Positions 1 to 64,000 of a stretch of 64,000 bases of DNA are shown here, one piece after another. The translations under genes were made by a program, and so were the position numbers. The stretch's first letter is position 1; every line of letters begins with the position of its first letter. The notes below the pieces were generated by a model, which was not told the origin of the DNA, searched no databases, and saw nothing but the letters and a program-made list of their open reading frames with translations. The stretch is from Bacteroidota bacterium (lineage in GTDB: Bacteria > Bacteroidota > Bacteroidia > Chitinophagales > Chitinophagaceae): assembly GCA_028876495.1 (NCBI GenBank), contig JAGWRO010000024.1, forward strand, positions 62,001 through 126,000, read 5' to 3'.

Positions 1-698
1 GCCAGTTCTTTAGTGCCGTTTTTTACAATTTTGCCATTCAGCAATACATGTACAAAATCAGGTTGCAAATAATCAAGTAAACGCTGATAGTGAGTGATCA
101 CAATGATAGCGCGGTTTTCATCACGCAATTTATTTACACCACTGGCCACAATTCGAAGTGCATCAATATCAAGCCCCGAATCAGTTTCATCCAAAATGGT
201 CAGTTTGGGTTCCAGCATCGCCATTTGAAAAATTTCATTTTTCTTTTTTTCACCACCTGAAAATCCTTCATTGATAGAACGGGTCAACAATGATTTATCA
301 ATCTCAACAAGGTTCATTTTTTCCTTCATCAGCTTCATGAAGGATACAGCATCCAATGGTTCTTCACCATGATATTTCCTTTTTTCATTTAATGCAGTCT
401 TGATGAAATTAACTGTGCTCACACCGGGAATTTCAACAGGATACTGAAAGGCAAGAAAAAGTCCTTCGCGTGCCCGATCTTCGGGTGATAATTCTAAAAT
501 ATCTTTTCCGAGAAATTTCACAGATCCATCTGTAACCTCGTATTCTTCCCTTCCTGCCAAAACGGAAGCCAGCGTACTTTTGCCTGAACCATTGGGTCCC
601 ATAATAGCATGTACCTCACCTGCCTTTACTTCAAGATTAATTCCCTTTAAAATTTCTTTTCCTTCTACGGATGCATGCAAATTTTTGATTGATAACAT
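1..698 (-). CDS. sufC: Fe-S cluster assembly ATPase SufC (C-terminus cut by window edge)
   Basis: ABC-type ATPase of the SUF machinery, which drives the SufB-SufD scaffold during Fe-S cluster assembly in the cytoplasm. Reading down from the ATG at 698 gives 232 codons before the window ends, so only the last ~20 residues should be missing. The N-terminus reads MLSIKNLHASVEGKEILKGI. Visible motifs are Walker A GPNGSGKST, the Q-loop FQYP, the SufC-type signature FSGGEKKKNE, Walker B TILDETDSGLD and the H-loop ITHYQRLL. It lies 181 bp downstream of sufB on the same strand, so co-transcription is likely, with repeats in the gap. Confidence 0.95.
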   Translation of the reverse strand, partial: MLSIKNLHASVEGKEILKGINLEVKAGEVHAIMGPNGSGKSTLASVLAGREEYEVTDGSVKFLGKDILELSPEDRAREGLFLAFQYPVEIPGVSTVNFIKTALNEKRKYHGEEPLDAVSFMKLMKEKMNLVEIDKSLLTRSINEGFSGGEKKKNEIFQMAMLEPKLTILDETDSGLDIDALRIVASGVNKLRDENRAIIVITHYQRLLDYLQPDFVHVLLNGKIVKNGTKEL

Positions 699-746
699 TT
701 TCGTTTATTGATAATATTTAATAAAAGATTAGAGCCTCATCCCAAC

Positions 747-766
747 CCTTCTCCCAAGGGAGAAGG
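747..766. repeat. Short GC-rich palindrome in the sufB-sufC gap
   Basis: CCTTCTCCC (747-755) and GGGAGAAGG (758-766) form a 9-bp inverted repeat around AA. It sits in a GC-rich patch in otherwise AT-rich intergenic DNA and resembles dispersed intergenic palindromes common in bacterial genomes. It could form a hairpin in the suf transcript. There is no T-tract, so it is unlikely to be a terminator. Confidence 0.55.
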
Positions 767-808
767 ACACGCTCCAAAGACTATGCGTCGGGTTGTTTAA
801 TTTTCCTC

Positions 809-836
809 TTGAACATTGAATATTGAACATTGAATA
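809..836. repeat. Two tandem copies of a 14-bp unit
   Basis: TTGAACATTGAATA occurs at 809-822 and again at 823-836 with no gap. It lies between sufB and sufC, next to a second tandem repeat. No function can be read from it. Confidence 0.8.
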
Positions 837-841
837 TTTTC

Positions 842-875
842 TAATTCGTAATTCGTAATTTTTAATTTTTAATTG
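842..875. repeat. Tandem heptamer TAATTNN, about five copies
   Basis: The 7-bp unit runs TAATTCG, TAATTCG, TAATTTT, TAATTTT and then a partial TAATTG. It ends 5 bp from the end of sufB (the sufB stop is at 880-882 on the minus strand). Similar AATTCGTAATTCG tracts are seen between genes in many Bacteroidota. Replication slippage is a plausible origin. Confidence 0.8.
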
Positions 876-879
876 ATAA

Positions 880-2325
880 TCATCCCACACTTCCTTCCAA
901 ACTAATTGCCAACAACTTTTGTGCTTCCACTGCAAATTCCATCGGCAACTGGTTCATTACTTCTTTTGCAAAACCGGTAACGATCAATGCTACTGCAGCT
1001 TCTGTATCTATTCCGCGTTGTCGGCAATAAAACAACTGGTCTTCCCCAATTTTTGAAGTGGTTGCCTCGTGTTCAATTACGGCTGTATTATTTTTAGATT
1101 CGATGTAAGGAAACGTATGCGCGCCGCATTTATCACCCAGCAATAAAGAATCACACTGGGAATAATTTCTTGCGTTCAATGCATTTTTCCCGGCACGAAC
1201 CAACCCGCGATAACTGTTCTGGCTTTTGCCGGCAGAAATTCCTTTAGACACGATTCTGCTTCTTGTATTTTTCCCGATATGGATCATTTTGGTTCCGGTA
1301 TCGGCCTGCTGAAAATGATTCGTAAGTGCCACTGAATAAAATTCTCCGATAGAGTTATCGCCTTTCAAAATTACGCTTGGATATTTCCAGGTGATTGCTG
1401 AACCGGTTTCTACCTGCGACCAGGAAATTTTGGAATATTCGCCGCTGCAAATGCCGCGCTTGGTTACAAAATTATAAATACCGCCACGTCCCTGGTCATC
1501 GCCGGGGTACCAGTTTTGAACAGTTGAATATTTTATTTCAGCTTTGCGCATTGCCACCAGTTCTACAACGGCAGCATGCAACTGATTTTCATCGCGACGT
1601 GGCGCAGTACAACCTTCCAAATAACTAACATAAGATTCATCTTCTGCTACAATTAGTGTACGCTCAAATTGCCCCGAATTTTCTGTATTAATGCGGAAAT
1701 AAGTGGAGAGTTCCATCGGGCAACGAACGCCTTTTGGAATATAACAGAATGACCCGTCAGTAAAAACGGCTGAGTTTAAAGCCGCAAAATAATTATCAGT
1801 CATCGGCACTACAGACCCCAAATGTTTCTTCACCAACTCAGGATGATTCTGAATGGCTTCGCTCATGGAACAAAAAATAATTCCCACTTCAGCCAATTGC
1901 TTTTTAAATGAAGTCGCTACGGAAACGCTGTCCATAACCACATCCACCGCAACGCCCGTTAATCTTTTCTGTTCATTTATAGATATGCCCAGCTTTTCAA
2001 ATGTTTTCAGCAATTCAGGATCCACTTCATCCAATCCGTTTATCGTTTGCTTTTTCTTAGGCGCTGCATAGTAAATAATATCCTGGTAATTGATTGTTGG
2101 ATAATGAACATTGGGCCATTTGGGCTCTTCCATCTTAAGCCAATGATTATAAGCTTTCAAGCGCCAGTCAAGCATCCATTCAGGCTCATTTTTTTTGGTT
2201 GAAATGTGCCGGATGGTTTCTTCACTCAGACCTTTTGCCACCACATCCGTATCGATTTCTGTAACAAAACCGTATTTATAATCACTCGCTACGGTCTTTT
2301 CCAAAACATCCCTTTCTTCTTTCAT
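880..2325 (-). CDS. sufB: Fe-S cluster assembly scaffold protein SufB
   Basis: A 481-residue SufB, the normal length. It is the scaffold subunit of the SufBCD complex, on which nascent Fe-S clusters are built in the cytoplasm. The C-terminal half is the right-handed beta-helix domain. The conserved segment [10 protein letters not shown] begins at Cys400, the cysteine implicated in persulfide/cluster handling in SufB. It is followed by [12 protein letters not shown], which supplies conserved acidic residues. The ATG at 2325 gives the standard N-terminus. It is the first suf gene visible, with a well-formed promoter 45-75 bp upstream and sufC following on the same strand. sufD and sufS are not in the window and may lie beyond the left edge. 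Confidence 0.97.
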
Positions 2326-2369
2326 TCTACCCTGTTTTTTAAACTGTTGATTTATGTAACATTATTTGA

Positions 2370-2400
2370 CAAAGGTAATTGCTTTTGCTGTTTATACAAA
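2370..2400 (-). promoter_or_regulatory. Promoter of sufB with overlapping inverted repeat
   Basis: On the minus strand a -33 element TTTG (2400-2397) is followed after 19 bp by TACCTTTG (2377-2370), an exact match to the Bacteroidota -7 consensus TAnnTTTG. This predicts a start about 38 bp before the sufB ATG. The inverted repeat TTTATAC (2391-2397) / GTATAAA (2404-2410) overlaps the -33 element and could be an operator. The remaining DNA up to 2765 holds no gene that I recognise. Confidence 0.6.
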
Positions 2401-2765
2401 ATAGTATAAATAGATTTTAGATTTTATTTGTATAATCTTACGTGTTGAAAATGAATAATTACAGTAACCAGACAAATTCAGTGAATTTACATTTTATGGT
2501 CTTGCTTCAAATTAAAAATGGCCTTTATTTCTTTATTTACTATAAGTAAAGAATACTGCCTTTCAGTCTTATATTGATGACCTGTTATATAAACTTTACA
2601 TTCAATTACTTCTTCGGCAAAAACCTTGCTCAATTTTTTTCGTAAATTCAATTTTTAAGAGGTTAATACTCAAATAAAAAATGTAAAAGACGTGATCGGT
2701 AAATTTTATTTTTCATAACTAATTTTCTTCCGGGTTTTCTGTAAATGCAATTAAAAAAACAGGTA

Positions 2766-3731
2766 ATGATCACTCTTGAACATGTTGTAAAAAAATTTGG
2801 AAACACAGCAGCTGTTGATGATATCTCATTTGAAGTAAACGAGGGTGAAACTCTTGTATTACTCGGCACAAGCGGTTGTGGCAAAACGACAACGTTGAGG
2901 ATGATCAACAGGCTTACCGAAGCATCTTCCGGTAAGATTATAGTTGCCGGTAAGAATATAAAAGAAGTTCCTGCAGAAGATTTAAGAAGAAGTATGGGTT
3001 ATGTTCTGCAAAACAACGGGCTTTTTCCGCATTATAGCATCGCTGAAAATATAGCTATCGTTCCCCGTCTTTTAAAATGGCTGGAACCAAAAATTTCAGA
3101 ACGTACATCAGAGCTGCTGGAACAACTTCATCTTCCGCAAAATATTTTATCGCTTTATCCGCAGCAATTAAGTGGAGGCCAGCAACAAAGAGTCGGACTG
3201 GCAAGAGCATTGGCTGCCAATCCGCCGGTACTTTTAATGGATGAACCTTTCGGGGCGTTGGATGCTATCACCCGAAATAATATTACCAAAGAGTTTTCCA
3301 GCCTTGAAGTGCTGAAAACCAAAACTATCGTTTTGGTTACGCACGACATAAGAGAAGCATTTGAACTGGGCGATCGTATTTTGTTGATGGATAAAGGGAA
3401 AATTGTTCAGCAAGGCAAATCCATCGATCTTTTATTTCATCCTGAAAGCCGGTTTGTGAGTGATTTTTTTTCGACCCAAAAAATGCAACTTGAATTGCAT
3501 TCAGTTTATTTAAAAGACATCTTTCAACATCTTGAAAATAAAATCAACGACGAAAGCAATCTTCCCGAAATTGATGAAAACAAAAGCCTTTGGGAAGCAA
3601 TCGAATTACTTCAGGCAAAAAATAAAAAAATGATCTCGGTAAAAGATGCTGAGTCCGGAGAAATTAAATATGCCGGCTACAACTCTTTATTCACAGGCCT
3701 TGAGGCGCTAAAGCAACAAAGCCATGCATGA
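2766..3731 (+). CDS. ABC transporter ATP-binding protein, OpuCA/EgtV type
   Basis: Cytoplasmic ATPase of an osmoprotectant/quaternary-amine type importer, energising the fused permease encoded next. With the start at 2766 it has 321 residues. An in-frame ATG at 2745 adds seven residues but gives a less typical N-terminus than MITLEHVVKKF. Walker A is GTSGCGKTT (34-42), the signature is LSGGQQQ (135-141), Walker B is LLMDEP (156-161) and the H-loop is His193. The tail after residue 230 matches an OpuCA-like regulatory extension but holds at most one weak CBS-like half. It overlaps the next gene by 8 bp (ATGCATGA). Because it is followed by egtB and egtD, ergothioneine or a trimethylated precursor is the likely cargo. 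Glycine betaine or choline is the alternative. Confidence 0.88.
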   Translation: MITLEHVVKKFGNTAAVDDISFEVNEGETLVLLGTSGCGKTTTLRMINRLTEASSGKIIVAGKNIKEVPAEDLRRSMGYVLQNNGLFPHYSIAENIAIVPRLLKWLEPKISERTSELLEQLHLPQNILSLYPQQLSGGQQQRVGLARALAANPPVLLMDEPFGALDAITRNNITKEFSSLEVLKTKTIVLVTHDIREAFELGDRILLMDKGKIVQQGKSIDLLFHPESRFVSDFFSTQKMQLELHSVYLKDIFQHLENKINDESNLPEIDENKSLWEAIELLQAKNKKMISVKDAESGEIKYAGYNSLFTGLEALKQQSHA

Positions 3732-5292
3732 TTCACCATCACTATGGAATTTTATGCGCAATCAATCCGGCAAAATCCTGGACCAGTTGTTTCAACACAT
3801 CGGGCTCACTTTTATCTCCTTACTCATAGCTGTTATTATCGGGGTTCCGCTGGGAATTTTTATTTCACGAAAAAGAAAACTGGCAGCGCCGGTTTTAGGC
3901 TTTACAGGCATCCTACAAACCATACCCAGCATTGCTCTACTCGGTTTTATGATTCCGCTTTTAGGAATCGGGGCCATTCCGGCCATCATTGCTCTGTTCC
4001 TTTATGCACTGCTACCAATTGTAAGAAACACTTTTACAGGAATTACCAATGTAGATAAAAGTATCATCGAGTCTGCAAAGGGAATGGGCATGACGAACAA
4101 TCAAATTCTTACCAAAGTAGAACTGCCTTTATCCATGCCCGTTATATTGGCAGGAATCAGAACGGCAACTGTTATTAATGTTGGCGTAGCAACACTTGCG
4201 TCTTATATTGGCGCAGGAGGTTTAGGTGAATTTATTTTTGGAGGTATCGCTTTGAATAATACCAATATGATTTTGGCAGGTGCGATCCCCGCCGCTTTAC
4301 TCGCGATCTCTTTTGATTTTATTTTATCCCGTCTTCAGAAAATAAATTTAAAAAAAGTAAGAATGGCATTTTGGCTGCTACCCTTTTGCCTGGCATTTCT
4401 TTCTTCCTTTTATTTGCTGCCTGATTTTTACAGAAGTAAAATGCTTGCAGGTTTTACGCCTGAATTTATGGGAAGAAAAGATGGCTACCTGGGATTAAAA
4501 AATGTGTATCAACTGAACATCAGAACAGTAGTGATAAGCGATGCAGTTATGTACAAAGCTGCGTTTGAAAAAAAACTGGATGTAATAGACGGATACAGTA
4601 CTGACGGTCGTTTAAAAGCTTTTAACCTGCAGGTTCTTACGGATGATAAAAAGATTTTCCCGCCTTATTATGCAGCGCCCGTGGTGCGTGAACAAGTATT
4701 AAAAAAGTATCCTGAATTAGAAAATGTATTAAACCTGTTGGCAGGAAGAATCAATGATTCTGTTATGACCGAACTAAATTATCGTGTTGATTATTTAAAA
4801 CAATCGCCTGAAAAAGTGGCCAAGGATTTTTTAATGGAACAAAGTTTGTACAAAAGTCCATTAAACGAAAACGAAGGAGTGATCAGGATTGGTTCAAAAA
4901 TTTTTGGCGAACAATATATTTTAGCTTCGATGTATTCCATGCTCATAAAAGGAAACACGCATTTGCAGGTAAAGACTGAAACGGGTTTAGGAGGAACTAA
5001 AATTTGCTTTGACGCACTGAGAAATAACCGGATTGATTTGTATCCTGAATATACAGGTACTGGTCTTTTAGTAATTTTGCAAACGCCCGATTCAATTGTT
5101 ACGAGCTTTCGGGGTAATAAAGAAAAAATTTATAACTACGTAAAACAGCAGTTTTACAGTAAATACAATTTAAAATGGCTGAAACCTATTGGTTTTAATA
5201 ATACATACGCTTTGATGATGCGAAAAAAAGAAGCGGATCGTTTAAAAATTCACACCATTTCAGACCTAAAAAATTATCTCAGCAAAAAATAA
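3724..5292 (+). CDS. ABC permease fused to a circularly permuted substrate-binding domain (EgtU/OpuCB-CC type)
   Basis: A 522-residue membrane protein. Residues 20-235 form a BPD-type permease with about six membrane spans, and the coupling (EAA) loop is near 116-145 (ESAKGMG...ELPLSMP). The periplasmic part matches the OpuAC/EgtUC fold but in unusual order. Residues 243-372 carry the motifs of the usual second lobe (GRKDGYLGL, YSTDGRLKAFNL, DDKKIFPPYYAAPVVRE, LNYRVD, VAKDFL). Residues 386-520 carry those of the usual first lobe (IRIGSKIFGEQYIL, GLGGTK, IDLYPEYTGTGLL, GFNNTYALMMRKKEA, ISDL). The second gene of the operon, it ends 2 bp before egtB. Import of ergothioneine is inferred from that context. 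Binding of another betaine cannot be excluded. Confidence 0.88.
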   Translation: MHDSPSLWNFMRNQSGKILDQLFQHIGLTFISLLIAVIIGVPLGIFISRKRKLAAPVLGFTGILQTIPSIALLGFMIPLLGIGAIPAIIALFLYALLPIVRNTFTGITNVDKSIIESAKGMGMTNNQILTKVELPLSMPVILAGIRTATVINVGVATLASYIGAGGLGEFIFGGIALNNTNMILAGAIPAALLAISFDFILSRLQKINLKKVRMAFWLLPFCLAFLSSFYLLPDFYRSKMLAGFTPEFMGRKDGYLGLKNVYQLNIRTVVISDAVMYKAAFEKKLDVIDGYSTDGRLKAFNLQVLTDDKKIFPPYYAAPVVREQVLKKYPELENVLNLLAGRINDSVMTELNYRVDYLKQSPEKVAKDFLMEQSLYKSPLNENEGVIRIGSKIFGEQYILASMYSMLIKGNTHLQVKTETGLGGTKICFDALRNNRIDLYPEYTGTGLLVILQTPDSIVTSFRGNKEKIYNYVKQQFYSKYNLKWLKPIGFNNTYALMMRKKEADRLKIHTISDLKNYLSKK

Positions 5293-5294
5293 AA

Positions 5295-6458
5295 ATGAAT
5301 TTAGCAGAAAGATATAAAGCCATCCGGCAATACACAGAAGAAATTTGCAAACCCTTACGCACAGAGGATTACGTAGTACAGCCTGTTATAGATGTTAGTC
5401 CGCCTAAATGGCACATCGGGCATGTAACCTGGTTTTTTGAAACGTTTGTTTTAAAACCAAACCTAAAAGATTATAAGGAATTTGATCCGCAATACAATTA
5501 TGTTTTTAATAGTTATTATGAAACAGCCGGAGCCCGTGTGGTCCGCACAGACCGTGGCAATTTAAGCCGCCCGACTGTTGGAGAAATTTACAAATACAGG
5601 AAGCATGTTGACGATGCAATGAATCAATTTCTAGAACAGCCTGTTGAAAAAGAAATTGAAGAGATCATTGTATTGGGTTTCAATCACGAGCAACAACACC
5701 AGGAACTTTTAATGACTGACATCAAATATATTTTAGGAAACAATCCTCTTTTTCCTGCATATAAAGAACCTGTTGATAGTAAACCAACAAAAAATAAAGA
5801 TTATGATTTTACACCTGGGGATTTTATAGAAATGAAAGAAGGCATTTATGAAATTGGTTTTGAAGGAGAAGGTTTTTGTTTTGATAACGAGTTGAAAAGG
5901 CACCGTGTTTTTTTGGAGAATTTCAGGATTGCCAAAAATTTGGTTACTAACAAAGAGTACCTGGAATTTATGAATGGCGGAGGATATAAAAATTTTAATT
6001 ACTGGCACTCTGACGGATGGTCGTGGGTAAAAGAAAATCAAATTTCGGCACCGATGTATTGGCATTTGATCGATGGCGGGTGGTACCAATATACATTAGA
6101 AGGTTTGCAATTGCTGGATTTGAATGAGCCCGTTTGTCATGTTAGTTTTTATGAAGCCGCCGCTTTTGCTTCGTGGAAGGAAATGCGCTTGCCTACTGAG
6201 TTTGAGTGGGAAGCCGCTTCTGATAAATTCCACTGGGGGCGCCGTTGGGAATGGACCGAAAGTGCTTACCTGCCTTATCCGGGTTTTTCAAAAGCCCCGG
6301 GGGCCATAGGAGAATACAATGGCAAATTTATGGTAAACCAAAAAGTGTTGCGGGGTGCTTCTGATGTTACTTCATCCGCGCACAGCCGCATAACTTATCG
6401 CAATTTTTTTCAACCAAACCTACGATGGCAATATACAGGAATTCGCCTGGCCCAATAA
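5295..6458 (+). CDS. egtB: Ergothioneine biosynthesis sulfoxide synthase EgtB
   Basis: A 387-residue non-haem iron enzyme that uses O2 to join a thiol (gamma-glutamylcysteine or cysteine) to the C2 carbon of hercynine as a sulfoxide. The N-terminal DinB-like domain carries the iron triad: His43 in WHIGHVTWF, and His131 and His135 in the HX3HXE motif HEQQHQE. The C-terminal FGE-sulfatase domain (about 180-387) ends with EYNGKFM, VLRGASD, TYRNFF and RWQYTGIRLA, all typical of EgtB. The segment FNSYYETAG resembles the tyrosine pair of cysteine-using EgtBs. It is shorter than the usual ~420-440 residues. It starts 2 bp after the transporter gene and ends 6 bp before egtD. No egtA or egtC is present, so cysteine may be the direct sulfur donor. 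Confidence 0.93.
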   Translation: MNLAERYKAIRQYTEEICKPLRTEDYVVQPVIDVSPPKWHIGHVTWFFETFVLKPNLKDYKEFDPQYNYVFNSYYETAGARVVRTDRGNLSRPTVGEIYKYRKHVDDAMNQFLEQPVEKEIEEIIVLGFNHEQQHQELLMTDIKYILGNNPLFPAYKEPVDSKPTKNKDYDFTPGDFIEMKEGIYEIGFEGEGFCFDNELKRHRVFLENFRIAKNLVTNKEYLEFMNGGGYKNFNYWHSDGWSWVKENQISAPMYWHLIDGGWYQYTLEGLQLLDLNEPVCHVSFYEAAAFASWKEMRLPTEFEWEAASDKFHWGRRWEWTESAYLPYPGFSKAPGAIGEYNGKFMVNQKVLRGASDVTSSAHSRITYRNFFQPNLRWQYTGIRLAQ

Positions 6459-6464
6459 ATAAAT

Positions 6465-7406
6465 ATGGATAATTTTTTAACTGACGTACTGAAAGGCCTG
6501 CAATCTTCACCGAAGTATTTAGACTCGAAATATTTTTATGATAAGAAAGGTGACGAACTTTTTCAAAAGATAATGGAGAGCGAGGAATATTATCTTACCA
6601 ATGCTGAAATGGAAATATTTTCAAAGCAACAATCGCAAATTGTCGATACGGTTTTATATAATAGCGACCCACTGGATGTAATAGAATTTGGCCCGGGCGA
6701 TGCAACCAAATCAGTTCATCTTTTAAAAGAATTAGCTGGGAGAAAACAAATTGAAAATTATGTTCCAATTGATATTTCAGAAAACATCATCAGCCTTTTA
6801 AATCAAAGCTTGCCAAAACAAGTTCCAACTCTTACGATTCATGGTTTGGCTGGAGAATATTTTGAAATGCTTTCTGCAGCACATAAAATTTCTTCGAACA
6901 AAAAACTCGTTTTGTTTCTAGGTGCGAATATTGGCAATTTTAAATTTAATGAAATGCCGGCTTTTTTAATGAAACTCAAAAGTTTGCTTTCAGCCGGAGA
7001 CATGGTTTTAATTGGTTTTGATCTTAAGAAAAATCCTCAAACCATACTTTCGGCTTATAACGATCAACAAGGATTTACCAAAGAATTTAATTTGAATTTA
7101 TTATCCAGGATCAACAAAGAATTGAATGGCAATTTTGAAATAGAAAATTTTGAACATTATCCAACGTACGATCCATCAACAGGTGCATGTAAAAGCTATC
7201 TTATTTCTACAAAAGAACAATCTGTAAAAATTGGGGAAACGCTTATCCATTTTGAAAAAAATGAACCCATTTTTATGGAGATCTCTCAAAAGTATTCTGT
7301 AAAAGAAATTGATGAAATTGCTACAGAATGTGAGTTTGAAGTCTTAGCCGATTTTTTTGATTCCAACAGGTATTTTGTGGATGTGATATTAAAATGCAAC
7401 GATTAA
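6465..7406 (+). CDS. egtD: L-histidine N-alpha-methyltransferase EgtD
   Basis: A 313-residue SAM-dependent enzyme that trimethylates histidine to hercynine, the first step of ergothioneine synthesis. Length and motifs match the family. EYYLTNAE (41-48) lies in the substrate pocket, EFGPGDATKS (74-83) is the SAM-binding loop, GANIGNF (153-159) supplies the conserved Asn, and AYND (197-200) and MEISQKYS (271-278) supply the Glu/Ser pair that grips histidine. It is the last gene of the operon. About 100 bp separates its end from the tRNA pair. Confidence 0.95.
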   Translation: MDNFLTDVLKGLQSSPKYLDSKYFYDKKGDELFQKIMESEEYYLTNAEMEIFSKQQSQIVDTVLYNSDPLDVIEFGPGDATKSVHLLKELAGRKQIENYVPIDISENIISLLNQSLPKQVPTLTIHGLAGEYFEMLSAAHKISSNKKLVLFLGANIGNFKFNEMPAFLMKLKSLLSAGDMVLIGFDLKKNPQTILSAYNDQQGFTKEFNLNLLSRINKELNGNFEIENFEHYPTYDPSTGACKSYLISTKEQSVKIGETLIHFEKNEPIFMEISQKYSVKEIDEIATECEFEVLADFFDSNRYFVDVILKCND

Positions 7407-7491
7407 AAATAATTTTTAAAGTATTTTTGCAACAGCAGTAAACAAACATTTTTTAATGATTTTTATTTAAAAAATAAATTCATTAAGCCTT

Positions 7492-7499
7492 ACATTTGC
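7492..7499 (+). promoter_or_regulatory. -7 promoter element before the tRNA genes
   Basis: TACATTTG is an exact TAnnTTTG match that ends 10 bp before the 5' end of tRNA-Gln, the expected distance for a tRNA transcript with a very short leader. No clear TTTG -33 box is visible upstream, where the DNA is A/T-rich. Confidence 0.55.
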
Positions 7500-7508
7500 G
7501 TTTTTTAT

Positions 7509-7579
7509 TGCCCGATAGTATAACGGTAGTACGACAGATTCTGATTCTGTTTGTCTTGGTTCGAATCCAGGTCGGGTAA
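7509..7579 (+). tRNA. tRNA-Gln (anticodon CUG)
   Basis: A 71-nt cloverleaf. The acceptor stem TGCCCGA pairs with TCGGGTA (one G-U pair) and the discriminator is A. The anticodon stem ACAGA/TCTGT encloses the loop TTCTGAT with anticodon CTG, which reads CAG. The T-arm is CTTGG-TTCGAAT-CCAGG. CCA is not encoded. It is 44 nt upstream of tRNA-Lys and probably co-transcribed with it. Confidence 0.95.
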
Positions 7580-7623
7580 CTATAAAAGATGATACTTTAA
7601 GGTATCATTTTCTTTATAAAAAT

Positions 7624-7696
7624 GACTCCGTAGCTCAGTTGGTAGAGCAACAGACTCTTAATCTGTGGGTCCAGAGTTCGAGCCTCTGCGGGGTCA
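7624..7696 (+). tRNA. tRNA-Lys (anticodon CUU)
   Basis: A 73-nt cloverleaf. The acceptor stem GACTCCG pairs with CGGGGTC (one G-U pair). The anticodon stem ACAGA/TCTGT encloses the loop CTCTTAA with anticodon CTT, which reads AAG. The T-arm is CAGAG-TTCGAGC-CTCTG. CCA is not encoded. Confidence 0.95.
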
Positions 7697-7833
7697 CTTA
7701 TTTTCAATTTGTAACCGGTCATATTGTATCGATCGGAATGGCCTGAAAATATTCCCTGACGGCACCAGTCAGAAGCACTTCAACTGTTGTTTTAGGGAAA
7801 TATTTTTTTATTAGCGGAAGGCGAACGTTTTGT

Positions 7834-8337
7834 CTATAATTGGTCCTGCTCCCGTACTGTCTCGAAGATTCCCTTCTCTTTATTTTTACGGACATTATTC
7901 CCATAGAAATAACGGCCATTCATAGCGACATAAACCCCCGGTGGCAAAGTTTGTACAAAGGCCAGGGCACTGCCCAGATTGAAGAACCCGTCAGAGCTGC
8001 CGAACTTATAAGGGATCATAGCACCGGTCAGCACGATCGTCTTACTCAACGCCTGCTCTGCCAGGTAGGCAGCGGTTAACTCCATGGTATCGGTACCATG
8101 CGTAATCACAATTCCCGGCTCTTCGGCCTGCCTGCAACGAAGTGCGATGGATTCTCTCTCCCGGTCTGTAATCTGGAGGCTGTCGATCATCATTAGTGTT
8201 TCGATATCCACCTCTACTTTACACCGGCCCCGACGAAGCATTTCACGCACATGGCTGTCCCTGAAATATAAATTCCCGGTTCGTTCGTCATATTCCTTGT
8301 CAAAGGTTCCTCCCGTAATAAATATTTTTATGCGCAT
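7834..8337 (-). CDS. Short single-domain asparaginase homologue
   Basis: A 167-residue protein matching only the N-terminal domain of L-asparaginases, which normally have ~330 residues. The two catalytic signatures are intact: TGGTFDK (8-14) with the nucleophile-type threonine Thr11, and HGTDTM (80-85), plus Lys111 in GAMIPYK. Free-standing asparaginase domains of this size occur in bacteria, so it may be complete rather than truncated. The ATG at 8337 begins the family-like MRIKIFITGG. Its DNA is GC-richer than its neighbours (33 of 60 bases are G/C at 8101-8160) and it lies just after two tRNA genes, which hints at transfer. Substrate and activity are uncertain. Confidence 0.8.
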   Translation of the reverse strand: MRIKIFITGGTFDKEYDERTGNLYFRDSHVREMLRRGRCKVEVDIETLMMIDSLQITDRERESIALRCRQAEEPGIVITHGTDTMELTAAYLAEQALSKTIVLTGAMIPYKFGSSDGFFNLGSALAFVQTLPPGVYVAMNGRYFYGNNVRKNKEKGIFETVREQDQL

Positions 8338-8350
8338 ATCTCATATTTGC

Positions 8351-8371
8351 ATTCACCGTAGCATGGTGAAT
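8351..8371. promoter_or_regulatory. Small inverted repeat upstream of the asparaginase homologue
   Basis: ATTCACC (8351-8357) and GGTGAAT (8365-8371) form a perfect 7-bp inverted repeat with a 7-bp spacer, 14 bp upstream of the start codon at 8337. It could be an operator or a 5'-leader hairpin. The 360 bp beyond it, to 8732, holds no gene I can recognise. Confidence 0.35.
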
Positions 8372-8732
8372 AAGGTTGGTTGAAGCAATTAGGGAATGTA
8401 CAAGTCAGTTCCTGATTATAGCTTTTTCCAATTGTAAAAGTAGGTGATTTTTCAAAAAAGGCTGTTCTTCAGTTCTCAAAATCAAAATCCTGAAACCAGG
8501 TTTACCCGGGAACGTGTTTTCCCCAAATAACATTTCAGTTTGACCAAGAACTTTAATTTATCTTCTAACTAACTTTTCAACAGCCTCACGAAATGTTTGC
8601 TGTAAACCAGAGAATTTAAAGAATTTAATATTGGGAAACTATAACGCGAACTAATTTTAAAGGCATTTATTGCCGATTGGTCAGAAGAGGAAAAGTGATT
8701 TTATAGTTGCTTTATCTGGATAATTTAATTCT

Positions 8733-9425
8733 CTATTTTACCTTCTTAATATTTAATAGCCATTTATATAGCCCTAAATTTAAAAGAAAAAGCTCCAAAC
8801 CGTAAAAAACATCTTCAACGGGGATAGTAAACAAACGAATATTCATGATTTCTGTTTTGTTGTAGATAACAACAGGCTCCGCCAAACCGCTTCCGGTAAG
8901 GATTCCGTTCACTATTAAAAAAGGAACCAACAGTATTGCATAAACGCTTATTGCTTTCCCAAACCATTTTACACGAAAAATAAATTTGAAGAAAACTGCA
9001 ACAAAAGCAGTAGTAATTAAAGTAATAGAAGTATAGAGTCTTCCTCCCAAAAATAAGCCGGTACTCACTAATACAATAAAAAAACCGATAACAAAATTCC
9101 TTTCTGTTTTATCATTCCAGGCGAGATTATAAAATTTATCAAGACAAAAAAAAGTAAAGACGCAACTAAATGGGATGCAAATAAAAAAAAGAATTTCTTC
9201 AATGGGAAGTTTTAAAAAATAAATACCTGTTACATATCGTGGATTGAAACTCCACACATGAAGAGAAGTAAAAACGGAATCCCAAATAATAAAAATGAAA
9301 GCAACGGAAACTGAGGCAATGAAAAATTCTTTCCAGGTTTTATAAAATTGTATTTTAGGATGAAAGGAAAACAGGAAAGGAACGAGAATGGTAAAAAAAT
9401 CAACAAGAAGATAGAGAAATTTCAT
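8733..9425 (-). CDS. Lycopene cyclase, CrtYcd type
   Basis: A 230-residue integral membrane protein with about seven hydrophobic segments, consistent with a fused form of the heterodimeric CrtYc/CrtYd lycopene cyclase domains. It would close beta-rings on lycopene to give beta-carotene. The diagnostic segment is WSFNPRYVTGIYF followed by LPIEEILFF (Pro74, Glu76, Glu77), the PxEE motif of this family. The second half repeats the fold with a weaker motif. It is the last gene of the minus-strand carotenoid operon and overlaps crtZ by 4 bp (ATGA), so translation is probably coupled. Confidence 0.88.
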   Translation of the reverse strand: MKFLYLLVDFFTILVPFLFSFHPKIQFYKTWKEFFIASVSVAFIFIIWDSVFTSLHVWSFNPRYVTGIYFLKLPIEEILFFICIPFSCVFTFFCLDKFYNLAWNDKTERNFVIGFFIVLVSTGLFLGGRLYTSITLITTAFVAVFFKFIFRVKWFGKAISVYAILLVPFLIVNGILTGSGLAEPVVIYNKTEIMNIRLFTIPVEDVFYGLELFLLNLGLYKWLLNIKKVK

Positions 9426-9895
9426 GTAGCTCTTTTAACTTTTAATTCCCTGAAATACCTGAAAGGCACCCACAACATTCCAAAGCATTCACCATTTTCT
9501 TTTGTAAGATGTTTGTGGTGAATTTTGTGCGCGCGCCTTATTGCTTTAAAATAAAGACTGTCACTGTTCCTGAAAATTTTAAAACGCTGGTGAATAAAAA
9601 TATCATGAATCAGAAAATAGGCCATGCCGTATAAGGTAATGCCGACGCCAATAAAGAAAAGGAAATTGTAATCATTTTTCATTCCAAAAAATAACGATGC
9701 GATGCCAGGCAAAGCAAAAATCAGAAAAAAGAAATCGTTGTGCTCAATAAAACCTTCACTCTCTTTTTTATGATGATCTTTATGCAATTTCCACAAAATA
9801 CCATGCATAATATATTTATGTGCCAGCCACGCCACTCCTTCCATAGAAACAAAGGCAGTCAGCACACATATAATATCAATTATTATTTTTACCAT
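9422..9895 (-). CDS. crtZ: Beta-carotene hydroxylase CrtZ
   Basis: A 157-residue membrane di-iron hydroxylase of the fatty-acid hydroxylase superfamily, which adds 3-hydroxyl groups to beta-carotene to give zeaxanthin. The histidine clusters are all present: HKYIMH, HKDHH, HDIFIH and HKIHHKH. Its length is typical of bacterial CrtZ. It overlaps the SRPBCC gene upstream by 20 bp and crtYcd downstream by 4 bp, so the three are translated as one tight unit. Confidence 0.92.
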   Translation of the reverse strand: MVKIIIDIICVLTAFVSMEGVAWLAHKYIMHGILWKLHKDHHKKESEGFIEHNDFFFLIFALPGIASLFFGMKNDYNFLFFIGVGITLYGMAYFLIHDIFIHQRFKIFRNSDSLYFKAIRRAHKIHHKHLTKENGECFGMLWVPFRYFRELKVKRAT

Positions 9896-10355
9896 GGTTA
9901 TTAAATATTTGATTTAAAACCTGTTTCCTGTAGGCAAAGATATTCTCTATTTTGTCGCGTACTAAAATTGAATGAGTTAATTCGCCAATCAAGCCGTAGG
10001 GCAACTGGTATTTCACCCTGTCTTTCATCAATATACCATTTTCTTTTTCAAAAAAATGGTGCGTGTGTTCCCACAATTTATAAGGACCTTTCAATTGCCT
10101 GTCAGTAAAAGAATACGGCTTATCCACTTTTGAAATTTCAGTTTGCCAGCGCATCGGAATATTAAATAACGGGCTTACTTTATAATCAATTAACATGCCT
10201 TCGTAAATTTCCTGATCGTTCATTTGCGTAAGAACTTTGAAACCCAATTCAGGGGGCGTAATTACAGCCAGGTTTTCAGCAGATGAAAAAAAATCCCACG
10301 CTTTTTTGATATCAATTGGCAAAAATTGTTCCGCATTATAAATGTAGGTTTCCAT
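9876..10355 (-). CDS. SRPBCC (START-like) family protein in the carotenoid operon
   Basis: A 159-residue soluble protein with the helix-grip pattern of ligand-binding SRPBCC proteins. It starts with a beta-strand and a DIKKAWDFFSSAENL helix, has the conserved ITPPELGF turn, and continues with WQTEISKVD and a LWEHTHHFF strand. The family binds hydrophobic ligands, so handling a carotenoid or polyprenyl intermediate is a reasonable guess, but the sequence shows no catalytic site. It sits between idi (6 bp upstream) and crtZ (20-bp overlap). Confidence 0.8.
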   Translation of the reverse strand: METYIYNAEQFLPIDIKKAWDFFSSAENLAVITPPELGFKVLTQMNDQEIYEGMLIDYKVSPLFNIPMRWQTEISKVDKPYSFTDRQLKGPYKLWEHTHHFFEKENGILMKDRVKYQLPYGLIGELTHSILVRDKIENIFAYRKQVLNQIFNNHGKNNN

Positions 10356-10361
10356 AAATCA

Positions 10362-10886
10362 TTATTGTTTTTGTTGATGAATTCTCTTTATCACTTCAGG
10401 CAAACATATCTTTAACCATGAGGAATAATCCTGCGGATTTTGCTCAATGGCCTTTTGCAAATTATCGAGCGAAATATATTTCCAATCTTTTGCTTCTAAA
10501 ATATTTGGCTCTGGCAATTCATCGCTTTTACCAAAATATACATAATCCAGTTCATGCTCTGTTAATCCATTCCCAAATTGAGTTTTATAAATAAAACTGA
10601 ATTGAAAATCAGTTTCGCATTCTATTCCCATTTCTTCTTTTAGCCTTTTTTTAATGGTCGATTTTATTTCCTGGCCATTTACAGGATGGCTGCAACAGGT
10701 GTTGCTCCAAAGTCCACCTGAATGATATTTATCATTGGCCCTTTGTTGCAACAACAATTGGCCTTTTGAGTTAAAAATGAAAACCGAAAATGCCCGGTGA
10801 AGGCTTCCTGATTCATGAACGGAAAGCTTTTCCATCAACCCGATTTCGTTATCGTTTTCATCAACCAATATCAGTAAGTCATTCAT
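10362..10886 (-). CDS. idi: Isopentenyl-diphosphate delta-isomerase, type 1
   Basis: A 174-residue Nudix-fold isomerase that interconverts IPP and DMAPP and so supplies primers for GGPP and carotenoid synthesis. Visible motifs are HRAFSVFIFN, the catalytic cysteine in SNTCCSHP, the Nudix-like stretch KKRLKEEMGI, and ELDYVYFGK with the catalytic glutamate in EHELD. The length is normal. It lies in the carotenoid operon, 20 bp after the small exported protein and 6 bp before the SRPBCC gene. Confidence 0.93.
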   Translation of the reverse strand: MNDLLILVDENDNEIGLMEKLSVHESGSLHRAFSVFIFNSKGQLLLQQRANDKYHSGGLWSNTCCSHPVNGQEIKSTIKKRLKEEMGIECETDFQFSFIYKTQFGNGLTEHELDYVYFGKSDELPEPNILEAKDWKYISLDNLQKAIEQNPQDYSSWLKICLPEVIKRIHQQKQ

Positions 10887-10906
10887 TGTTCATTTTTTTT
10901 GTTGGA

Positions 10907-11410
10907 TTACTTTTTCATCTGTTCAGTAGTATCCGCAATCATAAAATCCGAGTTCTTTAAATACGGTAACATAAATTCTTTCAGTTTCACATCTGTAATT
11001 TTAGAAAAAGAATCTTCCAGAAACGCTTTATCTTTTTTTATATCCCCATTATAACCCAAAAAAGAAGGCATATGTGTTTGTGCATTAAACCTTAAAAATC
11101 TTAATTCAATATTATTTTCATCTGCCTTAATTGCATTTTCCAGGATTCGTTTTCCTTTTTTAAAATAAGACATTTTAGAAAACGGGTTAATAACATGTTT
11201 TGCCATCATCATGATCGCACTTGCTTTATAACCGGCATATAAAGGGTTGTTATTTTCATTATACGGTGAAAGAATTTCTACAAGCTTATTGCACGCAGAT
11301 TCGTCGTTTACTGCTTTTTCATAAAGCGATCTTACTTCACCAATCGAAGGGGTATTTGCAAAAGTAGTTTTTGCAAAAAAAAGTAAGCCAACAAATAAAA
11401 ATTTTTTCAT
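10907..11410 (-). CDS. Small exported protein of unknown function in the carotenoid operon
   Basis: With the internal start at 11410 (the ORF is open from 11437) the protein has 167 residues and begins with a classical signal peptide, MKKFLFVGLLFFAKTTFA, with likely cleavage after Ala18. The mature part is helical and reminiscent of a TPR-like scaffold (LYEKAVNDESACNKLVEIL, RILENAIKADENNIELRF). No catalytic motif is visible. It lies between crtB (94 bp upstream) and idi (20 bp downstream), so it is probably periplasmic and expressed with the pigment genes. I do not recognise a function. Confidence 0.75.
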   Translation of the reverse strand: MKKFLFVGLLFFAKTTFANTPSIGEVRSLYEKAVNDESACNKLVEILSPYNENNNPLYAGYKASAIMMMAKHVINPFSKMSYFKKGKRILENAIKADENNIELRFLRFNAQTHMPSFLGYNGDIKKDKAFLEDSFSKITDVKLKEFMLPYLKNSDFMIADTTEQMKK

Positions 11411-11504
11411 GTGCACATTTTTTTTTTCATTTGCCACGTGGAATTCTGCATAAAAATTTTCATCGCGGTTGGTATAAATTGCCCGAAACTTTTTATGCTA
11501 CATT

Positions 11505-12341
11505 TCATACCAGGTTCATTTTATTTATCACCAAACTATTGATCATAAGCCCCAGTTTTTTTCCGTTATTAATCCTTATTCTTTCATTTAAAATTTTGTG
11601 AGCGGGCAATTTTTTTATTTTTTTAAAAAGCGACTGATAATAAACATAAGCAAGATAAACGCCACCTTTTGACGAAGCCGGCAACTTTTTTATCCCGGCT
11701 AATCCTGTTTTAAAATCATGCTCAATGTCCTCTTCGATTTGCTTTTTTACATCGCCACTAAAATGAGCCATATTCACATCAGGAAAATAGGTTCTTCCTA
11801 AAATAACATAATCATCTTTCATATCTCTTAAAAAATTTACTTTTTGAAAAGCAGCACCCAGCCTCATTGCGTAAGGCTTCAGTTCTTCATACAAAGCAGG
11901 CTTCTCGTGAGTAAACACCCGCAGGCACATCAAACCAACCACTTCGGCAGAGCCAAGAATATATTGCTGGTATTTCTCTTCAGTATAATTAACCTTTTGC
12001 AGATCCATTTCCATACTTTTTAAAAATACTTCGATCAATTCCTGTTCAATTTTATATTGATTAACGGCATGTTGGAAAGAATTTAAAACAGGATTCACAG
12101 AAATTTTATTTTCGATTGCATCATACGTTTCCTCTGTAAATTTTGCAAGTAACTTCTTTTGATCATACCCGGTAAAACTATCAACAATTTCATCTGCTAA
12201 TCTTACGAAACCGTAGATGGAATAAATAGCATCACGCAAACTGTTGTTCAAAAAGTAAATACCCAGCGAAAAGCTGGTACTGTAAGCCTTTGTGGTGGCT
12301 TTGCTTACTTTAACCGAGAGTTGATCAAACAAGGATTTCAT
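11505..12341 (-). CDS. crtB: Phytoene synthase CrtB
   Basis: A 278-residue all-helical prenyl-coupling enzyme that condenses two GGPP to phytoene, the first committed carotenoid step. The two aspartate-rich metal-binding motifs are RLADEIVD and NFLRDMKDD. YSTSFSLG near the N-terminus and YCxxV-like GSAEVVGLM are also typical. It overlaps crtI by 17 bp on the same strand. No crtE (GGPP synthase) is in the window, so the substrate must come from elsewhere in the genome. Confidence 0.94.
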   Translation of the reverse strand: MKSLFDQLSVKVSKATTKAYSTSFSLGIYFLNNSLRDAIYSIYGFVRLADEIVDSFTGYDQKKLLAKFTEETYDAIENKISVNPVLNSFQHAVNQYKIEQELIEVFLKSMEMDLQKVNYTEEKYQQYILGSAEVVGLMCLRVFTHEKPALYEELKPYAMRLGAAFQKVNFLRDMKDDYVILGRTYFPDVNMAHFSGDVKKQIEEDIEHDFKTGLAGIKKLPASSKGGVYLAYVYYQSLFKKIKKLPAHKILNERIRINNGKKLGLMINSLVINKMNLV

Positions 12342-13821
12342 GCTCTTTATTTTTTAAATATTTTAATAATTGTCCGGCTGCAATTTTTCCTGAAATAAGT
12401 GACGGAGGAACACCCGGCCCCGGAACCGTAAGTTGTCCCGCATAAAAAAGATTCCTGATCTTTTTATTCCTGATTTTGGGTTTTAGAAATGCGGTTTGCA
12501 TTAACGTGTTGGCAAGGCCGTAAGCATTTCCTTTATATGCATGATAATCAGAAATAAAATCATTGATGCAATAACTTTTTTTGTAATCAAGATGCGACTC
12601 TATTTTTTCTCCTGCGTGTTTTTCCAGTCTTTTCATCATAATCTCAAAATATTTTTCACGCGTCTCATCATTGTCTTCAAGTCCGGGTGCAACCGGCATC
12701 AGGAGGAATAAATTCTCATGCCCATCAGGTGCGACAGTATCATCAGTTTTTGAAGGGCAACACACATAGAACAAAGGCTTTGAAGGCCATTTGGGTGATT
12801 TATAAATTTCGACAGAATGCTGAAAAAGGTCTTCTTCAAAAAATAAAGTGTGATGCTCAAGCGAATTTATTTTTTTTGAAACACCTAAATAATAAATAAG
12901 ACAGGAAGGCGCAAACGTTTTTTTCTGCCAGTAACTTTCAGAATAGTTTTTAAATTCCGGCGGCAACAATTCATTTTCAACATGGTGATAATCCGCTGAA
13001 GCAATAACTCCATCAAAGTTTGTTTCCTTTCCTTCCGCTAAAATGCTTTCTACAAGATTGCCTTCTACGAGTAATTTTTCCACAGGCGCATTAAAATGAA
13101 ACGTAGTTCCTTGCTTCTCACAAATTAATTGCATAAAGTCAATAACTTTTCCAAATCCTCCCATCGGATACCATGTGCCGAGTTTCAATCCCGCATAGTT
13201 CATCAGGCTGTACAATGCAGGCGTATCCTGCGGCATAGCACCGAGAAATAAAACCGGGAATTCCATCAAAGAAATCAGTTTCGGATTTGAAAAATATTTT
13301 CTTACATGCTTGCTAAAAGAAGAAAATATCTGTAACCGAAATGCATCTTTTATAATTTTGAGATCGGCAAATTCGCTGAGCGATAACCCCGGCATATAAA
13401 CCAGGTCTTCCATGCCTGCTTCATATTTGAGCTTCGCTTCCTTCATAAATTTATCCAACTGGTCAGAACTACCTTTTTCTATACTTTCAAAAATATCCTT
13501 AAGTTGTAAATAATCAGAAGGAATACTCATTTTTTCTCCCTTATCAAATACCACCTCAAATGAAGGATCAAGTAATTTCAAAGCGTAACCATCCGAAACG
13601 GAATACCCAAAATCTTTAAAAAAGCGTTCAAACACACCAGGCATCCAATACCAGCTTGGTCCCATGTCAAAAACATAACCATCCTCCGTTCTGAATTGCC
13701 GCGCTCTTCCTCCCGCTGTTGCATTCTTTTCAAAAACATGCACTTCATGCCCTTCAACAGACAAATAGGCTGCCGCACTTAAACCTGAAAACCCAGACCC
13801 TATAATTGCAATTTTTGACAT
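12325..13821 (-). CDS. crtI: Phytoene desaturase CrtI
   Basis: FAD-dependent desaturase that converts phytoene to lycopene. The ATG at 13821 (498 residues) puts the dinucleotide-binding motif IIGSGFSGLSAAAYL right at the N-terminus, as expected. An in-frame ATG at 13848 would add nine residues and lies inside the proposed operator. The C-terminus has the CrtI signature LFYAGQLTVPGPGVPPSLIS. It is the first structural gene after carH, 36 bp downstream, and overlaps crtB by 17 bp. A promoter/operator lies directly upstream. Confidence 0.94.
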   Translation of the reverse strand: MSKIAIIGSGFSGLSAAAYLSVEGHEVHVFEKNATAGGRARQFRTEDGYVFDMGPSWYWMPGVFERFFKDFGYSVSDGYALKLLDPSFEVVFDKGEKMSIPSDYLQLKDIFESIEKGSSDQLDKFMKEAKLKYEAGMEDLVYMPGLSLSEFADLKIIKDAFRLQIFSSFSKHVRKYFSNPKLISLMEFPVLFLGAMPQDTPALYSLMNYAGLKLGTWYPMGGFGKVIDFMQLICEKQGTTFHFNAPVEKLLVEGNLVESILAEGKETNFDGVIASADYHHVENELLPPEFKNYSESYWQKKTFAPSCLIYYLGVSKKINSLEHHTLFFEEDLFQHSVEIYKSPKWPSKPLFYVCCPSKTDDTVAPDGHENLFLLMPVAPGLEDNDETREKYFEIMMKRLEKHAGEKIESHLDYKKSYCINDFISDYHAYKGNAYGLANTLMQTAFLKPKIRNKKIRNLFYAGQLTVPGPGVPPSLISGKIAAGQLLKYLKNKEHEILV

Positions 13822-13826
13822 GCTTT

Positions 13827-13858
13827 TTGTTAAACTTTTTAAATACAAATTTAAACAT
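13827..13858 (-). promoter_or_regulatory. Putative promoter and CarH operator before crtI
   Basis: On the minus strand the arms ATGTTTAA (13858-13851) and TTTAACAA (13834-13827) enclose a 16-bp spacer. This is the same arm spacing as the repeat before carH, with 7/8 and 6/8 identity to its arms. A TAAATTTG -7 element overlaps the left arm. The site ends 6 bp before the crtI ATG. The region is AT-rich, so chance similarity is possible. Confidence 0.45.
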
Positions 13859-14745
13859 CAAATCACCATCAAAAGTTGTTCAAGCTTTTGTGGCGAAGAC
13901 AACCAATGAATATTTTCCCCCGTTTTAATCTCTTTAAAAAAAGATGAATCTCCTGCAACATAAATTTTTTTGTCACCAAAAAACAAAATCAAATCGTTTA
14001 AGTAATCCTGGGTTACTCCGGGTAAATCATTATGAGCAAGAAACAAAAGAACATTTTGCGAAGATGTTTCTTTCACTGCAACAAATAATGATTCCAACGG
14101 CACATTCGCCCCAAGATAAATTACCTTTCGGCCCGACTGGCGAATGAGAAAATTTGCAAATAACAACCCGATCTCATGAAACTCGTTCTCTGGCAAAAAC
14201 AATAACCACGAATCTTCTGTAGTTTTCACTGCAGGCAGAGAATCAATAGCCGTGAAAAGCTTTTGCCTTACCAGGTTACTGATAAAATGCTCTGCTGCAG
14301 GCTCCAGTGCATTGGTAGTCCACATAATGCCAACGCGATGAAGCATAGGGTAAATGAGTTTCAAATAAGTCTCGTTTATTCCATACTTAAGAAGACAATG
14401 AGAGAATATTTTATCAAAATTAACTTCATCATAATTCATGCCAGCACCAATTAGCTGAAGAACAAAAAATTCGTTTACCCGGCTATCTGCTGCTTTTCCC
14501 GGAAGTTCTTCTACAAGGCTAAACAATTTTTTATCCGGCATAGAACACAATTCTGACACTTTATAATCCGATTCCATCAAACTGACAATGTTCAATAACC
14601 GTCGTAATTGTTTATTATCATAATATCTCGTATTACCTTCAGAACGGTTAGGCGTAAGCGCATTATAACGTTGCTCCCACATCCGGATGGTGTGGGGCTT
14701 TATTCCTGAATAACGGGCCAATTGTGAGATAGAAAAGTAATTCAT
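13858..14745 (-). CDS. MerR-family regulator with B12-binding domain, CarH-like photoreceptor
   Basis: A 295-residue transcriptional regulator. Residues 1-70 are a MerR-type winged helix (ISQLARYSGIKPHTIRMWEQ). Residues 95-165 match the helical capping domain and carry W142-x9-E152-H153, the signature that shields the upper axial adenosyl group in light-sensing CarH. Residues 176-295 are a B12-binding Rossmann domain with E188-F-H190-E-I-G193, where His190 is the predicted lower cobalt ligand. In known CarH systems the AdoCbl-bound tetramer represses carotenoid genes in the dark and light disassembles it. It lies directly upstream of crtI and is probably autoregulated through the repeat at 14747-14778. 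Confidence 0.88.
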   Translation of the reverse strand: MNYFSISQLARYSGIKPHTIRMWEQRYNALTPNRSEGNTRYYDNKQLRRLLNIVSLMESDYKVSELCSMPDKKLFSLVEELPGKAADSRVNEFFVLQLIGAGMNYDEVNFDKIFSHCLLKYGINETYLKLIYPMLHRVGIMWTTNALEPAAEHFISNLVRQKLFTAIDSLPAVKTTEDSWLLFLPENEFHEIGLLFANFLIRQSGRKVIYLGANVPLESLFVAVKETSSQNVLLFLAHNDLPGVTQDYLNDLILFFGDKKIYVAGDSSFFKEIKTGENIHWLSSPQKLEQLLMVI

Positions 14746-14746
14746 C

Positions 14747-14778
14747 TTGTTTAAATAAAATCAAAAATAGTTAAACAA
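14747..14778 (-). promoter_or_regulatory. Inverted-repeat operator and -7 element before carH
   Basis: TTGTTTAA (14778-14771 on the minus strand) and TTAAACAA (14754-14747) form a perfect 8-bp inverted repeat with a 16-bp spacer. The spacer holds TATTTTTG (14769-14762), an exact TAnnTTTG -7 element. The repeat ends 1 bp before the carH start codon. A protein bound here would cover the promoter. Confidence 0.55.
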
Positions 14779-14887
14779 AATGAAACTGAAAAAGAATTTA
14801 TGAAAACGAAAATTCTTTTAACAAATCAAAATAAAATTCCCCGGTATAAGTTGGTTTGCTATACTTATCTGCATCCGGGTCATAAAA

Positions 14888-16057
14888 TCAGTTTACTTCC
14901 AGTGCATCCTTATCCGGTAAAGGAGGAAAAGGGTTGTGCGGTTCGGTCTGGTACCAGAAAACAGTTGATGCAATATCATCCTGCAAAGGAAGATAACGAC
15001 CATCCGTATGCCAGCCGAGATCCTGGATCGTAACTTTCAGGTTCTTTTCAAAACGTATCGGATCTGTGAGGTGCCAGCGATACAAGCCAAAACGTTGGGA
15101 TACATTATAATGCCCGTCGCCCCTGATCACCTGGCAAAGGCCTGAATAGGGAGAAGTAAATTCTGTATAGTGACTTTCTTCGACGCCGGCGGCATTTTTT
15201 GTCCTTGTATCAAAATCATAAGAACCTCCGAAGTAATCTTCAGTTCCTGTTCCATTAATCGTCGGAAATTTTGTATCGCCATCTATATAAAATTTAATTT
15301 CTCCTTCACCCCACCAGCCGTTATTATGAACGCCGATCGCCATATAAGTCCCAACATATTGCCCGCGACCTTTAATTCCATCCACAAGCGTATAAACCGA
15401 TTTATATGGTACAGGATTTACCCTGCGGAACTGAGCATGGAAATAGGCAGCATCTTCCGGAATTTGAGTTAAAACATAATCGACAGAATAATAAAGTACC
15501 ATATCCTTGTCACCAATATTTTCCATTGTGATCCTGCATTTTTTCCGAAACGGCATCGGCCAGTAACAATTAAAAGCGCTTCCCGGATTTACACAAACCG
15601 CCAGCGACTGTAACGGCGCGTATTGATTCCACCCCATACAGAAAAAATCACCTACAGGCACTTCAACTGAAGGCGATTTTTCATCGTCCCAATAAAAACG
15701 CAGGATGGAATTTCGCCAAACACCTGTCGGCGTCATCCAGATATGTTGAATAGATCCGGGACCAGCAATTTCCGCAACGGTAAAAGTAGTGTGTGCTTTA
15801 ATAACTACGCTGGGGCTCACTTTCCAGCCTTGCCCTAGTTCTCTTGAAGGATTTTCGCCGGTTCCTTTGGTGGCCATTCCGCCCTCTCCTTTTGAGCCGG
15901 TAAAATTTTCAGGGCTGATAGAACGCGACTGTGCGTCAGAAAGCCGGTAGATATTTTGAAGGTTGGATTCTACTCCGTTGAATTTTTCCTGCTGTGCAAA
16001 ACAAACTGCAGAAAATAAAAGACTGATAAAAAGAAATCCGGAAATTTTGTTTCTCAT
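14888..16057 (-). CDS. DUF2961 / glycoside hydrolase family 172-type enzyme, exported
   Basis: A 389-residue protein with a signal peptide (MRNKISGFLFISLLFSAVCFA). The remainder matches DUF2961, now including GH172 enzymes that act on fructofuranosides or arabinofuranosides. Recognisable segments are SIQHIWMTP, LRFYWDDEKSPSVEVPVGDFF, NCYWPMPFRKKCRI, the acidic motif NGTGTEDYFGGSYDF and SPYSGLCQVI. The glutamate in GTGTEDYF is part of the conserved acidic centre. It probably cleaves a plant-wall side chain in the periplasm. It is divergent from hicB and close to a GH28 gene. Confidence 0.83.
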   Translation of the reverse strand: MRNKISGFLFISLLFSAVCFAQQEKFNGVESNLQNIYRLSDAQSRSISPENFTGSKGEGGMATKGTGENPSRELGQGWKVSPSVVIKAHTTFTVAEIAGPGSIQHIWMTPTGVWRNSILRFYWDDEKSPSVEVPVGDFFCMGWNQYAPLQSLAVCVNPGSAFNCYWPMPFRKKCRITMENIGDKDMVLYYSVDYVLTQIPEDAAYFHAQFRRVNPVPYKSVYTLVDGIKGRGQYVGTYMAIGVHNNGWWGEGEIKFYIDGDTKFPTINGTGTEDYFGGSYDFDTRTKNAAGVEESHYTEFTSPYSGLCQVIRGDGHYNVSQRFGLYRWHLTDPIRFEKNLKVTIQDLGWHTDGRYLPLQDDIASTVFWYQTEPHNPFPPLPDKDALEVN

Positions 16058-16135
16058 AACAACGTTTTTTGTACAGTGAATTTAATTTAAAATTTGTATT
16101 TCGCTTCCCTCGTTTAATTTTCTTAATTTAGTTTA

Positions 16136-16363
16136 ATGAAAACATATCATTTACCAATCGTGGTTGAAGTTGATGAGGATGGCTTTTTTATTGTTTCCTG
16201 CCCTTTATATAAAGGCTGCCACAGCTATGGAAAAAATATAGATGAGGCGCTTGATAATTTAAAAGAAGTGATCGCGATGTGCGTTGAAGAACAACCATTA
16301 GAAGAATCAAATAAATTTATTGGAGTTCGGGAAATAGAGTTTAAAACATCACTTATTTCATGA
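16136..16363 (+). CDS. hicB: HicB-like antitoxin (minimal form)
   Basis: A 75-residue protein with the partial RNase-H-like HicB fold: a strand of the type IVVEVDEDGFFIVSCP, the conserved GCHSYGKNIDEALDNLKE segment, and a short acidic tail. It lacks the C-terminal DNA-binding domain found in longer HicB proteins, so it may neutralise the toxin without strong operator binding of its own. It overlaps hicA by 4 bp (ATGA). The order antitoxin-then-toxin is the reverse of E. coli hicAB but common elsewhere. Confidence 0.85.
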   Translation: MKTYHLPIVVEVDEDGFFIVSCPLYKGCHSYGKNIDEALDNLKEVIAMCVEEQPLEESNKFIGVREIEFKTSLIS

Positions 16364-16596
16364 GTGAAAAGTTACCCGTCATAAGTGGAAAGGATTTTAT
16401 AAAAATTCTGGAGAAAGCAGGATTTATTGTAATAAGAATCAATGGTTCGCATCACCGAATGAAGCATCCTGATGGAAGAATTACAACAATTCCTGTTCAT
16501 AAAAACCAGACCCTTCCAAAAGGTTTGCCGAGAAAAATATTAAGGGAAGATTTGGAAATGTCGGTTGAGACTTTGCATAAGCTGATCAAACAATAA
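16360..16596 (+). CDS. hicA: HicA-like mRNA interferase toxin
   Basis: A 78-residue double-stranded RNA-binding-like toxin that cleaves mRNA when not bound by HicB. The family signature is clear: ISGKDFIKILEKAGF, then the catalytic histidine in INGSHHRMKHPDG, then TTIPVH and LPKGLPRKILRE. Translation is probably coupled to hicB through the ATGA overlap. It ends 17 bp before a polygalacturonase gene. Confidence 0.9.
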   Translation: MSEKLPVISGKDFIKILEKAGFIVIRINGSHHRMKHPDGRITTIPVHKNQTLPKGLPRKILREDLEMSVETLHKLIKQ

Positions 16597-16613
16597 TTTA
16601 TAAACTAAACAAG

Positions 16614-18134
16614 ATGCCTTCATTTTACAAAGCCTTTCTCTTAACTTCTGTTTTATTTTATTTTACTAACGTAAAATCACAAACGCAAATTAATTATTAC
16701 AATGTAAAAGATTATGGAGCGAAAGGCGATGGAATAAATATGGATGGATCAGCCATCAATAAAGCCATCAGTGATGCCGCAAAAGCAGGCGGAGGAACCA
16801 TTTATCTTCCAGCAGGAAATTACCTGAGCGGTTCAATACATTTAAAAAGCAACATTTGTCTTTATATAGATCAAGGTGCTACATTGATTGCTTCTTCTGA
16901 TTCAACTTTATTTGACAAGCCCGAAAAAAGTATCAATGATATTTACCAGGATTATGGCCACAGCCATTTCCACAATAGTTTTATCTGGGGCGAAGATTTG
17001 CATGATATTTCAATCATTGGTGCCGGAAAAATTTGGGGAAAAGGATTGGTAAGAAACGGCAACAAAGGCGATGAAAATCCTAATAAATCAATAAGCCTTT
17101 TGCGTTGCCGAAATGTGATCATAAGAGACGTTACTATTTTTCACGGTGGTTGGTTTGCGATTCTTGCTACAGGTGTTGACAATTTAACCATCGATAATTT
17201 AAAAGTAGATACCGATCGCGATGGCTTTGATATTGATTGCTGCAAAAATGTAAAGGTTTCCAACTGCACGGTTAATTCGCCACGGGACGATGGAATTTGT
17301 TTAAAAAGTTCTTTCGCTTTAGGTTACGCCCGATCAACGGAAAATGTAACTATTACCAATTGCCAGGTAAGTGGTTATGTGGAAGGAACATTGCTGGATG
17401 GAACCTTTCAAAAAACAGATCCCAAAAACCACGAGCCAACAGGAAGAATAAAATTCGGGACAGAAAGCAACGGTGGTTTTAAAAATATTACGATCACCAA
17501 TTGTGTATTTGATGATTGCCGCGGCCTTGCTTTGGAAACCGTTGATGGGGCGCTACTCGAAGACGTAACCATCTCAAACATTACGATGCGCGATATTGGA
17601 AATGCGCCTGTATTTATCAGGATCGGCGCAAGAATGCGCGGCCCCGATTCTATACCAATCGGCGAGTGTAGAAGAATTATCATCAGCAATATTGTTGCCT
17701 ATAATGTAGATGACAAACAAGGGGCAATAATCAGTGGACTACCCGGCCATTATATACAGGATCTTCAATTAAGCAACATAAGAATTTATTACAAAGGCGG
17801 TGAATCAAAAGATGCCGCGAACATCACTGTTCCTGAACATGAAAAGGATTATCCTGAACCGGATAGCTGGAAAACAATGCCTTCTTACGGCTTTTATATC
17901 AGGCATGTAAAGAATCTTAAAATGCATGATGTGCAGGTAAGTTATTTGAAAGATGATTATCGTCCGCCTTTTATTTTGGATGATGTAAAAGGAGGGATTC
18001 TTTATGATATACAAGCCGAAAAAAATTCCGGCACTTCTTCTTTTGTTTTAAAAAATGTGGAAGACATTCACATTTCTCAAACGAACGGAACAAAAGATAC
18101 TTATATAAATAAAGCGGTAAGAAAGGATTTGTAA
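16614..18134 (+). CDS. Glycoside hydrolase family 28 (polygalacturonase-like), exported
   Basis: A 506-residue right-handed beta-helix enzyme with a signal peptide (about 1-22). It starts with the pectinase segment VKDYGAKGDGINMDGSAINK. GH28-type motifs follow: TDRDGFDIDCCKNV and SPRDDGICLKS supply the catalytic aspartates, and GTESNGGFKNITITNC corresponds to the conserved GxES loop. It would hydrolyse galacturonan or a related pectic or rhamnogalacturonan backbone in the periplasm. It begins 17 bp after hicA, so read-through from that pair is possible. Confidence 0.88.
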   Translation: MPSFYKAFLLTSVLFYFTNVKSQTQINYYNVKDYGAKGDGINMDGSAINKAISDAAKAGGGTIYLPAGNYLSGSIHLKSNICLYIDQGATLIASSDSTLFDKPEKSINDIYQDYGHSHFHNSFIWGEDLHDISIIGAGKIWGKGLVRNGNKGDENPNKSISLLRCRNVIIRDVTIFHGGWFAILATGVDNLTIDNLKVDTDRDGFDIDCCKNVKVSNCTVNSPRDDGICLKSSFALGYARSTENVTITNCQVSGYVEGTLLDGTFQKTDPKNHEPTGRIKFGTESNGGFKNITITNCVFDDCRGLALETVDGALLEDVTISNITMRDIGNAPVFIRIGARMRGPDSIPIGECRRIIISNIVAYNVDDKQGAIISGLPGHYIQDLQLSNIRIYYKGGESKDAANITVPEHEKDYPEPDSWKTMPSYGFYIRHVKNLKMHDVQVSYLKDDYRPPFILDDVKGGILYDIQAEKNSGTSSFVLKNVEDIHISQTNGTKDTYINKAVRKDL

Positions 18135-18181
18135 TTTTTATAGTAAAGCAACAAATTGCAAGGAATTTTATTTTTGCAAAA

Positions 18182-18202
18182 CAACCACGTTTGGTTGATC
18201 AA
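18182..18202. promoter_or_regulatory. Palindromic operator candidate upstream of the sugar-catabolic run
   Basis: CAACCA (18182-18187) and TGGTTG (18192-18197) form a 6-bp inverted repeat with a 4-bp spacer. The overlapping TTGATCAA (18195-18202) is a perfect 8-bp palindrome. Sites like this are bound by GntR/LacI-type sugar regulators. It is about 155 bp before the HPS-like gene. No regulator gene is adjacent. Confidence 0.35.
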
Positions 18203-18355
18203 CAAAATAATAATCTCAAAATTATTTTTCCATTTTTCATTACTTTCGATAAGACTTTAACGCTTTTCGCTTTTATTTTTTGTTTTTTGTTTGATAGACT
18301 TTAGTGCTACTCATTGGGTAGAAAAAAAAATTATTAATAATTAACCTGTTTGCCA

Positions 18356-19048
18356 ATGACACCAATTGTTCAAATTTCTCTTGATCTTACCAATATTGAC
18401 GAAGCGCTTGAAACAGCGGCGATGGCGATGCGTGCGGGTGTGGATTGGCTGGAAGCAGGAACTCCACTCATTCTTTCAGAAGGATTGCATGGTGTAAAAA
18501 AATTGCGCGAATCTTTTCCGGGTATTCCGATAGTTGCCGATCTTAAAACGATGGATGGTGGCTATTTGGAAGCAGAAATGATGGCAAAAGCAGGTGCTAC
18601 TCATGTGGTGGTAATGGCAAGGGCGCATGAAGAAACGATAAAATGTGTTGTAAACGCGGGAAGAGATTTTGGAATAAAAGTAATGGGCGATAATCTGGGA
18701 AGTGAGGATATGGTTGCCGCCGCAAGATGGCTGGAAGAACTTGGATGCGATTATGTAATTCATCATATTGGTTATGACGAACGTCGTGGTATTGCTGCAA
18801 AAGGTCTTCGTATGCCAAGCCCGCTTGATCAATTAAGGGAAGTAGTTAACGCCGTAACAATTCCTGTACAAGCGGTCGGGGGGCTTTCATTGGAACAAGC
18901 CATTCAATGTCCACAATACGGAGCTCCGTTGGTTGTTTTAGGTGCGCCACTTACGATTGACAGTGATAGTTTTAAAACAGCAGGGGGCGATCTGGAAAGT
19001 TCATTACGCCTGATTTGTGATAAAATCCATTCTTATAAAATGAAATAA
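18356..19048 (+). CDS. HPS/KGPDC-like enzyme of the OMP decarboxylase suprafamily
   Basis: A 230-residue (beta/alpha)8 protein. The ATG at 18356 is preferred over an in-frame TTG at 18350. The metal/catalytic motif DLKTMD (Asp-x-Lys-x-x-Asp) is shared by 3-hexulose-6-phosphate synthase and 3-keto-L-gulonate-6-phosphate decarboxylase. The segment HHIGYDERRG is closer to the HxGxD of HPS than to the HRSRD of KGPDC. VGGLSLEQA and VLGAPLTIDS fill the phosphate-site loops. It begins a run of five oxidoreductase, isomerase and lactonase genes. No kinase is present, so whether the substrate is phosphorylated is open. It could act as an aldolase or a decarboxylase. Confidence 0.8.
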   Translation: MTPIVQISLDLTNIDEALETAAMAMRAGVDWLEAGTPLILSEGLHGVKKLRESFPGIPIVADLKTMDGGYLEAEMMAKAGATHVVVMARAHEETIKCVVNAGRDFGIKVMGDNLGSEDMVAAARWLEELGCDYVIHHIGYDERRGIAAKGLRMPSPLDQLREVVNAVTIPVQAVGGLSLEQAIQCPQYGAPLVVLGAPLTIDSDSFKTAGGDLESSLRLICDKIHSYKMK

Positions 19049-19061
19049 AATTCTTTTAAAC

Positions 19062-20087
19062 ATGAAATCTGCAGCTGTTGTAAATTATGCTCCTGAAAAA
19101 GGATCTGTTGAAATAAGAGAAATTGAAATGCCTTCTGTTGGTGAAGAAGATGTGCTTCTTGAAGTGGCCAATGTTGGTGTTTGCGGAAGCGACCTTCATC
19201 AATGGACTGCCGATCATAGTTGGCCGGTAAATTATCCTGTAGTTCTTGGTCACGAATTCGCAGGAACAATCGTTGAAACAGGAAGCAGAGTTTCACAATG
19301 GAAAAAAGGTGACAGAGTAGTAAGTGAAACCGCCGCTGTTATTGATTTGAACAATCCGATGTCCAAAGCCGGATTTTATAATCTTGATCCTACAAGAAAA
19401 GGTTTTGGCTATGGAGTAAACGGTGCAATGACAAAATTCGTTCGCGTACCGGCGCGTTGCCTGCATCAACTTCCGGATCAGTTGTCTTTTGAAAATGCGT
19501 GCCTTACAGAACCTTGCTGTGTGGCCTATAATGCGGTTGTTGAAAACACAGGCATCAAACCGGGAGATCGGGTTATGGTTCTCGGTCCCGGCACGATCGG
19601 CATTCTTTGTGCCGCTGTTGCAAAACTTTGCGGAGCAGAAGTAGCGGTTGTAGGATTGGAAACAGATAAAAGACGCATGGAAATTGCAAGGCAATACGGA
19701 TGTGAAACAATTACCGGCGATGCAACTGAGTGGGCACAAAGAAGAGACGGACTTGGCGCCGATGTTGTAATTGATGCAGCGGGGGTAAGTGCTACTTTAC
19801 AACTTGCCATGCAACTGGTAAGGCCAAAAGGAAAAATAACCAAAGTAGGTTGGGGGCCACAGCCATTAGGCTTTTCACTTGATCCGATCGTTCAAAAAAA
19901 CATAACGCTGCAAGGCAGTTTCAGTCATAACTGGCCCATTTGGGAACGGGTTATTTCTTTATTAGCAAGCGGCCAACTGGATGTAAAACCCATTATCGGC
20001 GGTGTTTGGCCAATTGGCGAATGGAAAACAGCATTTGAAAAAATGCATAAAGGAGAAATCGTAAAAAGTATTCTTAAACCAATATAA
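19062..20087 (+). CDS. Zinc-type medium-chain dehydrogenase (sugar-alcohol/sugar-acid DH family)
   Basis: A 341-residue MDR-fold NAD(P)-dependent dehydrogenase. The catalytic zinc region is intact (VCGSDLHQW and GHEFAGTIVETG), and the Rossmann motif is VLGPGTIGILCAA. The loop that normally carries four structural-zinc cysteines (CGxCxxCxxGxxxxC) is replaced by a cysteine-free stretch around residues 92-120, so the structural zinc is probably absent. It starts 13 bp after the HPS-like gene and ends 1 bp before the SDR gene. Oxidation of a secondary hydroxyl of a sugar or sugar acid is the likely reaction. Confidence 0.85.
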   Translation: MKSAAVVNYAPEKGSVEIREIEMPSVGEEDVLLEVANVGVCGSDLHQWTADHSWPVNYPVVLGHEFAGTIVETGSRVSQWKKGDRVVSETAAVIDLNNPMSKAGFYNLDPTRKGFGYGVNGAMTKFVRVPARCLHQLPDQLSFENACLTEPCCVAYNAVVENTGIKPGDRVMVLGPGTIGILCAAVAKLCGAEVAVVGLETDKRRMEIARQYGCETITGDATEWAQRRDGLGADVVIDAAGVSATLQLAMQLVRPKGKITKVGWGPQPLGFSLDPIVQKNITLQGSFSHNWPIWERVISLLASGQLDVKPIIGGVWPIGEWKTAFEKMHKGEIVKSILKPI

Positions 20088-20088
20088 T

Positions 20089-20889
20089 ATGCGATTAGAA
20101 AACAAAGTAATTATTGTAACGGGCAGCACAACAGGGATTGGTAAAGCCATTGCGATACGTTGCGCAAAAGAAGGTGCCAAAGTTGTCATTCACGGACTCG
20201 AAGAAGATTGGGGAAGATCTGTAGTTGAGGAATTGGGAGCCGATAATGCCATACTACATATTGAAGATCTGAGTATTGACGGAGCAACGCAAAGGCTTGT
20301 CGATCTTGCGTTAAAATCTTTTGGCAAACTGGATGCGATTGTAAACAATGCGGCGATCGTTGCTTCTTCTAATATTCAAACCACAGATAAATCTTTTCTG
20401 CAAAAAATTTTAGCGGTTAATACCATAGCGCCGTTTCAATTGATAAAAGATGCTTTACCACATTTGACTGAACAACATGGTTGTGTTTTAAATATAGGTT
20501 CTGTAAATGCCTGGTGCGGCGAACCTAATTTGCTTGCCTACAGTATGTCAAAAGGTGCGCTGATGACGATGACGCGAAATCTTGGAGATACATTACACCG
20601 GGTAAATCATGTACGGGTAAACCAAATCAACCCCGGTTGGGTTTTAACGGAATCGGAAAAACAACGAAAGAAAGATCATGGCTTATCTGATGATTGGTAT
20701 AAAGAACTTCCTTCTGTTTATGCGCCTTCCGGCCGAATTATTTTCCCCGAAGAAATAGCGGCAGCCGCAATCTATTGGCTAGCCGATGAAAGCGGCCCCA
20801 TTTCAGGGCAGGTGGTTGACCTTGGGCAATTTCCTTTCATCGGCAGAAACCCTCCGAAAGATTCTTCAACAATTAAAGAAACAAAATAA
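20089..20889 (+). CDS. Short-chain dehydrogenase/reductase
   Basis: A 266-residue classical SDR. The cofactor motif is TGSTTGIG near residue 12. NNAAIV follows, and the catalytic Ser-Tyr-Lys set lies in NIGSVNAW and AYSMSKGAL. The C-terminal SGQVVDLGQFPFIG is the usual end strand. It is the third gene of the sugar run, 1 bp after the dehydrogenase and 8 bp before the isomerase. It most likely interconverts a keto and hydroxy group on the same pathway. The substrate cannot be read from sequence. Confidence 0.87.
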   Translation: MRLENKVIIVTGSTTGIGKAIAIRCAKEGAKVVIHGLEEDWGRSVVEELGADNAILHIEDLSIDGATQRLVDLALKSFGKLDAIVNNAAIVASSNIQTTDKSFLQKILAVNTIAPFQLIKDALPHLTEQHGCVLNIGSVNAWCGEPNLLAYSMSKGALMTMTRNLGDTLHRVNHVRVNQINPGWVLTESEKQRKKDHGLSDDWYKELPSVYAPSGRIIFPEEIAAAAIYWLADESGPISGQVVDLGQFPFIGRNPPKDSSTIKETK

Positions 20890-20897
20890 GAAATTCA

Positions 20898-21782
20898 ATG
20901 CCCCAGTTAGCGGTCTTTCCCAAAGCCTTTATGAACGAGTTATGCAAGACGGGAACGATGAAAGTTTCTGAATGGATTGAATTAGCATCAAAGTTAGATG
21001 TAGACGGGCTGGAATGGTATGCAGGATTTTTAGAAATGGCTGATGAATCCAACTGGCCGTTATTCAGGAAGCAGGTTGAAGACAATGGAAAAGTAATTCC
21101 GATGATGTGTTGTTCGCCCGATTTTACACATCCCGATGCAAAATTTCGTGAAAGAGAAATTGAAAAACAGAAGAGATGGATTGATATGACTTATATTTTG
21201 GGCGGTTCTTATTGCCGGGTGCTTTCGGGGCAAAAGCGGCCGGAACTTTCTATCGTTCATGGAGTACACCTGGCAGCAGAATGCATTAAAGCGTGTTTGC
21301 CTTACGCACGCGAAAGAAATATTACGCTGATTCTTGAAAATCATTATAAAGACGATTTTTGGATTTATCCTGAATTTGCGCAAAAAGCAGATGTTTTTTG
21401 TATGTTGGTAGAGAAGATCAATGATCCCTGTTTCGGAGTCAACTTTGATCCAAGCAATACTTTCCTGGCCGGTGAAGATCCTATTGAACTTCTTAAAAGA
21501 ATTGCCAACCGTGTAGTAACGATGCACGCAAGCGACCGCTATTTGAAAGAAGGAACAATTGAAGATTTGAGAAAAGAAGAAATGGGAGCAGAAGGTTATG
21601 CAAAAAGATTATATCATGGAGAAATAGGCAAAGGCCTGAATGATTATGATGCCATTTTTTCAATTTTGAAAAATGCCGGTTTCGATGGATGGATCAGCAT
21701 TGAAGATGGAATAGACGGGATGTACCAATTGGAAAGAAGTGTTTCTTTTTTAAGAAACAAAATTGCTCGTTACTGGCCGTAG
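20898..21782 (+). CDS. Sugar phosphate isomerase/epimerase family TIM barrel
   Basis: A 294-residue xylose-isomerase-like (AP endonuclease 2 superfamily) protein. Candidate metal ligands fall at the usual strand ends: Glu in LILENHYKD, Asp in VNFDPSNT, His in VTMHASDRY and Glu in WISIEDG. The family includes hydroxypyruvate and tagatose isomerases, inosose enzymes and 3-oxo-sugar-acid decarboxylases, so the reaction is uncertain. It lies 8 bp after the SDR gene and 37 bp before the lactonase, which supports one pathway. Confidence 0.85.
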   Translation: MPQLAVFPKAFMNELCKTGTMKVSEWIELASKLDVDGLEWYAGFLEMADESNWPLFRKQVEDNGKVIPMMCCSPDFTHPDAKFREREIEKQKRWIDMTYILGGSYCRVLSGQKRPELSIVHGVHLAAECIKACLPYARERNITLILENHYKDDFWIYPEFAQKADVFCMLVEKINDPCFGVNFDPSNTFLAGEDPIELLKRIANRVVTMHASDRYLKEGTIEDLRKEEMGAEGYAKRLYHGEIGKGLNDYDAIFSILKNAGFDGWISIEDGIDGMYQLERSVSFLRNKIARYWP

Positions 21783-21819
21783 TTTTTAATAGCTTACGTA
21801 TCCAAAATAAAAATTTGAG

Positions 21820-22692
21820 ATGAAAGTTGATTCACTGTTTGCTTCAAAATGTACCCTTGGGGAAAGTCCCTTGTGGCATGCTGAAAGAAAGTGTTGCTAT
21901 TGGGTAGATATCGAAAGAGGTGTTTTATACGAATACAATTGGTTGTTTAAAACAGTACGAACCTGGAAATTTAATAAAAGACTTGGGCTGGTAAGAGAGG
22001 GGAAAAATAACCAATTGATATTGGCATTAGATGCCGGTATTGCAAGATTTAATTTAGAGACAGAACAACTTTCCCCGATCCTTGAAATTGAATCACCGGC
22101 TTCAGGCAACCGTTGTAATGATGGATCGTGCGACAGATTGGGAAGATTATGGATTGGCACCATGCATCTTCAACATAAAAAAGGTGCGGGGGCTTTGTAC
22201 ATGGTTGATAACAAGTCAGAAGTTCAGAAAAAAATTTCAAACACTTCAATTTCAAATGGAATCACCTGGTCGTTGGACAATAAACGAATGTTCTATGTTG
22301 ACAGTCCCACGCAAGTTATTCAATCTTTTATTTTCCATGAACAGTCCGGAGAAATTATTTTTGAAAAGAACGTAATAGAGGTGCCGCCAGAATTGGGAAC
22401 ACCGGATGGAATGTCAATAGACGAAGAAGGGATGCTGTGGATTGCACAGTGGGGAGGCTTTGGTGTTTACCGATGGAATCCGCACAACGGTAAACTGTTA
22501 GATAAAATTGAACTCCCTGTTCCACAAGTTACTTCCTGCACTTTTGCCGGAGAAAACCTGGACTATCTGATAATTACTTCAGCAAGAGAAAATTTAAAAG
22601 AAGAAGAACTAAAAAAATACCCGGAAAGTGGGAATGTGTTTGTTGTAAAAACTGCAGTAAAAGGCATTTTGACGAATAAATGCTTATGGTAA
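21820..22692 (+). CDS. SMP-30/gluconolactonase/LRE family sugar lactonase
   Basis: A 290-residue six-bladed beta-propeller. Metal-site residues are visible: Glu in GESPLWH near the N-terminus, Asn in SNGITWS and Asp in GTPDGMSID, plus the NRCNDGSCDRLGRLWIGTM blade. It would hydrolyse an aldono-lactone, made by a sugar dehydrogenase such as the neighbouring SDR, to the open sugar acid. There is no signal peptide, so it is cytoplasmic. It ends the tightly spaced run. The 291 bp after it hold no gene I recognise and probably contain the promoter of the MFS gene. Confidence 0.88.
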   Translation: MKVDSLFASKCTLGESPLWHAERKCCYWVDIERGVLYEYNWLFKTVRTWKFNKRLGLVREGKNNQLILALDAGIARFNLETEQLSPILEIESPASGNRCNDGSCDRLGRLWIGTMHLQHKKGAGALYMVDNKSEVQKKISNTSISNGITWSLDNKRMFYVDSPTQVIQSFIFHEQSGEIIFEKNVIEVPPELGTPDGMSIDEEGMLWIAQWGGFGVYRWNPHNGKLLDKIELPVPQVTSCTFAGENLDYLIITSARENLKEEELKKYPESGNVFVVKTAVKGILTNKCLW

Positions 22693-22983
22693 AAATAACC
22701 GGATAACAAAAAATTTATTCGCTTCACAAAAGTTATGATATTATTTTCCTTATCTTCATTTTTCGCTTTAATCGATTGCTTTGTATTGAATGAGAATTTA
22801 CACAACAAAAAATTTTGCAGAATATATGCCAAAAGCCGGAAAAGCTTTTCTATACTATATCTGATTGATAACATTAATTAATCGAGTGTACTTATTAAAC
22901 ATGGAAACTTGTAATTTTTAATATATTTTAATATCACCTCTAAATCCTCCGTTTTCATATTTTCAATATTTTAAAATTCAATT

Positions 22984-24276
22984 ATGGAAAAAACAATTCA
23001 GCCAAGAAAATTATTTGTAGCAAGTTGCCTTGCTTTATTGGTAACCTCTCTATCTTTCGGTATCCGCGCAGGTACCATGAACAACCTGATGGTGCAGTTT
23101 CATTTGGATGCCAAACAAATGGGATTAATTGCCGGAACTGCTTTCTGGGGATTTCCGTTAGCTATCGTTATAGGCGGAATGATAGTGGACTTAGTGGGAA
23201 TGAAACGTTTATTGCTACTGGCTTTTTTCCTTCATTTAGTCGGCATTGTTTTCACCGTTTTTTCATTCGGATTTTTCAGTTTATATATTTCAACCTTGTT
23301 TATAGGAATCGCCAATGGTTTGGTGGAAGCATCTTGTAATCCTTTGGTGACCAGCATTTACCCTGAGAATAAAACAACCAAATTGAACCACTTTCATTTT
23401 TGGTTTCCTGCGGGAATTGTAATCGGAACGCTGGTTTCGTTTGGCTTTGCTAAAATAGATCTGAATTGGCAATGGCAGGTTGCCACGATGTTGATCCCTA
23501 CTTTCATTTATGGATATTTATTTTTTAAACTCGATTTTCCGGTTACAGAAAGGGTTTCATCGGGTGTATCCACTAAAGAAATGTATAAAGCAGTGCTTAG
23601 TCCTTTATTTATTTTCTTATTTATTTGCATGTTGGGAACAGCGATAACAGAGCTTTTCACCAATCAATGGGTAGGCGTTTTACTCCAAAATGTTACCAGC
23701 AGCGCTATCCTTGTACTCGCCTTGGTTGCTGCCGTTCAGGCTGCAGCACGAAGTGTGGCCGGGCCTGTGGTGCATCGGATTTCGCCATCAGGATTATTAT
23801 TATTTTCTGCAATTATTTCAACTATCGGAATTTATATGTTGGGAACCACCAGCGGAGGTATGTTGTTTGTTGCTGCCATCATTTTTGGTATCGGCGTAGC
23901 TTATTTCTGGCCAACCATGCTTGGATTCGTTTCAGAAAATATTCCTAAATCCGGCGCACTGGGAATTAATTTATTGGGAGGCGCAGGCATGTTCGCTGTT
24001 TCGATTTATATGTTTTTTATGGGAGGCTATTATGATAACCTGATCTCAGCGGTATTGCCTGCCGGTGCAAATATTGACACTTACCGTTCTGCCGCTGCCG
24101 GTACGCCTGAAGCGGCCAAGTATGCAAGCGCGCAATTGCAGGCAGGGCCTCAGGTAATTAAGGCCACGAATATAATTCCACTCGTGCTGGTGTTCGCCTT
24201 TCTTTTTCTATATTTTTATATGAGATCTAAAAAGAAGAAAGCAGTTTCAATGCCGGTAATAGACGCGACGGCGTAA
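22984..24276 (+). CDS. MFS sugar transporter
   Basis: A 430-residue protein with about 12 hydrophobic segments and a central cytoplasmic loop. Features are an SFGIRAGTMNNL start, the loop GGMIVDLVGMKRL between TM2 and TM3 (an RKxGRR-like position), and a large extracellular Ala/Gly-rich loop before the last helix. It belongs to the sugar:proton symporter branch of the MFS. As the last gene of the sugar run it probably imports the pathway's substrate across the inner membrane. A strong terminator follows. Confidence 0.85.
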   Translation: MEKTIQPRKLFVASCLALLVTSLSFGIRAGTMNNLMVQFHLDAKQMGLIAGTAFWGFPLAIVIGGMIVDLVGMKRLLLLAFFLHLVGIVFTVFSFGFFSLYISTLFIGIANGLVEASCNPLVTSIYPENKTTKLNHFHFWFPAGIVIGTLVSFGFAKIDLNWQWQVATMLIPTFIYGYLFFKLDFPVTERVSSGVSTKEMYKAVLSPLFIFLFICMLGTAITELFTNQWVGVLLQNVTSSAILVLALVAAVQAAARSVAGPVVHRISPSGLLLFSAIISTIGIYMLGTTSGGMLFVAAIIFGIGVAYFWPTMLGFVSENIPKSGALGINLLGGAGMFAVSIYMFFMGGYYDNLISAVLPAGANIDTYRSAAAGTPEAAKYASAQLQAGPQVIKATNIIPLVLVFAFLFLYFYMRSKKKKAVSMPVIDATA

Positions 24277-24312
24277 CCTATTTTACGCCGTTTTAGTAAA
24301 GCAATAAATTTT

Positions 24313-24367
24313 GAAGATTTTTATTTTGCAATAAGTTAATGAGCAAAATAAAAATCTTCTTTTTTTA
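24313..24367 (+). terminator. Strong intrinsic terminator after the MFS gene
   Basis: GAAGATTTTTATTTTGC (24313-24329) pairs perfectly over 17 bp with 24343-24359 around a 13-nt loop, and a T-tract starts at 24360. It ends the plus-strand sugar operon. On the minus strand the same hairpin follows phoU by about 15 bp and may work in both directions. Confidence 0.85.
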
Positions 24368-24375
24368 TTCGTTTA

Positions 24376-25083
24376 CTACTCTTCTTCCCTTTTTTTACTT
24401 TTAGGTTTGTGCTTTAGCACTTTTGCTTCTGAATAGAAGATAATTTCTTCAGCCATATTTTTTGCCTGGTCACCTACCCTTTCCAGCTTCCGGATAGACG
24501 ATAAAATATATAGCGCTGATGGTGCTTTGGCAGGATTTTTTTCTATAAAATCAGCAGTAACAGAAGCCGCCTGCGCATTAATCTCATCGAGCAAATCATC
24601 TTTTTTGAACACTTTTCTCGCCAGCACCGTGTCTTCTTTTTCAAAAGCTTCCATTACTTCTGCAATCATTTCATTGCCTTGTTTGAACATTTCAATAACA
24701 CGTGTAATTTCAAATAGCCTGACATCAAAATCTTCAGGAAGGTCTATTACAAACTTGGCAATCCCTTCGGCAATATCCCCGGTGCGCTCAAGGTTCATAT
24801 TTATTTTTAAAACCGCCAGCAAAAAACGAAGATCTATGGCTACAGGTGCAAACAAGGCTAGAATGTCTTCGCAATCCCGGTCAATTTTTAATTCAAAAGC
24901 ATTCACTCTTTTCTCAGTAGAAACCACTTCACGTGCAAGATCTTTATCTTTTTTTTGCAAAGCTTCTTCCGCTTTTCTCAACTGAGATAAAACCATTTCC
25001 CACATGTTGATCGTTTCAGATTTCAACTGTTGTAATTCGTTATCGAGCGGGGTTAATTTTTGTTTCCAGTTTAAGGTTGCCAT
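24376..25083 (-). CDS. phoU: Phosphate signalling/transport regulator PhoU
   Basis: A 235-residue all-helical protein with the duplicated PhoU three-helix repeat (EKRVNAFELKIDRDCEDIL in the first half, RKLERVGDQAKNMAEEI in the second). It links PstSCAB to the phosphate-sensing histidine kinase and prevents excess phosphate uptake. The C-terminal tail is lysine-rich. It is the last gene of the phosphate operon, 28 bp after pstB, and is followed by a hairpin terminator. Confidence 0.95.
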   Translation of the reverse strand: MATLNWKQKLTPLDNELQQLKSETINMWEMVLSQLRKAEEALQKKDKDLAREVVSTEKRVNAFELKIDRDCEDILALFAPVAIDLRFLLAVLKINMNLERTGDIAEGIAKFVIDLPEDFDVRLFEITRVIEMFKQGNEMIAEVMEAFEKEDTVLARKVFKKDDLLDEINAQAASVTADFIEKNPAKAPSALYILSSIRKLERVGDQAKNMAEEIIFYSEAKVLKHKPKSKKREEE

Positions 25084-25111
25084 AGTGCTGATTTTTTTGA
25101 GTTAGTAATAT

Positions 25112-25870
25112 TTAACCGAAATGGCCGGTAATATATTCCTGGGTTTTTTCATGTTTCGGATTGGTGAAAATCGTTTTTGTATTTGCCGCTTCTATCAGTT
25201 CTCCCAAATAAAAGAAAGCAGTCTTATCACTCACTCTTGCAGCTTGCTGCATATTGTGGGTCACCATCAGTATGGTATATTCTGATTTTAATTGTTGAAT
25301 CAATTCTTCAATCATTGAAGTAGAAATCGGATCAAGGGCTGATGTAGCTTCATCCAATAATAATATTTCGGGGTTCATGGCCAAAGCGCGCGCAATACAC
25401 AATCTTTGCTGTTGGCCGCCTGATAAAAAAGTTCCTTTTTTGTGAAGAGTGCTTCTCACTTCCATCCACAATGCCGCCTGTTTAAGAGATGTTTCCACAA
25501 TGTCATCCTTCTCCATTTTACTAAGCTTAACCCCGTTTAAAATATAACCGGCTATTACATTGTCATAAATGCTCATCGTCGGAAAAGGATTGGGTCTTTG
25601 AAATACCATACCCACCTTTCTCCTAAGCACAACCGGGTTCATGTCATAAATCTCTTCCCCTTTTAATTGCAAAGAGCCTTCTACCGAGGCGTTGGGCACT
25701 AATTCGTGCATACGGTTTACACAGCGGATGAAAGTAGTTTTACCACAACCCGATGGCCCCATAATTGCCCACACATTATTCTTGTGTACTTCCAGGTTGA
25801 TGTTTTTGAGAATATGATTTTTCCCAAAAAAGGCATTGAAATTGGTAGCTTTTAAAATTGGACTTTCCAT
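25112..25870 (-). CDS. pstB: Phosphate ABC transporter ATP-binding protein PstB
   Basis: A 252-residue ATPase of the high-affinity phosphate importer. Walker A is [12 protein letters not shown], the signature is [14 protein letters not shown], Walker B is [13 protein letters not shown] and the H-loop is [18 protein letters not shown] is the PstB-type Q-loop. It overlaps pstA by 19 bp upstream, consistent with coupled translation, and precedes phoU. Confidence 0.97.
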
Positions 25871-26757
25871 TTACGTTGAACTATTTTACTAATAATATTT
25901 AAAATCAGGATCATCAATATCAACACCATCGAAGCGCCCCACGCCAACTGGTGCCAATCGTTATACGGACTGGTTGCATAATTAAAAATAATCAAAGGTA
26001 AGCTGCTCATCGGTTTTAAGATATTGGTGCTCATAAATGGGTTACCAAAAGCAGTAAATAACAACGGTGCAGTTTCACCAATCACCCTGGCAATACTTAA
26101 AATAACACCGGTAAAAATTCCACTCAATCCTGTAGGAACAATTACTTTCATAATCGTTTTGTAATAAGGAACCCCAAGTGCGAGCGATGCTTCTTTTAAA
26201 GATTCGGGCAAAAGTTTAAGTGTTTCTTCAGTAGCCTTCACAATAGAGGGCAGCATCATAAGCGATAGTGCCACACTACCGGAAAGTGCAGAAAAGCCAC
26301 CCATGGGCCTTACTACCCATTCATAAATGATGATACCGATGACGATTGAAGGGATACCCTGCAACACGTCTACGGCAAGCCTGCAATAATAACCAAGTCT
26401 TGATCTTTTTTCTTCACTCAAATAAATTCCAATTATAATTCCGATCGGGATAGCGATCACACATGAAACCAGCAATATCATAATACTACCCACCAAAGCG
26501 TTGGAAACACCGCCACCGGGTTCGCCAACAGGATTTGGAAGATGGGTTAAAAAATGCCAGTTAAGTGCGCCAACTCCTTGTTTGAAAATATAAAATAAGA
26601 TGAATAAAAGAGGTAAGGTAGAAATAACTGTAGCTACAACAATCAACCCTTTAAAGAATATATTCTTTTTATTTCTTCGCCCGATATGTTTATCGGCCAA
26701 ACGTGACTGTGAAAGTTTTTTCTTTTTTTCTAATTCCGCTTCTAATACCATTTCCAT
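25852..26757 (-). CDS. pstA: Phosphate ABC transporter permease PstA
   Basis: A 301-residue permease with six predicted membrane spans and a longer N-terminal cytoplasmic segment rich in Lys/Arg (1-35). The coupling loop is [25 protein letters not shown]. It pairs with PstC to form the phosphate channel. It lies 21 bp after pstC and overlaps pstB by 19 bp. Confidence 0.95.
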
Positions 26758-26778
26758 AAACTGATTTCTTTTAGGAAA

Positions 26779-27681
26779 TTACTCAAGAGTAAATCGTTTG
26801 ATAATTTGTTTTCCGATGATATTAATAATCGTTGCCACTACAAACAAAAATAATCCCATTTCAATCAATGCAGAGGTGTAAATCCTGCCGGTTGCCTCGG
26901 TAAATTCATTGGCAATTACACTGGCCATTGTATTGCCGGGACTGAAAATTCCTGTTGGAAGATCGTGGGTGTTTCCTATCAACATGGTTACCGCCATAGT
27001 TTCGCCCAAAGCCCTGCCAAGTGCCAACAGTAAACCAGCAAATAAGCCGGATTTTGTATAGGGAATAATGATCTTGGTAATCACCTCATGCCTGGTAGCT
27101 CCCAATGAATAAGCTGCTTCTTTTAGATGGCTTGGCACCATTGATATCACCTGTCGCGAAAGAGTAACAGAAAACGGAAGTATCATAATGGCCAGAATTA
27201 CCGAAGAAGTAAAAATGCCCACGCCATAAGGGGGCACATGTAATTTCATTTCCAATTCCCGCACCAAAGGAACTAAAACAAATAAACCCCAAAACCCATA
27301 AATCACAGAAGGAATACCGGCCAATAAATCAACAATATTTTTAAATATTTCAGCCACCGGCCCTTTTTTGTAATATTCACCAAGGAAAATAGCAACAGCA
27401 ATTGAAAAAGGTGTGGAAATTACCAATGCAAGAAAAGAAGTAAGCAGTGTTCCTACTAAAAAAGGAAGCGCTCCATACCGATCACTAACCGGATCCCAGG
27501 TTGTTTGATAAAAGAATTTAAATCCTATTGCTTTTAAAGAGGGAAATGAATTGATAAGCAATGTCAGGAAAATCGCGATTAAAATTACTACCACAATAAT
27601 TGCTGAAAGAGCAAGTGTTTTTTTGAACGCTTTTTCCTTAAAATTAATACGCTTTGCTTTATAGCTTATAGCAGGGATCAT
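26779..27681 (-). CDS. pstC: Phosphate ABC transporter permease PstC
   Basis: A 300-residue permease with six spans. The motif FYQTTWDPVSDRYGALPFLV and the coupling loop EAAYSLGATRHEVITKI are typical of PstC. It forms the translocation pore with PstA. It is separated from pstS by 95 bp containing a strong hairpin, and from pstA by 21 bp. Confidence 0.95.
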   Translation of the reverse strand: MIPAISYKAKRINFKEKAFKKTLALSAIIVVVILIAIFLTLLINSFPSLKAIGFKFFYQTTWDPVSDRYGALPFLVGTLLTSFLALVISTPFSIAVAIFLGEYYKKGPVAEIFKNIVDLLAGIPSVIYGFWGLFVLVPLVRELEMKLHVPPYGVGIFTSSVILAIMILPFSVTLSRQVISMVPSHLKEAAYSLGATRHEVITKIIIPYTKSGLFAGLLLALGRALGETMAVTMLIGNTHDLPTGIFSPGNTMASVIANEFTEATGRIYTSALIEMGLFLFVVATIINIIGKQIIKRFTLE

Positions 27682-27708
27682 CCTTTTGTGATGGTTTATT
27701 TATTATGC

Positions 27709-27752
27709 AAAATACTGCGAAAACATCTTTTAAGATGAATTCGCAGTATTTT
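27709..27752 (-). terminator. Hairpin between pstS and pstC (partial terminator or mRNA stabiliser)
   Basis: AAAATACTGCGAA (27709-27721) pairs with TTCGCAGTATTTT (27740-27752), a 13-bp stem, with an inner 6-bp stem CATCTT/AAGATG (27724-27729/27732-27737). On the minus strand the stem ends in TTTT. Such an element between a binding-protein gene and its permease genes commonly makes the upstream message more abundant or more stable. Confidence 0.65.
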
Positions 27753-27776
27753 CAGTTAAAGTATTTGCAGAAATAT

Positions 27777-28871
27777 TTACTGTAACGCTTTACCGTTATA
27801 GGTTACGCCTTTTAATATATCCAAAGATTTTGTTACCACAGATTCTGGCAATTTAGCATATTCCAAAGCTTCTGAATATTGCTGGCCATCCTGGATAATC
27901 CATTTAACAAGGTCAACCACAGCTTTTGCTTTCTCTTCAGATTTTATATTGTAGGATAAATCTTTATATAACAAAATATAACTGAAACTACAGATCGGGT
28001 ATCCGTCAGCAGCATCGGTATTGGTAAGTGAAACCCTCATATCTGCAGGCATTTCAACATTGGCAGCAGCACTGGTAGATGCAAGGGAAGGAGCTACAAA
28101 ATTGCCTGATTTATTTTTTAATGAAGCAACCGGCATTTTGTTTTGAATAGCATAAGCAAGTTCAACATAACCCAAGGCTCCAGGAGTTTGCTTTATCAGT
28201 CCGCTTACTCCTTCATTTCCTTTGCCTCCCAGGCCTACAGGCCAGTTTAGAGATTGTCCTTTACCTACTTTGCTTTGCCAATCAGGACTCACCTTGGATA
28301 AATAGTCAGAAAAAATAAAGGTAGTACCACTTCCATCAGAACGGTGAATTACAGATATCTGCAGGTCAGGAAGTTTCACTCCGGGATTGAGTGATTGAAT
28401 CCTCGGATCATTCCATTTGGTTAATTTACCCAGGTAAATATCAGCAAGAACATCAGGAGTAAATTTTAAAGAAGGATTATCAGGTAAGTTATAGGTAATA
28501 TTAACAGCACCAAGACAATCGGGGATGTGAATTATCGGAACAGGAGATTGTGCTAATTGATCATCACTTAAAGGATTATCAGAAGCTCCGAAATCAACGA
28601 TTTTATTTTGTAATTGTTTGATACCGCCGCCAGAACCAATCGATTGATAATTTACCTGGACACCTGTCTTTTGGTTATAGGCACTGAACATTTTTGAAAA
28701 CAGTGGATAAACAAATGTAGAACCGGCGCTTAAAATTTGAGTATTACTACTACCAGTTGCAGTGCTGTCTGTTGCACTCTTACTATTGCTGCTGTCGTTT
28801 CCTCCGCAGGAGGTAAAAGTTATAGCCACGCTAATAACTAAAAGCGAAAGAATAATTTTTTTGAAGTTCAT
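27777..28871 (-). CDS. pstS: Phosphate-binding lipoprotein PstS
   Basis: A 364-residue periplasmic phosphate receptor. The lipobox TFTSC gives a lipidated Cys near residue 22, followed by a Ser/Asn-rich linker to about residue 45. Phosphate-binding segments are AGSTFVYPLFSKMF, YQSIGSGGGIKQL, DFGASDNPLSD and IHRSDGSGTTFIF. It lies 40 bp after the porin gene and is therefore expected to be transcribed from the Pho-box promoter at about 30.15 kb. Confidence 0.96.
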   Translation of the reverse strand: MNFKKIILSLLVISVAITFTSCGGNDSSNSKSATDSTATGSSNTQILSAGSTFVYPLFSKMFSAYNQKTGVQVNYQSIGSGGGIKQLQNKIVDFGASDNPLSDDQLAQSPVPIIHIPDCLGAVNITYNLPDNPSLKFTPDVLADIYLGKLTKWNDPRIQSLNPGVKLPDLQISVIHRSDGSGTTFIFSDYLSKVSPDWQSKVGKGQSLNWPVGLGGKGNEGVSGLIKQTPGALGYVELAYAIQNKMPVASLKNKSGNFVAPSLASTSAAANVEMPADMRVSLTNTDAADGYPICSFSYILLYKDLSYNIKSEEKAKAVVDLVKWIIQDGQQYSEALEYAKLPESVVTKSLDILKGVTYNGKALQ

Positions 28872-28911
28872 AATTGTAGGTTGAGTTTTTAATTTTTATT
28901 TTTTATTGTAA

Positions 28912-30117
28912 TTATTTATTGAACAAAAAGTACATGGTTACCCGCGCTTCAAGATCATAATCTCCTTTTAAATTTCCACTCGCCCCCGGCAATTTACTTG
29001 CATAATGATTGTACCACAAATTAGGCATAATATGAATGTTTTTATATGGAAGAATATCCAGGCCCAATGTAGCAAATGATTCTTTGGTGGTATTGTAGCC
29101 ACCTACATAGCTTAGTTTTGAATCATATTTTTTATCCGGATTATACATATCGTAGCGCACAAAGAATTTAAGTTTATTAGGCGTCAACTCTTGTGTTACA
29201 TAAAATGAAATGCCTGAAGGCGTAACATCAGAATATAGTGTATTTGTGTTCTGTACATACTGAGCGTTATTAGTATTCAATTGAGTGAAGGCCTCAACTC
29301 CAAAAGTGGTTGAAGAAGTATGGTATGCAGCATACGCTTTAAAGTTGTTAATATCCTGGTGAACAGGCGTAGATGTAGTCCTGTCGTGTTCGTAGTTACC
29401 CTGTATCACTATTTTTTTATCGAGCAGATAAAAATACAATGAGGTATATATTCTTTTGAATTTATTATTTTCCAACTTGGCGCCGTTGCCGTTACCGACC
29501 ATGATATCATAACCTACGTTCTCATTTTTACCGATCTTACCAAATACACCCAATCCTAAATCAGTGGAGCTTGATACGCCTCTCATATCAGCAATGGTTT
29601 TTTCAACTGAACGATAACCCCAAATTCCTTCACTTAAAGTAGCAAAAGTAGGGGTAGCCTGCTGACCAAAAACAATAGTGGCACGTGGGATAACATTTTT
29701 AAACCTAACGTTCATGGCCTTAACATATACGCCGCGGTTTCCATCAGCCAGCGAATTGGTACTTCCGGCATTTGATTCAAATCCTGACTCATGCGCCAGC
29801 AATAATTGAGAAGAAATATTTGGGCTAAACTGGTAATCATATCCCAAATAAACACGGCGCAAATTAAATGCACTGTAATTTTTAGGAAGCCCTGAATATT
29901 GTTGCTTTCCTCTTAATGCAGAATCTGCATGAAGTTTAAATGCATAATCCCCAAATGCATACCCCGAAATTTTGCCCGAGGATTTAAAGTCTTCTTTGGT
30001 TTCTGATTTTGCTTTAGTGTTGTCCTGGGACATAACATTGGCGGATACAAGGCATAACGTTGCCGCAAGTACCACGCAAAACTTTTTTTGTTTTGAATTG
30101 ATGATTACTTTTTTCAC
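28912..30117 (-). CDS. Outer-membrane porin, probably phosphate-selective
   Basis: A 401-residue protein with a signal peptide (about 1-31, ending NVMSQ). The rest alternates amphipathic beta-strands and ends in the aromatic-rich strand RVTMYFLFNK, as in outer-membrane barrels. It shows an OprP/OprO-like start (FNLRRVYLGYDYQFSPNI and FGQQATPTF). As the first gene of the pst operon it most likely admits phosphate through the outer membrane. Selectivity is inferred from position, not from identified ligand residues. Confidence 0.82.
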   Translation of the reverse strand: MKKVIINSKQKKFCVVLAATLCLVSANVMSQDNTKAKSETKEDFKSSGKISGYAFGDYAFKLHADSALRGKQQYSGLPKNYSAFNLRRVYLGYDYQFSPNISSQLLLAHESGFESNAGSTNSLADGNRGVYVKAMNVRFKNVIPRATIVFGQQATPTFATLSEGIWGYRSVEKTIADMRGVSSSTDLGLGVFGKIGKNENVGYDIMVGNGNGAKLENNKFKRIYTSLYFYLLDKKIVIQGNYEHDRTTSTPVHQDINNFKAYAAYHTSSTTFGVEAFTQLNTNNAQYVQNTNTLYSDVTPSGISFYVTQELTPNKLKFFVRYDMYNPDKKYDSKLSYVGGYNTTKESFATLGLDILPYKNIHIMPNLWYNHYASKLPGASGNLKGDYDLEARVTMYFLFNK

Positions 30118-30140
30118 AAGCTTATTTTTTTATTTGAGTG

Positions 30141-30196
30141 CAAATGTCACTTGTCAATGTTATGCGAAAGTAAACTCTATGTTAAGTTTACATTAA
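30141..30196 (-). promoter_or_regulatory. Pho-box-like array and promoter of the phosphate operon
   Basis: On the minus strand the hexamers TTAATG (30196-30191), TTAACA (30185-30180), TTTACT (30174-30169) and ATAACA (30163-30158) repeat every 11 bp with 5-bp spacers. This is the geometry of PhoB/PhoP sites. After the last copy and a 9-bp gap comes GACATTTG (30148-30141), one base off the -7 consensus TAnnTTTG. The array takes the place of a -33 box, as expected for an activator-dependent promoter. Confidence 0.65.
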
Positions 30197-30361
30197 CAAT
30201 CGAAACGCTTTTACTAATTACCCAAAAATAAAATTCAATATGATTTATTGGTTTACTGACAATTTACATACCACTATAAAAGAAATAACTGCAAAATCAT
30301 TACCTTGTTTTACAATTAATAACGATTGCAGATTTGTTTAAAAATCCTCTAAAAAATAGTA

Positions 30362-32077
30362 ATGGAAGAACAAAAATTGAGAAGCGCAAATTGGTTTGGG
30401 CTAAAAGGCAAAGATGGTTTTATATACCGCGCCTGGATGAAAAACCAGGGAATTCCTGACTATGAATTTAATAACAAGCCCGTTATAGGAATTTGTAATA
30501 CCTGGAGCGAATTAACCCCTTGTAACGGACATTTCAGAGAATTAGCCCAATCAGTTAGACGCGGAATTTTGGAAGCCGGTGGTTTCCCGGTAGAGTTTCC
30601 CGTTATGTCATTAGGCGAAACCTTAATAAAACCTACTGCCATGCTTTACCGAAATTTGGCAAGTATGGATGTGGAAGAATCCATCAGGGCCAATCCACTG
30701 GACGGAGTAGTATTATTATGTGGCTGCGATAAAACAACACCGTCGTTGGTAATGGGTGCATGCAGTGTAAATATTCCCACTATTGTTGTCTCCGGCGGAC
30801 CAATGCTTACCGGAAGATATAATGGTAAAAGTATAGGCACCAGCGATCTTTGGAGATTTGATGCAGATTTGAAGAAAGGCATAATTGATGAGGAGGAAAT
30901 GCGCACCATCGAATCGGCAATGTGCAGAAGTTCAGGCCACTGCGCAGTAATGGGTACCGCTTCTTCAATGGCCTGTATGGTTGAAGCGCTGGGAATTTCA
31001 TTACCAGGAAATGCTGCAATTCCCGCTGCTGATGCAAGGCGAAAAATGCTTGCTCAATTTTCAGGTTTGCGCATTGTTGAAATGGTAAAAGAAGATTTAA
31101 AATTGTCTGATATTCTTACCAGAAATGCATTTGAAAATGCCATAAAAGTAAATGCGGCCATCGGGGGTTCTACTAATTTTGTAATTCATCTTTTAGCAAT
31201 TGCAGGGCGGATAGGCGTTGATCTTCACTTAAAAGATTTTGATGAATTATCTGCCAACATCCCTTTGATAGCTAATCTTCAGCCTGCCGGTAAATATTTT
31301 ATGGAAGATCTATTTTATGCAGGAGGATTACCTGCGGTGTTAAGAGAACTTGATTCCATTCTTCATCATGATTGTATTACTGCAAATGGGAAAACGATCA
31401 AAGAGAACTACGAAAATGCAGAAAGTTATAACAGCGATGTTATTACCGGTATGGAAAATCCTTTTAATAATGCAACAGGCCTTGCCATTTTAAAAGGAAA
31501 CTTATGTGAAGATGGAGCAGTTATTAAGCCATCAGCGGCAAGTGAACATCTAATGACACATACAGGTAAAGCAGTTGTGTTTGAAAATATTGAGGATTAT
31601 AAAGCGAGGATCGATCTTGAAGATCTTGATGTAGATGAAACCAGTATTCTCGTTTTAAAAAATGTAGGCCCCAAAGGTTATCCCGGTATGCCCGAAGTAG
31701 GAAATATGACGTTGCCAAAGAAATTATTAAAGCGTGGCATTTCAGACATGGTTCGCATATCGGATGGAAGAATGAGCGGAACAGGATTTGGAACGGTGGT
31801 TTTACATGTATCGCCCGAAGCTGCTGCCGGCGGTAATTTTTCGGTTATTCAAACAGGAGATATTATAACGCTGGATGTTCCTAACCGCTCTTTAAATGTT
31901 GATCTCACAGATGAAATATTGCAGGAAAGAAAGGCTAAATATAAAGAGGAACCTCGATCAATAAAAAGAGGATATGTAGGCTTATATATAGACCATGTGC
32001 AACAAGCCCACCTGGGTGCCGACATGGATTTTTTAAGAGGAGGATCAGGTAGTGTGGTAAGCCGGGATTCACATTGA
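30362..32077 (+). CDS. IlvD/Edd family sugar-acid dehydratase
   Basis: A 571-residue Fe-S dehydratase that removes water from a sugar acid to give a 2-keto-3-deoxy acid. The three cluster cysteines are Cys54 (TPCNGH), Cys122 (CGCDKTTPS) and Cys194 (SGHCAVMGTAS). Their spacing of 68 and 72 fits the pentonate/hexonate dehydratase branch rather than true IlvD. The C-terminal domain carries VRISDGRMSGTGFG, a hallmark of the family. Proximity to two SDRs and a lactonase supports a sugar-acid substrate. Dihydroxy-acid dehydratase for branched amino acids is a less likely reading. Confidence 0.88.
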   Translation: MEEQKLRSANWFGLKGKDGFIYRAWMKNQGIPDYEFNNKPVIGICNTWSELTPCNGHFRELAQSVRRGILEAGGFPVEFPVMSLGETLIKPTAMLYRNLASMDVEESIRANPLDGVVLLCGCDKTTPSLVMGACSVNIPTIVVSGGPMLTGRYNGKSIGTSDLWRFDADLKKGIIDEEEMRTIESAMCRSSGHCAVMGTASSMACMVEALGISLPGNAAIPAADARRKMLAQFSGLRIVEMVKEDLKLSDILTRNAFENAIKVNAAIGGSTNFVIHLLAIAGRIGVDLHLKDFDELSANIPLIANLQPAGKYFMEDLFYAGGLPAVLRELDSILHHDCITANGKTIKENYENAESYNSDVITGMENPFNNATGLAILKGNLCEDGAVIKPSAASEHLMTHTGKAVVFENIEDYKARIDLEDLDVDETSILVLKNVGPKGYPGMPEVGNMTLPKKLLKRGISDMVRISDGRMSGTGFGTVVLHVSPEAAAGGNFSVIQTGDIITLDVPNRSLNVDLTDEILQERKAKYKEEPRSIKRGYVGLYIDHVQQAHLGADMDFLRGGSGSVVSRDSH

Positions 32078-32118
32078 TTGATAAAATTTTATTCTCCAAA
32101 AATTATTAAACCATTCTT

Positions 32119-32889
32119 ATGTCTTTCGAAAAAAAAGTAGCTATAGTAACCGGGGCAGGCCAGGGAATTGGTTTGCAGATCTGCACCAGTCTTGCAAATG
32201 AAGGAGCCAATGTTATTTTAAATGATTTGGATGAAGCACTTGCCAATGAAGCCGCAGGCAAAATACAGGGAGGAGCTAAAGGAAATTGCATTGCGGTTGC
32301 GGGAGATTCAAGTGATATTTCTGTTATTAAAAAACTCGTAAACATCGCCGTTAATGAATTTGGTCAATTAGACATGGTGATTGCGAATGCCGGAATAACT
32401 TTATACGGTGATTTCTTTACTTATCAACCTGAATCTTTTTACCGCGTATTGCAGGTGAATTTGGGCGGAACCTTCTTTTTAGCACAGGAAGCCGCCAATC
32501 AAATGAGACAACAGAAATCCGGCGGCTCGCTTTTATTTATGTCTTCAGTTACCGGGCACCAGGCACATAAAAATCTTGCAGTGTATGGCATGAGCAAAGC
32601 AGCGCTGGAAATGCTTGCTAAAAGTTTGGTAATTGAACTTTCGCCTTTTAAAATAAATGTAAATACCATTGCACCGGGCGCTACAGTAACGAAACGTACT
32701 TTAGCGGAAGACATAAATTATGAAACTACCTGGTCAAAGATCACGCCGATGGGCCGCCCCGCCTCTGTTGAAGATATTGCCAACGCCGCATTATTTCTTG
32801 TTTCTGAAAAAAGCAGGCATATTACAGGACAAAGTTTAGTGGTTGACGGAGGGTGGACATCAATAAGTCCTTCTCCATATGAGGGCTGA
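32119..32889 (+). CDS. Short-chain dehydrogenase/reductase
   Basis: A 256-residue classical SDR. The cofactor site is TGAGQGIG, with NDLD at the end of beta2 suggesting NAD preference. VIANAGIT follows, and the catalytic residues lie in MSSVTGHQ and VYGMSKAAL. It ends with the typical ITGQSLVVDGGWT. It lies 41 bp after the dehydratase and is probably co-transcribed. A sugar dehydrogenase that feeds the lactonase/dehydratase steps, or a 2-keto-3-deoxy-acid dehydrogenase, would both fit. Confidence 0.87.
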   Translation: MSFEKKVAIVTGAGQGIGLQICTSLANEGANVILNDLDEALANEAAGKIQGGAKGNCIAVAGDSSDISVIKKLVNIAVNEFGQLDMVIANAGITLYGDFFTYQPESFYRVLQVNLGGTFFLAQEAANQMRQQKSGGSLLFMSSVTGHQAHKNLAVYGMSKAALEMLAKSLVIELSPFKINVNTIAPGATVTKRTLAEDINYETTWSKITPMGRPASVEDIANAALFLVSEKSRHITGQSLVVDGGWTSISPSPYEG

Positions 32890-32949
32890 CATTTTTAAAA
32901 ATTTTCAAAGGCTTTATAGAAATCCAACAAATAGGCCCAATTTCAATTT

Positions 32950-32957
32950 TAGTTTTG
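32950..32957 (+). promoter_or_regulatory. -7 element before the lipoprotein glycosidase
   Basis: TAGTTTTG is an exact TAnnTTTG match 41 bp before the start codon at 32999. No convincing -33 TTTG is seen, so this is a weak prediction. Confidence 0.35.
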
Positions 32958-32998
32958 TGTAAACTTCAATTGAGCAAAAAAATCTTTAATTTTCCCGC

Positions 32999-35707
32999 AT
33001 GAAGAAATGTATTTTCCCTGCCATAGTTATTGGTATAATTCTTACAGGATGTCATAATATGAAAAGTGCAATCAACAAAGCTATTAATACTAAAACACTT
33101 TATCAATCTGAAGCATTTTCAGTTTATGGTGATAGCGTAGTACAGGGTTCTTTTGTTGCAAAAGCCATTTCAAGAGAAGAAATTGTTTCTAATTATGTAA
33201 GCCCCGGCATTAAACAAAGCCCTGTGGTGAAGTTTAAATTCAGCATCAACGGTGCGGATAATTCAGCGCCCGCGGGCAAAGACAATGTGATAATCTGCAC
33301 GGGCAACAGTGGTGTTTATGAAACACCGGTTATTAAATTTGGTGGTCAATATGTGGATACAACGAAAATTTCACCCAACGATTATTTAAAAAAGGATGTG
33401 AAACTTACTTTGCGTGTAGACATGACCGATATGTTGAATTCATTTAAGAAAAAAGGGTACTACCAAACTTTTGACGGAAAGAAAATTTATAAAAATGATT
33501 TCCAGGGAGTTTTTGTAGCAGGGAATGTTTCACCACTCACGTGGGATTGGAACAATTTATATTCTCACAAAGAATTGGAATTAACCGACAGCAATCATGA
33601 CGGAATTTATGAAACTACTTTAACGCTCAATCAACATCCTGACGAAAATAAAACTGCCAACAGTTGGAAGTTATCCAAAGATATCAGCGCATTTCCGCAA
33701 TACCGTTCTGACGATATGCTGCCGGATGCCTTGTACAACCTGGCTTTGGAAGAAATGCAAAACGCTATTGAACCTGACAGCACTTTTCGCACGGGCAAAG
33801 AATGGGCAGGCGTTTGGACTCGCGACATAAGTTACAGCATTATTTTATCCATGGGAATTTTGCAGCCAAAAGTGGCGATGATCAGTTTGAAAAAGAAAGT
33901 AAAGAATGGCAAAATCATCCAGGACACCGGCACCGGCGGCGCTTATCCAATTTCAACCGACAGGGAAATCTGGGCTGTGGCCGCTTGGGAAGTTTATAAA
34001 GTTACCGGCGATAAAGATTGGTTGAATTATGCATACCAGGTCGTAAAAAATTCTATTAATGATGACCTTCACAATATTTATGATGCACAAACCGGAATGG
34101 TAAAAGGAGAATCTTCTTTCCTAGACTGGCGTGAAGAAACCTACCCAACATGGATGCAGCCGGCGGATATTTATGAATCAGAATGTTTGGGAACCAATGC
34201 CGTGCATTTCGAAGCCAACACTGTATTGTCAAAAATGGCGGATGAATTGGGTAATAAAGAAGATGAAATAAAATACAGTGAAGTGGCCGCTAAAATAAAA
34301 AAAGGTGTCAACCAATATTTGTGGCAGGATGATAAAGGATATTTCGGGCAATATTTATATGGCAGAAATTTCAAAATGCTTTCTCCGAAAGCAGAAGCGC
34401 TTGGCGAAGCTTTGTCAATCTATTTTGATGTTACGGACAATCATGAAAGGCAACAAAAAATCGTGTCAAACACGCCGGTTACTCCTTTTGGAATTTCGTG
34501 CATTTATCCTCAAATTCCGGGTATCCCACCTTATCATAATGATGCAGTTTGGCCATTTGTAGAATCTTACTGGGCGCTGGCTTCAGCGAAGGCAAACAAC
34601 GAACAATCGGTTGTAAGAGCGATGTGTTCAGTGTATCGGCCGGCTGCTTTATTTTTAACCAACAAAGAAAATTTTGTGGCCTCCGACGGCGATTACGCAG
34701 GTACTCAAATCAATTCAAGTAATATGCTTTGGAGTTTATCAGGAAACATAAGTTTGGTTTACAGAATCCTGTTTGGCATACATTTCAATACTGATAATAT
34801 TTCTTTTTCACCCTATGTTCCTAAAGTATTTGGTGGCGAAAGGACATTGAAAAATTTTAAATACAGAAAGGCTGTTTTAAACATCGAACTCAGTGGATAT
34901 GGAAATATCATTACTTCATTTTTAATTGATGGAAAAGAATCTTCCGACTATACAATTCCGTCCACTTTAACAGGTACCCATGAGATAAAAATTGTTTTAG
35001 GAAATTTAGCTTTACCTATAGAAAATGTAAATGGTGAGAAGAACGTTTTCAGTCCGCAAATGCCAACTGTTACGTATCAGAATGGGAAACTATCCTGGCA
35101 AGATACCAGCAAAAATATTACCTCATTTCAAGTGATGAAGAACGGAAATTCATTGAATAAAACTTCTGATACTTCTTTATCGGTTAATCCCGCGGAATAT
35201 GGAAATTACCAGGTAATAGCTGTTGGGGAAAATAATATTGAATCCTTTGCCAGTGAGCCTTTGCAGGTTTATCCAACACAAAATCAACAAATCATTCAGT
35301 TTGAAAACTTTTTGCATAAATCAACAAAACCTTACAAAGGTTTTTCAGGGAATGGTTTTATAGAGATCAGCAAAACAGTGAATACAAAAATTGATGTTAC
35401 GATCAATATAAAGGAAGACGGAACTTATATTTTAGATATGAGATATGCGAACGGAAATGGCCCGATCAATACAGAAAACAAATGTGCTTTCCGAACCATT
35501 TCAATTGATAGTACCACCACCGGCACGTTAGTTTTTCCTCAAAGAGGTAAAGATGAATGGAGCAACTGGGGTTGGAGCAATTCGATAAAACTGCCTCTCA
35601 CAAAAGGTTTGCACCATATCACCATCACTTTCGAACCATGGAATGAAAATATGAATGTCGATATCAACCAGGCAATGTTGGATTGCCTGCGATTGATCAG
35701 GATTTAA
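32999..35707 (+). CDS. Large lipoprotein (alpha/alpha)6 glycosidase with C-terminal carbohydrate-binding module
   Basis: A 902-residue surface or periplasmic lipoprotein with the lipobox ILTGC and Cys18 lipidated. Residues about 40-220 are a beta-rich N-terminal domain. Residues 230-640 form a six-hairpin toroid of the MGH1/glycogen-debranching type (EWAGVWTRDISYS, GGAYPISTDREIWAVAAWEVY, SSFLDWREETYPTW, HNDAVWPFVESYWA). Acidic residues in WTRD and LDWREE are candidate catalytic residues. About 690-760 is an Fn3-like domain and 765-902 a CBM35/CBM6-like module (WSNWGWSNSIKLPL). It lies 109 bp after the SDR gene. Substrate unknown, with a plant-wall oligosaccharide plausible. Confidence 0.8.
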   Translation: MKKCIFPAIVIGIILTGCHNMKSAINKAINTKTLYQSEAFSVYGDSVVQGSFVAKAISREEIVSNYVSPGIKQSPVVKFKFSINGADNSAPAGKDNVIICTGNSGVYETPVIKFGGQYVDTTKISPNDYLKKDVKLTLRVDMTDMLNSFKKKGYYQTFDGKKIYKNDFQGVFVAGNVSPLTWDWNNLYSHKELELTDSNHDGIYETTLTLNQHPDENKTANSWKLSKDISAFPQYRSDDMLPDALYNLALEEMQNAIEPDSTFRTGKEWAGVWTRDISYSIILSMGILQPKVAMISLKKKVKNGKIIQDTGTGGAYPISTDREIWAVAAWEVYKVTGDKDWLNYAYQVVKNSINDDLHNIYDAQTGMVKGESSFLDWREETYPTWMQPADIYESECLGTNAVHFEANTVLSKMADELGNKEDEIKYSEVAAKIKKGVNQYLWQDDKGYFGQYLYGRNFKMLSPKAEALGEALSIYFDVTDNHERQQKIVSNTPVTPFGISCIYPQIPGIPPYHNDAVWPFVESYWALASAKANNEQSVVRAMCSVYRPAALFLTNKENFVASDGDYAGTQINSSNMLWSLSGNISLVYRILFGIHFNTDNISFSPYVPKVFGGERTLKNFKYRKAVLNIELSGYGNIITSFLIDGKESSDYTIPSTLTGTHEIKIVLGNLALPIENVNGEKNVFSPQMPTVTYQNGKLSWQDTSKNITSFQVMKNGNSLNKTSDTSLSVNPAEYGNYQVIAVGENNIESFASEPLQVYPTQNQQIIQFENFLHKSTKPYKGFSGNGFIEISKTVNTKIDVTINIKEDGTYILDMRYANGNGPINTENKCAFRTISIDSTTTGTLVFPQRGKDEWSNWGWSNSIKLPLTKGLHHITITFEPWNENMNVDINQAMLDCLRLIRI

Positions 35708-35740
35708 AAAATAAACTGTATCTGCGCAATTACGTCAATT

Positions 35741-36124
35741 CTATCCTTGCGAGTGAAGTCCGATCCTGTTGCCCTCAGTATCAATAAAGAAAGCCATATA
35801 TCCAATCTCGGGGCTAATTAAAGTTTTGCCCATTTCTACCTGGCCTCCTTCAGATGTAATCCTTTCCAGGACAGGGGCCATATCAGGATTGGCATTCAGA
35901 TAAATTACAACTCCTTCTTTTGAAGGTTTGTGGTTTTCACTTTTTACCAGGCCGCCCGAAGCTTTTCCGTTCCCGGGTTCATAGGGAAATCCAGCCATTT
36001 CCATTCCGGGCATGTTCATTTCTTCCATATGAATGCTAAAAGCCACCTGGTAAAAATGTTTGGCTCTTTGCAAGTCTAAAACCGGTATTTCAAACCAGTT
36101 TAGCGCATTTGATTCTTTATTCAT
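35741..36124 (-). CDS. VOC (glyoxalase/bleomycin resistance) family protein
   Basis: A 127-residue protein with two beta-alpha-beta-beta-beta modules. The first begins LNWFEIPVLDLQRAKHFYQ and the second GYMAFFIDTEGNRIGLHSQG. Members of the family are metal-dependent lyases, dioxygenases or binding proteins, so no reaction can be assigned. It appears monocistronic and convergent with the glycosidase gene, 33 bp away. Confidence 0.82.
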   Translation of the reverse strand: MNKESNALNWFEIPVLDLQRAKHFYQVAFSIHMEEMNMPGMEMAGFPYEPGNGKASGGLVKSENHKPSKEGVVIYLNANPDMAPVLERITSEGGQVEMGKTLISPEIGYMAFFIDTEGNRIGLHSQG

Positions 36125-36312
36125 AATAATAATTTTTATACAAGTTAATTCTATTCAGGGATTATTTTAACCGGCAAAATGAAAAATAATATAGAGTTAT
36201 TATTGGTTACATCACCGAATTTTGAATAACAGTAAGTTGTGGAAAAATTGAAATCCGTAAAATTTATTGGTTCACTGTTTTGGTTATGAAAACCTAAATT
36301 AAAAATTCAGTT

Positions 36313-36594
36313 TCAGTGGCTGTTATGCACATATTCGATCAACAAAATAATAACCATTCCAATGCTACCGCCGATTGTACCGGCAACCGCATCTAATATT
36401 TCATAATGGCCTCTTTTGGTAATCAATGAAAAAAGTTCAAAACCATAGGTTAGAGCAACTATTAATACAAATGTGATGATAATACTAATGATATAATGCT
36501 GAGGAAAAAGATACAATGTCAAGATTTGCAAAATAGCGCCCATCAACATTCCTAACCAAAAGTGTTTCTTTTTATCAGGTGCGATTTTAATCAC
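36313..36594 (-). CDS. Small membrane protein of unknown function
   Basis: A 93-residue protein with a basic N-terminus (MIKIAPDKKKHFWLG) and three hydrophobic segments. Between the second and third lies FELFSLITKRGHYEILDAVAGTIGG. The Glu-x(8+)-Asp-A-x-x-G pattern resembles small VanZ-like or DUF2279-like membrane proteins, but I cannot assign a family firmly. It stands alone, divergent from exonuclease III. Confidence 0.65.
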   Translation of the reverse strand: MIKIAPDKKKHFWLGMLMGAILQILTLYLFPQHYIISIIITFVLIVALTYGFELFSLITKRGHYEILDAVAGTIGGSIGMVIILLIEYVHNSH

Positions 36595-36739
36595 AAAGCA
36601 AAAGTTTATACGATAAGTAGAAAGTAAAGATCATAAAAAATATTCTGGATTTATTCTGACACGAATTTATGATGAAGATTTTCTGATCATAAATTTAGTT
36701 GTAAAATTGCATCATTATTTGTTCTCAAAAAATATACAG

Positions 36740-37513
36740 ATGAAAATTGCAACTTATAATGTAAATGGTGTCAATGGCCATTTGCCGGTATTACTGCGTT
36801 GGCTTAATGAAACCTCGCCCGATGTGGTTTGCCTGCAGGAACTAAAAGCACCGCAGGAAAAATTTCCTGAAGAAGTGATTAAAGATGCTGGTTATAATGC
36901 CATCTGGCACGGACAAAAAAGTTGGAACGGAGTTGCCATTCTTTCAAAAAATGAAAAACCGCAGGAAGTCAGGCGTGCGCTTCCGGGCGATGAAGAAGAC
37001 ACTCACAGCCGCTATATTGAAGCCATTGTTAACGGCATTACTATTGGGTGCCTTTATCTTCCCAACGGAAATCCTGCGCCCGGACCAAAATTTGATTATA
37101 AGTTAAAATGGTTTGAAAGGCTCACCAGGCATGCTTCTGACTTACTTGCATCAGATAAGCCTGTATTATTGACTGGTGACTACAATGTAATGCCGACAGA
37201 ACTGGATGTATACAAACCCGAACGCTGGGTGAATGATGCTTTATTTCGGCCAGAGACAAGAGAAGCTTTTAGAAATCTCGTATCACAGGGATGGACAGAC
37301 GCAATTCGCAAATTATATCCTGATGAAACGATTTACACTTTTTGGGATTATTTCAGAAATGCTTATGGCCGTAATGCGGGTTTAAGAATTGATCATTTTT
37401 TGTTGAGTCCGCATCTTAAAGGAAAACTTATGGATGCCGGCGTTGACCGTAACGTTCGCGGTTGGGAAAAAACGAGCGATCATGCGCCTGTGTGGATTGA
37501 GTTGTCAAATTAA
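36740..37513 (+). CDS. xth: Exodeoxyribonuclease III
   Basis: A 257-residue AP endonuclease/3'-5' exonuclease of base excision repair. The ATG at 36740 gives the canonical MKIATYNVNGVNGHL. An upstream ATG at 36707 would add 11 non-conserved residues. Catalytic segments include LQELKAP (metal Glu), GDYNVMPTELD, GLRIDHFLLSP and the terminal SDHAPVWIEL with the Asp-His pair. Its 3' end overlaps the convergent aguA by 9 bp. Confidence 0.94.
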   Translation: MKIATYNVNGVNGHLPVLLRWLNETSPDVVCLQELKAPQEKFPEEVIKDAGYNAIWHGQKSWNGVAILSKNEKPQEVRRALPGDEEDTHSRYIEAIVNGITIGCLYLPNGNPAPGPKFDYKLKWFERLTRHASDLLASDKPVLLTGDYNVMPTELDVYKPERWVNDALFRPETREAFRNLVSQGWTDAIRKLYPDETIYTFWDYFRNAYGRNAGLRIDHFLLSPHLKGKLMDAGVDRNVRGWEKTSDHAPVWIELSN

Positions 37514-38554
37514 TGGTTCCTGCTGGCTGAGGCAATGGAAACTCCCCAACCCCCAAATGATGTCTGTTGAATCAATACCAACTACTTCTCTTTCCGGAAA
37601 ACATTTCTGAATGATCTGCAATGCCTTTTCATCTTTTGCACAATTAAAAACCGGAACGATCACAGAATGATTGGCGATATAAAAATTTGCATAAGAAGCA
37701 GGTAAGCGATGTTCTTTGTAGATGACTTTATCGGGCATAGGAAGTTCAATAATATTCAGTTGCCTGCCATTCAGTAAACGAAGTTTTTTAAGCTGTTTTA
37801 AATTTGTTTGCAACAACTCATAATTTTCATCCTGCTTGTTTTCTTCCACAGCAGCAAGCACCGTATCTTCATTTACAAACCGAACTGTGTCGTCAATATG
37901 ACCATCTGTATCATCGCCAATGATGCCTTCATCGATCCATAAAATCTGTTCAGCACCGTAATAGTCGCACAAATATTTTTCTATTTCCGATTGATTCAAA
38001 TCCGGGTTCCTGTTGGGATTTAATAAACAAGCGGTAGAAGTAAGAACCGTTCCTTTTCCATTAAACTCTACCGAACCGCCTTCCATCACAATACCCGGAT
38101 GGAAAACAGGGAGATTAAAAATATTTCCAATCAACGTGGGCACTACATCATCCAGGTCGAACGGCGGATATTTATTTCCCCATGCATTATAATCCCAATC
38201 GACAATAACTTTCTTTTTTTCTGCATTTGGATTAATCAAAAATGCCGGGCCATGATCTCTGCACCAGGCATCATTCGTAGGATTATAATGAAATTCAACC
38301 TTATCCAAATTTACATCCGCTTTATGCAAATGCTTAATGGCAAAAGCTTCCATTGCGGCATCATTCACATTAATGCGAACAATTTCTCCTTTAGTAAGTT
38401 CTTTTACGAATTTAGAATAAGCAGGAAAAATAGAATGTATCTTTCCCGGCCACGACGCCTTTTTGTGTGGCCAGCTAAGCCATGTAGCTTCATGCTTTTC
38501 AAATTCAGCAGGAAAGTAATAACCAAGTTCTTTAGGAGTTTGCTGCTTCATCAA
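37505..38554 (-). CDS. aguA: Agmatine deiminase AguA
   Basis: A 349-residue guanidino-modifying enzyme that converts agmatine to N-carbamoylputrescine and ammonia. Motifs are ATWLSWPH near the N-terminus, NDAWCRDHGPAF, IVMEGGSVEFNG, DDTDGHIDDTVRF and the catalytic cysteine in GSFHCLSQQEP near the C-terminus. It directly abuts aguB, whose stop ends at 38555, so the two act as successive steps in one operon for putrescine synthesis. Confidence 0.96.
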   Translation of the reverse strand: MMKQQTPKELGYYFPAEFEKHEATWLSWPHKKASWPGKIHSIFPAYSKFVKELTKGEIVRINVNDAAMEAFAIKHLHKADVNLDKVEFHYNPTNDAWCRDHGPAFLINPNAEKKKVIVDWDYNAWGNKYPPFDLDDVVPTLIGNIFNLPVFHPGIVMEGGSVEFNGKGTVLTSTACLLNPNRNPDLNQSEIEKYLCDYYGAEQILWIDEGIIGDDTDGHIDDTVRFVNEDTVLAAVEENKQDENYELLQTNLKQLKKLRLLNGRQLNIIELPMPDKVIYKEHRLPASYANFYIANHSVIVPVFNCAKDEKALQIIQKCFPEREVVGIDSTDIIWGLGSFHCLSQQEPLI

Positions 38555-39430
38555 TTAATCTTCATCAATGTAACGGTTAGTAATAGGCTGGTAAGAATCG
38601 ATTCTTCTATCGCGGAGAAAAGGCCAATGCGTCCGGTATTTATCCGTATTGGAAAGATCCAATTCAACAACCATCGTTTCTTCTTTATCATGAGACGCCT
38701 CCCGTATAATATTGCCAAAAGGATTGGAAACAAACGATCCGCCCCAAAATTTCATTGCACCATCTTGTTCAAAACCTACGCGATTTACACCAACCACATG
38801 CACGCCGTTTGCCACGGCATGGCTTTTTTGAATCGTGTGCCACGCATTGAATTGTTCGTTATTCGTTTCCTCATCCTGGCTTGTTGCCCAGCCAATAGCT
38901 GTTGGATAAAATAAAATTTCTGCGCCCATCAACGAAGTAATTCTCGCCGCTTCAGGATACCATTGATCCCAGCAAATCAAAACGCCAATCGTTGCAAATT
39001 TTGTTTTAAAAATTTTGTAACCGAGATCTCCCGGCGTGAAATAAAATTTTTCGTAATAAGCAGGATCATCAGGAATATGCATCTTCCTGTATTTGCCCAA
39101 ATATTTTCCATCAGCATCCATCACCGCCGTGGTATTGTGGTACAATCCCTGCGCTCTTTTTTCAAATAAAGAAGCAATGATCACCACATTCAATTCTGCT
39201 GCGAGTTTGCCTAAAACTTCTGTTGTTGGACCTGGAACCGGTTCTGCCAATTTAAAATTTTCATAATCTTCCACATCACAGAAATAAAGCGAAGTGAAAA
39301 GTTCCTGCAAACAAATGATCTGTGCTCCTTTTTGCGCAACTTCTTTTATTTTTTCAACTGCTTTGTCAAGATTGCGTTGCTTATCAGCACCGCAACTCAT
39401 TTGAACCAAACCTACTTTTACTTTTGCCAT
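38555..39430 (-). CDS. aguB: N-carbamoylputrescine amidase AguB
   Basis: A 291-residue nitrilase-superfamily enzyme that converts N-carbamoylputrescine to putrescine, CO2 and ammonia. The Glu-Lys-Cys triad lies in CLQELFTSLYFC, KYRKMHIPDDP and GVLICWDQWYPEAARI. The length is normal. It is the first gene of the operon, with a TATCTTTG -7 element 17-24 bp upstream and aguA following without a gap. Confidence 0.96.
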   Translation of the reverse strand: MAKVKVGLVQMSCGADKQRNLDKAVEKIKEVAQKGAQIICLQELFTSLYFCDVEDYENFKLAEPVPGPTTEVLGKLAAELNVVIIASLFEKRAQGLYHNTTAVMDADGKYLGKYRKMHIPDDPAYYEKFYFTPGDLGYKIFKTKFATIGVLICWDQWYPEAARITSLMGAEILFYPTAIGWATSQDEETNNEQFNAWHTIQKSHAVANGVHVVGVNRVGFEQDGAMKFWGGSFVSNPFGNIIREASHDKEETMVVELDLSNTDKYRTHWPFLRDRRIDSYQPITNRYIDED

Positions 39431-39446
39431 AACTTTTTATAAAGCG

Positions 39447-39454
39447 CAAAGATA
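39447..39454 (-). promoter_or_regulatory. -7 element of the aguB-aguA operon
   Basis: On the minus strand TATCTTTG is an exact TAnnTTTG match 17 bp before the aguB start codon. The upstream -33 region is T-rich without a perfect TTTG. Confidence 0.5.
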
Positions 39455-39766
39455 TAAGAATGAAAATTTATAGAAAGAAGGCTACTAATTTCATAACTAT
39501 AGTTTTAATTAAAAGTTGAAAAAAACAGTAAAACAACTTTTTTTAAAGATTTTTATTTCCAACGCCAATGGCAAAAAATTAAAAGAATGCATTTCTTAAC
39601 ATTCAGGTAATGATTTCATAAAGTTTAGTTCATATTAAATGGTTCACTTTGCATAACCATTATACATCCTGATGAGTGGATTTTTTTATTTGCCTTTGAA
39701 CCTCTGCAAAAATTTCATTTTTTTTCACCCGAAATTTTTATTTCCAACCACTTTAATTACCAATTT

Positions 39767-39865
39767 ATGCATTCAATTTACAACCGTTTAACCAACCTGT
39801 TCACCCGCCTGTTTCTTTTTAGATTTTACAGTTTTTATTCGCCATTCAAAAGCCATCGTCACTAA
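39767..39865 (+). CDS. Possible 32-codon leader ORF overlapping the LpxH-like gene
   Basis: An ATG at 39767 opens 32 codons that end in TAA at 39863-39865. That stop overlaps the next gene's ATG as TAATG. The product would be basic and aromatic-rich (MHSIYNRLTNLFTRLFLFRF and 12 more residues). Its only support is the stop/start overlap, a common sign of translational coupling. It could be a leader peptide, or chance. The rest of the 434-bp gap from 39431 shows nothing else. Confidence 0.35.
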   Translation: MHSIYNRLTNLFTRLFLFRFYSFYSPFKSHRH

Positions 39866-40731
39866 TGGAGAAACTAAAAAAAAGAAAAGTAGATGTGGTG
39901 GTGATCTCGGATGTTCATTTGGGAACCTACGGTTGCCACGCCAAAGAACTGTTGCATTATCTAAAAAGCATCAAGCCCAAAAAAGTAATTCTCAACGGAG
40001 ATATTATTGACATCTGGCAGTTCAGCAAAAGGTATTGGCCCAAAAGCCACACAAAAGTGATAAAGCAATTATTAGAGTGGATAAGCAAAGGCGTAAAGAT
40101 ATATTACGTTACAGGCAATCATGATGAAATGCTGAGAAAATTTGTGGGTTTTAAAATGGGATCTTTGAAGATTGTGAACAAAGTGGTGCTCGATCTTGAT
40201 GATGAAAAAAAAGCGTGGATTTTTCATGGAGATGTGTTTGACGTAACCATGCAACATTCAAAATGGCTGGCGAAATTAGGAGCCATCGGTTATGATACGC
40301 TGATTTTAATTAACCGTTTTGCGAATTTTATTTCAGTAAAAATTTTTAAGAAAGGAAAATTATCGCTTTCAAAAAAAATAAAAAACAGTGTGAAAAGCGC
40401 GGTAAAATTTATCAATGATTTTGAGCAAACGGCTGCTGACATTGGTATTTTTCAGAAATACGATTATGTGATTTGTGGCCATATACATCATCCTGAAATT
40501 AAAGAGATCAGTAACAAAGACGGCGTTATTCAATATTTAAATTCAGGAGATTGGGTGGAGAATCTTACAGCACTCGAATACAATAACGGCAAATGGAGTA
40601 TTTATCGTTTTGATGAAAACGAAATTGAAAAAATGAAGGTAGAAGAGCCTTTCCTGGAAGACGAATTAAATAATAACGAGCTCTTTAATAATCTACTGAA
40701 CGAGTTTAATTTAATGAAAGAAGCATTTTAA
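39865..40731 (+). CDS. LpxH-like metallophosphoesterase (UDP-2,3-diacylglucosamine diphosphatase family)
   Basis: A 288-residue calcineurin-like phosphatase. The metal motifs are in order: VISDVHLG, LNGDIIDIW, TGNHDEML, IFHGDVFD and CGHIHHPEI. The family includes LpxH, which cleaves UDP-2,3-diacylglucosamine in lipid A synthesis, but Bacteroidota have several paralogues. The C-terminal tail is Glu/Asn-rich. It starts the three-gene operon with a glycosyltransferase (adjacent, 0 bp) and a GH1 enzyme, which suggests a glycolipid or surface glycan role rather than housekeeping lipid A synthesis. Confidence 0.83.
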   Translation: MEKLKKRKVDVVVISDVHLGTYGCHAKELLHYLKSIKPKKVILNGDIIDIWQFSKRYWPKSHTKVIKQLLEWISKGVKIYYVTGNHDEMLRKFVGFKMGSLKIVNKVVLDLDDEKKAWIFHGDVFDVTMQHSKWLAKLGAIGYDTLILINRFANFISVKIFKKGKLSLSKKIKNSVKSAVKFINDFEQTAADIGIFQKYDYVICGHIHHPEIKEISNKDGVIQYLNSGDWVENLTALEYNNGKWSIYRFDENEIEKMKVEEPFLEDELNNNELFNNLLNEFNLMKEAF

Positions 40732-41814
40732 ATGAAAATATTATATGCAATCCAGGGAACGGGAAACGGCCATCTAAGCAGGGCGCGGGATATCATTCCC
40801 CTTCTTCAGCAGAAGGGCGAACTGGATATACTGATAAGCGGTGTTCAGGCAGATGTTGAACTTCCTTATCCCGTAAAATACAGGTTCAAAGGGCTCAGTT
40901 TTATTTTTGGGAAAAATGGCGGTGTTGATCTTTTAAAAACCTATAAAAACAGTCATCTCAAAAAACTCTATAAAGAGATAAAAAGCCTTCCCGTACTGGA
41001 TTACGATTTGGTGATAAGCGATTTTGAACCCGTAAGTGCCTGGGCTTGTTTTATTAAAAAGAAAGAATGCATCGGGCTTAGTCATCAATTGGGCGTACTT
41101 AATAAAAAATCACCCAAACCAAAAAAAACAGATCCCGTTGGTAAAACCATTTTAAAAAGATATGCGCCGGTAACTTATCCATACGGCTTCCATTTTAAAT
41201 CTTATAATCACCATGTCTTCACGCCCGTGATCAGGAAAGAAGTAAGAGAACTGAAGCCAGTAAATTCCGGGCATTATACGGTTTATCTTCCTGCATACGA
41301 CGACAAAAAGATATTAAAAGTGCTAAAAAAAGCAGGAGATGTAAAGTGGCACGTTTTTTCAAAACATACAAAAAAGGCGTATACGCTAAACAACTTTACC
41401 GTTGAGCCCATATCAAATGAAGCATTTATCCAAAGCATGTCATCGTGCGCAGGAATGCTTTGTGGCGCAGGATTTGAAACACCGGCTGAGGCCTTGTTTC
41501 TCCAAAAAAAACTGATGGTAATACCCATGAAAAATCAATTTGAACAACATTGTAATGCTGCCGCTTTAAAAGAAATGAAAGTAAATGTGATAAAATCGCT
41601 AAAGAAAAAACATGTTCCTAAAATAGCAGAATGGATAAAGAGTTCAGAAATAATAAAGGTTGATTTCCCTGATATCACGACTGATATAATTGATATGATT
41701 ATCAAAAAACATACCCAGCAGGAAAAGGCGGCATCGCTGGGAAATTACATTTCTTCATGGCAGGATTTTAAAAAAGCCTCTTTAAAAAGCTTCCTTCTAA
41801 AAAGCCAACAATAA
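40732..41814 (+). CDS. GT-B fold glycosyltransferase (MurG/MGT-like)
   Basis: A 360-residue glycosyltransferase. The N-terminus YAIQGTGNGHLSRA is the glycine-rich acceptor-side loop of MurG-like enzymes. The C-terminal donor-site signature is CAGMLCGAGFETPAEALFL followed by PMKNQFEQHCNA, as in UDP-sugar transferases. There is no membrane span. It starts directly after the stop of the phosphatase gene and ends 1 bp before the GH1 gene. Probable transfer of a hexose to a lipid or glycan acceptor, identity unknown. Confidence 0.82.
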   Translation: MKILYAIQGTGNGHLSRARDIIPLLQQKGELDILISGVQADVELPYPVKYRFKGLSFIFGKNGGVDLLKTYKNSHLKKLYKEIKSLPVLDYDLVISDFEPVSAWACFIKKKECIGLSHQLGVLNKKSPKPKKTDPVGKTILKRYAPVTYPYGFHFKSYNHHVFTPVIRKEVRELKPVNSGHYTVYLPAYDDKKILKVLKKAGDVKWHVFSKHTKKAYTLNNFTVEPISNEAFIQSMSSCAGMLCGAGFETPAEALFLQKKLMVIPMKNQFEQHCNAAALKEMKVNVIKSLKKKHVPKIAEWIKSSEIIKVDFPDITTDIIDMIIKKHTQQEKAASLGNYISSWQDFKKASLKSFLLKSQQ

Positions 41815-41815
41815 A

Positions 41816-43192
41816 ATGATCCGTGAAGATTTTGGTACTAACTTCAAGTGGGGAGTATCTACAGCCGCTTACCAGATAGAAGGAGCTCACAATATTGATG
41901 GGAAAGGAAAATCAATTTGGGATGAATTTGCAAATACCAAAGGCAAAATTTTCAAAAACCAAAATGCAAATGCAAGCTGTAATTTTTATGAGCATTATAG
42001 CAGCGATATAGCGCTATTGTATGAATTGAATATACCCAATTTTAGATTTTCATTATCGTGGAGCCGAATAATGCCTACAGGAAGAAAAGTTGTTAACGAA
42101 AGGGGAATTGATTTTTATAATCGCGTAATTGATTTTTGCCTTGAATTAGGGATTGAACCGTGGATTACTTTATACCACTGGGATCTGCCGCTTGACTTGG
42201 AAAAAAAAGGTGGCTGGACCAATCGCGATATTGTCGATTGGTTTGGCGATTATACATCTGTTTGCATAAAAGCTTTTGGAGATCGTGTAAAAAACTGGAT
42301 GGTAATAAATGAACCGATGGTTTTTACAGGAGCCGGATATTTTTTAGGAGTACACGCTCCTGGCAAAAAAGGCCTTACCCGTTTTTTATCCGCTGTGCAT
42401 CATGCAACTCTTTGCCAGGCAGAAGGCGGAAGAGTCATCCGTTCTTTGGGAAGCAATTTCAACATTGGAACAACTTTTTCGTGTTCCCATATTGAACCGC
42501 TCCATTCAACTGAAAAAGATCACCAGGCTGCTGCTAAAGCAGATGCGCTCCTTAACCGAATGTTTGTAGAACCATTAATTGGCTTAGGTTATCCGGTAAA
42601 TGATCTTAAAATATTGCAGCGAATGGAAACTTATATCAAGTCGGGCGACGAACAAAAACTGTCTTTTGATATGGATTTTATCGGTATTCAAAATTACACC
42701 AGGGAAATAGTGACTCACTCTTATTTTATGCCTTTTTTAAAAGCTAAAATCATTAAAGCTGACAAACGAAAGGTAGAAAGAACTTTGATGAATTGGGAAA
42801 TTTACCCGGAAAGCATTTACCATATTTTAAAAAAATTCAATGATTATAAAAATATTCCCCAAATCATTGTAACTGAAAACGGTGCTGCCTTTGAAGACCA
42901 CATTACAGATGGAAAAGTTCATGATGAAAAAAGAATAAAGTATTTACAGGATCATATAAGCCAGGTACTGCGCGCCAAAAAAGAAGGGGTAAATGTTAAC
43001 GGATATTTTGTCTGGACCTTAATAGACAATTTTGAGTGGGCAGAAGGATTTTATCCACGATTCGGACTCATCTACGTAAATTTTTCTACAAATCAGCGCA
43101 TCATAAAATCATCAGGTTATTGGTACCGGCAGTTTTTACAAAACATCAATTCCAAGCCTTTGGTACAAAAGTCAAGTGAATATTTAATTTAA
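41816..43192 (+). CDS. Glycoside hydrolase family 1 (beta-glucosidase-like)
   Basis: A 458-residue (beta/alpha)8 enzyme of the usual GH1 length, without a signal peptide and so cytoplasmic. The start FKWGVSTAAYQIEGAHNIDGKG is typical. The acid/base glutamate is in VINEPMVFT and the nucleophile in VTENGAAF. The aglycone-side WTLIDNFEWAEGFYPRFGL is also conserved. It lies 1 bp after the glycosyltransferase, a pairing of making and breaking a glycosidic bond in one transcript. Confidence 0.92.
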   Translation: MIREDFGTNFKWGVSTAAYQIEGAHNIDGKGKSIWDEFANTKGKIFKNQNANASCNFYEHYSSDIALLYELNIPNFRFSLSWSRIMPTGRKVVNERGIDFYNRVIDFCLELGIEPWITLYHWDLPLDLEKKGGWTNRDIVDWFGDYTSVCIKAFGDRVKNWMVINEPMVFTGAGYFLGVHAPGKKGLTRFLSAVHHATLCQAEGGRVIRSLGSNFNIGTTFSCSHIEPLHSTEKDHQAAAKADALLNRMFVEPLIGLGYPVNDLKILQRMETYIKSGDEQKLSFDMDFIGIQNYTREIVTHSYFMPFLKAKIIKADKRKVERTLMNWEIYPESIYHILKKFNDYKNIPQIIVTENGAAFEDHITDGKVHDEKRIKYLQDHISQVLRAKKEGVNVNGYFVWTLIDNFEWAEGFYPRFGLIYVNFSTNQRIIKSSGYWYRQFLQNINSKPLVQKSSEYLI

Positions 43193-43257
43193 ACGCTATT
43201 AATTTCCCAAAAAAATAATTGAAAAAATGAAAAAGTGTTTTATTGGTTCGTTTGCTG

Positions 43258-44307
43258 TCAGAACCTTTTAAGCAGGACGAGGCCGTTAAATTTTTTTAGT
43301 TCGTCCCCTGAAACAAAAACCGTATCGCCACCAAACTCCCGGTTTTTCTCAATCATTTCGCCGATAATATCATCTACATTCGCATTATCAACAGATGTAA
43401 GTTTAACCGTATTATTTTCAAGGTTAGCCGGCTGTACAAATCCCTCCTTCACATAAAGTGTACGCCCTTTACCCTCGATTATTGCATTCCATATCGCGGT
43501 GAAATCCGTTTCAAAATCTTCACCTCCTGCATTTTTGGTGAGCTCTGTAAGACGCAGTTGATTTTTTTCTTTATACCACTTTTCTGCTATAGGCCATGCC
43601 ACCTCCACAATAGTCTGCGCATTTTCATCATCCATGCTTCCTTTAATCCAACCGAAAATATTTTCCTTTTGCTCTGCAGCTTTTAAATAATCATTATAGT
43701 TCGATTCATCCGTACAAATAAAAACCGGAAGGTATTTTCCTTTTTCAATATCATTTATCTGTGTATTTATGTTGCTAAAAAATTCAATAACAAGGCTTGT
43801 TTCACGGTTAAATAATTTTCCTTCTCCGTGCACCGAAAAATAATTTTCCATCGGAAATCCGTTGTGGATCTCGCGGATTTCTTTATTACCCACTGCCTCT
43901 ATCAATCTTGCTTTTTCGCGGCTAAGCACCAGCACATAATAATTTAATTGCTGGTGTAGCATCCTTGCCAGGTTGCGTGTAGCAAATCTTTTTGCAATCA
44001 CAATCCTGTCTTCCACTTCAACCGGCATGCGGATAAATTCGGCAATATCGCGATTAACGAAAAGTGCAAGGCTTTCAAAATTATAACGCGCATCTATATT
44101 GGATGCGAGTTCTCTTAATTTTTCAGAAACAATTTTGCCGTTTTCCTCATTACATTCCTCTCTCAATCTTTTCTCTGCCTCTGTAACAAGATTCTTCAAT
44201 GCTATCTCGTCTTTTTTGCTTTGGGAAGAATTGCGGTGCGTATTTAACAAAATGGTTATACAACAATCAGATTTTATATCTTTTAACCTTTTCAACGTAT
44301 TATCCAT
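43258..44307 (-). CDS. baeRF-type (bacterial archaeo-eukaryotic release factor-like) protein
   Basis: A 349-residue cytoplasmic protein resembling the baeRF families, bacterial relatives of eRF1/aRF1 and Pelota with proposed ribosome-associated roles. Matching segments include CCITILLNTHR at the start, ESLALFVNRDIAEFIRMPVEVEDRI, YVLVLSREKARLIEA, a central linker with EKGKYLPVFICTDE, and the C-terminal alpha-beta domain ending FGGDTVFVSGDELKKFNGLVLLKRF. No classical GGQ tripeptide is present. It stands alone between GH1 (convergent) and a decayed permease gene. Function unproven. Confidence 0.7.
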   Translation of the reverse strand: MDNTLKRLKDIKSDCCITILLNTHRNSSQSKKDEIALKNLVTEAEKRLREECNEENGKIVSEKLRELASNIDARYNFESLALFVNRDIAEFIRMPVEVEDRIVIAKRFATRNLARMLHQQLNYYVLVLSREKARLIEAVGNKEIREIHNGFPMENYFSVHGEGKLFNRETSLVIEFFSNINTQINDIEKGKYLPVFICTDESNYNDYLKAAEQKENIFGWIKGSMDDENAQTIVEVAWPIAEKWYKEKNQLRLTELTKNAGGEDFETDFTAIWNAIIEGKGRTLYVKEGFVQPANLENNTVKLTSVDNANVDDIIGEMIEKNREFGGDTVFVSGDELKKFNGLVLLKRF

Positions 44308-44482
44308 AGGGTCTACTTTTAGTTTACAATTAAACCTTCACAAAACTGGTTCCAACTCTTGATTGTTGGATCAATTCATTAATTTATTTTTTTATTTATT
44401 TATAAAATACTTCCGGCTCAAATAGAAGTTTTATATTTATTCAACTGAATAAAACCGTTTCCATAACTATTTAATTTATCGA

Positions 44483-44918
44483 ATGGAAGATCAAAAAGTT
44501 ATCGAATCCTCAACACTTTACAGCGAAGACCTTGCCCCAATTCCCCAAAACAATCGCACCGGGGATACCTGGAATTATACCACTCTTTGCATCAGCATGA
44601 GTTTGTGCATTCCTATTTATATGCTGGCCAGCTCATTAATAGGTGGAGCATGAACTGGTAGGAAGCAATTCTCACCATTTTTTAGGAAACGCAATCGTTT
44701 TGATTCCCTTGATTTTAAATGGACATGCCGGAGCAAAGTATGGAATTCCTTTTCCGGTTTTTGCCAGAGCCAGTTTTGGAACAAAAGGCGCCAATATCGC
44801 AGCGATGCTCAGAGCGATAGTTGCCTGCGGATGGTTTGGTATTCAGACATGGATCGGAGGATTTGCCCTATACCAGATGTTACGGTTATGGATACCCGCA
44901 ATAGTAAACCAGCAATAA
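44483..44918 (+). pseudogene. Decayed NCS1 nucleobase:cation symporter, N-terminal remnant
   Basis: From the ATG at 44483 one frame encodes the normal start of an NCS1 permease (SEDLAPIP, then [14 protein letters not shown]) and stops at 44651-44653. The next bases in the +1 frame read MNW-stop-EAILTIF, where TGG has become TAG. A missing T in the run at about 44680 shifts to a third frame, which continues [20 protein letters not shown] through [19 protein letters not shown] to WIPAI and stops at 44918. About 145 codons remain of a normal ~480-500, so most of the transporter is gone. At least two frameshifts, one nonsense change and a 3' deletion make function very unlikely. Confidence 0.9.
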
Positions 44919-44938
44919 ACAGAAATTCTTCTTTTCAG

Positions 44939-45244
44939 TTATTCTTCTTTTTTCTCACGTCCAAAAAGAACGCGTAATTCATCTTTTGCCTCTTCAAGAA
45001 TTCCCTTTTGCTTAACAGGCAAATTTTTCCCAGCCCGGTTAATATAAAAGTTAAGCATGGACATGGCTGATTGAAAAGGTGTACCTTTTCTTCTATGGCT
45101 ATGTTTAGCAGACTTTTTCAATGATTCAGCAATCTTTTTAGGATCATTCAACATAAATACACCTTTTTTTAAATCGAGTGCATTGCTGTGTTTGGTAACA
45201 TCAGCTGACCATTTTCTGTTTGTTGCTTTTCCTTTTTTTGTCAC
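44939..45244 (-). CDS. DUF3175 family protein
   Basis: A 101-residue basic protein matching DUF3175: RKWSADVTKHSNALDLKKGV, DPKKIAESLKKSA, SAMSMLNFYINRAGKNLP and a final KDELRVLFGRE. It has no signal peptide or membrane span. The family is widespread but uncharacterised. The gene is alone, converging on the NCS1 remnant 20 bp away. Confidence 0.85.
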   Translation of the reverse strand: MTKKGKATNRKWSADVTKHSNALDLKKGVFMLNDPKKIAESLKKSAKHSHRRKGTPFQSAMSMLNFYINRAGKNLPVKQKGILEEAKDELRVLFGREKKEE

Positions 45245-45373
45245 GCTGAAATCGACGCAATGATAATACCAAAATCAAAACGCTTTTTAAGACGCAGACG
45301 AAGATATGTGCAAAAAAATATAGATTTAGTTTCCGAAAATTTCTTAAATTTATGTTAATTTAAAATTCAAGGT

Positions 45374-46159
45374 ATGAGATATTTAAAAATTTGCTTTATA
45401 GTGGCTCTATTGGCAAGTTGTACTTCCGCCAATAAAAAAGCCCCAAAAATGCCGGGCGCTTACTTAATGACCTCCCAAACAGTAAATGACGGAACGACCG
45501 AAACAAAATATTCAGATCTGAAACAACTAAAAATTTATACCGATAAATATGTGATGTATACACAGGTATTGGCTTCAGATTCAGTATCTCTTTTCGGAGT
45601 GGGATCATATACTTCAGATACAAGTGGTGTTACAGAAAGTATAATTTATACTTCAAGCGATTCTACATTTGATGATTCGCCACGTTCGTACAAATTATTA
45701 ATTACCCAAACCGCTGACGGATACAACCAGGTAATTCCTGATATCGTAATTGACAGTACAAAATCAAAACTTATAGAAGTATATCAAAGTGTAGGCAGCA
45801 AACAAATTACTCCTTTAGATGGTGTTTGGAAACAAACAAAATCATATGACATAAAAGGTAACGATACTACCTGGTACAACCGCACAGAGTATAAAGCCTT
45901 TAACAACGGTTATTTCATGTTCGGTTTGACAGATAAGGATTCATCCGGCAAGATTAATACAGGCATTGGTTTTGGCACCTTTTCCATGAACGGTGATAAT
46001 CAAATCAAAGAGACTGATCTTAATTCAACTTATGCAATTATTGCAGGGCAAACATTTATGGTTGATTTTCAACTAAACGGCAACGATAATTATCAACAAA
46101 CCATTACCCATCCTGATTCATCTAAAACAGTTGAATTTTATGAACGCCTGAAACTATAA
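45374..46159 (+). CDS. Lipoprotein with two similar beta-rich domains, unknown function
   Basis: A 261-residue protein with the lipobox LLASC and Cys16 lipidated. After a short linker, residues about 28-140 (GAYLMTSQTVNDG...) and 147-261 (GVWKQTKSYDIKGND...) look like tandem lipocalin-like domains. Both begin Gly-x-(Y/W)-x-x-(T/K), have a Y-x-x-(F/Y) strand, a GxGxFS/GxGSYT segment and a terminal strand with a DGYNQ/DNYQQ motif. No catalytic residues can be named. It is monocistronic. Confidence 0.72.
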   Translation: MRYLKICFIVALLASCTSANKKAPKMPGAYLMTSQTVNDGTTETKYSDLKQLKIYTDKYVMYTQVLASDSVSLFGVGSYTSDTSGVTESIIYTSSDSTFDDSPRSYKLLITQTADGYNQVIPDIVIDSTKSKLIEVYQSVGSKQITPLDGVWKQTKSYDIKGNDTTWYNRTEYKAFNNGYFMFGLTDKDSSGKINTGIGFGTFSMNGDNQIKETDLNSTYAIIAGQTFMVDFQLNGNDNYQQTITHPDSSKTVEFYERLKL

Positions 46160-46249
46160 TTCTTATCACAGTTTTCTTTAAAACATTCTTTTTTATCGTT
46201 AGCCGCAAGATTACCAGTACCTGATGAAGCAGCCCAACTTTCATTTGTT

Positions 46250-46257
46250 TAACTTTG
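46250..46257 (+). promoter_or_regulatory. -7 element before the CvfB-like gene
   Basis: TAACTTTG matches TAnnTTTG exactly and lies 20 bp before the ATG at 46278. The -33 region does not show a clear TTTG. Confidence 0.4.
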
Positions 46258-46277
46258 TTGAAATTTAAATTCTTTCA

Positions 46278-47111
46278 ATGGTTAAAATGGGTGAATATAA
46301 TGTGATGAAGGTGCTCAAAGAAAGGCCAATGGGTTTTTTTATGGATGATGGAGGGGAGGGAATTTTATTACCAAAAAGGTTTGTGCCACAAGGAACAAAA
46401 ATAGGTGATAAGTTGAAAGTCTTTCTCTATTTCGATGGTGAAGACAGGCCTATAGCGACTACCCAAAAACCTTATGGAGTATTGGGAGATATTGTAAAAT
46501 TAAAAGTAGTGAGCGTTACTAACCAGGGTGCTTTTTTAGATTGGGGATTGATGAAAGACCTTTTTATTCCTAAATCGAAGATGAAAAACTTTATGGTGAA
46601 GAATGGCGAATATCTTGTAAAAATTGTAATGGATGAAAAGACAGGACGCCTTGCAGCAACTGAAAAATTAGAATCTTTTTTATCGAATGAAATACTTACT
46701 GTAAAAGAAAAAGATATGGTTGACCTGGTTGTTTACCGGCAAACTGATATTGGTTATGAAGTGATCATCAATAATATCCATAAAGGTATTTTACATAACA
46801 ATGAAATCTACAGAAACATTTCTATTGGTGATAGATTCCCGGGATTCATAAAAAATATTTTACCCGAAAACAAAATTGATGTGGCAGCCGGAAAACCAGG
46901 ATACGAAAGAGTTGAAGACGAAATAGAAAAAATTGTAAGATTGTTAAAAGAAAATGACGGCTACCTGCCCTATCATGATAAATCTTCCCCGGAAGATATT
47001 TATTCCTTTTTTGGAATGAGTAAAAAGACTTTCAAAATGGCTATTGGAAATCTCTATAAGCAGCATAAAATTTCTTTTACAAAAACCGGTATTCAGTTGA
47101 ACGAAAAGTAA
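46278..47111 (+). CDS. S1 RNA-binding protein of the CvfB/YitL family
   Basis: A 277-residue RNA-binding protein built of S1-like OB folds and a C-terminal winged helix. The second S1 domain is clearest (VKLKVVSVTNQGAFLDWGLMKDLFIPKSKM, about 75-105). A further domain follows (VIINNIHKGILHNNEIY), and the C-terminal winged helix reads SPEDIYSFFGMSKKTFKMAIG. The family modulates translation or RNA stability. It ends 3 bp from the convergent DUF983 gene. Confidence 0.85.
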   Translation: MVKMGEYNVMKVLKERPMGFFMDDGGEGILLPKRFVPQGTKIGDKLKVFLYFDGEDRPIATTQKPYGVLGDIVKLKVVSVTNQGAFLDWGLMKDLFIPKSKMKNFMVKNGEYLVKIVMDEKTGRLAATEKLESFLSNEILTVKEKDMVDLVVYRQTDIGYEVIINNIHKGILHNNEIYRNISIGDRFPGFIKNILPENKIDVAAGKPGYERVEDEIEKIVRLLKENDGYLPYHDKSSPEDIYSFFGMSKKTFKMAIGNLYKQHKISFTKTGIQLNEK

Positions 47112-47114
47112 TGA

Positions 47115-47570
47115 TCACCAGCCATGCTTGTGTGTTTCATTCATCCTTTCAGGAATTTCAGCAGGATGATCTTTCCAATCAGGATCATACTTTACAAAGG
47201 TAGCAAGCCAAACCGTTCGCGACAACCGCATCAACCAAGGCTGTAATCCCAATATTAAAATAGCATTGAAAAGAAGCCAGTAAAATACACGATTATCATC
47301 GTAAGAAATTCCAATAATAATCCACCAGGCAACAAAAGATATAGCACTAAGCGCTACCGTAATTGCATAACTTACATAACCGGAACCATAATAAAACCCA
47401 ACTTCCAGGTCGAAGTATTGTCCGCAAACTTCACATCGGTCATGCATTTTCATAAACCCTTTTGAATAGGGATTCTTCTGGATAAACATATCCCCTATTC
47501 TGCAGCGCGGACATTTGCTTTGAAATAAGTTTAATATACTGGGCGGTTTTTTAATACTTTTTGGATCCAT
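47115..47570 (-). CDS. DUF983 family membrane protein
   Basis: A 151-residue protein with an N-terminal zinc-ribbon-like pair (CPRCRIGDMF and RCEVCGQYF), the DUF983 hallmark, followed by DLEVGFYYGSGYVSYAI and two membrane spans. The family is common in Bacteroidota and often near cytochrome oxidase genes, but not here. Function unknown. It is convergent with the CvfB-like gene and follows the FucP-like MFS gene by 73 bp. Confidence 0.88.
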   Translation of the reverse strand: MDPKSIKKPPSILNLFQSKCPRCRIGDMFIQKNPYSKGFMKMHDRCEVCGQYFDLEVGFYYGSGYVSYAITVALSAISFVAWWIIIGISYDDNRVFYWLLFNAILILGLQPWLMRLSRTVWLATFVKYDPDWKDHPAEIPERMNETHKHGW

Positions 47571-47643
47571 TTTTAAATATCTTTTCTCTCCGCAAAGTTA
47601 CGCTAATTCAATCTTCAGTCTTTAAAATCATCGACAATTTGAA

Positions 47644-48936
47644 TTACATAGCTTTTAATTCAACTTTGTTTTTAACCCCGACTTTATAACCATAAGTGGC
47701 GAAGTAAAGAATAAAAAGATAACAGGGAACCATGATCCAAAAAGCTTGCTGAAAGCCAAAACGTGTGCCGACACTTGCCCATATTCTCGGTAAAATTGCG
47801 CCTCCGGCAATCGCTATGATTAATAAAGCAGATCCTGCTTTTGTGAACCTGCCTAAGCCATGAATTGCTAAAGGCCACATAGCTGGCCAAACCATGGCAT
47901 TTGCCAACCCCAGTAAAGCAACAAATAATATAGAAGTATACCCTGAAGTAAAGATGGCAAGCAACGTAAAAATAACGCCAAAGATTGCCGATCCTTTTAG
48001 TGCAGTTGTTTGAGAAAAATATTTTGGAATACTTACAATACCGATTAAATATCCAATCAGCATGCCGATCATTGTATAAGTTGTGAAGTGTTTTGCAATA
48101 TCAAGGCTGATACCGATTGCTTTCCCGTAAATCTGTATAATATCACCAGCCATTACTTCTACCCCCACATATAAAAACAGTGTAACAAAGCCAATCCATA
48201 AATAAGGAAAGCTAAAAATTGTTTGTCCTTTTCCGCTATCGGAGTTATTTTCTTCATCTTCACCTTCCGCTTTTACTTCCGGCAAGCTTGAAAAATAAAT
48301 AAATACTGCCAGTGAAATAAGTACTGCGGCAATGATTATATATGGAACAATTACCCTGGATGCCAACGCATCAAGTTCTACCGCTTTTTGTACAGGATCT
48401 AATGTTTTTAACCTGCTGACCAAAGCATCAGAATCTTTAAGCAAAAAAGCGCCCATCACAAGAGGAGCCAAAGCGCCTGCACCTTTATTACAAATTCCCA
48501 TAACACTCATTCGTTTAGCAGCGCTTTCGATCGGGCCAAGAATGGTTATATAGGGATTCGAAGCTGTTTGCAATAAAGCCAGTCCGGTACCTATTACAAA
48601 CAAGCCTGTAAGGAACATTCCGTAAGTTCTGGTTTCTGCAGCAGGAATAAATACCAAAGCCCCAAGCGCCATACAAACTAATCCCCACATCATACCGTTT
48701 TTAAACCCCGTACGCTTTAAAACCCATGATGATGGGAATGCCATAACTGCATAAGAAATATAAAAGGCAAAAGTTACCAATACAGCCTGGGTGGTTTGTA
48801 GTTGACAAGCAATCTGCAGATAAGGAATCAGCGTACTATTGAGCCAGGTTACAAATCCAAAAATAAAAAACAAAACGCCGATAATAACAATTTGCGAAGT
48901 GTAATTTGGCTTGGTGGTAATTAGATTTTGATCCAT
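47644..48936 (-). CDS. FucP/GluP-type MFS sugar:proton symporter
   Basis: A 430-residue, 12-span transporter of the FHS family. Matching segments are FFIFGFVTWLNSTLIPYLQIAC, YAVMAFPSSWVLKRTGFKNGM, ALLQTASNPYITILGP and the second-half ANAMVWPAMWPLAIHGLGRF. This family takes up L-fucose, glucose/galactose or N-acetylglucosamine. No catabolic genes adjoin it, so the sugar cannot be named. A TATATTTG -7 element lies 20-27 bp upstream. Confidence 0.9.
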   Translation of the reverse strand: MDQNLITTKPNYTSQIVIIGVLFFIFGFVTWLNSTLIPYLQIACQLQTTQAVLVTFAFYISYAVMAFPSSWVLKRTGFKNGMMWGLVCMALGALVFIPAAETRTYGMFLTGLFVIGTGLALLQTASNPYITILGPIESAAKRMSVMGICNKGAGALAPLVMGAFLLKDSDALVSRLKTLDPVQKAVELDALASRVIVPYIIIAAVLISLAVFIYFSSLPEVKAEGEDEENNSDSGKGQTIFSFPYLWIGFVTLFLYVGVEVMAGDIIQIYGKAIGISLDIAKHFTTYTMIGMLIGYLIGIVSIPKYFSQTTALKGSAIFGVIFTLLAIFTSGYTSILFVALLGLANAMVWPAMWPLAIHGLGRFTKAGSALLIIAIAGGAILPRIWASVGTRFGFQQAFWIMVPCYLFILYFATYGYKVGVKNKVELKAM

Positions 48937-48955
48937 TCTTATTTTTTAATATGCA

Positions 48956-48963
48956 AATATAAT
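48956..48963 (-). promoter_or_regulatory. -7 element of the FucP-like transporter gene
   Basis: On the minus strand TATATTTG matches TAnnTTTG exactly, 20 bp before the start codon at 48936. The -33 region is T-rich without a perfect TTTG. Confidence 0.45.
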
Positions 48964-49095
48964 TTTATGAAAGTATAGAAATAAATGAGAAATGGCCGTA
49001 TAAACTTTTGAAGCAATCAAGAAGAAAATAAAAATCAGTTTTATTTATTTGTTTACTGGCTAAAGGGGAAAATGAGGTGGATCAAAAGTAAAAAA

Positions 49096-49782
49096 TCAGG
49101 CTGGTTCACAGACCTTCTTTACCAGTTTTAATGCAAAATCCAATTGCTGTTTTTCAGTAAGATTTGTATTGTCCAGTTCAATCGCATCAGGCGCTTTGCG
49201 TAACGGGCTTACCTCCCTGTTAGAATCAATATAGTCACGCAAAGCAATATTGGTTCTTATTTCATCCAACGTAATATTCGGGTTCTTTTCAAACATTTCT
49301 GAAAATCTTCTTTCCACTCTTACTGCTTCATCGGCTACCATAAAAATTTTCACTTCTGCTTTTGGAAAAACAGTTGTACCAATATCGCGGCCATCCATTA
49401 CAATCCCTTTGTTCTTTCCTATTTTTTGCTGAGCGGCTACTGCAAAAGTCCTTACCTCCGGTAAAGCAGCGATTTCACTCACTTTTTCTGCAACTACCAA
49501 ATCACGGATAATATATTCTACATTTTCTCCGTTCAAATAAATCTCTGCATTTCCCGAAAGTTCATTCGGCAAAAATTCAAAAGAAATATTTTGTAATGCT
49601 TTACGTATCTCTTTTTCGTTGGTCCAATCAATATTGTTGCGTAAGAAATATAACGTAATAGCACGATACATAGCGCCGCTATCTATGTATGTGTAACTTA
49701 ATTTTTTGGCAAGTTGTTTTGCCAAAGTGCTTTTTCCACAAGAAGAAAAGCCATCGATCGTAATTATTATTTTAGAAAACAT
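49096..49782 (-). CDS. cmk: Cytidylate kinase
   Basis: A 228-residue kinase that phosphorylates CMP and dCMP. The ATG at 49782 puts the P-loop GFSSCGKSTLAKQL at residue ~11, as in the family. The ORF open from 49854 would add 24 hydrophobic residues that overlap the clpC terminator. SGAMYRAITLYFL, MDGRDIGTTVFP and RDYIDSNREVSPLRKAPDA are CMP-kinase motifs. It is downstream of clpC but separated by a strong terminator, so it probably has its own promoter. Confidence 0.95.
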   Translation of the reverse strand: MFSKIIITIDGFSSCGKSTLAKQLAKKLSYTYIDSGAMYRAITLYFLRNNIDWTNEKEIRKALQNISFEFLPNELSGNAEIYLNGENVEYIIRDLVVAEKVSEIAALPEVRTFAVAAQQKIGKNKGIVMDGRDIGTTVFPKAEVKIFMVADEAVRVERRFSEMFEKNPNITLDEIRTNIALRDYIDSNREVSPLRKAPDAIELDNTNLTEKQQLDFALKLVKKVCEPA

Positions 49783-49825
49783 CCATGCAAAAATCAAACA
49801 AAAAAAAGAAAGAAAAAAATGGCAT

Positions 49826-49856
49826 AAAAAAATGCCACCGTTTTGCGATGGCATTT
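49826..49856 (-). terminator. Intrinsic terminator of clpC
   Basis: On the minus strand AAATGCCA (49856-49849) pairs with TGGCATTT (49837-49830) around an 11-nt loop and runs into a T-tract (plus-strand A-run at 49826-49832). It begins 20 bp after the clpC stop. A second small hairpin (TGGCAT/ATGCCA at 49820-49837) shares one arm. Confidence 0.85.
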
Positions 49857-49875
49857 AATTTATAGTTTTTTAAAA

Positions 49876-52416
49876 TTAAGCTTCAGATTTTTTTTTGGGT
49901 GCCGGAGTTTCCTTCACCTGGAAAATTACTTTTTCGTTTTCCTTATCAAGGGAAGCAATCAATACATCTCCGTTTTTAACGTTCATGTTCAATATTTCCT
50001 CTGCCAAAGGATCTTCGAGATACTTCTGAATCGCTCTATGCAACGGACGTGCACCAAACTGTGAATCATACCCTTTATCCGAAATAAATTTCTTGGCTTC
50101 TTCTGTCAGTTCCAATTTCAATCCAAGATTATCCAGTCTCTTCGTTACCCCCTTCATCAAAATATCAATGATAGAGAAAATATTTTCTTCTGTTAGCTGA
50201 TTGAAAATAACCACATCATCTACCCTGTTTAAGAACTCAGGGCTGAAAGTACGCTTTAATGCTTTTTCTATTACCGCTTTACTGTTTTCTTCTGCATTTT
50301 GAATTCTTGACTGAGTGGTAAATCCGACACCTGCTCCAAAATCTTTCAATTGACGTGCGCCGATATTAGAAGTCATTATGATCATAGTATTCTTAAAATC
50401 AATTTTTCTTCCCAAACCATCAGTGAGTATACCGTCGTCTAAAACCTGCAACAGGATATTGTAAATATCAGGGTGTGCTTTTTCAATTTCATCCAAAAGA
50501 ATTACAGAATAGGGTTTGCGTCTAACCTTTTCCGTTAGCTGCCCACCTTCTTCGTATCCTACATATCCCGGAGGCGCACCTATCAATCTTGAAACAGTGA
50601 ATTTTTCCATGTATTCACTCATGTCGATACGGATAAGAGCATCATCACTGTCAAACATATATCTGGCCAAAGCCCTTGCCAGCTCAGTTTTACCCACGCC
50701 CGTAGGGCCAAGGAAAATGAAGGTACCAATTGGTTTTTTCGGATCTTTTAACCCAACCCTGTTTCTTTGAATCGCTTTCACCACTTTGCTAATGGCTTCG
50801 TCCTGTCCAACCACTGCGCCTTTAAGGTCTTCACCCATCTTGCGCAATTTATCAGTTTCCTCCTGAACCATCCTTTTTACAGGAATACCGGTCATCATAC
50901 TTACCACCTCAGCAATTGCTTCTTCATTGATCGGGTACCTCTTGTTTTTGCTTTCCTCTTCCCAGTCTGCTTTTGCTTTTTCAAGCTCTTCCTGCAAATG
51001 TTTTTCTGTATCCCGAAGTGAAGCCGCTTCCTCAAAACGTTGGCTTTTTACTACTTTATTTTTCTCGTGTTTAATTTCATCGATCTTTTTTTCAAGTTCG
51101 ATTACTTCCTGGGGAACATTGATATTTTTAAGGTGAACACGCGCTCCTACTTCATCCAATACGTCAATTGCTTTATCTGGCAATAAACGATCGGTCATAT
51201 ACCGGTCGCTCAATTTCACACAGGCATTAATTGCTTCGTTATCATAAACCACATTGTGATACTCTTCGTATTTACTTTTAATGTTATTCAGAATCTCTAT
51301 AGTCTCTTCTACGCTCGGTTGGTCAACCATCACTTTTTGGAAACGACGATCCAGAGCCCCGTCCTTTTCAATATACATCCTGTACTCATCCAGCGTTGAT
51401 GCACCAATACATTGAAGTTCACCACGTGCCAAAGCCGGTTTAAAAATGTTGGAAGCATCAAGCGAACCGCTTGCCCCACCTGCACCTACGATGGTATGTA
51501 TTTCATCAATAAACAAAATTACATCCCGGTTTTTTTCCAGTTCGTTCATGATCGCCTTCATTCTTTCTTCAAACTGGCCACGATATTTTGTACCTGCAAC
51601 CAACGCTGCAAGATCTAACGAAACCACCCTCTTGTCGAATAAAACACGGCTCACTTTTCTTTGAATGATCCGTAAGGCCAACCCTTCAACAATCGCAGTT
51701 TTACCAACTCCTGGTTCACCTATTAGAATAGGATTATTCTTTTTACGACGACTGAGAATCTGTGACACGCGCTCAATTTCTGTTTCACGTCCAACGATTG
51801 GATCAAGGCTTCCCATTTCTGCAAGCCTTGTAATATCTCTTCCAAAATTGTCTAAAACCGGAGTCTTGGTTTTGGTTTGTGCTGCTGAACTCTTTGAAGC
51901 ACGTTGTTGTTGCGAATACGATTTTCTTTCTTCCTCAAACTCTTCACTCTCTTCATCTGAGAAATCAGCTTTCGGATCCGTTTTTACATAACCCAGTTCA
52001 CTTTTAAACATATCGTAGTCCACGTCAAACTGGTTTAATATCTGTGTAGCAATGTTCTCTTTATTTTTCAAAATAGAAAGCATAAGATGCTCGCTTTCCA
52101 CTAACGGGCTCTTGTTGGTCTTAGCCTCAAGAACAGTAATCCTTATCACTTTTTCAGCCTGCTTGGTAAGTGGTAATGAATTAATATTTGCAATATTTTT
52201 ACCTGTTTTGTCTTTTACGGCGAGTTCAATTTCTTTGCGCAGTTCATATAGATCTACGTTCAACGATTTCAGGATTTTCATCGCTGTATTTTCGCCATCC
52301 CTTATAAGTCCGAGAACCAAATGTTCCGTGCCTATAAAGTCATTTCCCAACCGCAAAGCTTCTTCGCGGCTGTAAGAAATAATTTCTTTTACTTGTGTAG
52401 AAAAATTGTTGTCCAT
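49876..52416 (-). CDS. clpC: ClpC-type AAA+ unfoldase of the Clp protease
   Basis: An 846-residue two-ring ATPase that unfolds proteins for ClpP. It has a double Clp-N domain (about 1-145) and a first AAA domain with Walker [10 protein letters not shown] and Walker B LFIDEIH. A middle domain with a UVR-like segment ([18 protein letters not shown]) marks it as ClpC rather than ClpB. The second AAA domain has Walker [13 protein letters not shown] and Walker [14 protein letters not shown]2-small domain ends in a Lys/Pro-rich tail. It appears to be transcribed alone, with a strong terminator behind it. Confidence 0.94.
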
Positions 52417-52679
52417 TTATTAACAATTTAATTTGATGCTTTTCAATAATTGTAACTCTGTACAATAATAATAAATAAATTCTATTAAATAACGTTTAAA
52501 AATTCCCCAGGTTGTTAAAAAGTAGGCGAGGAAAGGCATTAAACAAAAAATGGGCTGAAAATATATTTAAATAAATACGGATTTATTTTTAAGCCGGATT
52601 GATTTAATTTGAAGATTTTTATGAGTTAAAATCATTATCCAAAAAACCTTACTTCTCCTCATTTCCTTTTTTATTTTAA

Positions 52680-52687
52680 TATCTTTG
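52680..52687 (+). promoter_or_regulatory. -7 element before the STAS-protein gene
   Basis: TATCTTTG matches TAnnTTTG exactly, 32 bp before the start codon at 52720. The ~300 bp between clpC and this gene (52417-52719) hold only AT-rich DNA and the two divergent promoter regions. No other gene is visible. Confidence 0.45.
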
Positions 52688-52719
52688 AATAAATCTTCCT
52701 CTTTCTTTTAAACTGTACT

Positions 52720-53085
52720 ATGAAAGTCAAAATTGATACCAAAGAAAAAATGCACGTCATTACGATTGTTGAGAAGAAATTATCTGCTAATATGACAGAA
52801 GACCTAAAAAAAACACTTTTGAATTATTTACAGCAACCTGTTTCCAACCTGGTAATTAATTTTAAAGAAGTGAATGAAATAGAACAAGAACCAGCAGAAG
52901 CCCTTGCCCTTATTCAGCAGAGGTTTTATGAAGAAAATCATTCTATGGTATTCTGCAACCTGCAACCGGCAGTTTCTGAATTTTTGGATAAAAGTGATCT
53001 ATTGGAAATACTCAATGTAACTCCGACAGAAAGTGAAGCGTGGGACATCGTACAGATGGAAGAAATAGAGAGAGAATACTTGTAA
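52720..53085 (+). CDS. STAS-domain protein without the usual phospho-serine
   Basis: A 121-residue STAS-fold protein similar to anti-sigma factor antagonists: KMHVITIVEKKLSANMTEDLKK, LVINFKEVNEIEQEPAEALALIQ, MVFCNLQPAVSEFLDKSDLLEIL. At the position of the DSSG loop, where antagonists are phosphorylated, this protein reads EQEPA, so phospho-switching by a kinase is unlikely. The tail is acidic. It lies 82 bp before RNase Z on the same strand and may be co-transcribed with it. Partner unknown. Confidence 0.8.
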   Translation: MKVKIDTKEKMHVITIVEKKLSANMTEDLKKTLLNYLQQPVSNLVINFKEVNEIEQEPAEALALIQQRFYEENHSMVFCNLQPAVSEFLDKSDLLEILNVTPTESEAWDIVQMEEIEREYL

Positions 53086-53167
53086 AGAGGTATCGAAAAA
53101 TTGTTGAAATTAACACCTTGAAATAAAGAATTAGTGTAATAAATACCCCATTGAAAATTAAAACCAC

Positions 53168-54070
53168 GTGATTGCTGTAACCATTTTAGGGAATAACTCT
53201 GCGGTACCTTCTCACAACCGGCATCCAACAGCGCAAGTACTTCAAAGCGCTGAGCATGTCATGCTTATTGATTGTGGAGAAGGAACGCAAATGCAAATGG
53301 GATTGTATAAGATCAAAAAAAGCCGAATCAATCACATTTTCATTTCACATTTGCATGGAGACCATTATTTTGGGCTGATAGGCCTGCTTAACAGCCTTGC
53401 GTTAAATAATCGCTTAAACGATCTCCACATTTATGCGCCCGAAAAATTGAAAGCCATTATTGAAATACAAATGGATGTAGCAGGTGCAGGATTTCCTTTT
53501 CAACTGTATTTTCATAAACTTGAAAATGAAGAAGTTTTATTTGAAGACAAAAAATTATCAGTTGAATGCTTTAAAGTAAATCACCGGATAGAATGCTGGG
53601 GTTTTCTATTCAGGGAAAAGAAAAATAAAAGAAAAATAGTTCCCCGGCAGATAAAAAAATATAAAGTACCTACCTCATTTTATGAAAACCTTCACTCAGG
53701 TGAAGATTTTATAAATGGCAAAAATGAAGTGATAAAAAACGAAGAGCTTACCACAGCGGTGGAACCACCAAAATCGTATGCTTACTGCGCTGACACAGCA
53801 TTTTATGAACCAATAACTGAAAAAATAAAAGATGTAGATTTGGTTTACCACGAAAGTACTTACCTGCATGATCTCGAAAAAAAAGCCGTTGAAAGATTTC
53901 ATTCCACCTCAAAACAAGCGGCAACCATTGCAAAAAAGGCAGGGGCAAAAAAATTGCTATTAGGTCATTTTTCGTCTATGTATGAAACCCTGGAAGAATT
54001 TAAAACCGAAGCTTGCGAAATTTTTGAAAATACTGAAATTGCAGAGGAAGGTGTTTGTTATTTGGCGTGA
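53168..54070 (+). CDS. rnz: Ribonuclease Z (tRNA 3' endonuclease)
   Basis: A 300-residue metallo-beta-lactamase-fold enzyme that trims tRNA 3' trailers. That fits the CCA-less tRNA genes seen here. The start is GTG at 53168, since no ATG precedes ILGNNSAVPSHNRHPTAQ. Metal ligands are in SHLHGDHYFGLIG, NHRIECWGF, YCADTAFY, YHESTYL and LLGHFSSMY. The family's usual length is ~300-310. Confidence 0.95.
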   Translation: MIAVTILGNNSAVPSHNRHPTAQVLQSAEHVMLIDCGEGTQMQMGLYKIKKSRINHIFISHLHGDHYFGLIGLLNSLALNNRLNDLHIYAPEKLKAIIEIQMDVAGAGFPFQLYFHKLENEEVLFEDKKLSVECFKVNHRIECWGFLFREKKNKRKIVPRQIKKYKVPTSFYENLHSGEDFINGKNEVIKNEELTTAVEPPKSYAYCADTAFYEPITEKIKDVDLVYHESTYLHDLEKKAVERFHSTSKQAATIAKKAGAKKLLLGHFSSMYETLEEFKTEACEIFENTEIAEEGVCYLA

Positions 54071-54136
54071 TTTATTTTGAAGAGATTAAAGCATTTCACG
54101 GAGTGAACCAAAGCAAACGAACAAATAACCCCGATT

Positions 54137-54158
54137 TTTATTTTGATTTCAAAATAAA
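54137..54158. terminator. Weak hairpin between convergent rnz and esterase genes
   Basis: TTTATTTTGA (54137-54146) and TCAAAATAAA (54149-54158) are complementary around TT. Only eight or nine pairs could form with a realistic loop. It lies between two convergent genes and may act in both directions. It is AT-rich and so of low certainty. Confidence 0.35.
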
Positions 54159-54203
54159 TGATCAACCCGTAATAATTCCCTATTCATCATTCACAATTCT
54201 CAA

Positions 54204-55361
54204 TTACTTATTCACCACTGTCCATTCATAAAAATCAGGAAAGTATTTTCGCCACGCTGATTCGTTGTGGTGTTCATCATTATCAATAATTTCTGTTACT
54301 GCAGATTTACTCCATTCTTTAATTTCTTTTTCGATCCGCTTCATATCAGGAATCATGGAATCACCTTCTTTTCCGCCGGCATAAAAAAACAGTCTTGAAT
54401 TTACATTTTTCGCATCAGCTTTTACCGTGCTATCAATCCCTGAGGCCGTCCAGAAAGCAGGAGAAAAAATTCCGGCTCCGCCGAAAACGTTCGGAAATTT
54501 TAAAACTGCATACAACGAAATGAGCCCTCCCATTGAACTTCCCGCGATAAAAGTGTTTGGCTTATCTTTTAAAGTGCGGTAATGTTTATCAATAAAAGGC
54601 TTTAAAGTGTACACTAAAAAATCAACGTATTTATCACCCTCGCCTTTCCCAAAATTTTCAAATTCCCATGGGTTGTATTCACTCATTCTTTTAGAAAGTC
54701 CATTATCAATTCCTACTACAATTACTTCTTTTTTACCTTTTTTAAAAATGGAATCCAAATATTCATCTACCCCCCATTCGCCGGAGTAAGAAGTAGCACC
54801 ATCAAAAAGATTTTGCCCGTCATGCATGTACAAAACAGGATATCTTTTTGCAGACATTTTATAATCCGGCGGCAGGTAAATCCAGATTCTTCTTGTCCGT
54901 TTTAATTGTGGAATATAAAACGCGGTATCAATAATTTTTACGTTTGGCGAGGCGGTATGTTTTCTTAGAATTGCCACATTGTTTCCTTTAAAATCATCAT
55001 TCCAACCGCCCATATTTACATGAATAGTTGTATCAGAATTTAAGTTAAGCGTTCGATTTGGAACTCCTTTTCCTGCAGAATCAGTTTCCCCTTTTTGCCA
55101 GCTTCCACGGGTAAATTTATATTCATAATCGCCTGCGGGAAGAGAAACGGTAATGGTTGAAACGCCGTTTGGATGAGATTGCAGAAGATAAGAACTGTCA
55201 GCAGGATTCCACAAATTAAAATTGCCTGTAAGATAAATACGATCCATGGAATGAAGCAGTGACGGCTGTTTTACGAGAAACGTTACTTTATGTTGTGCAA
55301 ACGAGAAGGAGCAAACGAATAACAGTAAAGCAACTAATAAAGCCTTTTTTGCTTTTTTCAT
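54204..55361 (-). CDS. Exported esterase (Esterase D/putative esterase family) with N-terminal CBM48-like domain
   Basis: A 385-residue protein with a signal peptide (about 1-22, ending SFSFA). Residues 25-120 resemble a CBM48/glycogen-binding domain (YLTGNFNLWNPADSSYLLQ, GDYEYKFTRGSW). Residues 145-385 are an alpha/beta hydrolase with the nucleophile elbow AGSSMGGLISLYA (Ser in GSSMG), the oxyanion-side YLPPDYK and YPVLYMHDGQNLF, and a candidate catalytic His in DNDEHHNESAWRKYFP. It would act in the periplasm on an ester or acyl-sugar. It lies 11 bp after dapA on the same strand. Confidence 0.85.
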   Translation of the reverse strand: MKKAKKALLVALLLFVCSFSFAQHKVTFLVKQPSLLHSMDRIYLTGNFNLWNPADSSYLLQSHPNGVSTITVSLPAGDYEYKFTRGSWQKGETDSAGKGVPNRTLNLNSDTTIHVNMGGWNDDFKGNNVAILRKHTASPNVKIIDTAFYIPQLKRTRRIWIYLPPDYKMSAKRYPVLYMHDGQNLFDGATSYSGEWGVDEYLDSIFKKGKKEVIVVGIDNGLSKRMSEYNPWEFENFGKGEGDKYVDFLVYTLKPFIDKHYRTLKDKPNTFIAGSSMGGLISLYAVLKFPNVFGGAGIFSPAFWTASGIDSTVKADAKNVNSRLFFYAGGKEGDSMIPDMKRIEKEIKEWSKSAVTEIIDNDEHHNESAWRKYFPDFYEWTVVNK

Positions 55362-55372
55362 TATACAAAAGC

Positions 55373-56260
55373 TTAAGAAATGGACGCAAGAAAATCTTTC
55401 ACCTTTTGCTGGTTGGTTGATGTTAATGGCACCAGCGGAAGGCGAAGCACATTTTCAATTAAACCGAGTTCGCTTAGAAACGCTTTCAAACCGGCAGGAT
55501 TATTTTCAATAAATAAAAGATCATATCCTACAAGCAATTTGTAATGCAGTTGTTGTGCTTTTTGAAAATCATTCTTCAAAGAAAAACGGACCATATCGCT
55601 AAAATCTTTGGGGAAAGAATTGGCCGCAACGCTTATTACACCATGTGCTCCGCAGGCAATTAGCGGTAAAGAAATATGATCATCCCCACTTACAAATAAA
55701 AAATCTTCCGGCCTGTTTTTCAGGATGTGCATACATTGAACCATATTACCGCTCGCTTCTTTTATTCCCTTGATGTTCTCACATTCATTTGCCAACCGCA
55801 AAGTTGTTTCTGCAGTAATATTGCTTCCTGTTCTGCCAGGTACATTGTATAAAATAACAGGCAAAGGCGAAGCGTCGGCAATCGCTTTATAATGCTGAAA
55901 AATTCCTTCCTGTGAGGGCTTGTTATAGTTAGGACTTGAGCTCAAAATAGCAGTAATATTTTCCAGGTCAAAATCTGAAAAATGATTGATCACTTCCTGG
56001 GTATTATTACCACCAACGCCCAGAACCAAAGGCACACGTTTGTTTATTTTTTCAACTGTAAATTTTGCAATTTCTATTTGTTCCTTTTTAGAAAGTGTGG
56101 GCGTTTCTCCTGTAGTCCCCAATGTTACCAGGTATTCTACGCCATTAGCAATTACAAAATCAATCACTTTTGCGAGTGAATCAAAATCCACCTCGCTGTT
56201 TTTTTTGAAAGGAGTTATTAATGCAACTCCGGTTCCGGAAAGTTTATTTATTAACGACAT
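55373..56260 (-). CDS. dapA: 4-hydroxy-tetrahydrodipicolinate synthase
   Basis: A 295-residue TIM-barrel aldolase that condenses pyruvate with aspartate semialdehyde, the first step towards diaminopimelate and lysine. The ATG at 56260 yields the standard start MSLINKLSGTGVALITPF. An upstream ATG at 56308 would add 16 atypical residues. TLGTTGETPTL, the catalytic Tyr in YNVPGRTGSN, the Schiff-base Lys in GIKEASGNM and GDDHISLPL are all present. An esterase gene follows 11 bp later. Confidence 0.94.
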   Translation of the reverse strand: MSLINKLSGTGVALITPFKKNSEVDFDSLAKVIDFVIANGVEYLVTLGTTGETPTLSKKEQIEIAKFTVEKINKRVPLVLGVGGNNTQEVINHFSDFDLENITAILSSSPNYNKPSQEGIFQHYKAIADASPLPVILYNVPGRTGSNITAETTLRLANECENIKGIKEASGNMVQCMHILKNRPEDFLFVSGDDHISLPLIACGAHGVISVAANSFPKDFSDMVRFSLKNDFQKAQQLHYKLLVGYDLLFIENNPAGLKAFLSELGLIENVLRLPLVPLTSTNQQKVKDFLASIS

Positions 56261-56417
56261 TATTTTAAAAATGAAAGTTGGAATAATATTATCTTTTGCA
56301 AGATACAAGAATCAGTAAAGGGTTGTAATGCCCTGTTTTCGAAATGAGATTGAGCGTATCATTTATATATTTTTAGTAAAAATAGGAAAAGAAAGAATAA
56401 GTATTTCAAGTAATTAA

Positions 56418-57386
56418 TTATTCATCCCAAAACCCCATTTTATTAAATTTCTCAATCCTTTGTTTGATCCTTTTTTCCGGATCTATTTTCTTCAAATCGC
56501 GGATGATCGGTTTAATGTAACTTTTCAAATTAGCGGCAGCTTCATCGTAATCCCAGTGTGCGCCGCCTAATGGTTCACGGATAATTCCGTCTACCAAACC
56601 AAATTTAAGCATGTCGTCTGAGGTTAGTTTTAGTTGCTCAGCAGCTACTTCTTTTTGTGCCCAACTGCGCCAAAGAATAGAACTGCAATTTTCAGGGGAA
56701 ATAACCGTGTACCATGAATTTTCGAGCATCAATACTTTATCTCCCACACCTATCCCCAAAGCACCTCCACTCGCACCTTCGCCAATTATTACACAAACTA
56801 CAGGTACTTTAAGCCGGATCATTTCATAAATATTTCTGGCAATCGCTTCGCCCTGGCCGCGCTCTTCTGCTTCAAGTCCCGGAAATGCGCCCGGAGTATC
56901 AATCAAGGTAAGAATAGGTTTATTAAATTTTTCGGCAAGTTTCATCAACCGCAATGCCTTGCGATACCCTTCCGGATTGGCCATTCCAAAATTACGCATC
57001 TGGCGCATTTTTGTATTAGTGCCTTTTTGTTGCCCGATAACCATAACTGTTTCTCCGTCAAATTGAGCAAAACCTCCTATCATCGCTTTATCATCTTTTA
57101 CATTTCTATCGCCATGCAACTCTAAAAAGTTAGTACACATTTTTAAAATATACTCCAGCGTGTATGGCCTGTCAGGATGCCGGCTGAGCTGTACCTTTTG
57201 CCAGGGGGTAAGATGTTCTGTTATCTCTTTTCTCTTTTGAAGAATATTTTGTTCCAGTTCCTGAATGATTGCATTGTAATCATTTTTCCCTGTTTTTGAA
57301 GCGAGCTTTTTATTCTCTTCAATTTGTTCATAAAGCTCTTTTATAGGTTGCTCGAAATCGAGAAATTGTCTTGCTGGTGATGCCAT
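56418..57386 (-). CDS. accA: Acetyl-CoA carboxylase carboxyltransferase subunit alpha
   Basis: A 322-residue crotonase-fold subunit that, with AccD, moves CO2 from biotin to acetyl-CoA in fatty acid synthesis. Motifs are [13 protein letters not shown] at the N-terminus, [48 protein letters not shown] and [14 protein letters not shown]. The length is normal for AccA. It appears monocistronic. The 203 bp between it and the RDD gene hold nothing recognisable. Confidence 0.96.
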
Positions 57387-57589
57387 TGTGTGTAAAAAAG
57401 TTTTTTTTAATAATGAACCTTAATCCTGTTTTACTTTTTTTCGGGCGATAAAGTTAAGGTGTCAAAATTAAATAAGAGGCAAAAGGTTGTTTTTTCACAA
57501 GTCTCAAATAAAAGCCAGTATTTATTATTAGAAAATTATCTCATAACCAATTGGACAAATAAATGCATAAAAACGCAGGCAGCCTCTTT

Positions 57590-58384
57590 TTATTTGGTAG
57601 CGAGGTAATTATAATCTGCAAGCAATGTTTCCAAAAAGCTGATGGAATACATACTTGTTTGTATATTTAAAACCTCCTGAACCTTCCAGGCAAGCCGGTC
57701 GCAGGTTTGAGTATTACCTTCTTTATGATACAGATTCACTACGTTTTTAATCGTGTTAATATCCCGGTCTGAAAGTTTTAAAACTTCAGGAAAAGTGACA
57801 ACATAATTTTTATCACTGATCTCCATAAATACGGTATCATCAACGGAGAAAGGAGAAACCGTATTGATCACCACCGTATTGGCAGCTATATCTCCCAATC
57901 TTTGGTTTTTGCGGCTTACGGCTATAAAAATTACTACGACCAATCCCCAAAAACCTGTCATAATAATATAGGCGGTAAGACTTTGAAGGCTGAAAAAAGT
58001 ATAGCCGAAAAAAAAAGGCCATTCAAAAACTTTAAATATCCAGCGAATAGTATACTGGCTTAAGGAAGGTTCGCCACCATCAAGGCTAATAATGCGGATG
58101 TTCAAAATTTTCTTACCAATCGTTTGCCCATGCATCACCACTTCGCAAACGAGAGAATACAATAACATCGGAATAGAAATGGTTAGAATATCAAGTCCCA
58201 TATGGCTTTTTAATGTTTCAACACCCGCCAGGTTAAAGCCTCCATAATAAAAATATTTCATGCTGGTGAAGTACAAAAGCAATATGGTAAAATCGATCAG
58301 GTAAGCAAAAAGCCTTTTATACACTTCAGCTATTTCAAATTCAAGATCAATATTAAAAGGGGTTTCAATTTGTATCAGGGACAT
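57590..58384 (-). CDS. RDD family membrane protein
   Basis: A 264-residue protein. The ATG at 58384 (MSLIQIETPFNIDLEFEIA) is preferred over one at 58393. The RDD-family pattern is AEVYKRLFAYLIDFTILLLY, with the Arg and Asp of the RDD motif conserved, followed by GQTIGKKILNIRIISLDG and four to five membrane spans. The last ~80 residues are soluble. It is divergent from spoIIM-like and the DUF4129/DUF4350/MoxR/DUF58 genes, an arrangement seen often in this phylum. Confidence 0.86.
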   Translation of the reverse strand: MSLIQIETPFNIDLEFEIAEVYKRLFAYLIDFTILLLYFTSMKYFYYGGFNLAGVETLKSHMGLDILTISIPMLLYSLVCEVVMHGQTIGKKILNIRIISLDGGEPSLSQYTIRWIFKVFEWPFFFGYTFFSLQSLTAYIIMTGFWGLVVVIFIAVSRKNQRLGDIAANTVVINTVSPFSVDDTVFMEISDKNYVVTFPEVLKLSDRDINTIKNVVNLYHKEGNTQTCDRLAWKVQEVLNIQTSMYSISFLETLLADYNYLATK

Positions 58385-58529
58385 GAACAGCAATTTATTA
58401 TTTTAAAATAAAATTTGACGTTTTATTTTTATTAATGATTAATTTGTTTCACTTTCAAATAAGTTTTTTAAGCAGTCGTTTTATCATTATAATTGAAACA
58501 AAATAAACGGTTCCTTTTAATTTTATTTT

Positions 58530-59567
58530 ATGCGCGAAGCCAGGTTTATAAAAAAAAATGTTGAAAAATGGAATCAGTATCAGCATGAAGAAACAAAAGA
58601 TCCTGATGAAATGGCAGATCGTTTTATTACTTTGTTGGATGATCTTTCTTATGCCAAAACGTTTTATCCAAAAAGTAAAGTAACCCGCTGGATCAATGGC
58701 ATTGCTGCTTCTATTTACCAAAGTATTTACCAAAATAAGAAACAAAATTTTTCTCGTATAATAAGATTTTGGAAATACGAGTTGCCCCTGTTATTTCGTC
58801 GTTATCACAAAGTTTTTCTTTTTACTTTTCTGCTGTTTGTTTCCTTTGTTTTTATTGGTATTGTTTCGTCCGCAACTGATCCTGACTATGCACGTCAATA
58901 TTTTAATCACCACGTCCAGGCAGGTTATTACGATCAAACCATCGCATCCATTCAAAAAGGCGACCCCTTTGGTGTTTATAAAGATAACAACCCTTTTTCG
59001 ATGTTTGTAACTATCGCTTTCAACAATATCGGTGTGGCGTTTAAAACCGTCATCTTTGGTGTTTTGTTTGGGATTGGCACCATCCTGTTTATGTGGAGTA
59101 ACGGACTTATGTTGGGATGTTTTCAATATATATTTTTTTCGCAGGGACTTGGCTGGCAATCGGTGCTCGTAATCTGGATACATGGCACGATCGAGATTTC
59201 TTCTATTGTGATCGCCAGTTGCGCGGGCATTATATTAGGAACGGGCTGGCTTTTTCCGGGAACGTATACACGCAAACAATCATTTTTGCGCGGAGCAAAG
59301 GATGCGGTGAAGATATGTATCAGCCTGATCCCGTTCTTTATTATTGCTGCTTTTTTTGAAAGCTATGTTACCCATTTAATGAGCAATACTTTTGAAAGAA
59401 ATTCAGTGGATATTGGGTTGCCGGTTCCTTTTAGCATCATGATACTTGTAGGTTCATTTATTTTAATACTATGGTATTTTGTTTTATATCCTCTTCGCCT
59501 GCACAATGCCGGCTTCGAATTGAAAGACGGGAAAATAATAAAGGATGGCGCTATCTATGAAACATAA
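58530..59567 (+). CDS. Stage II sporulation protein M (SpoIIM) family membrane protein
   Basis: A 345-residue membrane protein. A ~90-residue cytoplasmic helical N-terminus (MREARFIKKNVEKWNQYQHE) precedes six hydrophobic segments. FNNIGVAFKTVIFGVLFGIG and HGTIEISSIVIASCAGIILG, with the conserved His-Gly-x-x-Glu, are hallmarks of the SpoIIM/DUF95 family. There is no sporulation here, so the name is historical. It overlaps the DUF4129 gene by 11 bp and belongs to the cluster that ends with DUF58. Confidence 0.87.
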   Translation: MREARFIKKNVEKWNQYQHEETKDPDEMADRFITLLDDLSYAKTFYPKSKVTRWINGIAASIYQSIYQNKKQNFSRIIRFWKYELPLLFRRYHKVFLFTFLLFVSFVFIGIVSSATDPDYARQYFNHHVQAGYYDQTIASIQKGDPFGVYKDNNPFSMFVTIAFNNIGVAFKTVIFGVLFGIGTILFMWSNGLMLGCFQYIFFSQGLGWQSVLVIWIHGTIEISSIVIASCAGIILGTGWLFPGTYTRKQSFLRGAKDAVKICISLIPFFIIAAFFESYVTHLMSNTFERNSVDIGLPVPFSIMILVGSFILILWYFVLYPLRLHNAGFELKDGKIIKDGAIYET

Positions 59568-60372
59568 AACTAAATTATTTGTTTGTTTACTATCATTGTG
59601 GATATCAAGTTCACATAATGGTTATGCGCAAATACACGATTCTTTAAACAGTCCGGAAGGAAAACAAACCCAGCAATTTCAGCAGGATAATTCTGATTCA
59701 AATACGGTTGATACTACTTTACAAAAAAAGTTGTTGAAAGATAATAGCCAAATCCTAAAATGGAAAGAAAGTCGGGAATTTTCATACATGCACTATATGG
59801 ATAGTCTTTTAAGAAAACAAAAAGACCTTAGAACAGATACTGTGAGCATTGATGAAAAGAGCGGAAGAATTAACAGGATTCCTCAACACATAAGGCACCC
59901 TTCTGCACTAAACAATATACTTAACAGTTTACCATTAAAAATATTTTTTTGGGCACTGGCACTGATCTTTATTGCTTTTATTACTTACAAAGTTTTTTTT
60001 AAAAACGGAATTTTCGTGGGTCGAAAAAAAATAATAGTGGAAGGTGATGAAGAATCTCTGCAGGAGTTAAACGAAGTTTCAGCGTATGATACACTGATCG
60101 CAGAAGCCGAAAATAGTGAACAATTCAATCTCGCAACCCGTTACTTATTTTTAAAAACTCTGAAGAACCTGTCTGACAGGAGTTTTATAAATTTTACCGC
60201 AGAAAAAACCAATAAAGATTATTTAAAAGAAATGGAGCAACATAATTATTTCAGTGAATTCCGGGAACTTACCCGCAATTATGAATACACATGGTACGGC
60301 AAATTTGTAATTGATAAAGAGGAGTATCAAAAATTAAAAGAAGCGTTTGACTCCTTCAATAAAAAAATATAA
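59557..60372 (+). CDS. DUF4129 domain protein, exported and membrane anchored
   Basis: A 271-residue protein from the ATG at 59557, with a signal peptide (about 1-25, ending GYAQ). An in-frame ATG at 59545 is less likely. A Gln/Asp-rich periplasmic segment follows, then a membrane span (about 130-150, LKIFFWALALIFIAFITYKV). The cytoplasmic DUF4129 domain ends with NYEYTWYGKFVIDKEEYQKL. It overlaps spoIIM-like by 11 bp and precedes DUF4350 by 8 bp. Probably part of a MoxR-linked membrane complex. Confidence 0.83.
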   Translation: MKHKTKLFVCLLSLWISSSHNGYAQIHDSLNSPEGKQTQQFQQDNSDSNTVDTTLQKKLLKDNSQILKWKESREFSYMHYMDSLLRKQKDLRTDTVSIDEKSGRINRIPQHIRHPSALNNILNSLPLKIFFWALALIFIAFITYKVFFKNGIFVGRKKIIVEGDEESLQELNEVSAYDTLIAEAENSEQFNLATRYLFLKTLKNLSDRSFINFTAEKTNKDYLKEMEQHNYFSEFRELTRNYEYTWYGKFVIDKEEYQKLKEAFDSFNKKI

Positions 60373-60380
60373 ACCAAAGC

Positions 60381-61637
60381 TTGAAAGTATTATTAAAATA
60401 TAATTTAATTCTCCTGCTGATAGTTGCCTTATGGGGTTGTCATCAAAATAAAGAACGCCTTCCACCACTCAACGAAAGCTACAGGAGGACTGATAAACTC
60501 CCCTTCGGATCGTTTATTGCCTACAAAGGTTTTCAATCAGAATTTCCGGATTACTGGATCAATATTGCTAAAAAACCTTTTACTGAAACGTGGAACCAAC
60601 TTAAGTCTGATTCAACGAGCACTTACTCACTCTACTTTTTAATCACCAAAAACCTCATTCTTTCTGTAGATGAAGTAAACGCAATGGTAGAGTACGTTAA
60701 AGCTGGCAATGATTTATTTATTTCGGCAGATTATGTAGATGAAAAATTGCTTGATGCCATCTATTGCACCATTAACAGGAAAGGTGAAATTATTAGTGAG
60801 GTGAATGGGAAAATGCAAGATACTTATGTGAGCATGTTTTATGGAAGTGATTTTAAAACCTCAAAATATGGCTATTATTATTTCCCCTTTTTAAATTATT
60901 TCAACAGTTACGATCCTTCAATAACGAGGGTCCTGGGCGTTAACGAATTAAATCTCCCGAATTATATTGTTATTTTTTCCGGTCGGGGAAGGCTTTATTT
61001 ACATGTGGCACCAAGAATTTTTAGTAATTATTTTTTATTATCCAATAGCAATTATCATTACTTCGAAAATGTAACGGCTTACCTTCGTTTCAACCCGCAG
61101 TACATTTATTGGGATGAATATTACAAAGAGTTTTCTTCAACAAGGGACAAAAATAATTTAAACAATAAAGATCAGTTTTCTTCTTTACATGTCATCATGC
61201 AAAACCCACCTCTGTTATGGGCTTTTTATATTGCGCTGGCAGGGATTTTACTCTTTGTTTTCTTTAATATTAAAAGGAAACAAAGAGTGATCGAAGTAAT
61301 AAAACCAAACAAGAACACTACGGTTGCATTCACTGAAACTGTTGGCCGTCTTTATTTACAACAAAAAAACAACCGGAATATTTCAGAAAAAATAATTACC
61401 TATTTTTATGAATACCTGCGAAAAAAATATTTTATCAATACCTCTTTTATCAACACTGAATTTATTAATTCTATTTCAGGTAAAAGCGGTGTTTCTAAAA
61501 AAGAAACAGAAGAATTGTTTGGATTGATCACTAATATTCAACAACAGGAAGAAGTAACAGATGAAGATCTGCTTACGTTAAATTTAAAGATTGAAAATTT
61601 TAAAAAAACAAAAACTGATGGAAGAAAATTTGTATGA
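60381..61637 (+). CDS. DUF4350 domain lipoprotein
   Basis: A 418-residue protein with a TTG start at 60381 and no ATG nearby in frame. The N-terminus has a lipobox ALWGC with Cys20. Residues about 35-260 are the DUF4350 domain (FGSFIAYKGF, LFISADYVDEKLLDAI). A membrane span lies at about 284-302 (LLWAFYIALAGILLFVFFNI). The cytoplasmic tail carries FTETVGRLYLQQKNNRNISE. It overlaps the MoxR gene by 20 bp, so translation is likely coupled. Confidence 0.82.
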   Translation: MKVLLKYNLILLLIVALWGCHQNKERLPPLNESYRRTDKLPFGSFIAYKGFQSEFPDYWINIAKKPFTETWNQLKSDSTSTYSLYFLITKNLILSVDEVNAMVEYVKAGNDLFISADYVDEKLLDAIYCTINRKGEIISEVNGKMQDTYVSMFYGSDFKTSKYGYYYFPFLNYFNSYDPSITRVLGVNELNLPNYIVIFSGRGRLYLHVAPRIFSNYFLLSNSNYHYFENVTAYLRFNPQYIYWDEYYKEFSSTRDKNNLNNKDQFSSLHVIMQNPPLLWAFYIALAGILLFVFFNIKRKQRVIEVIKPNKNTTVAFTETVGRLYLQQKNNRNISEKIITYFYEYLRKKYFINTSFINTEFINSISGKSGVSKKETEELFGLITNIQQQEEVTDEDLLTLNLKIENFKKTKTDGRKFV

Positions 61638-62595
61638 ACAACGCATTGATATCAGCTCGCTGAACAATGCCGTCATTAATATCAGGAACGAAATAAGTAA
61701 AGTAATAGTAGGCCAACACAAGATGGTTGACCTTTTACTCATCGCATTATTATGTGACGGCCATGTTTTGATTGAAGGCGTTCCCGGCGTGGCAAAAACG
61801 CTTACTGCCAAATTGCTGGCAAAGATCATTAATACTAATTTTTCAAGGATACAATTTACACCCGACCTGATGCCAAGTGATGTTTTAGGAACTTCGGTTT
61901 TTAACCCGAAAGAAGCTGAATTTGAATTTAAGCGTGGGCCGATCTTCAGTAATATTATTTTGATAGATGAAATAAACCGTGCTCCCGCAAAAACCCAATC
62001 CGCTTTGTTTGAAGTAATGGAAGAGCGACAGGTTACTATTGACGGGATCACCCATTTAATGGACTTTCCTTTTTTGGTGATAGCTACTCAAAACCCTATT
62101 GAGCAGGAAGGAACCTATCGCTTGCCTGAAGCCCAGTTAGACCGTTTTTTATTTAAGATCGTTATCACTTATCCTACCATAGAAGAGGAAGTGAATATCC
62201 TTATGAATCAACAATCAGTTGTACAAAATACTTTACTGGAAAATGTGCAGCGAATAATTTCACCCGCACAAATTTCTGAATACAGGGGGATCACTAATGA
62301 AATAATTATTGATCCGAAATTAGTAGAGTTTATTGCTAAAATTGTAAATGAAACACGAAATAATTCTTCTCTTTATCTTGGCGCTTCTCCGCGCGCTTCG
62401 CTGGCGATCCTGAGATCGGCAAAAGCAAATGCAGCCATCATGGGAAGAGATTTTGTAACTCCGGAAGATATCATTGAAATGGCAGTGCCGGTAATGCGCC
62501 ACCGGATTATTTTAACTCCGGAAAAGGAAATGGAAGGCTTCACAGCCGATGAACTGATCAACAATATTATTTCTAAAATTGATGTACCTCGCTAA
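61618..62595 (+). CDS. MoxR family AAA+ ATPase
   Basis: A 325-residue ATPase from the ATG at 61618 (MEENLYEQRIDISSL). An earlier in-frame ATG at 61591 is less typical. Walker A is EGVPGVAKTLTAKLLA, Walker B is ILIDEINRAPAKTQSALFEVMEE and the sensor 1 region is VIATQNPIEQEGTYRLPEAQ. MoxR proteins act as chaperone-like ATPases with VWA/DUF58 partners, here encoded next. The start overlaps the end of the DUF4350 gene by 20 bp. Confidence 0.93.
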   Translation: MEENLYEQRIDISSLNNAVINIRNEISKVIVGQHKMVDLLLIALLCDGHVLIEGVPGVAKTLTAKLLAKIINTNFSRIQFTPDLMPSDVLGTSVFNPKEAEFEFKRGPIFSNIILIDEINRAPAKTQSALFEVMEERQVTIDGITHLMDFPFLVIATQNPIEQEGTYRLPEAQLDRFLFKIVITYPTIEEEVNILMNQQSVVQNTLLENVQRIISPAQISEYRGITNEIIIDPKLVEFIAKIVNETRNNSSLYLGASPRASLAILRSAKANAAIMGRDFVTPEDIIEMAVPVMRHRIILTPEKEMEGFTADELINNIISKIDVPR

Positions 62596-62627
62596 GAGAT
62601 ATTGACAGCCACTAAGACAAACATTCT

Positions 62628-63971
62628 TTGAAAACTATTAAAACCTATTTTTTAGACCTTTTTCTGAAGCGGCGCTTTTTTATTGCGCTCGCCTCACTGA
62701 TTACTTTATTCATTCTGGCATTTTATATACCCGCATTACAACCCGCTTCCATTACGGTTTTTATTGTTTTTATTATTTTTTGTATCGTTGATTATTCACT
62801 TTTATTCTTCACAAAAAAATTTCCAACGGCTCAAAGAATTACGGCTCACCGTTTCAGCAATGGTGATGAAAATAAAATTGAGTTGATGGTGAAAAACGAA
62901 TTTCGTTTCCCTGTTTGTATTAATATCATTGATGAATTGCCCGAGCAATTGCAAATGCGCCATTGGGTAAGAAAGTTGAATTTAAAATCGCGGCAGCAAA
63001 AAAAAATTTCCTGGAAACTGAAACCCCTGGAAAGAGGTGAATATAACTTTGGTAACATTCATTTGTTTGTTTCCACTCCGCTACAATTATTAAGCCGCAG
63101 ATTTACAACAGAAGCCGCAGAAACCATACCTGTTTATCCGGCTTTTATGCAATTGCATAAATATGAATTGTTTTCAGGCACTACACTAAACAGCGAATCA
63201 GGAAACCAGCGAATGCGCAAGATTGGACAAAGTATGGAGTTTGAACAGATCAAAGAGTATGTTGCCGGAGATGATATTCGCACGTTAAACTGGAAGGCTT
63301 CTGCCCGTAAAGGTGGCTTAATGGTGAATAGTTTTATGGAAGAAAGATCGCAGCAGATATATTGTATCATTGATAAAGGCAGGTTGATGAAAATGTCTTT
63401 TAATGGGATGACGCTTCTGGATTATGCCATTAACAGTTGCCTTGTTTTAAGTAACGTGTGTTTGAAAAAACAGGATAAAGTAGGCGTAATCACTTTCTCA
63501 CACGAACCGGGAAGTTTATTGGCTGCAGATCGAAAAGTATCACAGTCAGAAAATATTTTACAATTATTATACAAACAGAAAACCGATTTTTTAGAAAGTG
63601 ATTTCGAAATACTTTATTTACAAATAAGAAGTAAGATCAAGCACCGGAGTTTACTAATTTTGTTCACCAATTTTGAATCGTTATCAGGCCTTAACAGGCA
63701 GATTGATTATTTGCGCTCGCTCGCACGTAATCATTTACTGCTCGTAGTATTTTTTGAAAACTCTGAATTAGACGAACTACGAAATTCACACGCAAAAGAT
63801 ATTGAGGAAGTGTATATAAAGACGATAGCCGAAAAATTTGCTTTTGAAAAAAAGATTATTGCAAAAGAACTTTCCAAATATGGAATATTATCAATCTTGT
63901 CTTCTCCTAAAAGCCTTACGGTGAATACCATCAATAAATACCTTGAATTAAAAGCACGACAGGCAATTTAA
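62628..63971 (+). CDS. DUF58 domain protein
   Basis: A 447-residue protein with a TTG start at 62628. Two hydrophobic segments lie at about 15-60. The DUF58 core follows (QSMEFEQIKEYVAGDDIRTLNWKASA, near residues 205-230), then a VWA-like fold (IYCIIDKGRLM, LTNFESLSGLNRQIDYL). It is typically the partner of the adjacent MoxR ATPase. It lies 32 bp after it and is the last complete gene. Only 29 bp of the window remain. Confidence 0.9.
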   Translation: MKTIKTYFLDLFLKRRFFIALASLITLFILAFYIPALQPASITVFIVFIIFCIVDYSLLFFTKKFPTAQRITAHRFSNGDENKIELMVKNEFRFPVCINIIDELPEQLQMRHWVRKLNLKSRQQKKISWKLKPLERGEYNFGNIHLFVSTPLQLLSRRFTTEAAETIPVYPAFMQLHKYELFSGTTLNSESGNQRMRKIGQSMEFEQIKEYVAGDDIRTLNWKASARKGGLMVNSFMEERSQQIYCIIDKGRLMKMSFNGMTLLDYAINSCLVLSNVCLKKQDKVGVITFSHEPGSLLAADRKVSQSENILQLLYKQKTDFLESDFEILYLQIRSKIKHRSLLILFTNFESLSGLNRQIDYLRSLARNHLLLVVFFENSELDELRNSHAKDIEEVYIKTIAEKFAFEKKIIAKELSKYGILSILSSPKSLTVNTINKYLELKARQAI

Positions 63972-64000
63972 CAGAGAGTCTTTTGCTAAAGAAATGTATT

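Follow-up and report, generated by a model that had tools for sequence, protein, structure and literature searches.

A permease-fused OpuC/EgtU-type substrate-binding domain with swapped halves, shared by many Bacteroidota and often encoded beside ergothioneine-biosynthesis genes

Does the gene downstream of an ABC ATPase in this window (the whole 64,000-nucleotide stretch of contig JAGWRO010000024.1 that we analysed) encode a substrate-binding domain whose two halves have changed places and, if so, where was the chain opened, how widespread is the arrangement and what might the importer carry? The initial annotation had read the gene in this way, and our re-check agrees with its open reading frame and motif positions: the frame encodes one uninterrupted protein in which an OpuC/EgtU-type permease is fused to a binding domain (Table 1). 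The ATPase gene overlaps the permuted gene by 8 bases, and its match to the proV subfamily model (9.7e-83) lies under the model's cut-off. The locus thus has the EgtU-like architecture, i.e., a permease fused to the binding domain with the ATPase separate. Two ergothioneine-biosynthesis genes follow, of which the EgtD-like one scores slightly below the cut-off of TIGR03438 (288.5 against 290.9 bits). Matches to the EgtE model TIGR04343 stayed below cut-off and are uninformative, since such matches arise in all 14 control genomes. Promoter-like sites (18, versus 16.7 in shuffles) and terminator-like sites (6 versus 4.3) were about as frequent as in shuffled sequence.

Table 1. Features of the locus (positions in the window)
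Feature	Position	Strand	Basis
ABC ATPase partner (ProV/OpuCA-like)	2745..3731	+	PF00005 5e-37
Permease fused to circularly permuted substrate-binding domain, 522 aa	3724..5292	+	ORF, Pfam, phmmer
Permease core BPD_transp_1, residues 40-213	3841..4362	+	PF00528 3.7e-25
Hydrophobic anchoring segment before binding domain, residues 212-236	4357..4431	+	Hydropathy
Binding domain, original second half, residues 239-377	4438..4854	+	phmmer vs EgtUC
Short linker, old C-terminus to old N-terminus, residues 378-385	4855..4878	+	phmmer matches
Binding domain, original first half, residues 386-517	4879..5274	+	phmmer vs EgtUC
EgtB (ergothioneine biosynthesis)	5295..6458	+	TIGR03440 540.8 bits, cut-off 360
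EgtD-like histidine N-methyltransferase	6465..7406	+	PF10017 7.7e-95

The order of the halves was read from three comparisons (PF04069, phmmer, and a profile against the PDB), none of which found the canonical order in the window protein. PF04069 (OpuAC) matched in two stretches (whole-protein E 1.5e-58, 198.9 bits against a curated cut-off of 21.2), the best of which aligned residues 240-370 with profile positions 115-255, and phmmer against EgtUC (9egi) placed query residues 239-377 on chain residues 138-276 (i-Evalue 2.2e-37) and query residues 384-517 on chain residues 6-134 (i-Evalue 3.7e-19). A scan of the organism's own genome returned PF04069 positions 114-255 and then 3-113 within one open frame, and no further OpuAC match at E <= 0.001 in the 4.7-Mb assembly. 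When a profile was built from 49 permuted domains, all 27 related PDB sequences (EgtUC, OpuCC/OpuBC, AfProX and YehZ/OsmF types and engineered sensors) aligned in two to three stretches and none in one. Each half is complete and present once, which upholds the view that this is a rearrangement rather than a truncation and rules out a truncation accompanied by a duplicate. The swapped profile and phmmer matches, the predicted structure and the many relatives with the same order confirm that the binding domain is a circular permutation, with chance excluded. Searches that expect a single full-length OpuAC match split such proteins, as ours did.

The breakpoint was mapped on the description of the EgtUC structure, whose chain numbering plus 229 gives EgtU numbering (chain Y112 = Y341, chain E146 = E375); D2 of EgtU spans residues 341-432 and D1 residues 233-331 plus 445-506 (PMC9732360). 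The original second half corresponds to EgtU 367-505, comprising the rest of D2, a hinge strand and the C-terminal part of D1, while the original first half comprises the N-terminal part of D1, a hinge strand and the start of D2, at the end of the protein. On this mapping the chain is broken between EgtU residues 363 and 367, within D2 and after the ISDLK helix, so that the hinge, which the initial annotation had named as the break site, is ruled out. Its companion claim that lobe 2 adjoins the permease stands, as both new termini lie in D2. With the break inside D2 the tether shifts from D1 to D2, and the chain is predicted to be tied to the membrane helix via D2, not D1. In a full-length model, with low-to-middling confidence in this region, the anchoring segment forms helices 212-230 and 232-236. 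This change of tether might alter how the receptor docks.

The structure prediction that had been proposed as a check gave a confident fold (AlphaFold2 pLDDT 93.4, pTM 0.89), and the domain is predicted to retain the normal two-lobed architecture. In Foldseek comparisons its alignment with B. subtilis OpuAC ran the whole length of the domain (299-303 columns, TMt 0.63-0.69), that with EgtUC only half of it (135-140 columns in the second half, 48% identity). Could the fold instead be completed between chains, with the C-terminal half filling in the receptor of the partner subunit and no pairing within the chain? Type I importers carry two receptor copies side by side, which would allow such an exchange, and the linker is short (8-17 residues in 110 of 111 permuted ORFs and 26 in one, repeats counted). 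We consider this very improbable, as the single-chain model closes the fold through the linker at high confidence (10-residue blocks at 92 and 93), and a short within-chain link is plausible because D1 contains both of the old termini.

The identical order and breakpoint are common to many Bacteroidota: they were found in 22 of the 395 genomes sampled across the phylum and in 35 of the 294 sampled from the family (window genome included in both counts). The chance that we are looking at an assembly, frameshift or annotation artefact is negligible, given an uninterrupted permuted ORF at 80 named and 21 phylum-sampled loci and swapped pairs in the 35 family-sampled genomes (three sets that overlap in part); the identical order in other genomes likewise rules out a chimera. 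The carriers of the permuted importer are soil and water bacteria, and it often adjoins ergothioneine-making genes. Outside the phylum, the comparison covered plasmid records, 1013 of which matched; the best 60 rows and 60 spread rows were inspected. The best 60 of the 1013 matched in three or four pieces, as the canonical order predicts, and any spread row with a single-piece match spanned <=30% of the query. In 15 plasmid records drawn from the best rows, the permuted order occurred in none of 16 binding-domain ORFs, all of which were canonical (10 N-C, 5 TM-N-C and 1 N-C-TM, where N and C are the original first and second halves and TM the permease).

Homologues with the same order, when placed on trees, grouped together. 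In the combined tree of 75 fused proteins the 39 permutants form a single clade (support 99/97), and the permutant clade is also supported in the binding-domain tree (99, 85 rows) and the first-half tree (95). The permease-only and second-half-only trees each need two changes of the permuted label, which in the latter are forced by the starred branches; in each case the likelihood was better when the permutants were constrained to form one group (p-AU 0.708 and 0.675). From these trees we infer that the permutation arose once. As to its source, fused relatives from the same phylum with the binding domain ahead of the permease (e.g., loci L085, L090 and L096) have the same kind of halves and permease as the window protein, but keep the canonical half order; EgtB and EgtD lie near 5 of the 19 such loci examined. 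A whole-gene circular permutation of these proteins is ruled out as the source, since it would yield TM-N-C or C-TM-N, not TM-C-N. No relative with the permease first and canonical halves was present among 30 distinct canonical fused proteins from the phylum, and no two-domain intermediate was seen among the binding-domain ORFs compared. The domain was probably duplicated in tandem, after which the outer halves were lost.

Whether the new order matters to the importer is a separate question, and the permutation may be real and functionally neutral, with the same docking whichever lobe is tethered. The largely unchanged ligand-site residues (see below) would fit neutrality, as would the superposition, at 0.98 A, of the canonical, permease-fused OpuAC domain of L. 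lactis and the permuted lipoprotein OpuAC of B. subtilis (PMC2861598). Order and breakpoint are nevertheless kept across a divergent group, although inheritance after one event gives the same pattern, and a short tether restricts receptor movement in OpuA (PMC11065425). We give neutrality an even chance; it is compatible with our preferred explanation.

The 106 distinct permuted domains, two of which come from ORFs truncated by the end of a contig, do not vary at 11 of the 14 ligand-site positions, and the window protein is identical to S. pneumoniae EgtUC at 10 of the 14. The aromatic cage and its Asn are present as Y443, Y495, Y291, Y315 and N493, and each is kept in all 106 domains except Y291 (90/106). 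The SpEgtU contacts E375, R379, K242 and T296 correspond to E247, R251, K392 and T446, each found in 106/106. Both profile halves of PF04069 score above cut-off in the window protein, as befits the Tyr-cage (cluster F-III) type. The four differences from EgtUC are G244 to F394, T274 to G424, F293 to Y443 and Y337 to F491. Three of them replace the hallmarks of SpEgtU, namely G244 and the F293/Y337 switch, which are tied to ergothioneine specificity in SpEgtUC (PMC9732360), and these differences imply that a different betaine may be the substrate.

The neighbouring genes suggest import related to the ergothioneine pathway, with the substrate putative. Within flanks of <=6 kb, EgtB lies on the same strand at 78 and EgtD at 75 of the 80 named permuted loci, a linkage that is possibly overstated because these loci are the best matches to the permuted query; in the phylum sample the corresponding counts are 12 and 13 of 21 permutants. 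In 9 of those 21 at least one of the two egt genes is missing from the same strand within the flank, which would suit the same permuted importer carrying a general osmoprotectant (glycine betaine, choline, carnitine), with its egt neighbours incidental or regulatory. So would the binding site: F394, Y443 and F491 match the state of A. fulgidus ProX at the three positions that mark SpEgtUC, and the G244F exchange lowers ergothioneine binding by SpEgtUC ~100-fold (both from PMC9732360). That paper also describes other cluster 2 subclusters as being without those determinants and reports that H. pylori cluster 2 transporters contribute to ergothioneine uptake with lower affinity, and the H. pylori EgtU structure 8dp7 is titled as EGT-bound. 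Together with the linkage at the named loci, this leaves an osmoprotectant cargo appreciable but unlikely.

We therefore favour, with a probability of about 0.75, a working type I ABC importer with a permuted OpuC/EgtU-type domain, a probable ergothioneine-pathway substrate and a single origin. The gene would encode the permease/receptor subunit, bearing a permuted Tyr-cage domain, and two such subunits with two copies of the upstream ATPase would take up a quaternary-ammonium compound, with ergothioneine or a pathway betaine such as hercynine as the likeliest candidates. Such import could recapture or supplement the product of EgtB and EgtD, and the locus suggests an importer for the ergothioneine pathway in bacteria that have EgtB and EgtD themselves.

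How does this protein stand among known systems? Circular permutation among glycine-betaine-binding proteins has been in print since 2008 (PMC2395249), so permutation as a kind was already known. A further natural case among ABC-importer binding proteins is TpMglB-2 (Tp0684) of T. pallidum, for which the authors suggest a link with tethering (PMC4990184). It differs in being a lipoprotein of another family with the Type I/cluster B sugar-binding fold, whereas the matches of the window protein are glycine-betaine/choline/ergothioneine-type proteins. L. lactis OpuA (3l6g, 7ahc, 7ahd) shares the permease, anchoring helix, short linker and binding domain and is the structure that best matches the entire window protein over its full length (rmsd 8.6), but has the canonical half order, a Trp cage (the cage positions of the window protein are Tyr) and glycine betaine as its ligand.

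The closest precedent for the order itself is B. subtilis OpuAC (2b4l, 2b4m, 3chg, 5nxx), which has the chain order of the window protein and, like it, is opened at the loop that follows the (I)SDLK/IEDLK helix; relative to L. lactis OpuA it is itself permuted at this loop. This precedent, together with the 2008 report, reduces the novelty of our finding; among the titles and abstracts of the open-access matches listed, there was no report of a permutation in the EgtU branch or in Bacteroidota. B. subtilis OpuAC differs in being a separate lipoprotein (PMC2861598) from another family branch, with a Trp cage and 14-15% identity to the window protein. The likeness rests on structure and indirect comparisons, since the permuted profile, run against the PDB with E values as high as 10, did not recover OpuAC. 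In hhalign, the OpuAC-type locus L198 had no significant match to the permuted profile (probability 0.1) and matched the canonical profile twice, in swapped order (52% and 30%), while L199 gave a colinear match (67%) and L201 none. The EgtU-branch permutants would have reached the OpuAC chain order independently, which looks like a second natural permutation at one loop. A bolder reading, which we regard as improbable, is that permutation has recurred at this D2 loop. The Trp-cage (OpuA) and Tyr-cage (EgtU) branches would each have been opened there separately, since a tether on D2 instead of D1 would change which permease subunit each lobe meets and thereby give anchored receptors better docking or release; the Bacteroidota would use this design for ergothioneine recapture.

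EgtU/EgtUC of S. pneumoniae (7txk, 7txl, 9egi) likewise joins a permease to a C-terminal Tyr/Phe-cage domain, but in canonical order with both termini in D1, whereas the window protein has swapped halves and both termini in D2. The permuted importers, which resemble EgtU in permease, anchor and binding site but carry the tether on the other lobe, are a natural comparison set, and setting them beside D1-tethered canonical and receptor-first relatives would show whether the position of the tether controls docking.

The two halves of the binding domain are swapped in the window protein, and the circular permutation that this reveals in the EgtU branch is real and inherited. Behind the permease core (residues 40-213), the PF04069 profile matched as 114-255 and then as 3-113. 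Residues 239-377 correspond to chain positions 138-276 of SpEgtUC (the Streptococcus pneumoniae EgtUC binding domain) and residues 384-517 to positions 6-134, bearing out the initial annotation's claim of an order reversed relative to standard EgtU. The same annotation had placed the break in the hinge, which did not hold: since the SpEgtUC chain numbering differs by 229 from the EgtU numbering of PMC9732360, the break falls between EgtU residues 363 and 367, i.e., inside lobe D2 (341-432), directly past the ISDLK helix and outside both hinge strands. Its expectation that lobe 2 adjoins the permease was correct, as both new termini are located in D2, the N-terminal one behind a hydrophobic segment (212-236), while the old termini, both within D1, are connected via about eight residues. 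Among the neighbouring products (see table), EgtB scored above its NCBIfam cut-off (540.8 bits vs 360), and the EgtD-like protein slightly under its own (288.5 vs 290.9 bits) with a strong Pfam match.

Features of the permuted locus and its surroundings (window coordinates)
Feature	Position	Strand	Remark
ATPase gene	2745-3731		8-base overlap with start of permuted gene
Permuted permease/receptor gene	3724-5292	+	522 aa, single open frame
EgtB	5295-6458		starts after a two-base gap
EgtD-like gene	6465-7406		next after EgtB
Two tRNA genes	7509-7579, 7624-7696	+	between egt genes and asparaginase-like ORF
Short asparaginase-like ORF	7834-8337	-	167 aa; match to asparaginase N-terminal domain only
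Carotenoid-like cluster	8733-13848	-	four ORFs scanned: lycopene cyclase, fatty-acid-hydroxylase family, squalene/phytoene synthase, flavin amine oxidoreductase family

Homologues with the same order were searched for, as proposed. PF04069 was run over 395 genomes that sample the phylum evenly: 88 had a match and 22, the source genome included, carried swapped halves in one frame, each split near profile position 113/114; once fetched, the other 21 loci were all permease-second half-first half (TM-C-N). Within the same family, 60 of 294 genomes had a match, including 35 with the swapped pair (source genome included), one whose match ran full-length in canonical order (494-aa frame) and one with the first half alone, the remaining matches being weak and partial (<30 bits). 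When the permuted alignment A1 was used to scan named genomes, it gave at least 600 matching stretches from at least 574 relatives, and the best 80, which as top matches to a permuted query show who carries the permutation and not its frequency, were TM-C-N throughout (80/80). Among their genera are Ginsengibacter, Parafilimonas, Segetibacter, Chitinophaga, Niastella, Flavihumibacter, Mucilaginibacter, Pedobacter, Hufsiella and Dyadobacter, all Bacteroidota. The canonical fused proteins retrieved from the phylum (30 distinct ones) were receptor-first (N-C-TM) without exception, and the TM-N-C layout is present on plasmids from Niallia, two lactobacilli, a Fusobacteria isolate and Synechocystis.

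The swapped order was mapped on trees, as had been proposed. With the permease and re-ordered halves of 75 fused proteins, a single branch (99/97) set the 39 permutants apart, and this grouping was recovered with the binding domain (99) and the first half (95). Closest to them were two TM-first proteins (85/80), whose long branches leave the sister group unsure. Two changes to the permuted order were needed on the permease-only tree and on the second-half-only tree, where starred branches force two; for both, likelihood was higher with the permutants held together (p-AU 0.708 and 0.675, respectively). A single origin is therefore well supported by these trees, although not proven. Duplication followed by loss is a general model for circular permutation; a tandem-domain intermediate was not seen among the loci examined.

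Is the permuted domain in use? Ten of the 14 ligand-site positions discussed in PMC9732360 are identical between SpEgtUC and the window protein, and 11 (K392, G424, T425, Y443, T446, F491, N493, Y495, E247, R251 and Y315) are invariant in 106 distinct permuted domains, a constraint indicating that the domain is used. Residue 393 is I in 93 of the 106, residue 394 is F in 102 with Q in the other four, and at 291 the cage Tyr is kept in 90 and replaced by Ser in 16; specificity may differ in the Gln394 and Ser291 variants. As to substrate, the preferred reading is ergothioneine or a betaine of its pathway, imported or recaptured, and the main rival is an osmoprotectant importer. The SpEgtUC ergothioneine markers G244, F293 and Y337 are F, Y and F in the window protein, the state of A. 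fulgidus ProX, and G244F in SpEgtUC weakens ergothioneine binding ~100-fold (PMC9732360). At the first two of these sites, 31/31 canonical rows with the receptor in front (30 phylum proteins plus one Gemmatirosa) likewise have F and Y. The gene neighbourhood points to the ergothioneine pathway: within the fetched flanks, some of which end at contig ends, same-strand partners in the best 80 named permuted loci were the ATPase (77), EgtB (78) and EgtD (75; both egt genes in 75), with EgtB in 12 and EgtD in 13 of 21 phylum-sampled permutants and both egt genes, on either strand, in 5/19 canonical loci. With EgtB and EgtD close to receptor-first (N-C-TM) canonical genes of the same phylum as well (L085, L090, L096, L099 and L101), a neighbourhood of this kind is served by two different layouts. 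In one permuted locus (L117, ~2516 to contig end), the EgtB and EgtD matches downstream of the permuted gene are broken into several short fragments spread over both strands, possibly reflecting rearrangement or a poor contig.

The proposed structure prediction (AlphaFold2, 49 sequences from the window and named loci) gave a confident model of residues 236-522 (pLDDT 93.4, pTM 0.89). Its five top Foldseek matches in the PDB were all B. subtilis OpuAC, with alignments that ran the full length (299-303 columns, TMq 0.59-0.64, TMt 0.63-0.69, 14-15% identity), whereas EgtUC was covered over a single half (135-140 columns, ~2.1 Å, 48% identity) and canonical relatives aligned full-length fitted poorly (e.g., 7s7x, 321 columns, TMq 0.41). 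The full-length model (pLDDT 83.3, pTM 0.68) matched OpuA (7ahd) best, over 542 columns at rmsd 8.6. In OpuA, an anchoring helix and 11-residue linker keep each receptor close to where it docks, and the two lobes of a docked receptor contact different permease subunits (PMC11065425). With the tether on D2 instead of D1, each lobe could face the opposite subunit; that the shift is functionally neutral is equally likely.

The OpuAC branch offers a parallel. The L. lactis and B. subtilis OpuAC domains are 44% identical and their backbones superimpose at 0.98 Å (PMC2861598), yet L. lactis OpuAC was absent among the 50 Foldseek matches listed, because its sequence order is swapped relative to the B. 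subtilis type. A Lactiplantibacillus OpuAC-type protein (L198) aligned without interruption to B. subtilis OpuAC (1.4e-75), but its match to the L. lactis OpuA domain came as two swapped stretches that part directly past 'SIEDL'. Judged by L198:3569-4486 against PDB 2b4l and 3l6g, the B. subtilis type of OpuAC is the L. lactis OpuA receptor circularly permuted at the loop that follows SIEDL. Against a canonical Tyr-cage profile (55 rows, repeats included), hhalign split the permuted profile at 128/136 (100%) and L198 at the same place, with modest probabilities (1-161 to 123-276, 52%; 158-270 to 1-128, 30%). Direct hhalign of L198 with the permuted profile was not significant, and OpuAC was absent among the PDB matches of the permuted-domain profile. 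With these reservations, the permutations in two branches of the superfamily appear to break the chain at the same loop. TpMglB-2 is a separate natural permutation in another fold cluster, and the authors who described it suggest that its topology may reflect adaptation to anchoring (PMC4990184). We found no description of a permutation in the EgtU branch among the listed results of the open-access literature searches, and CPSARST had reported circular permutants among glycine-betaine-binding proteins (PMC2395249). Circular permutation of glycine-betaine-binding proteins is thus known, and what appears to be new is its occurrence in the EgtU branch.
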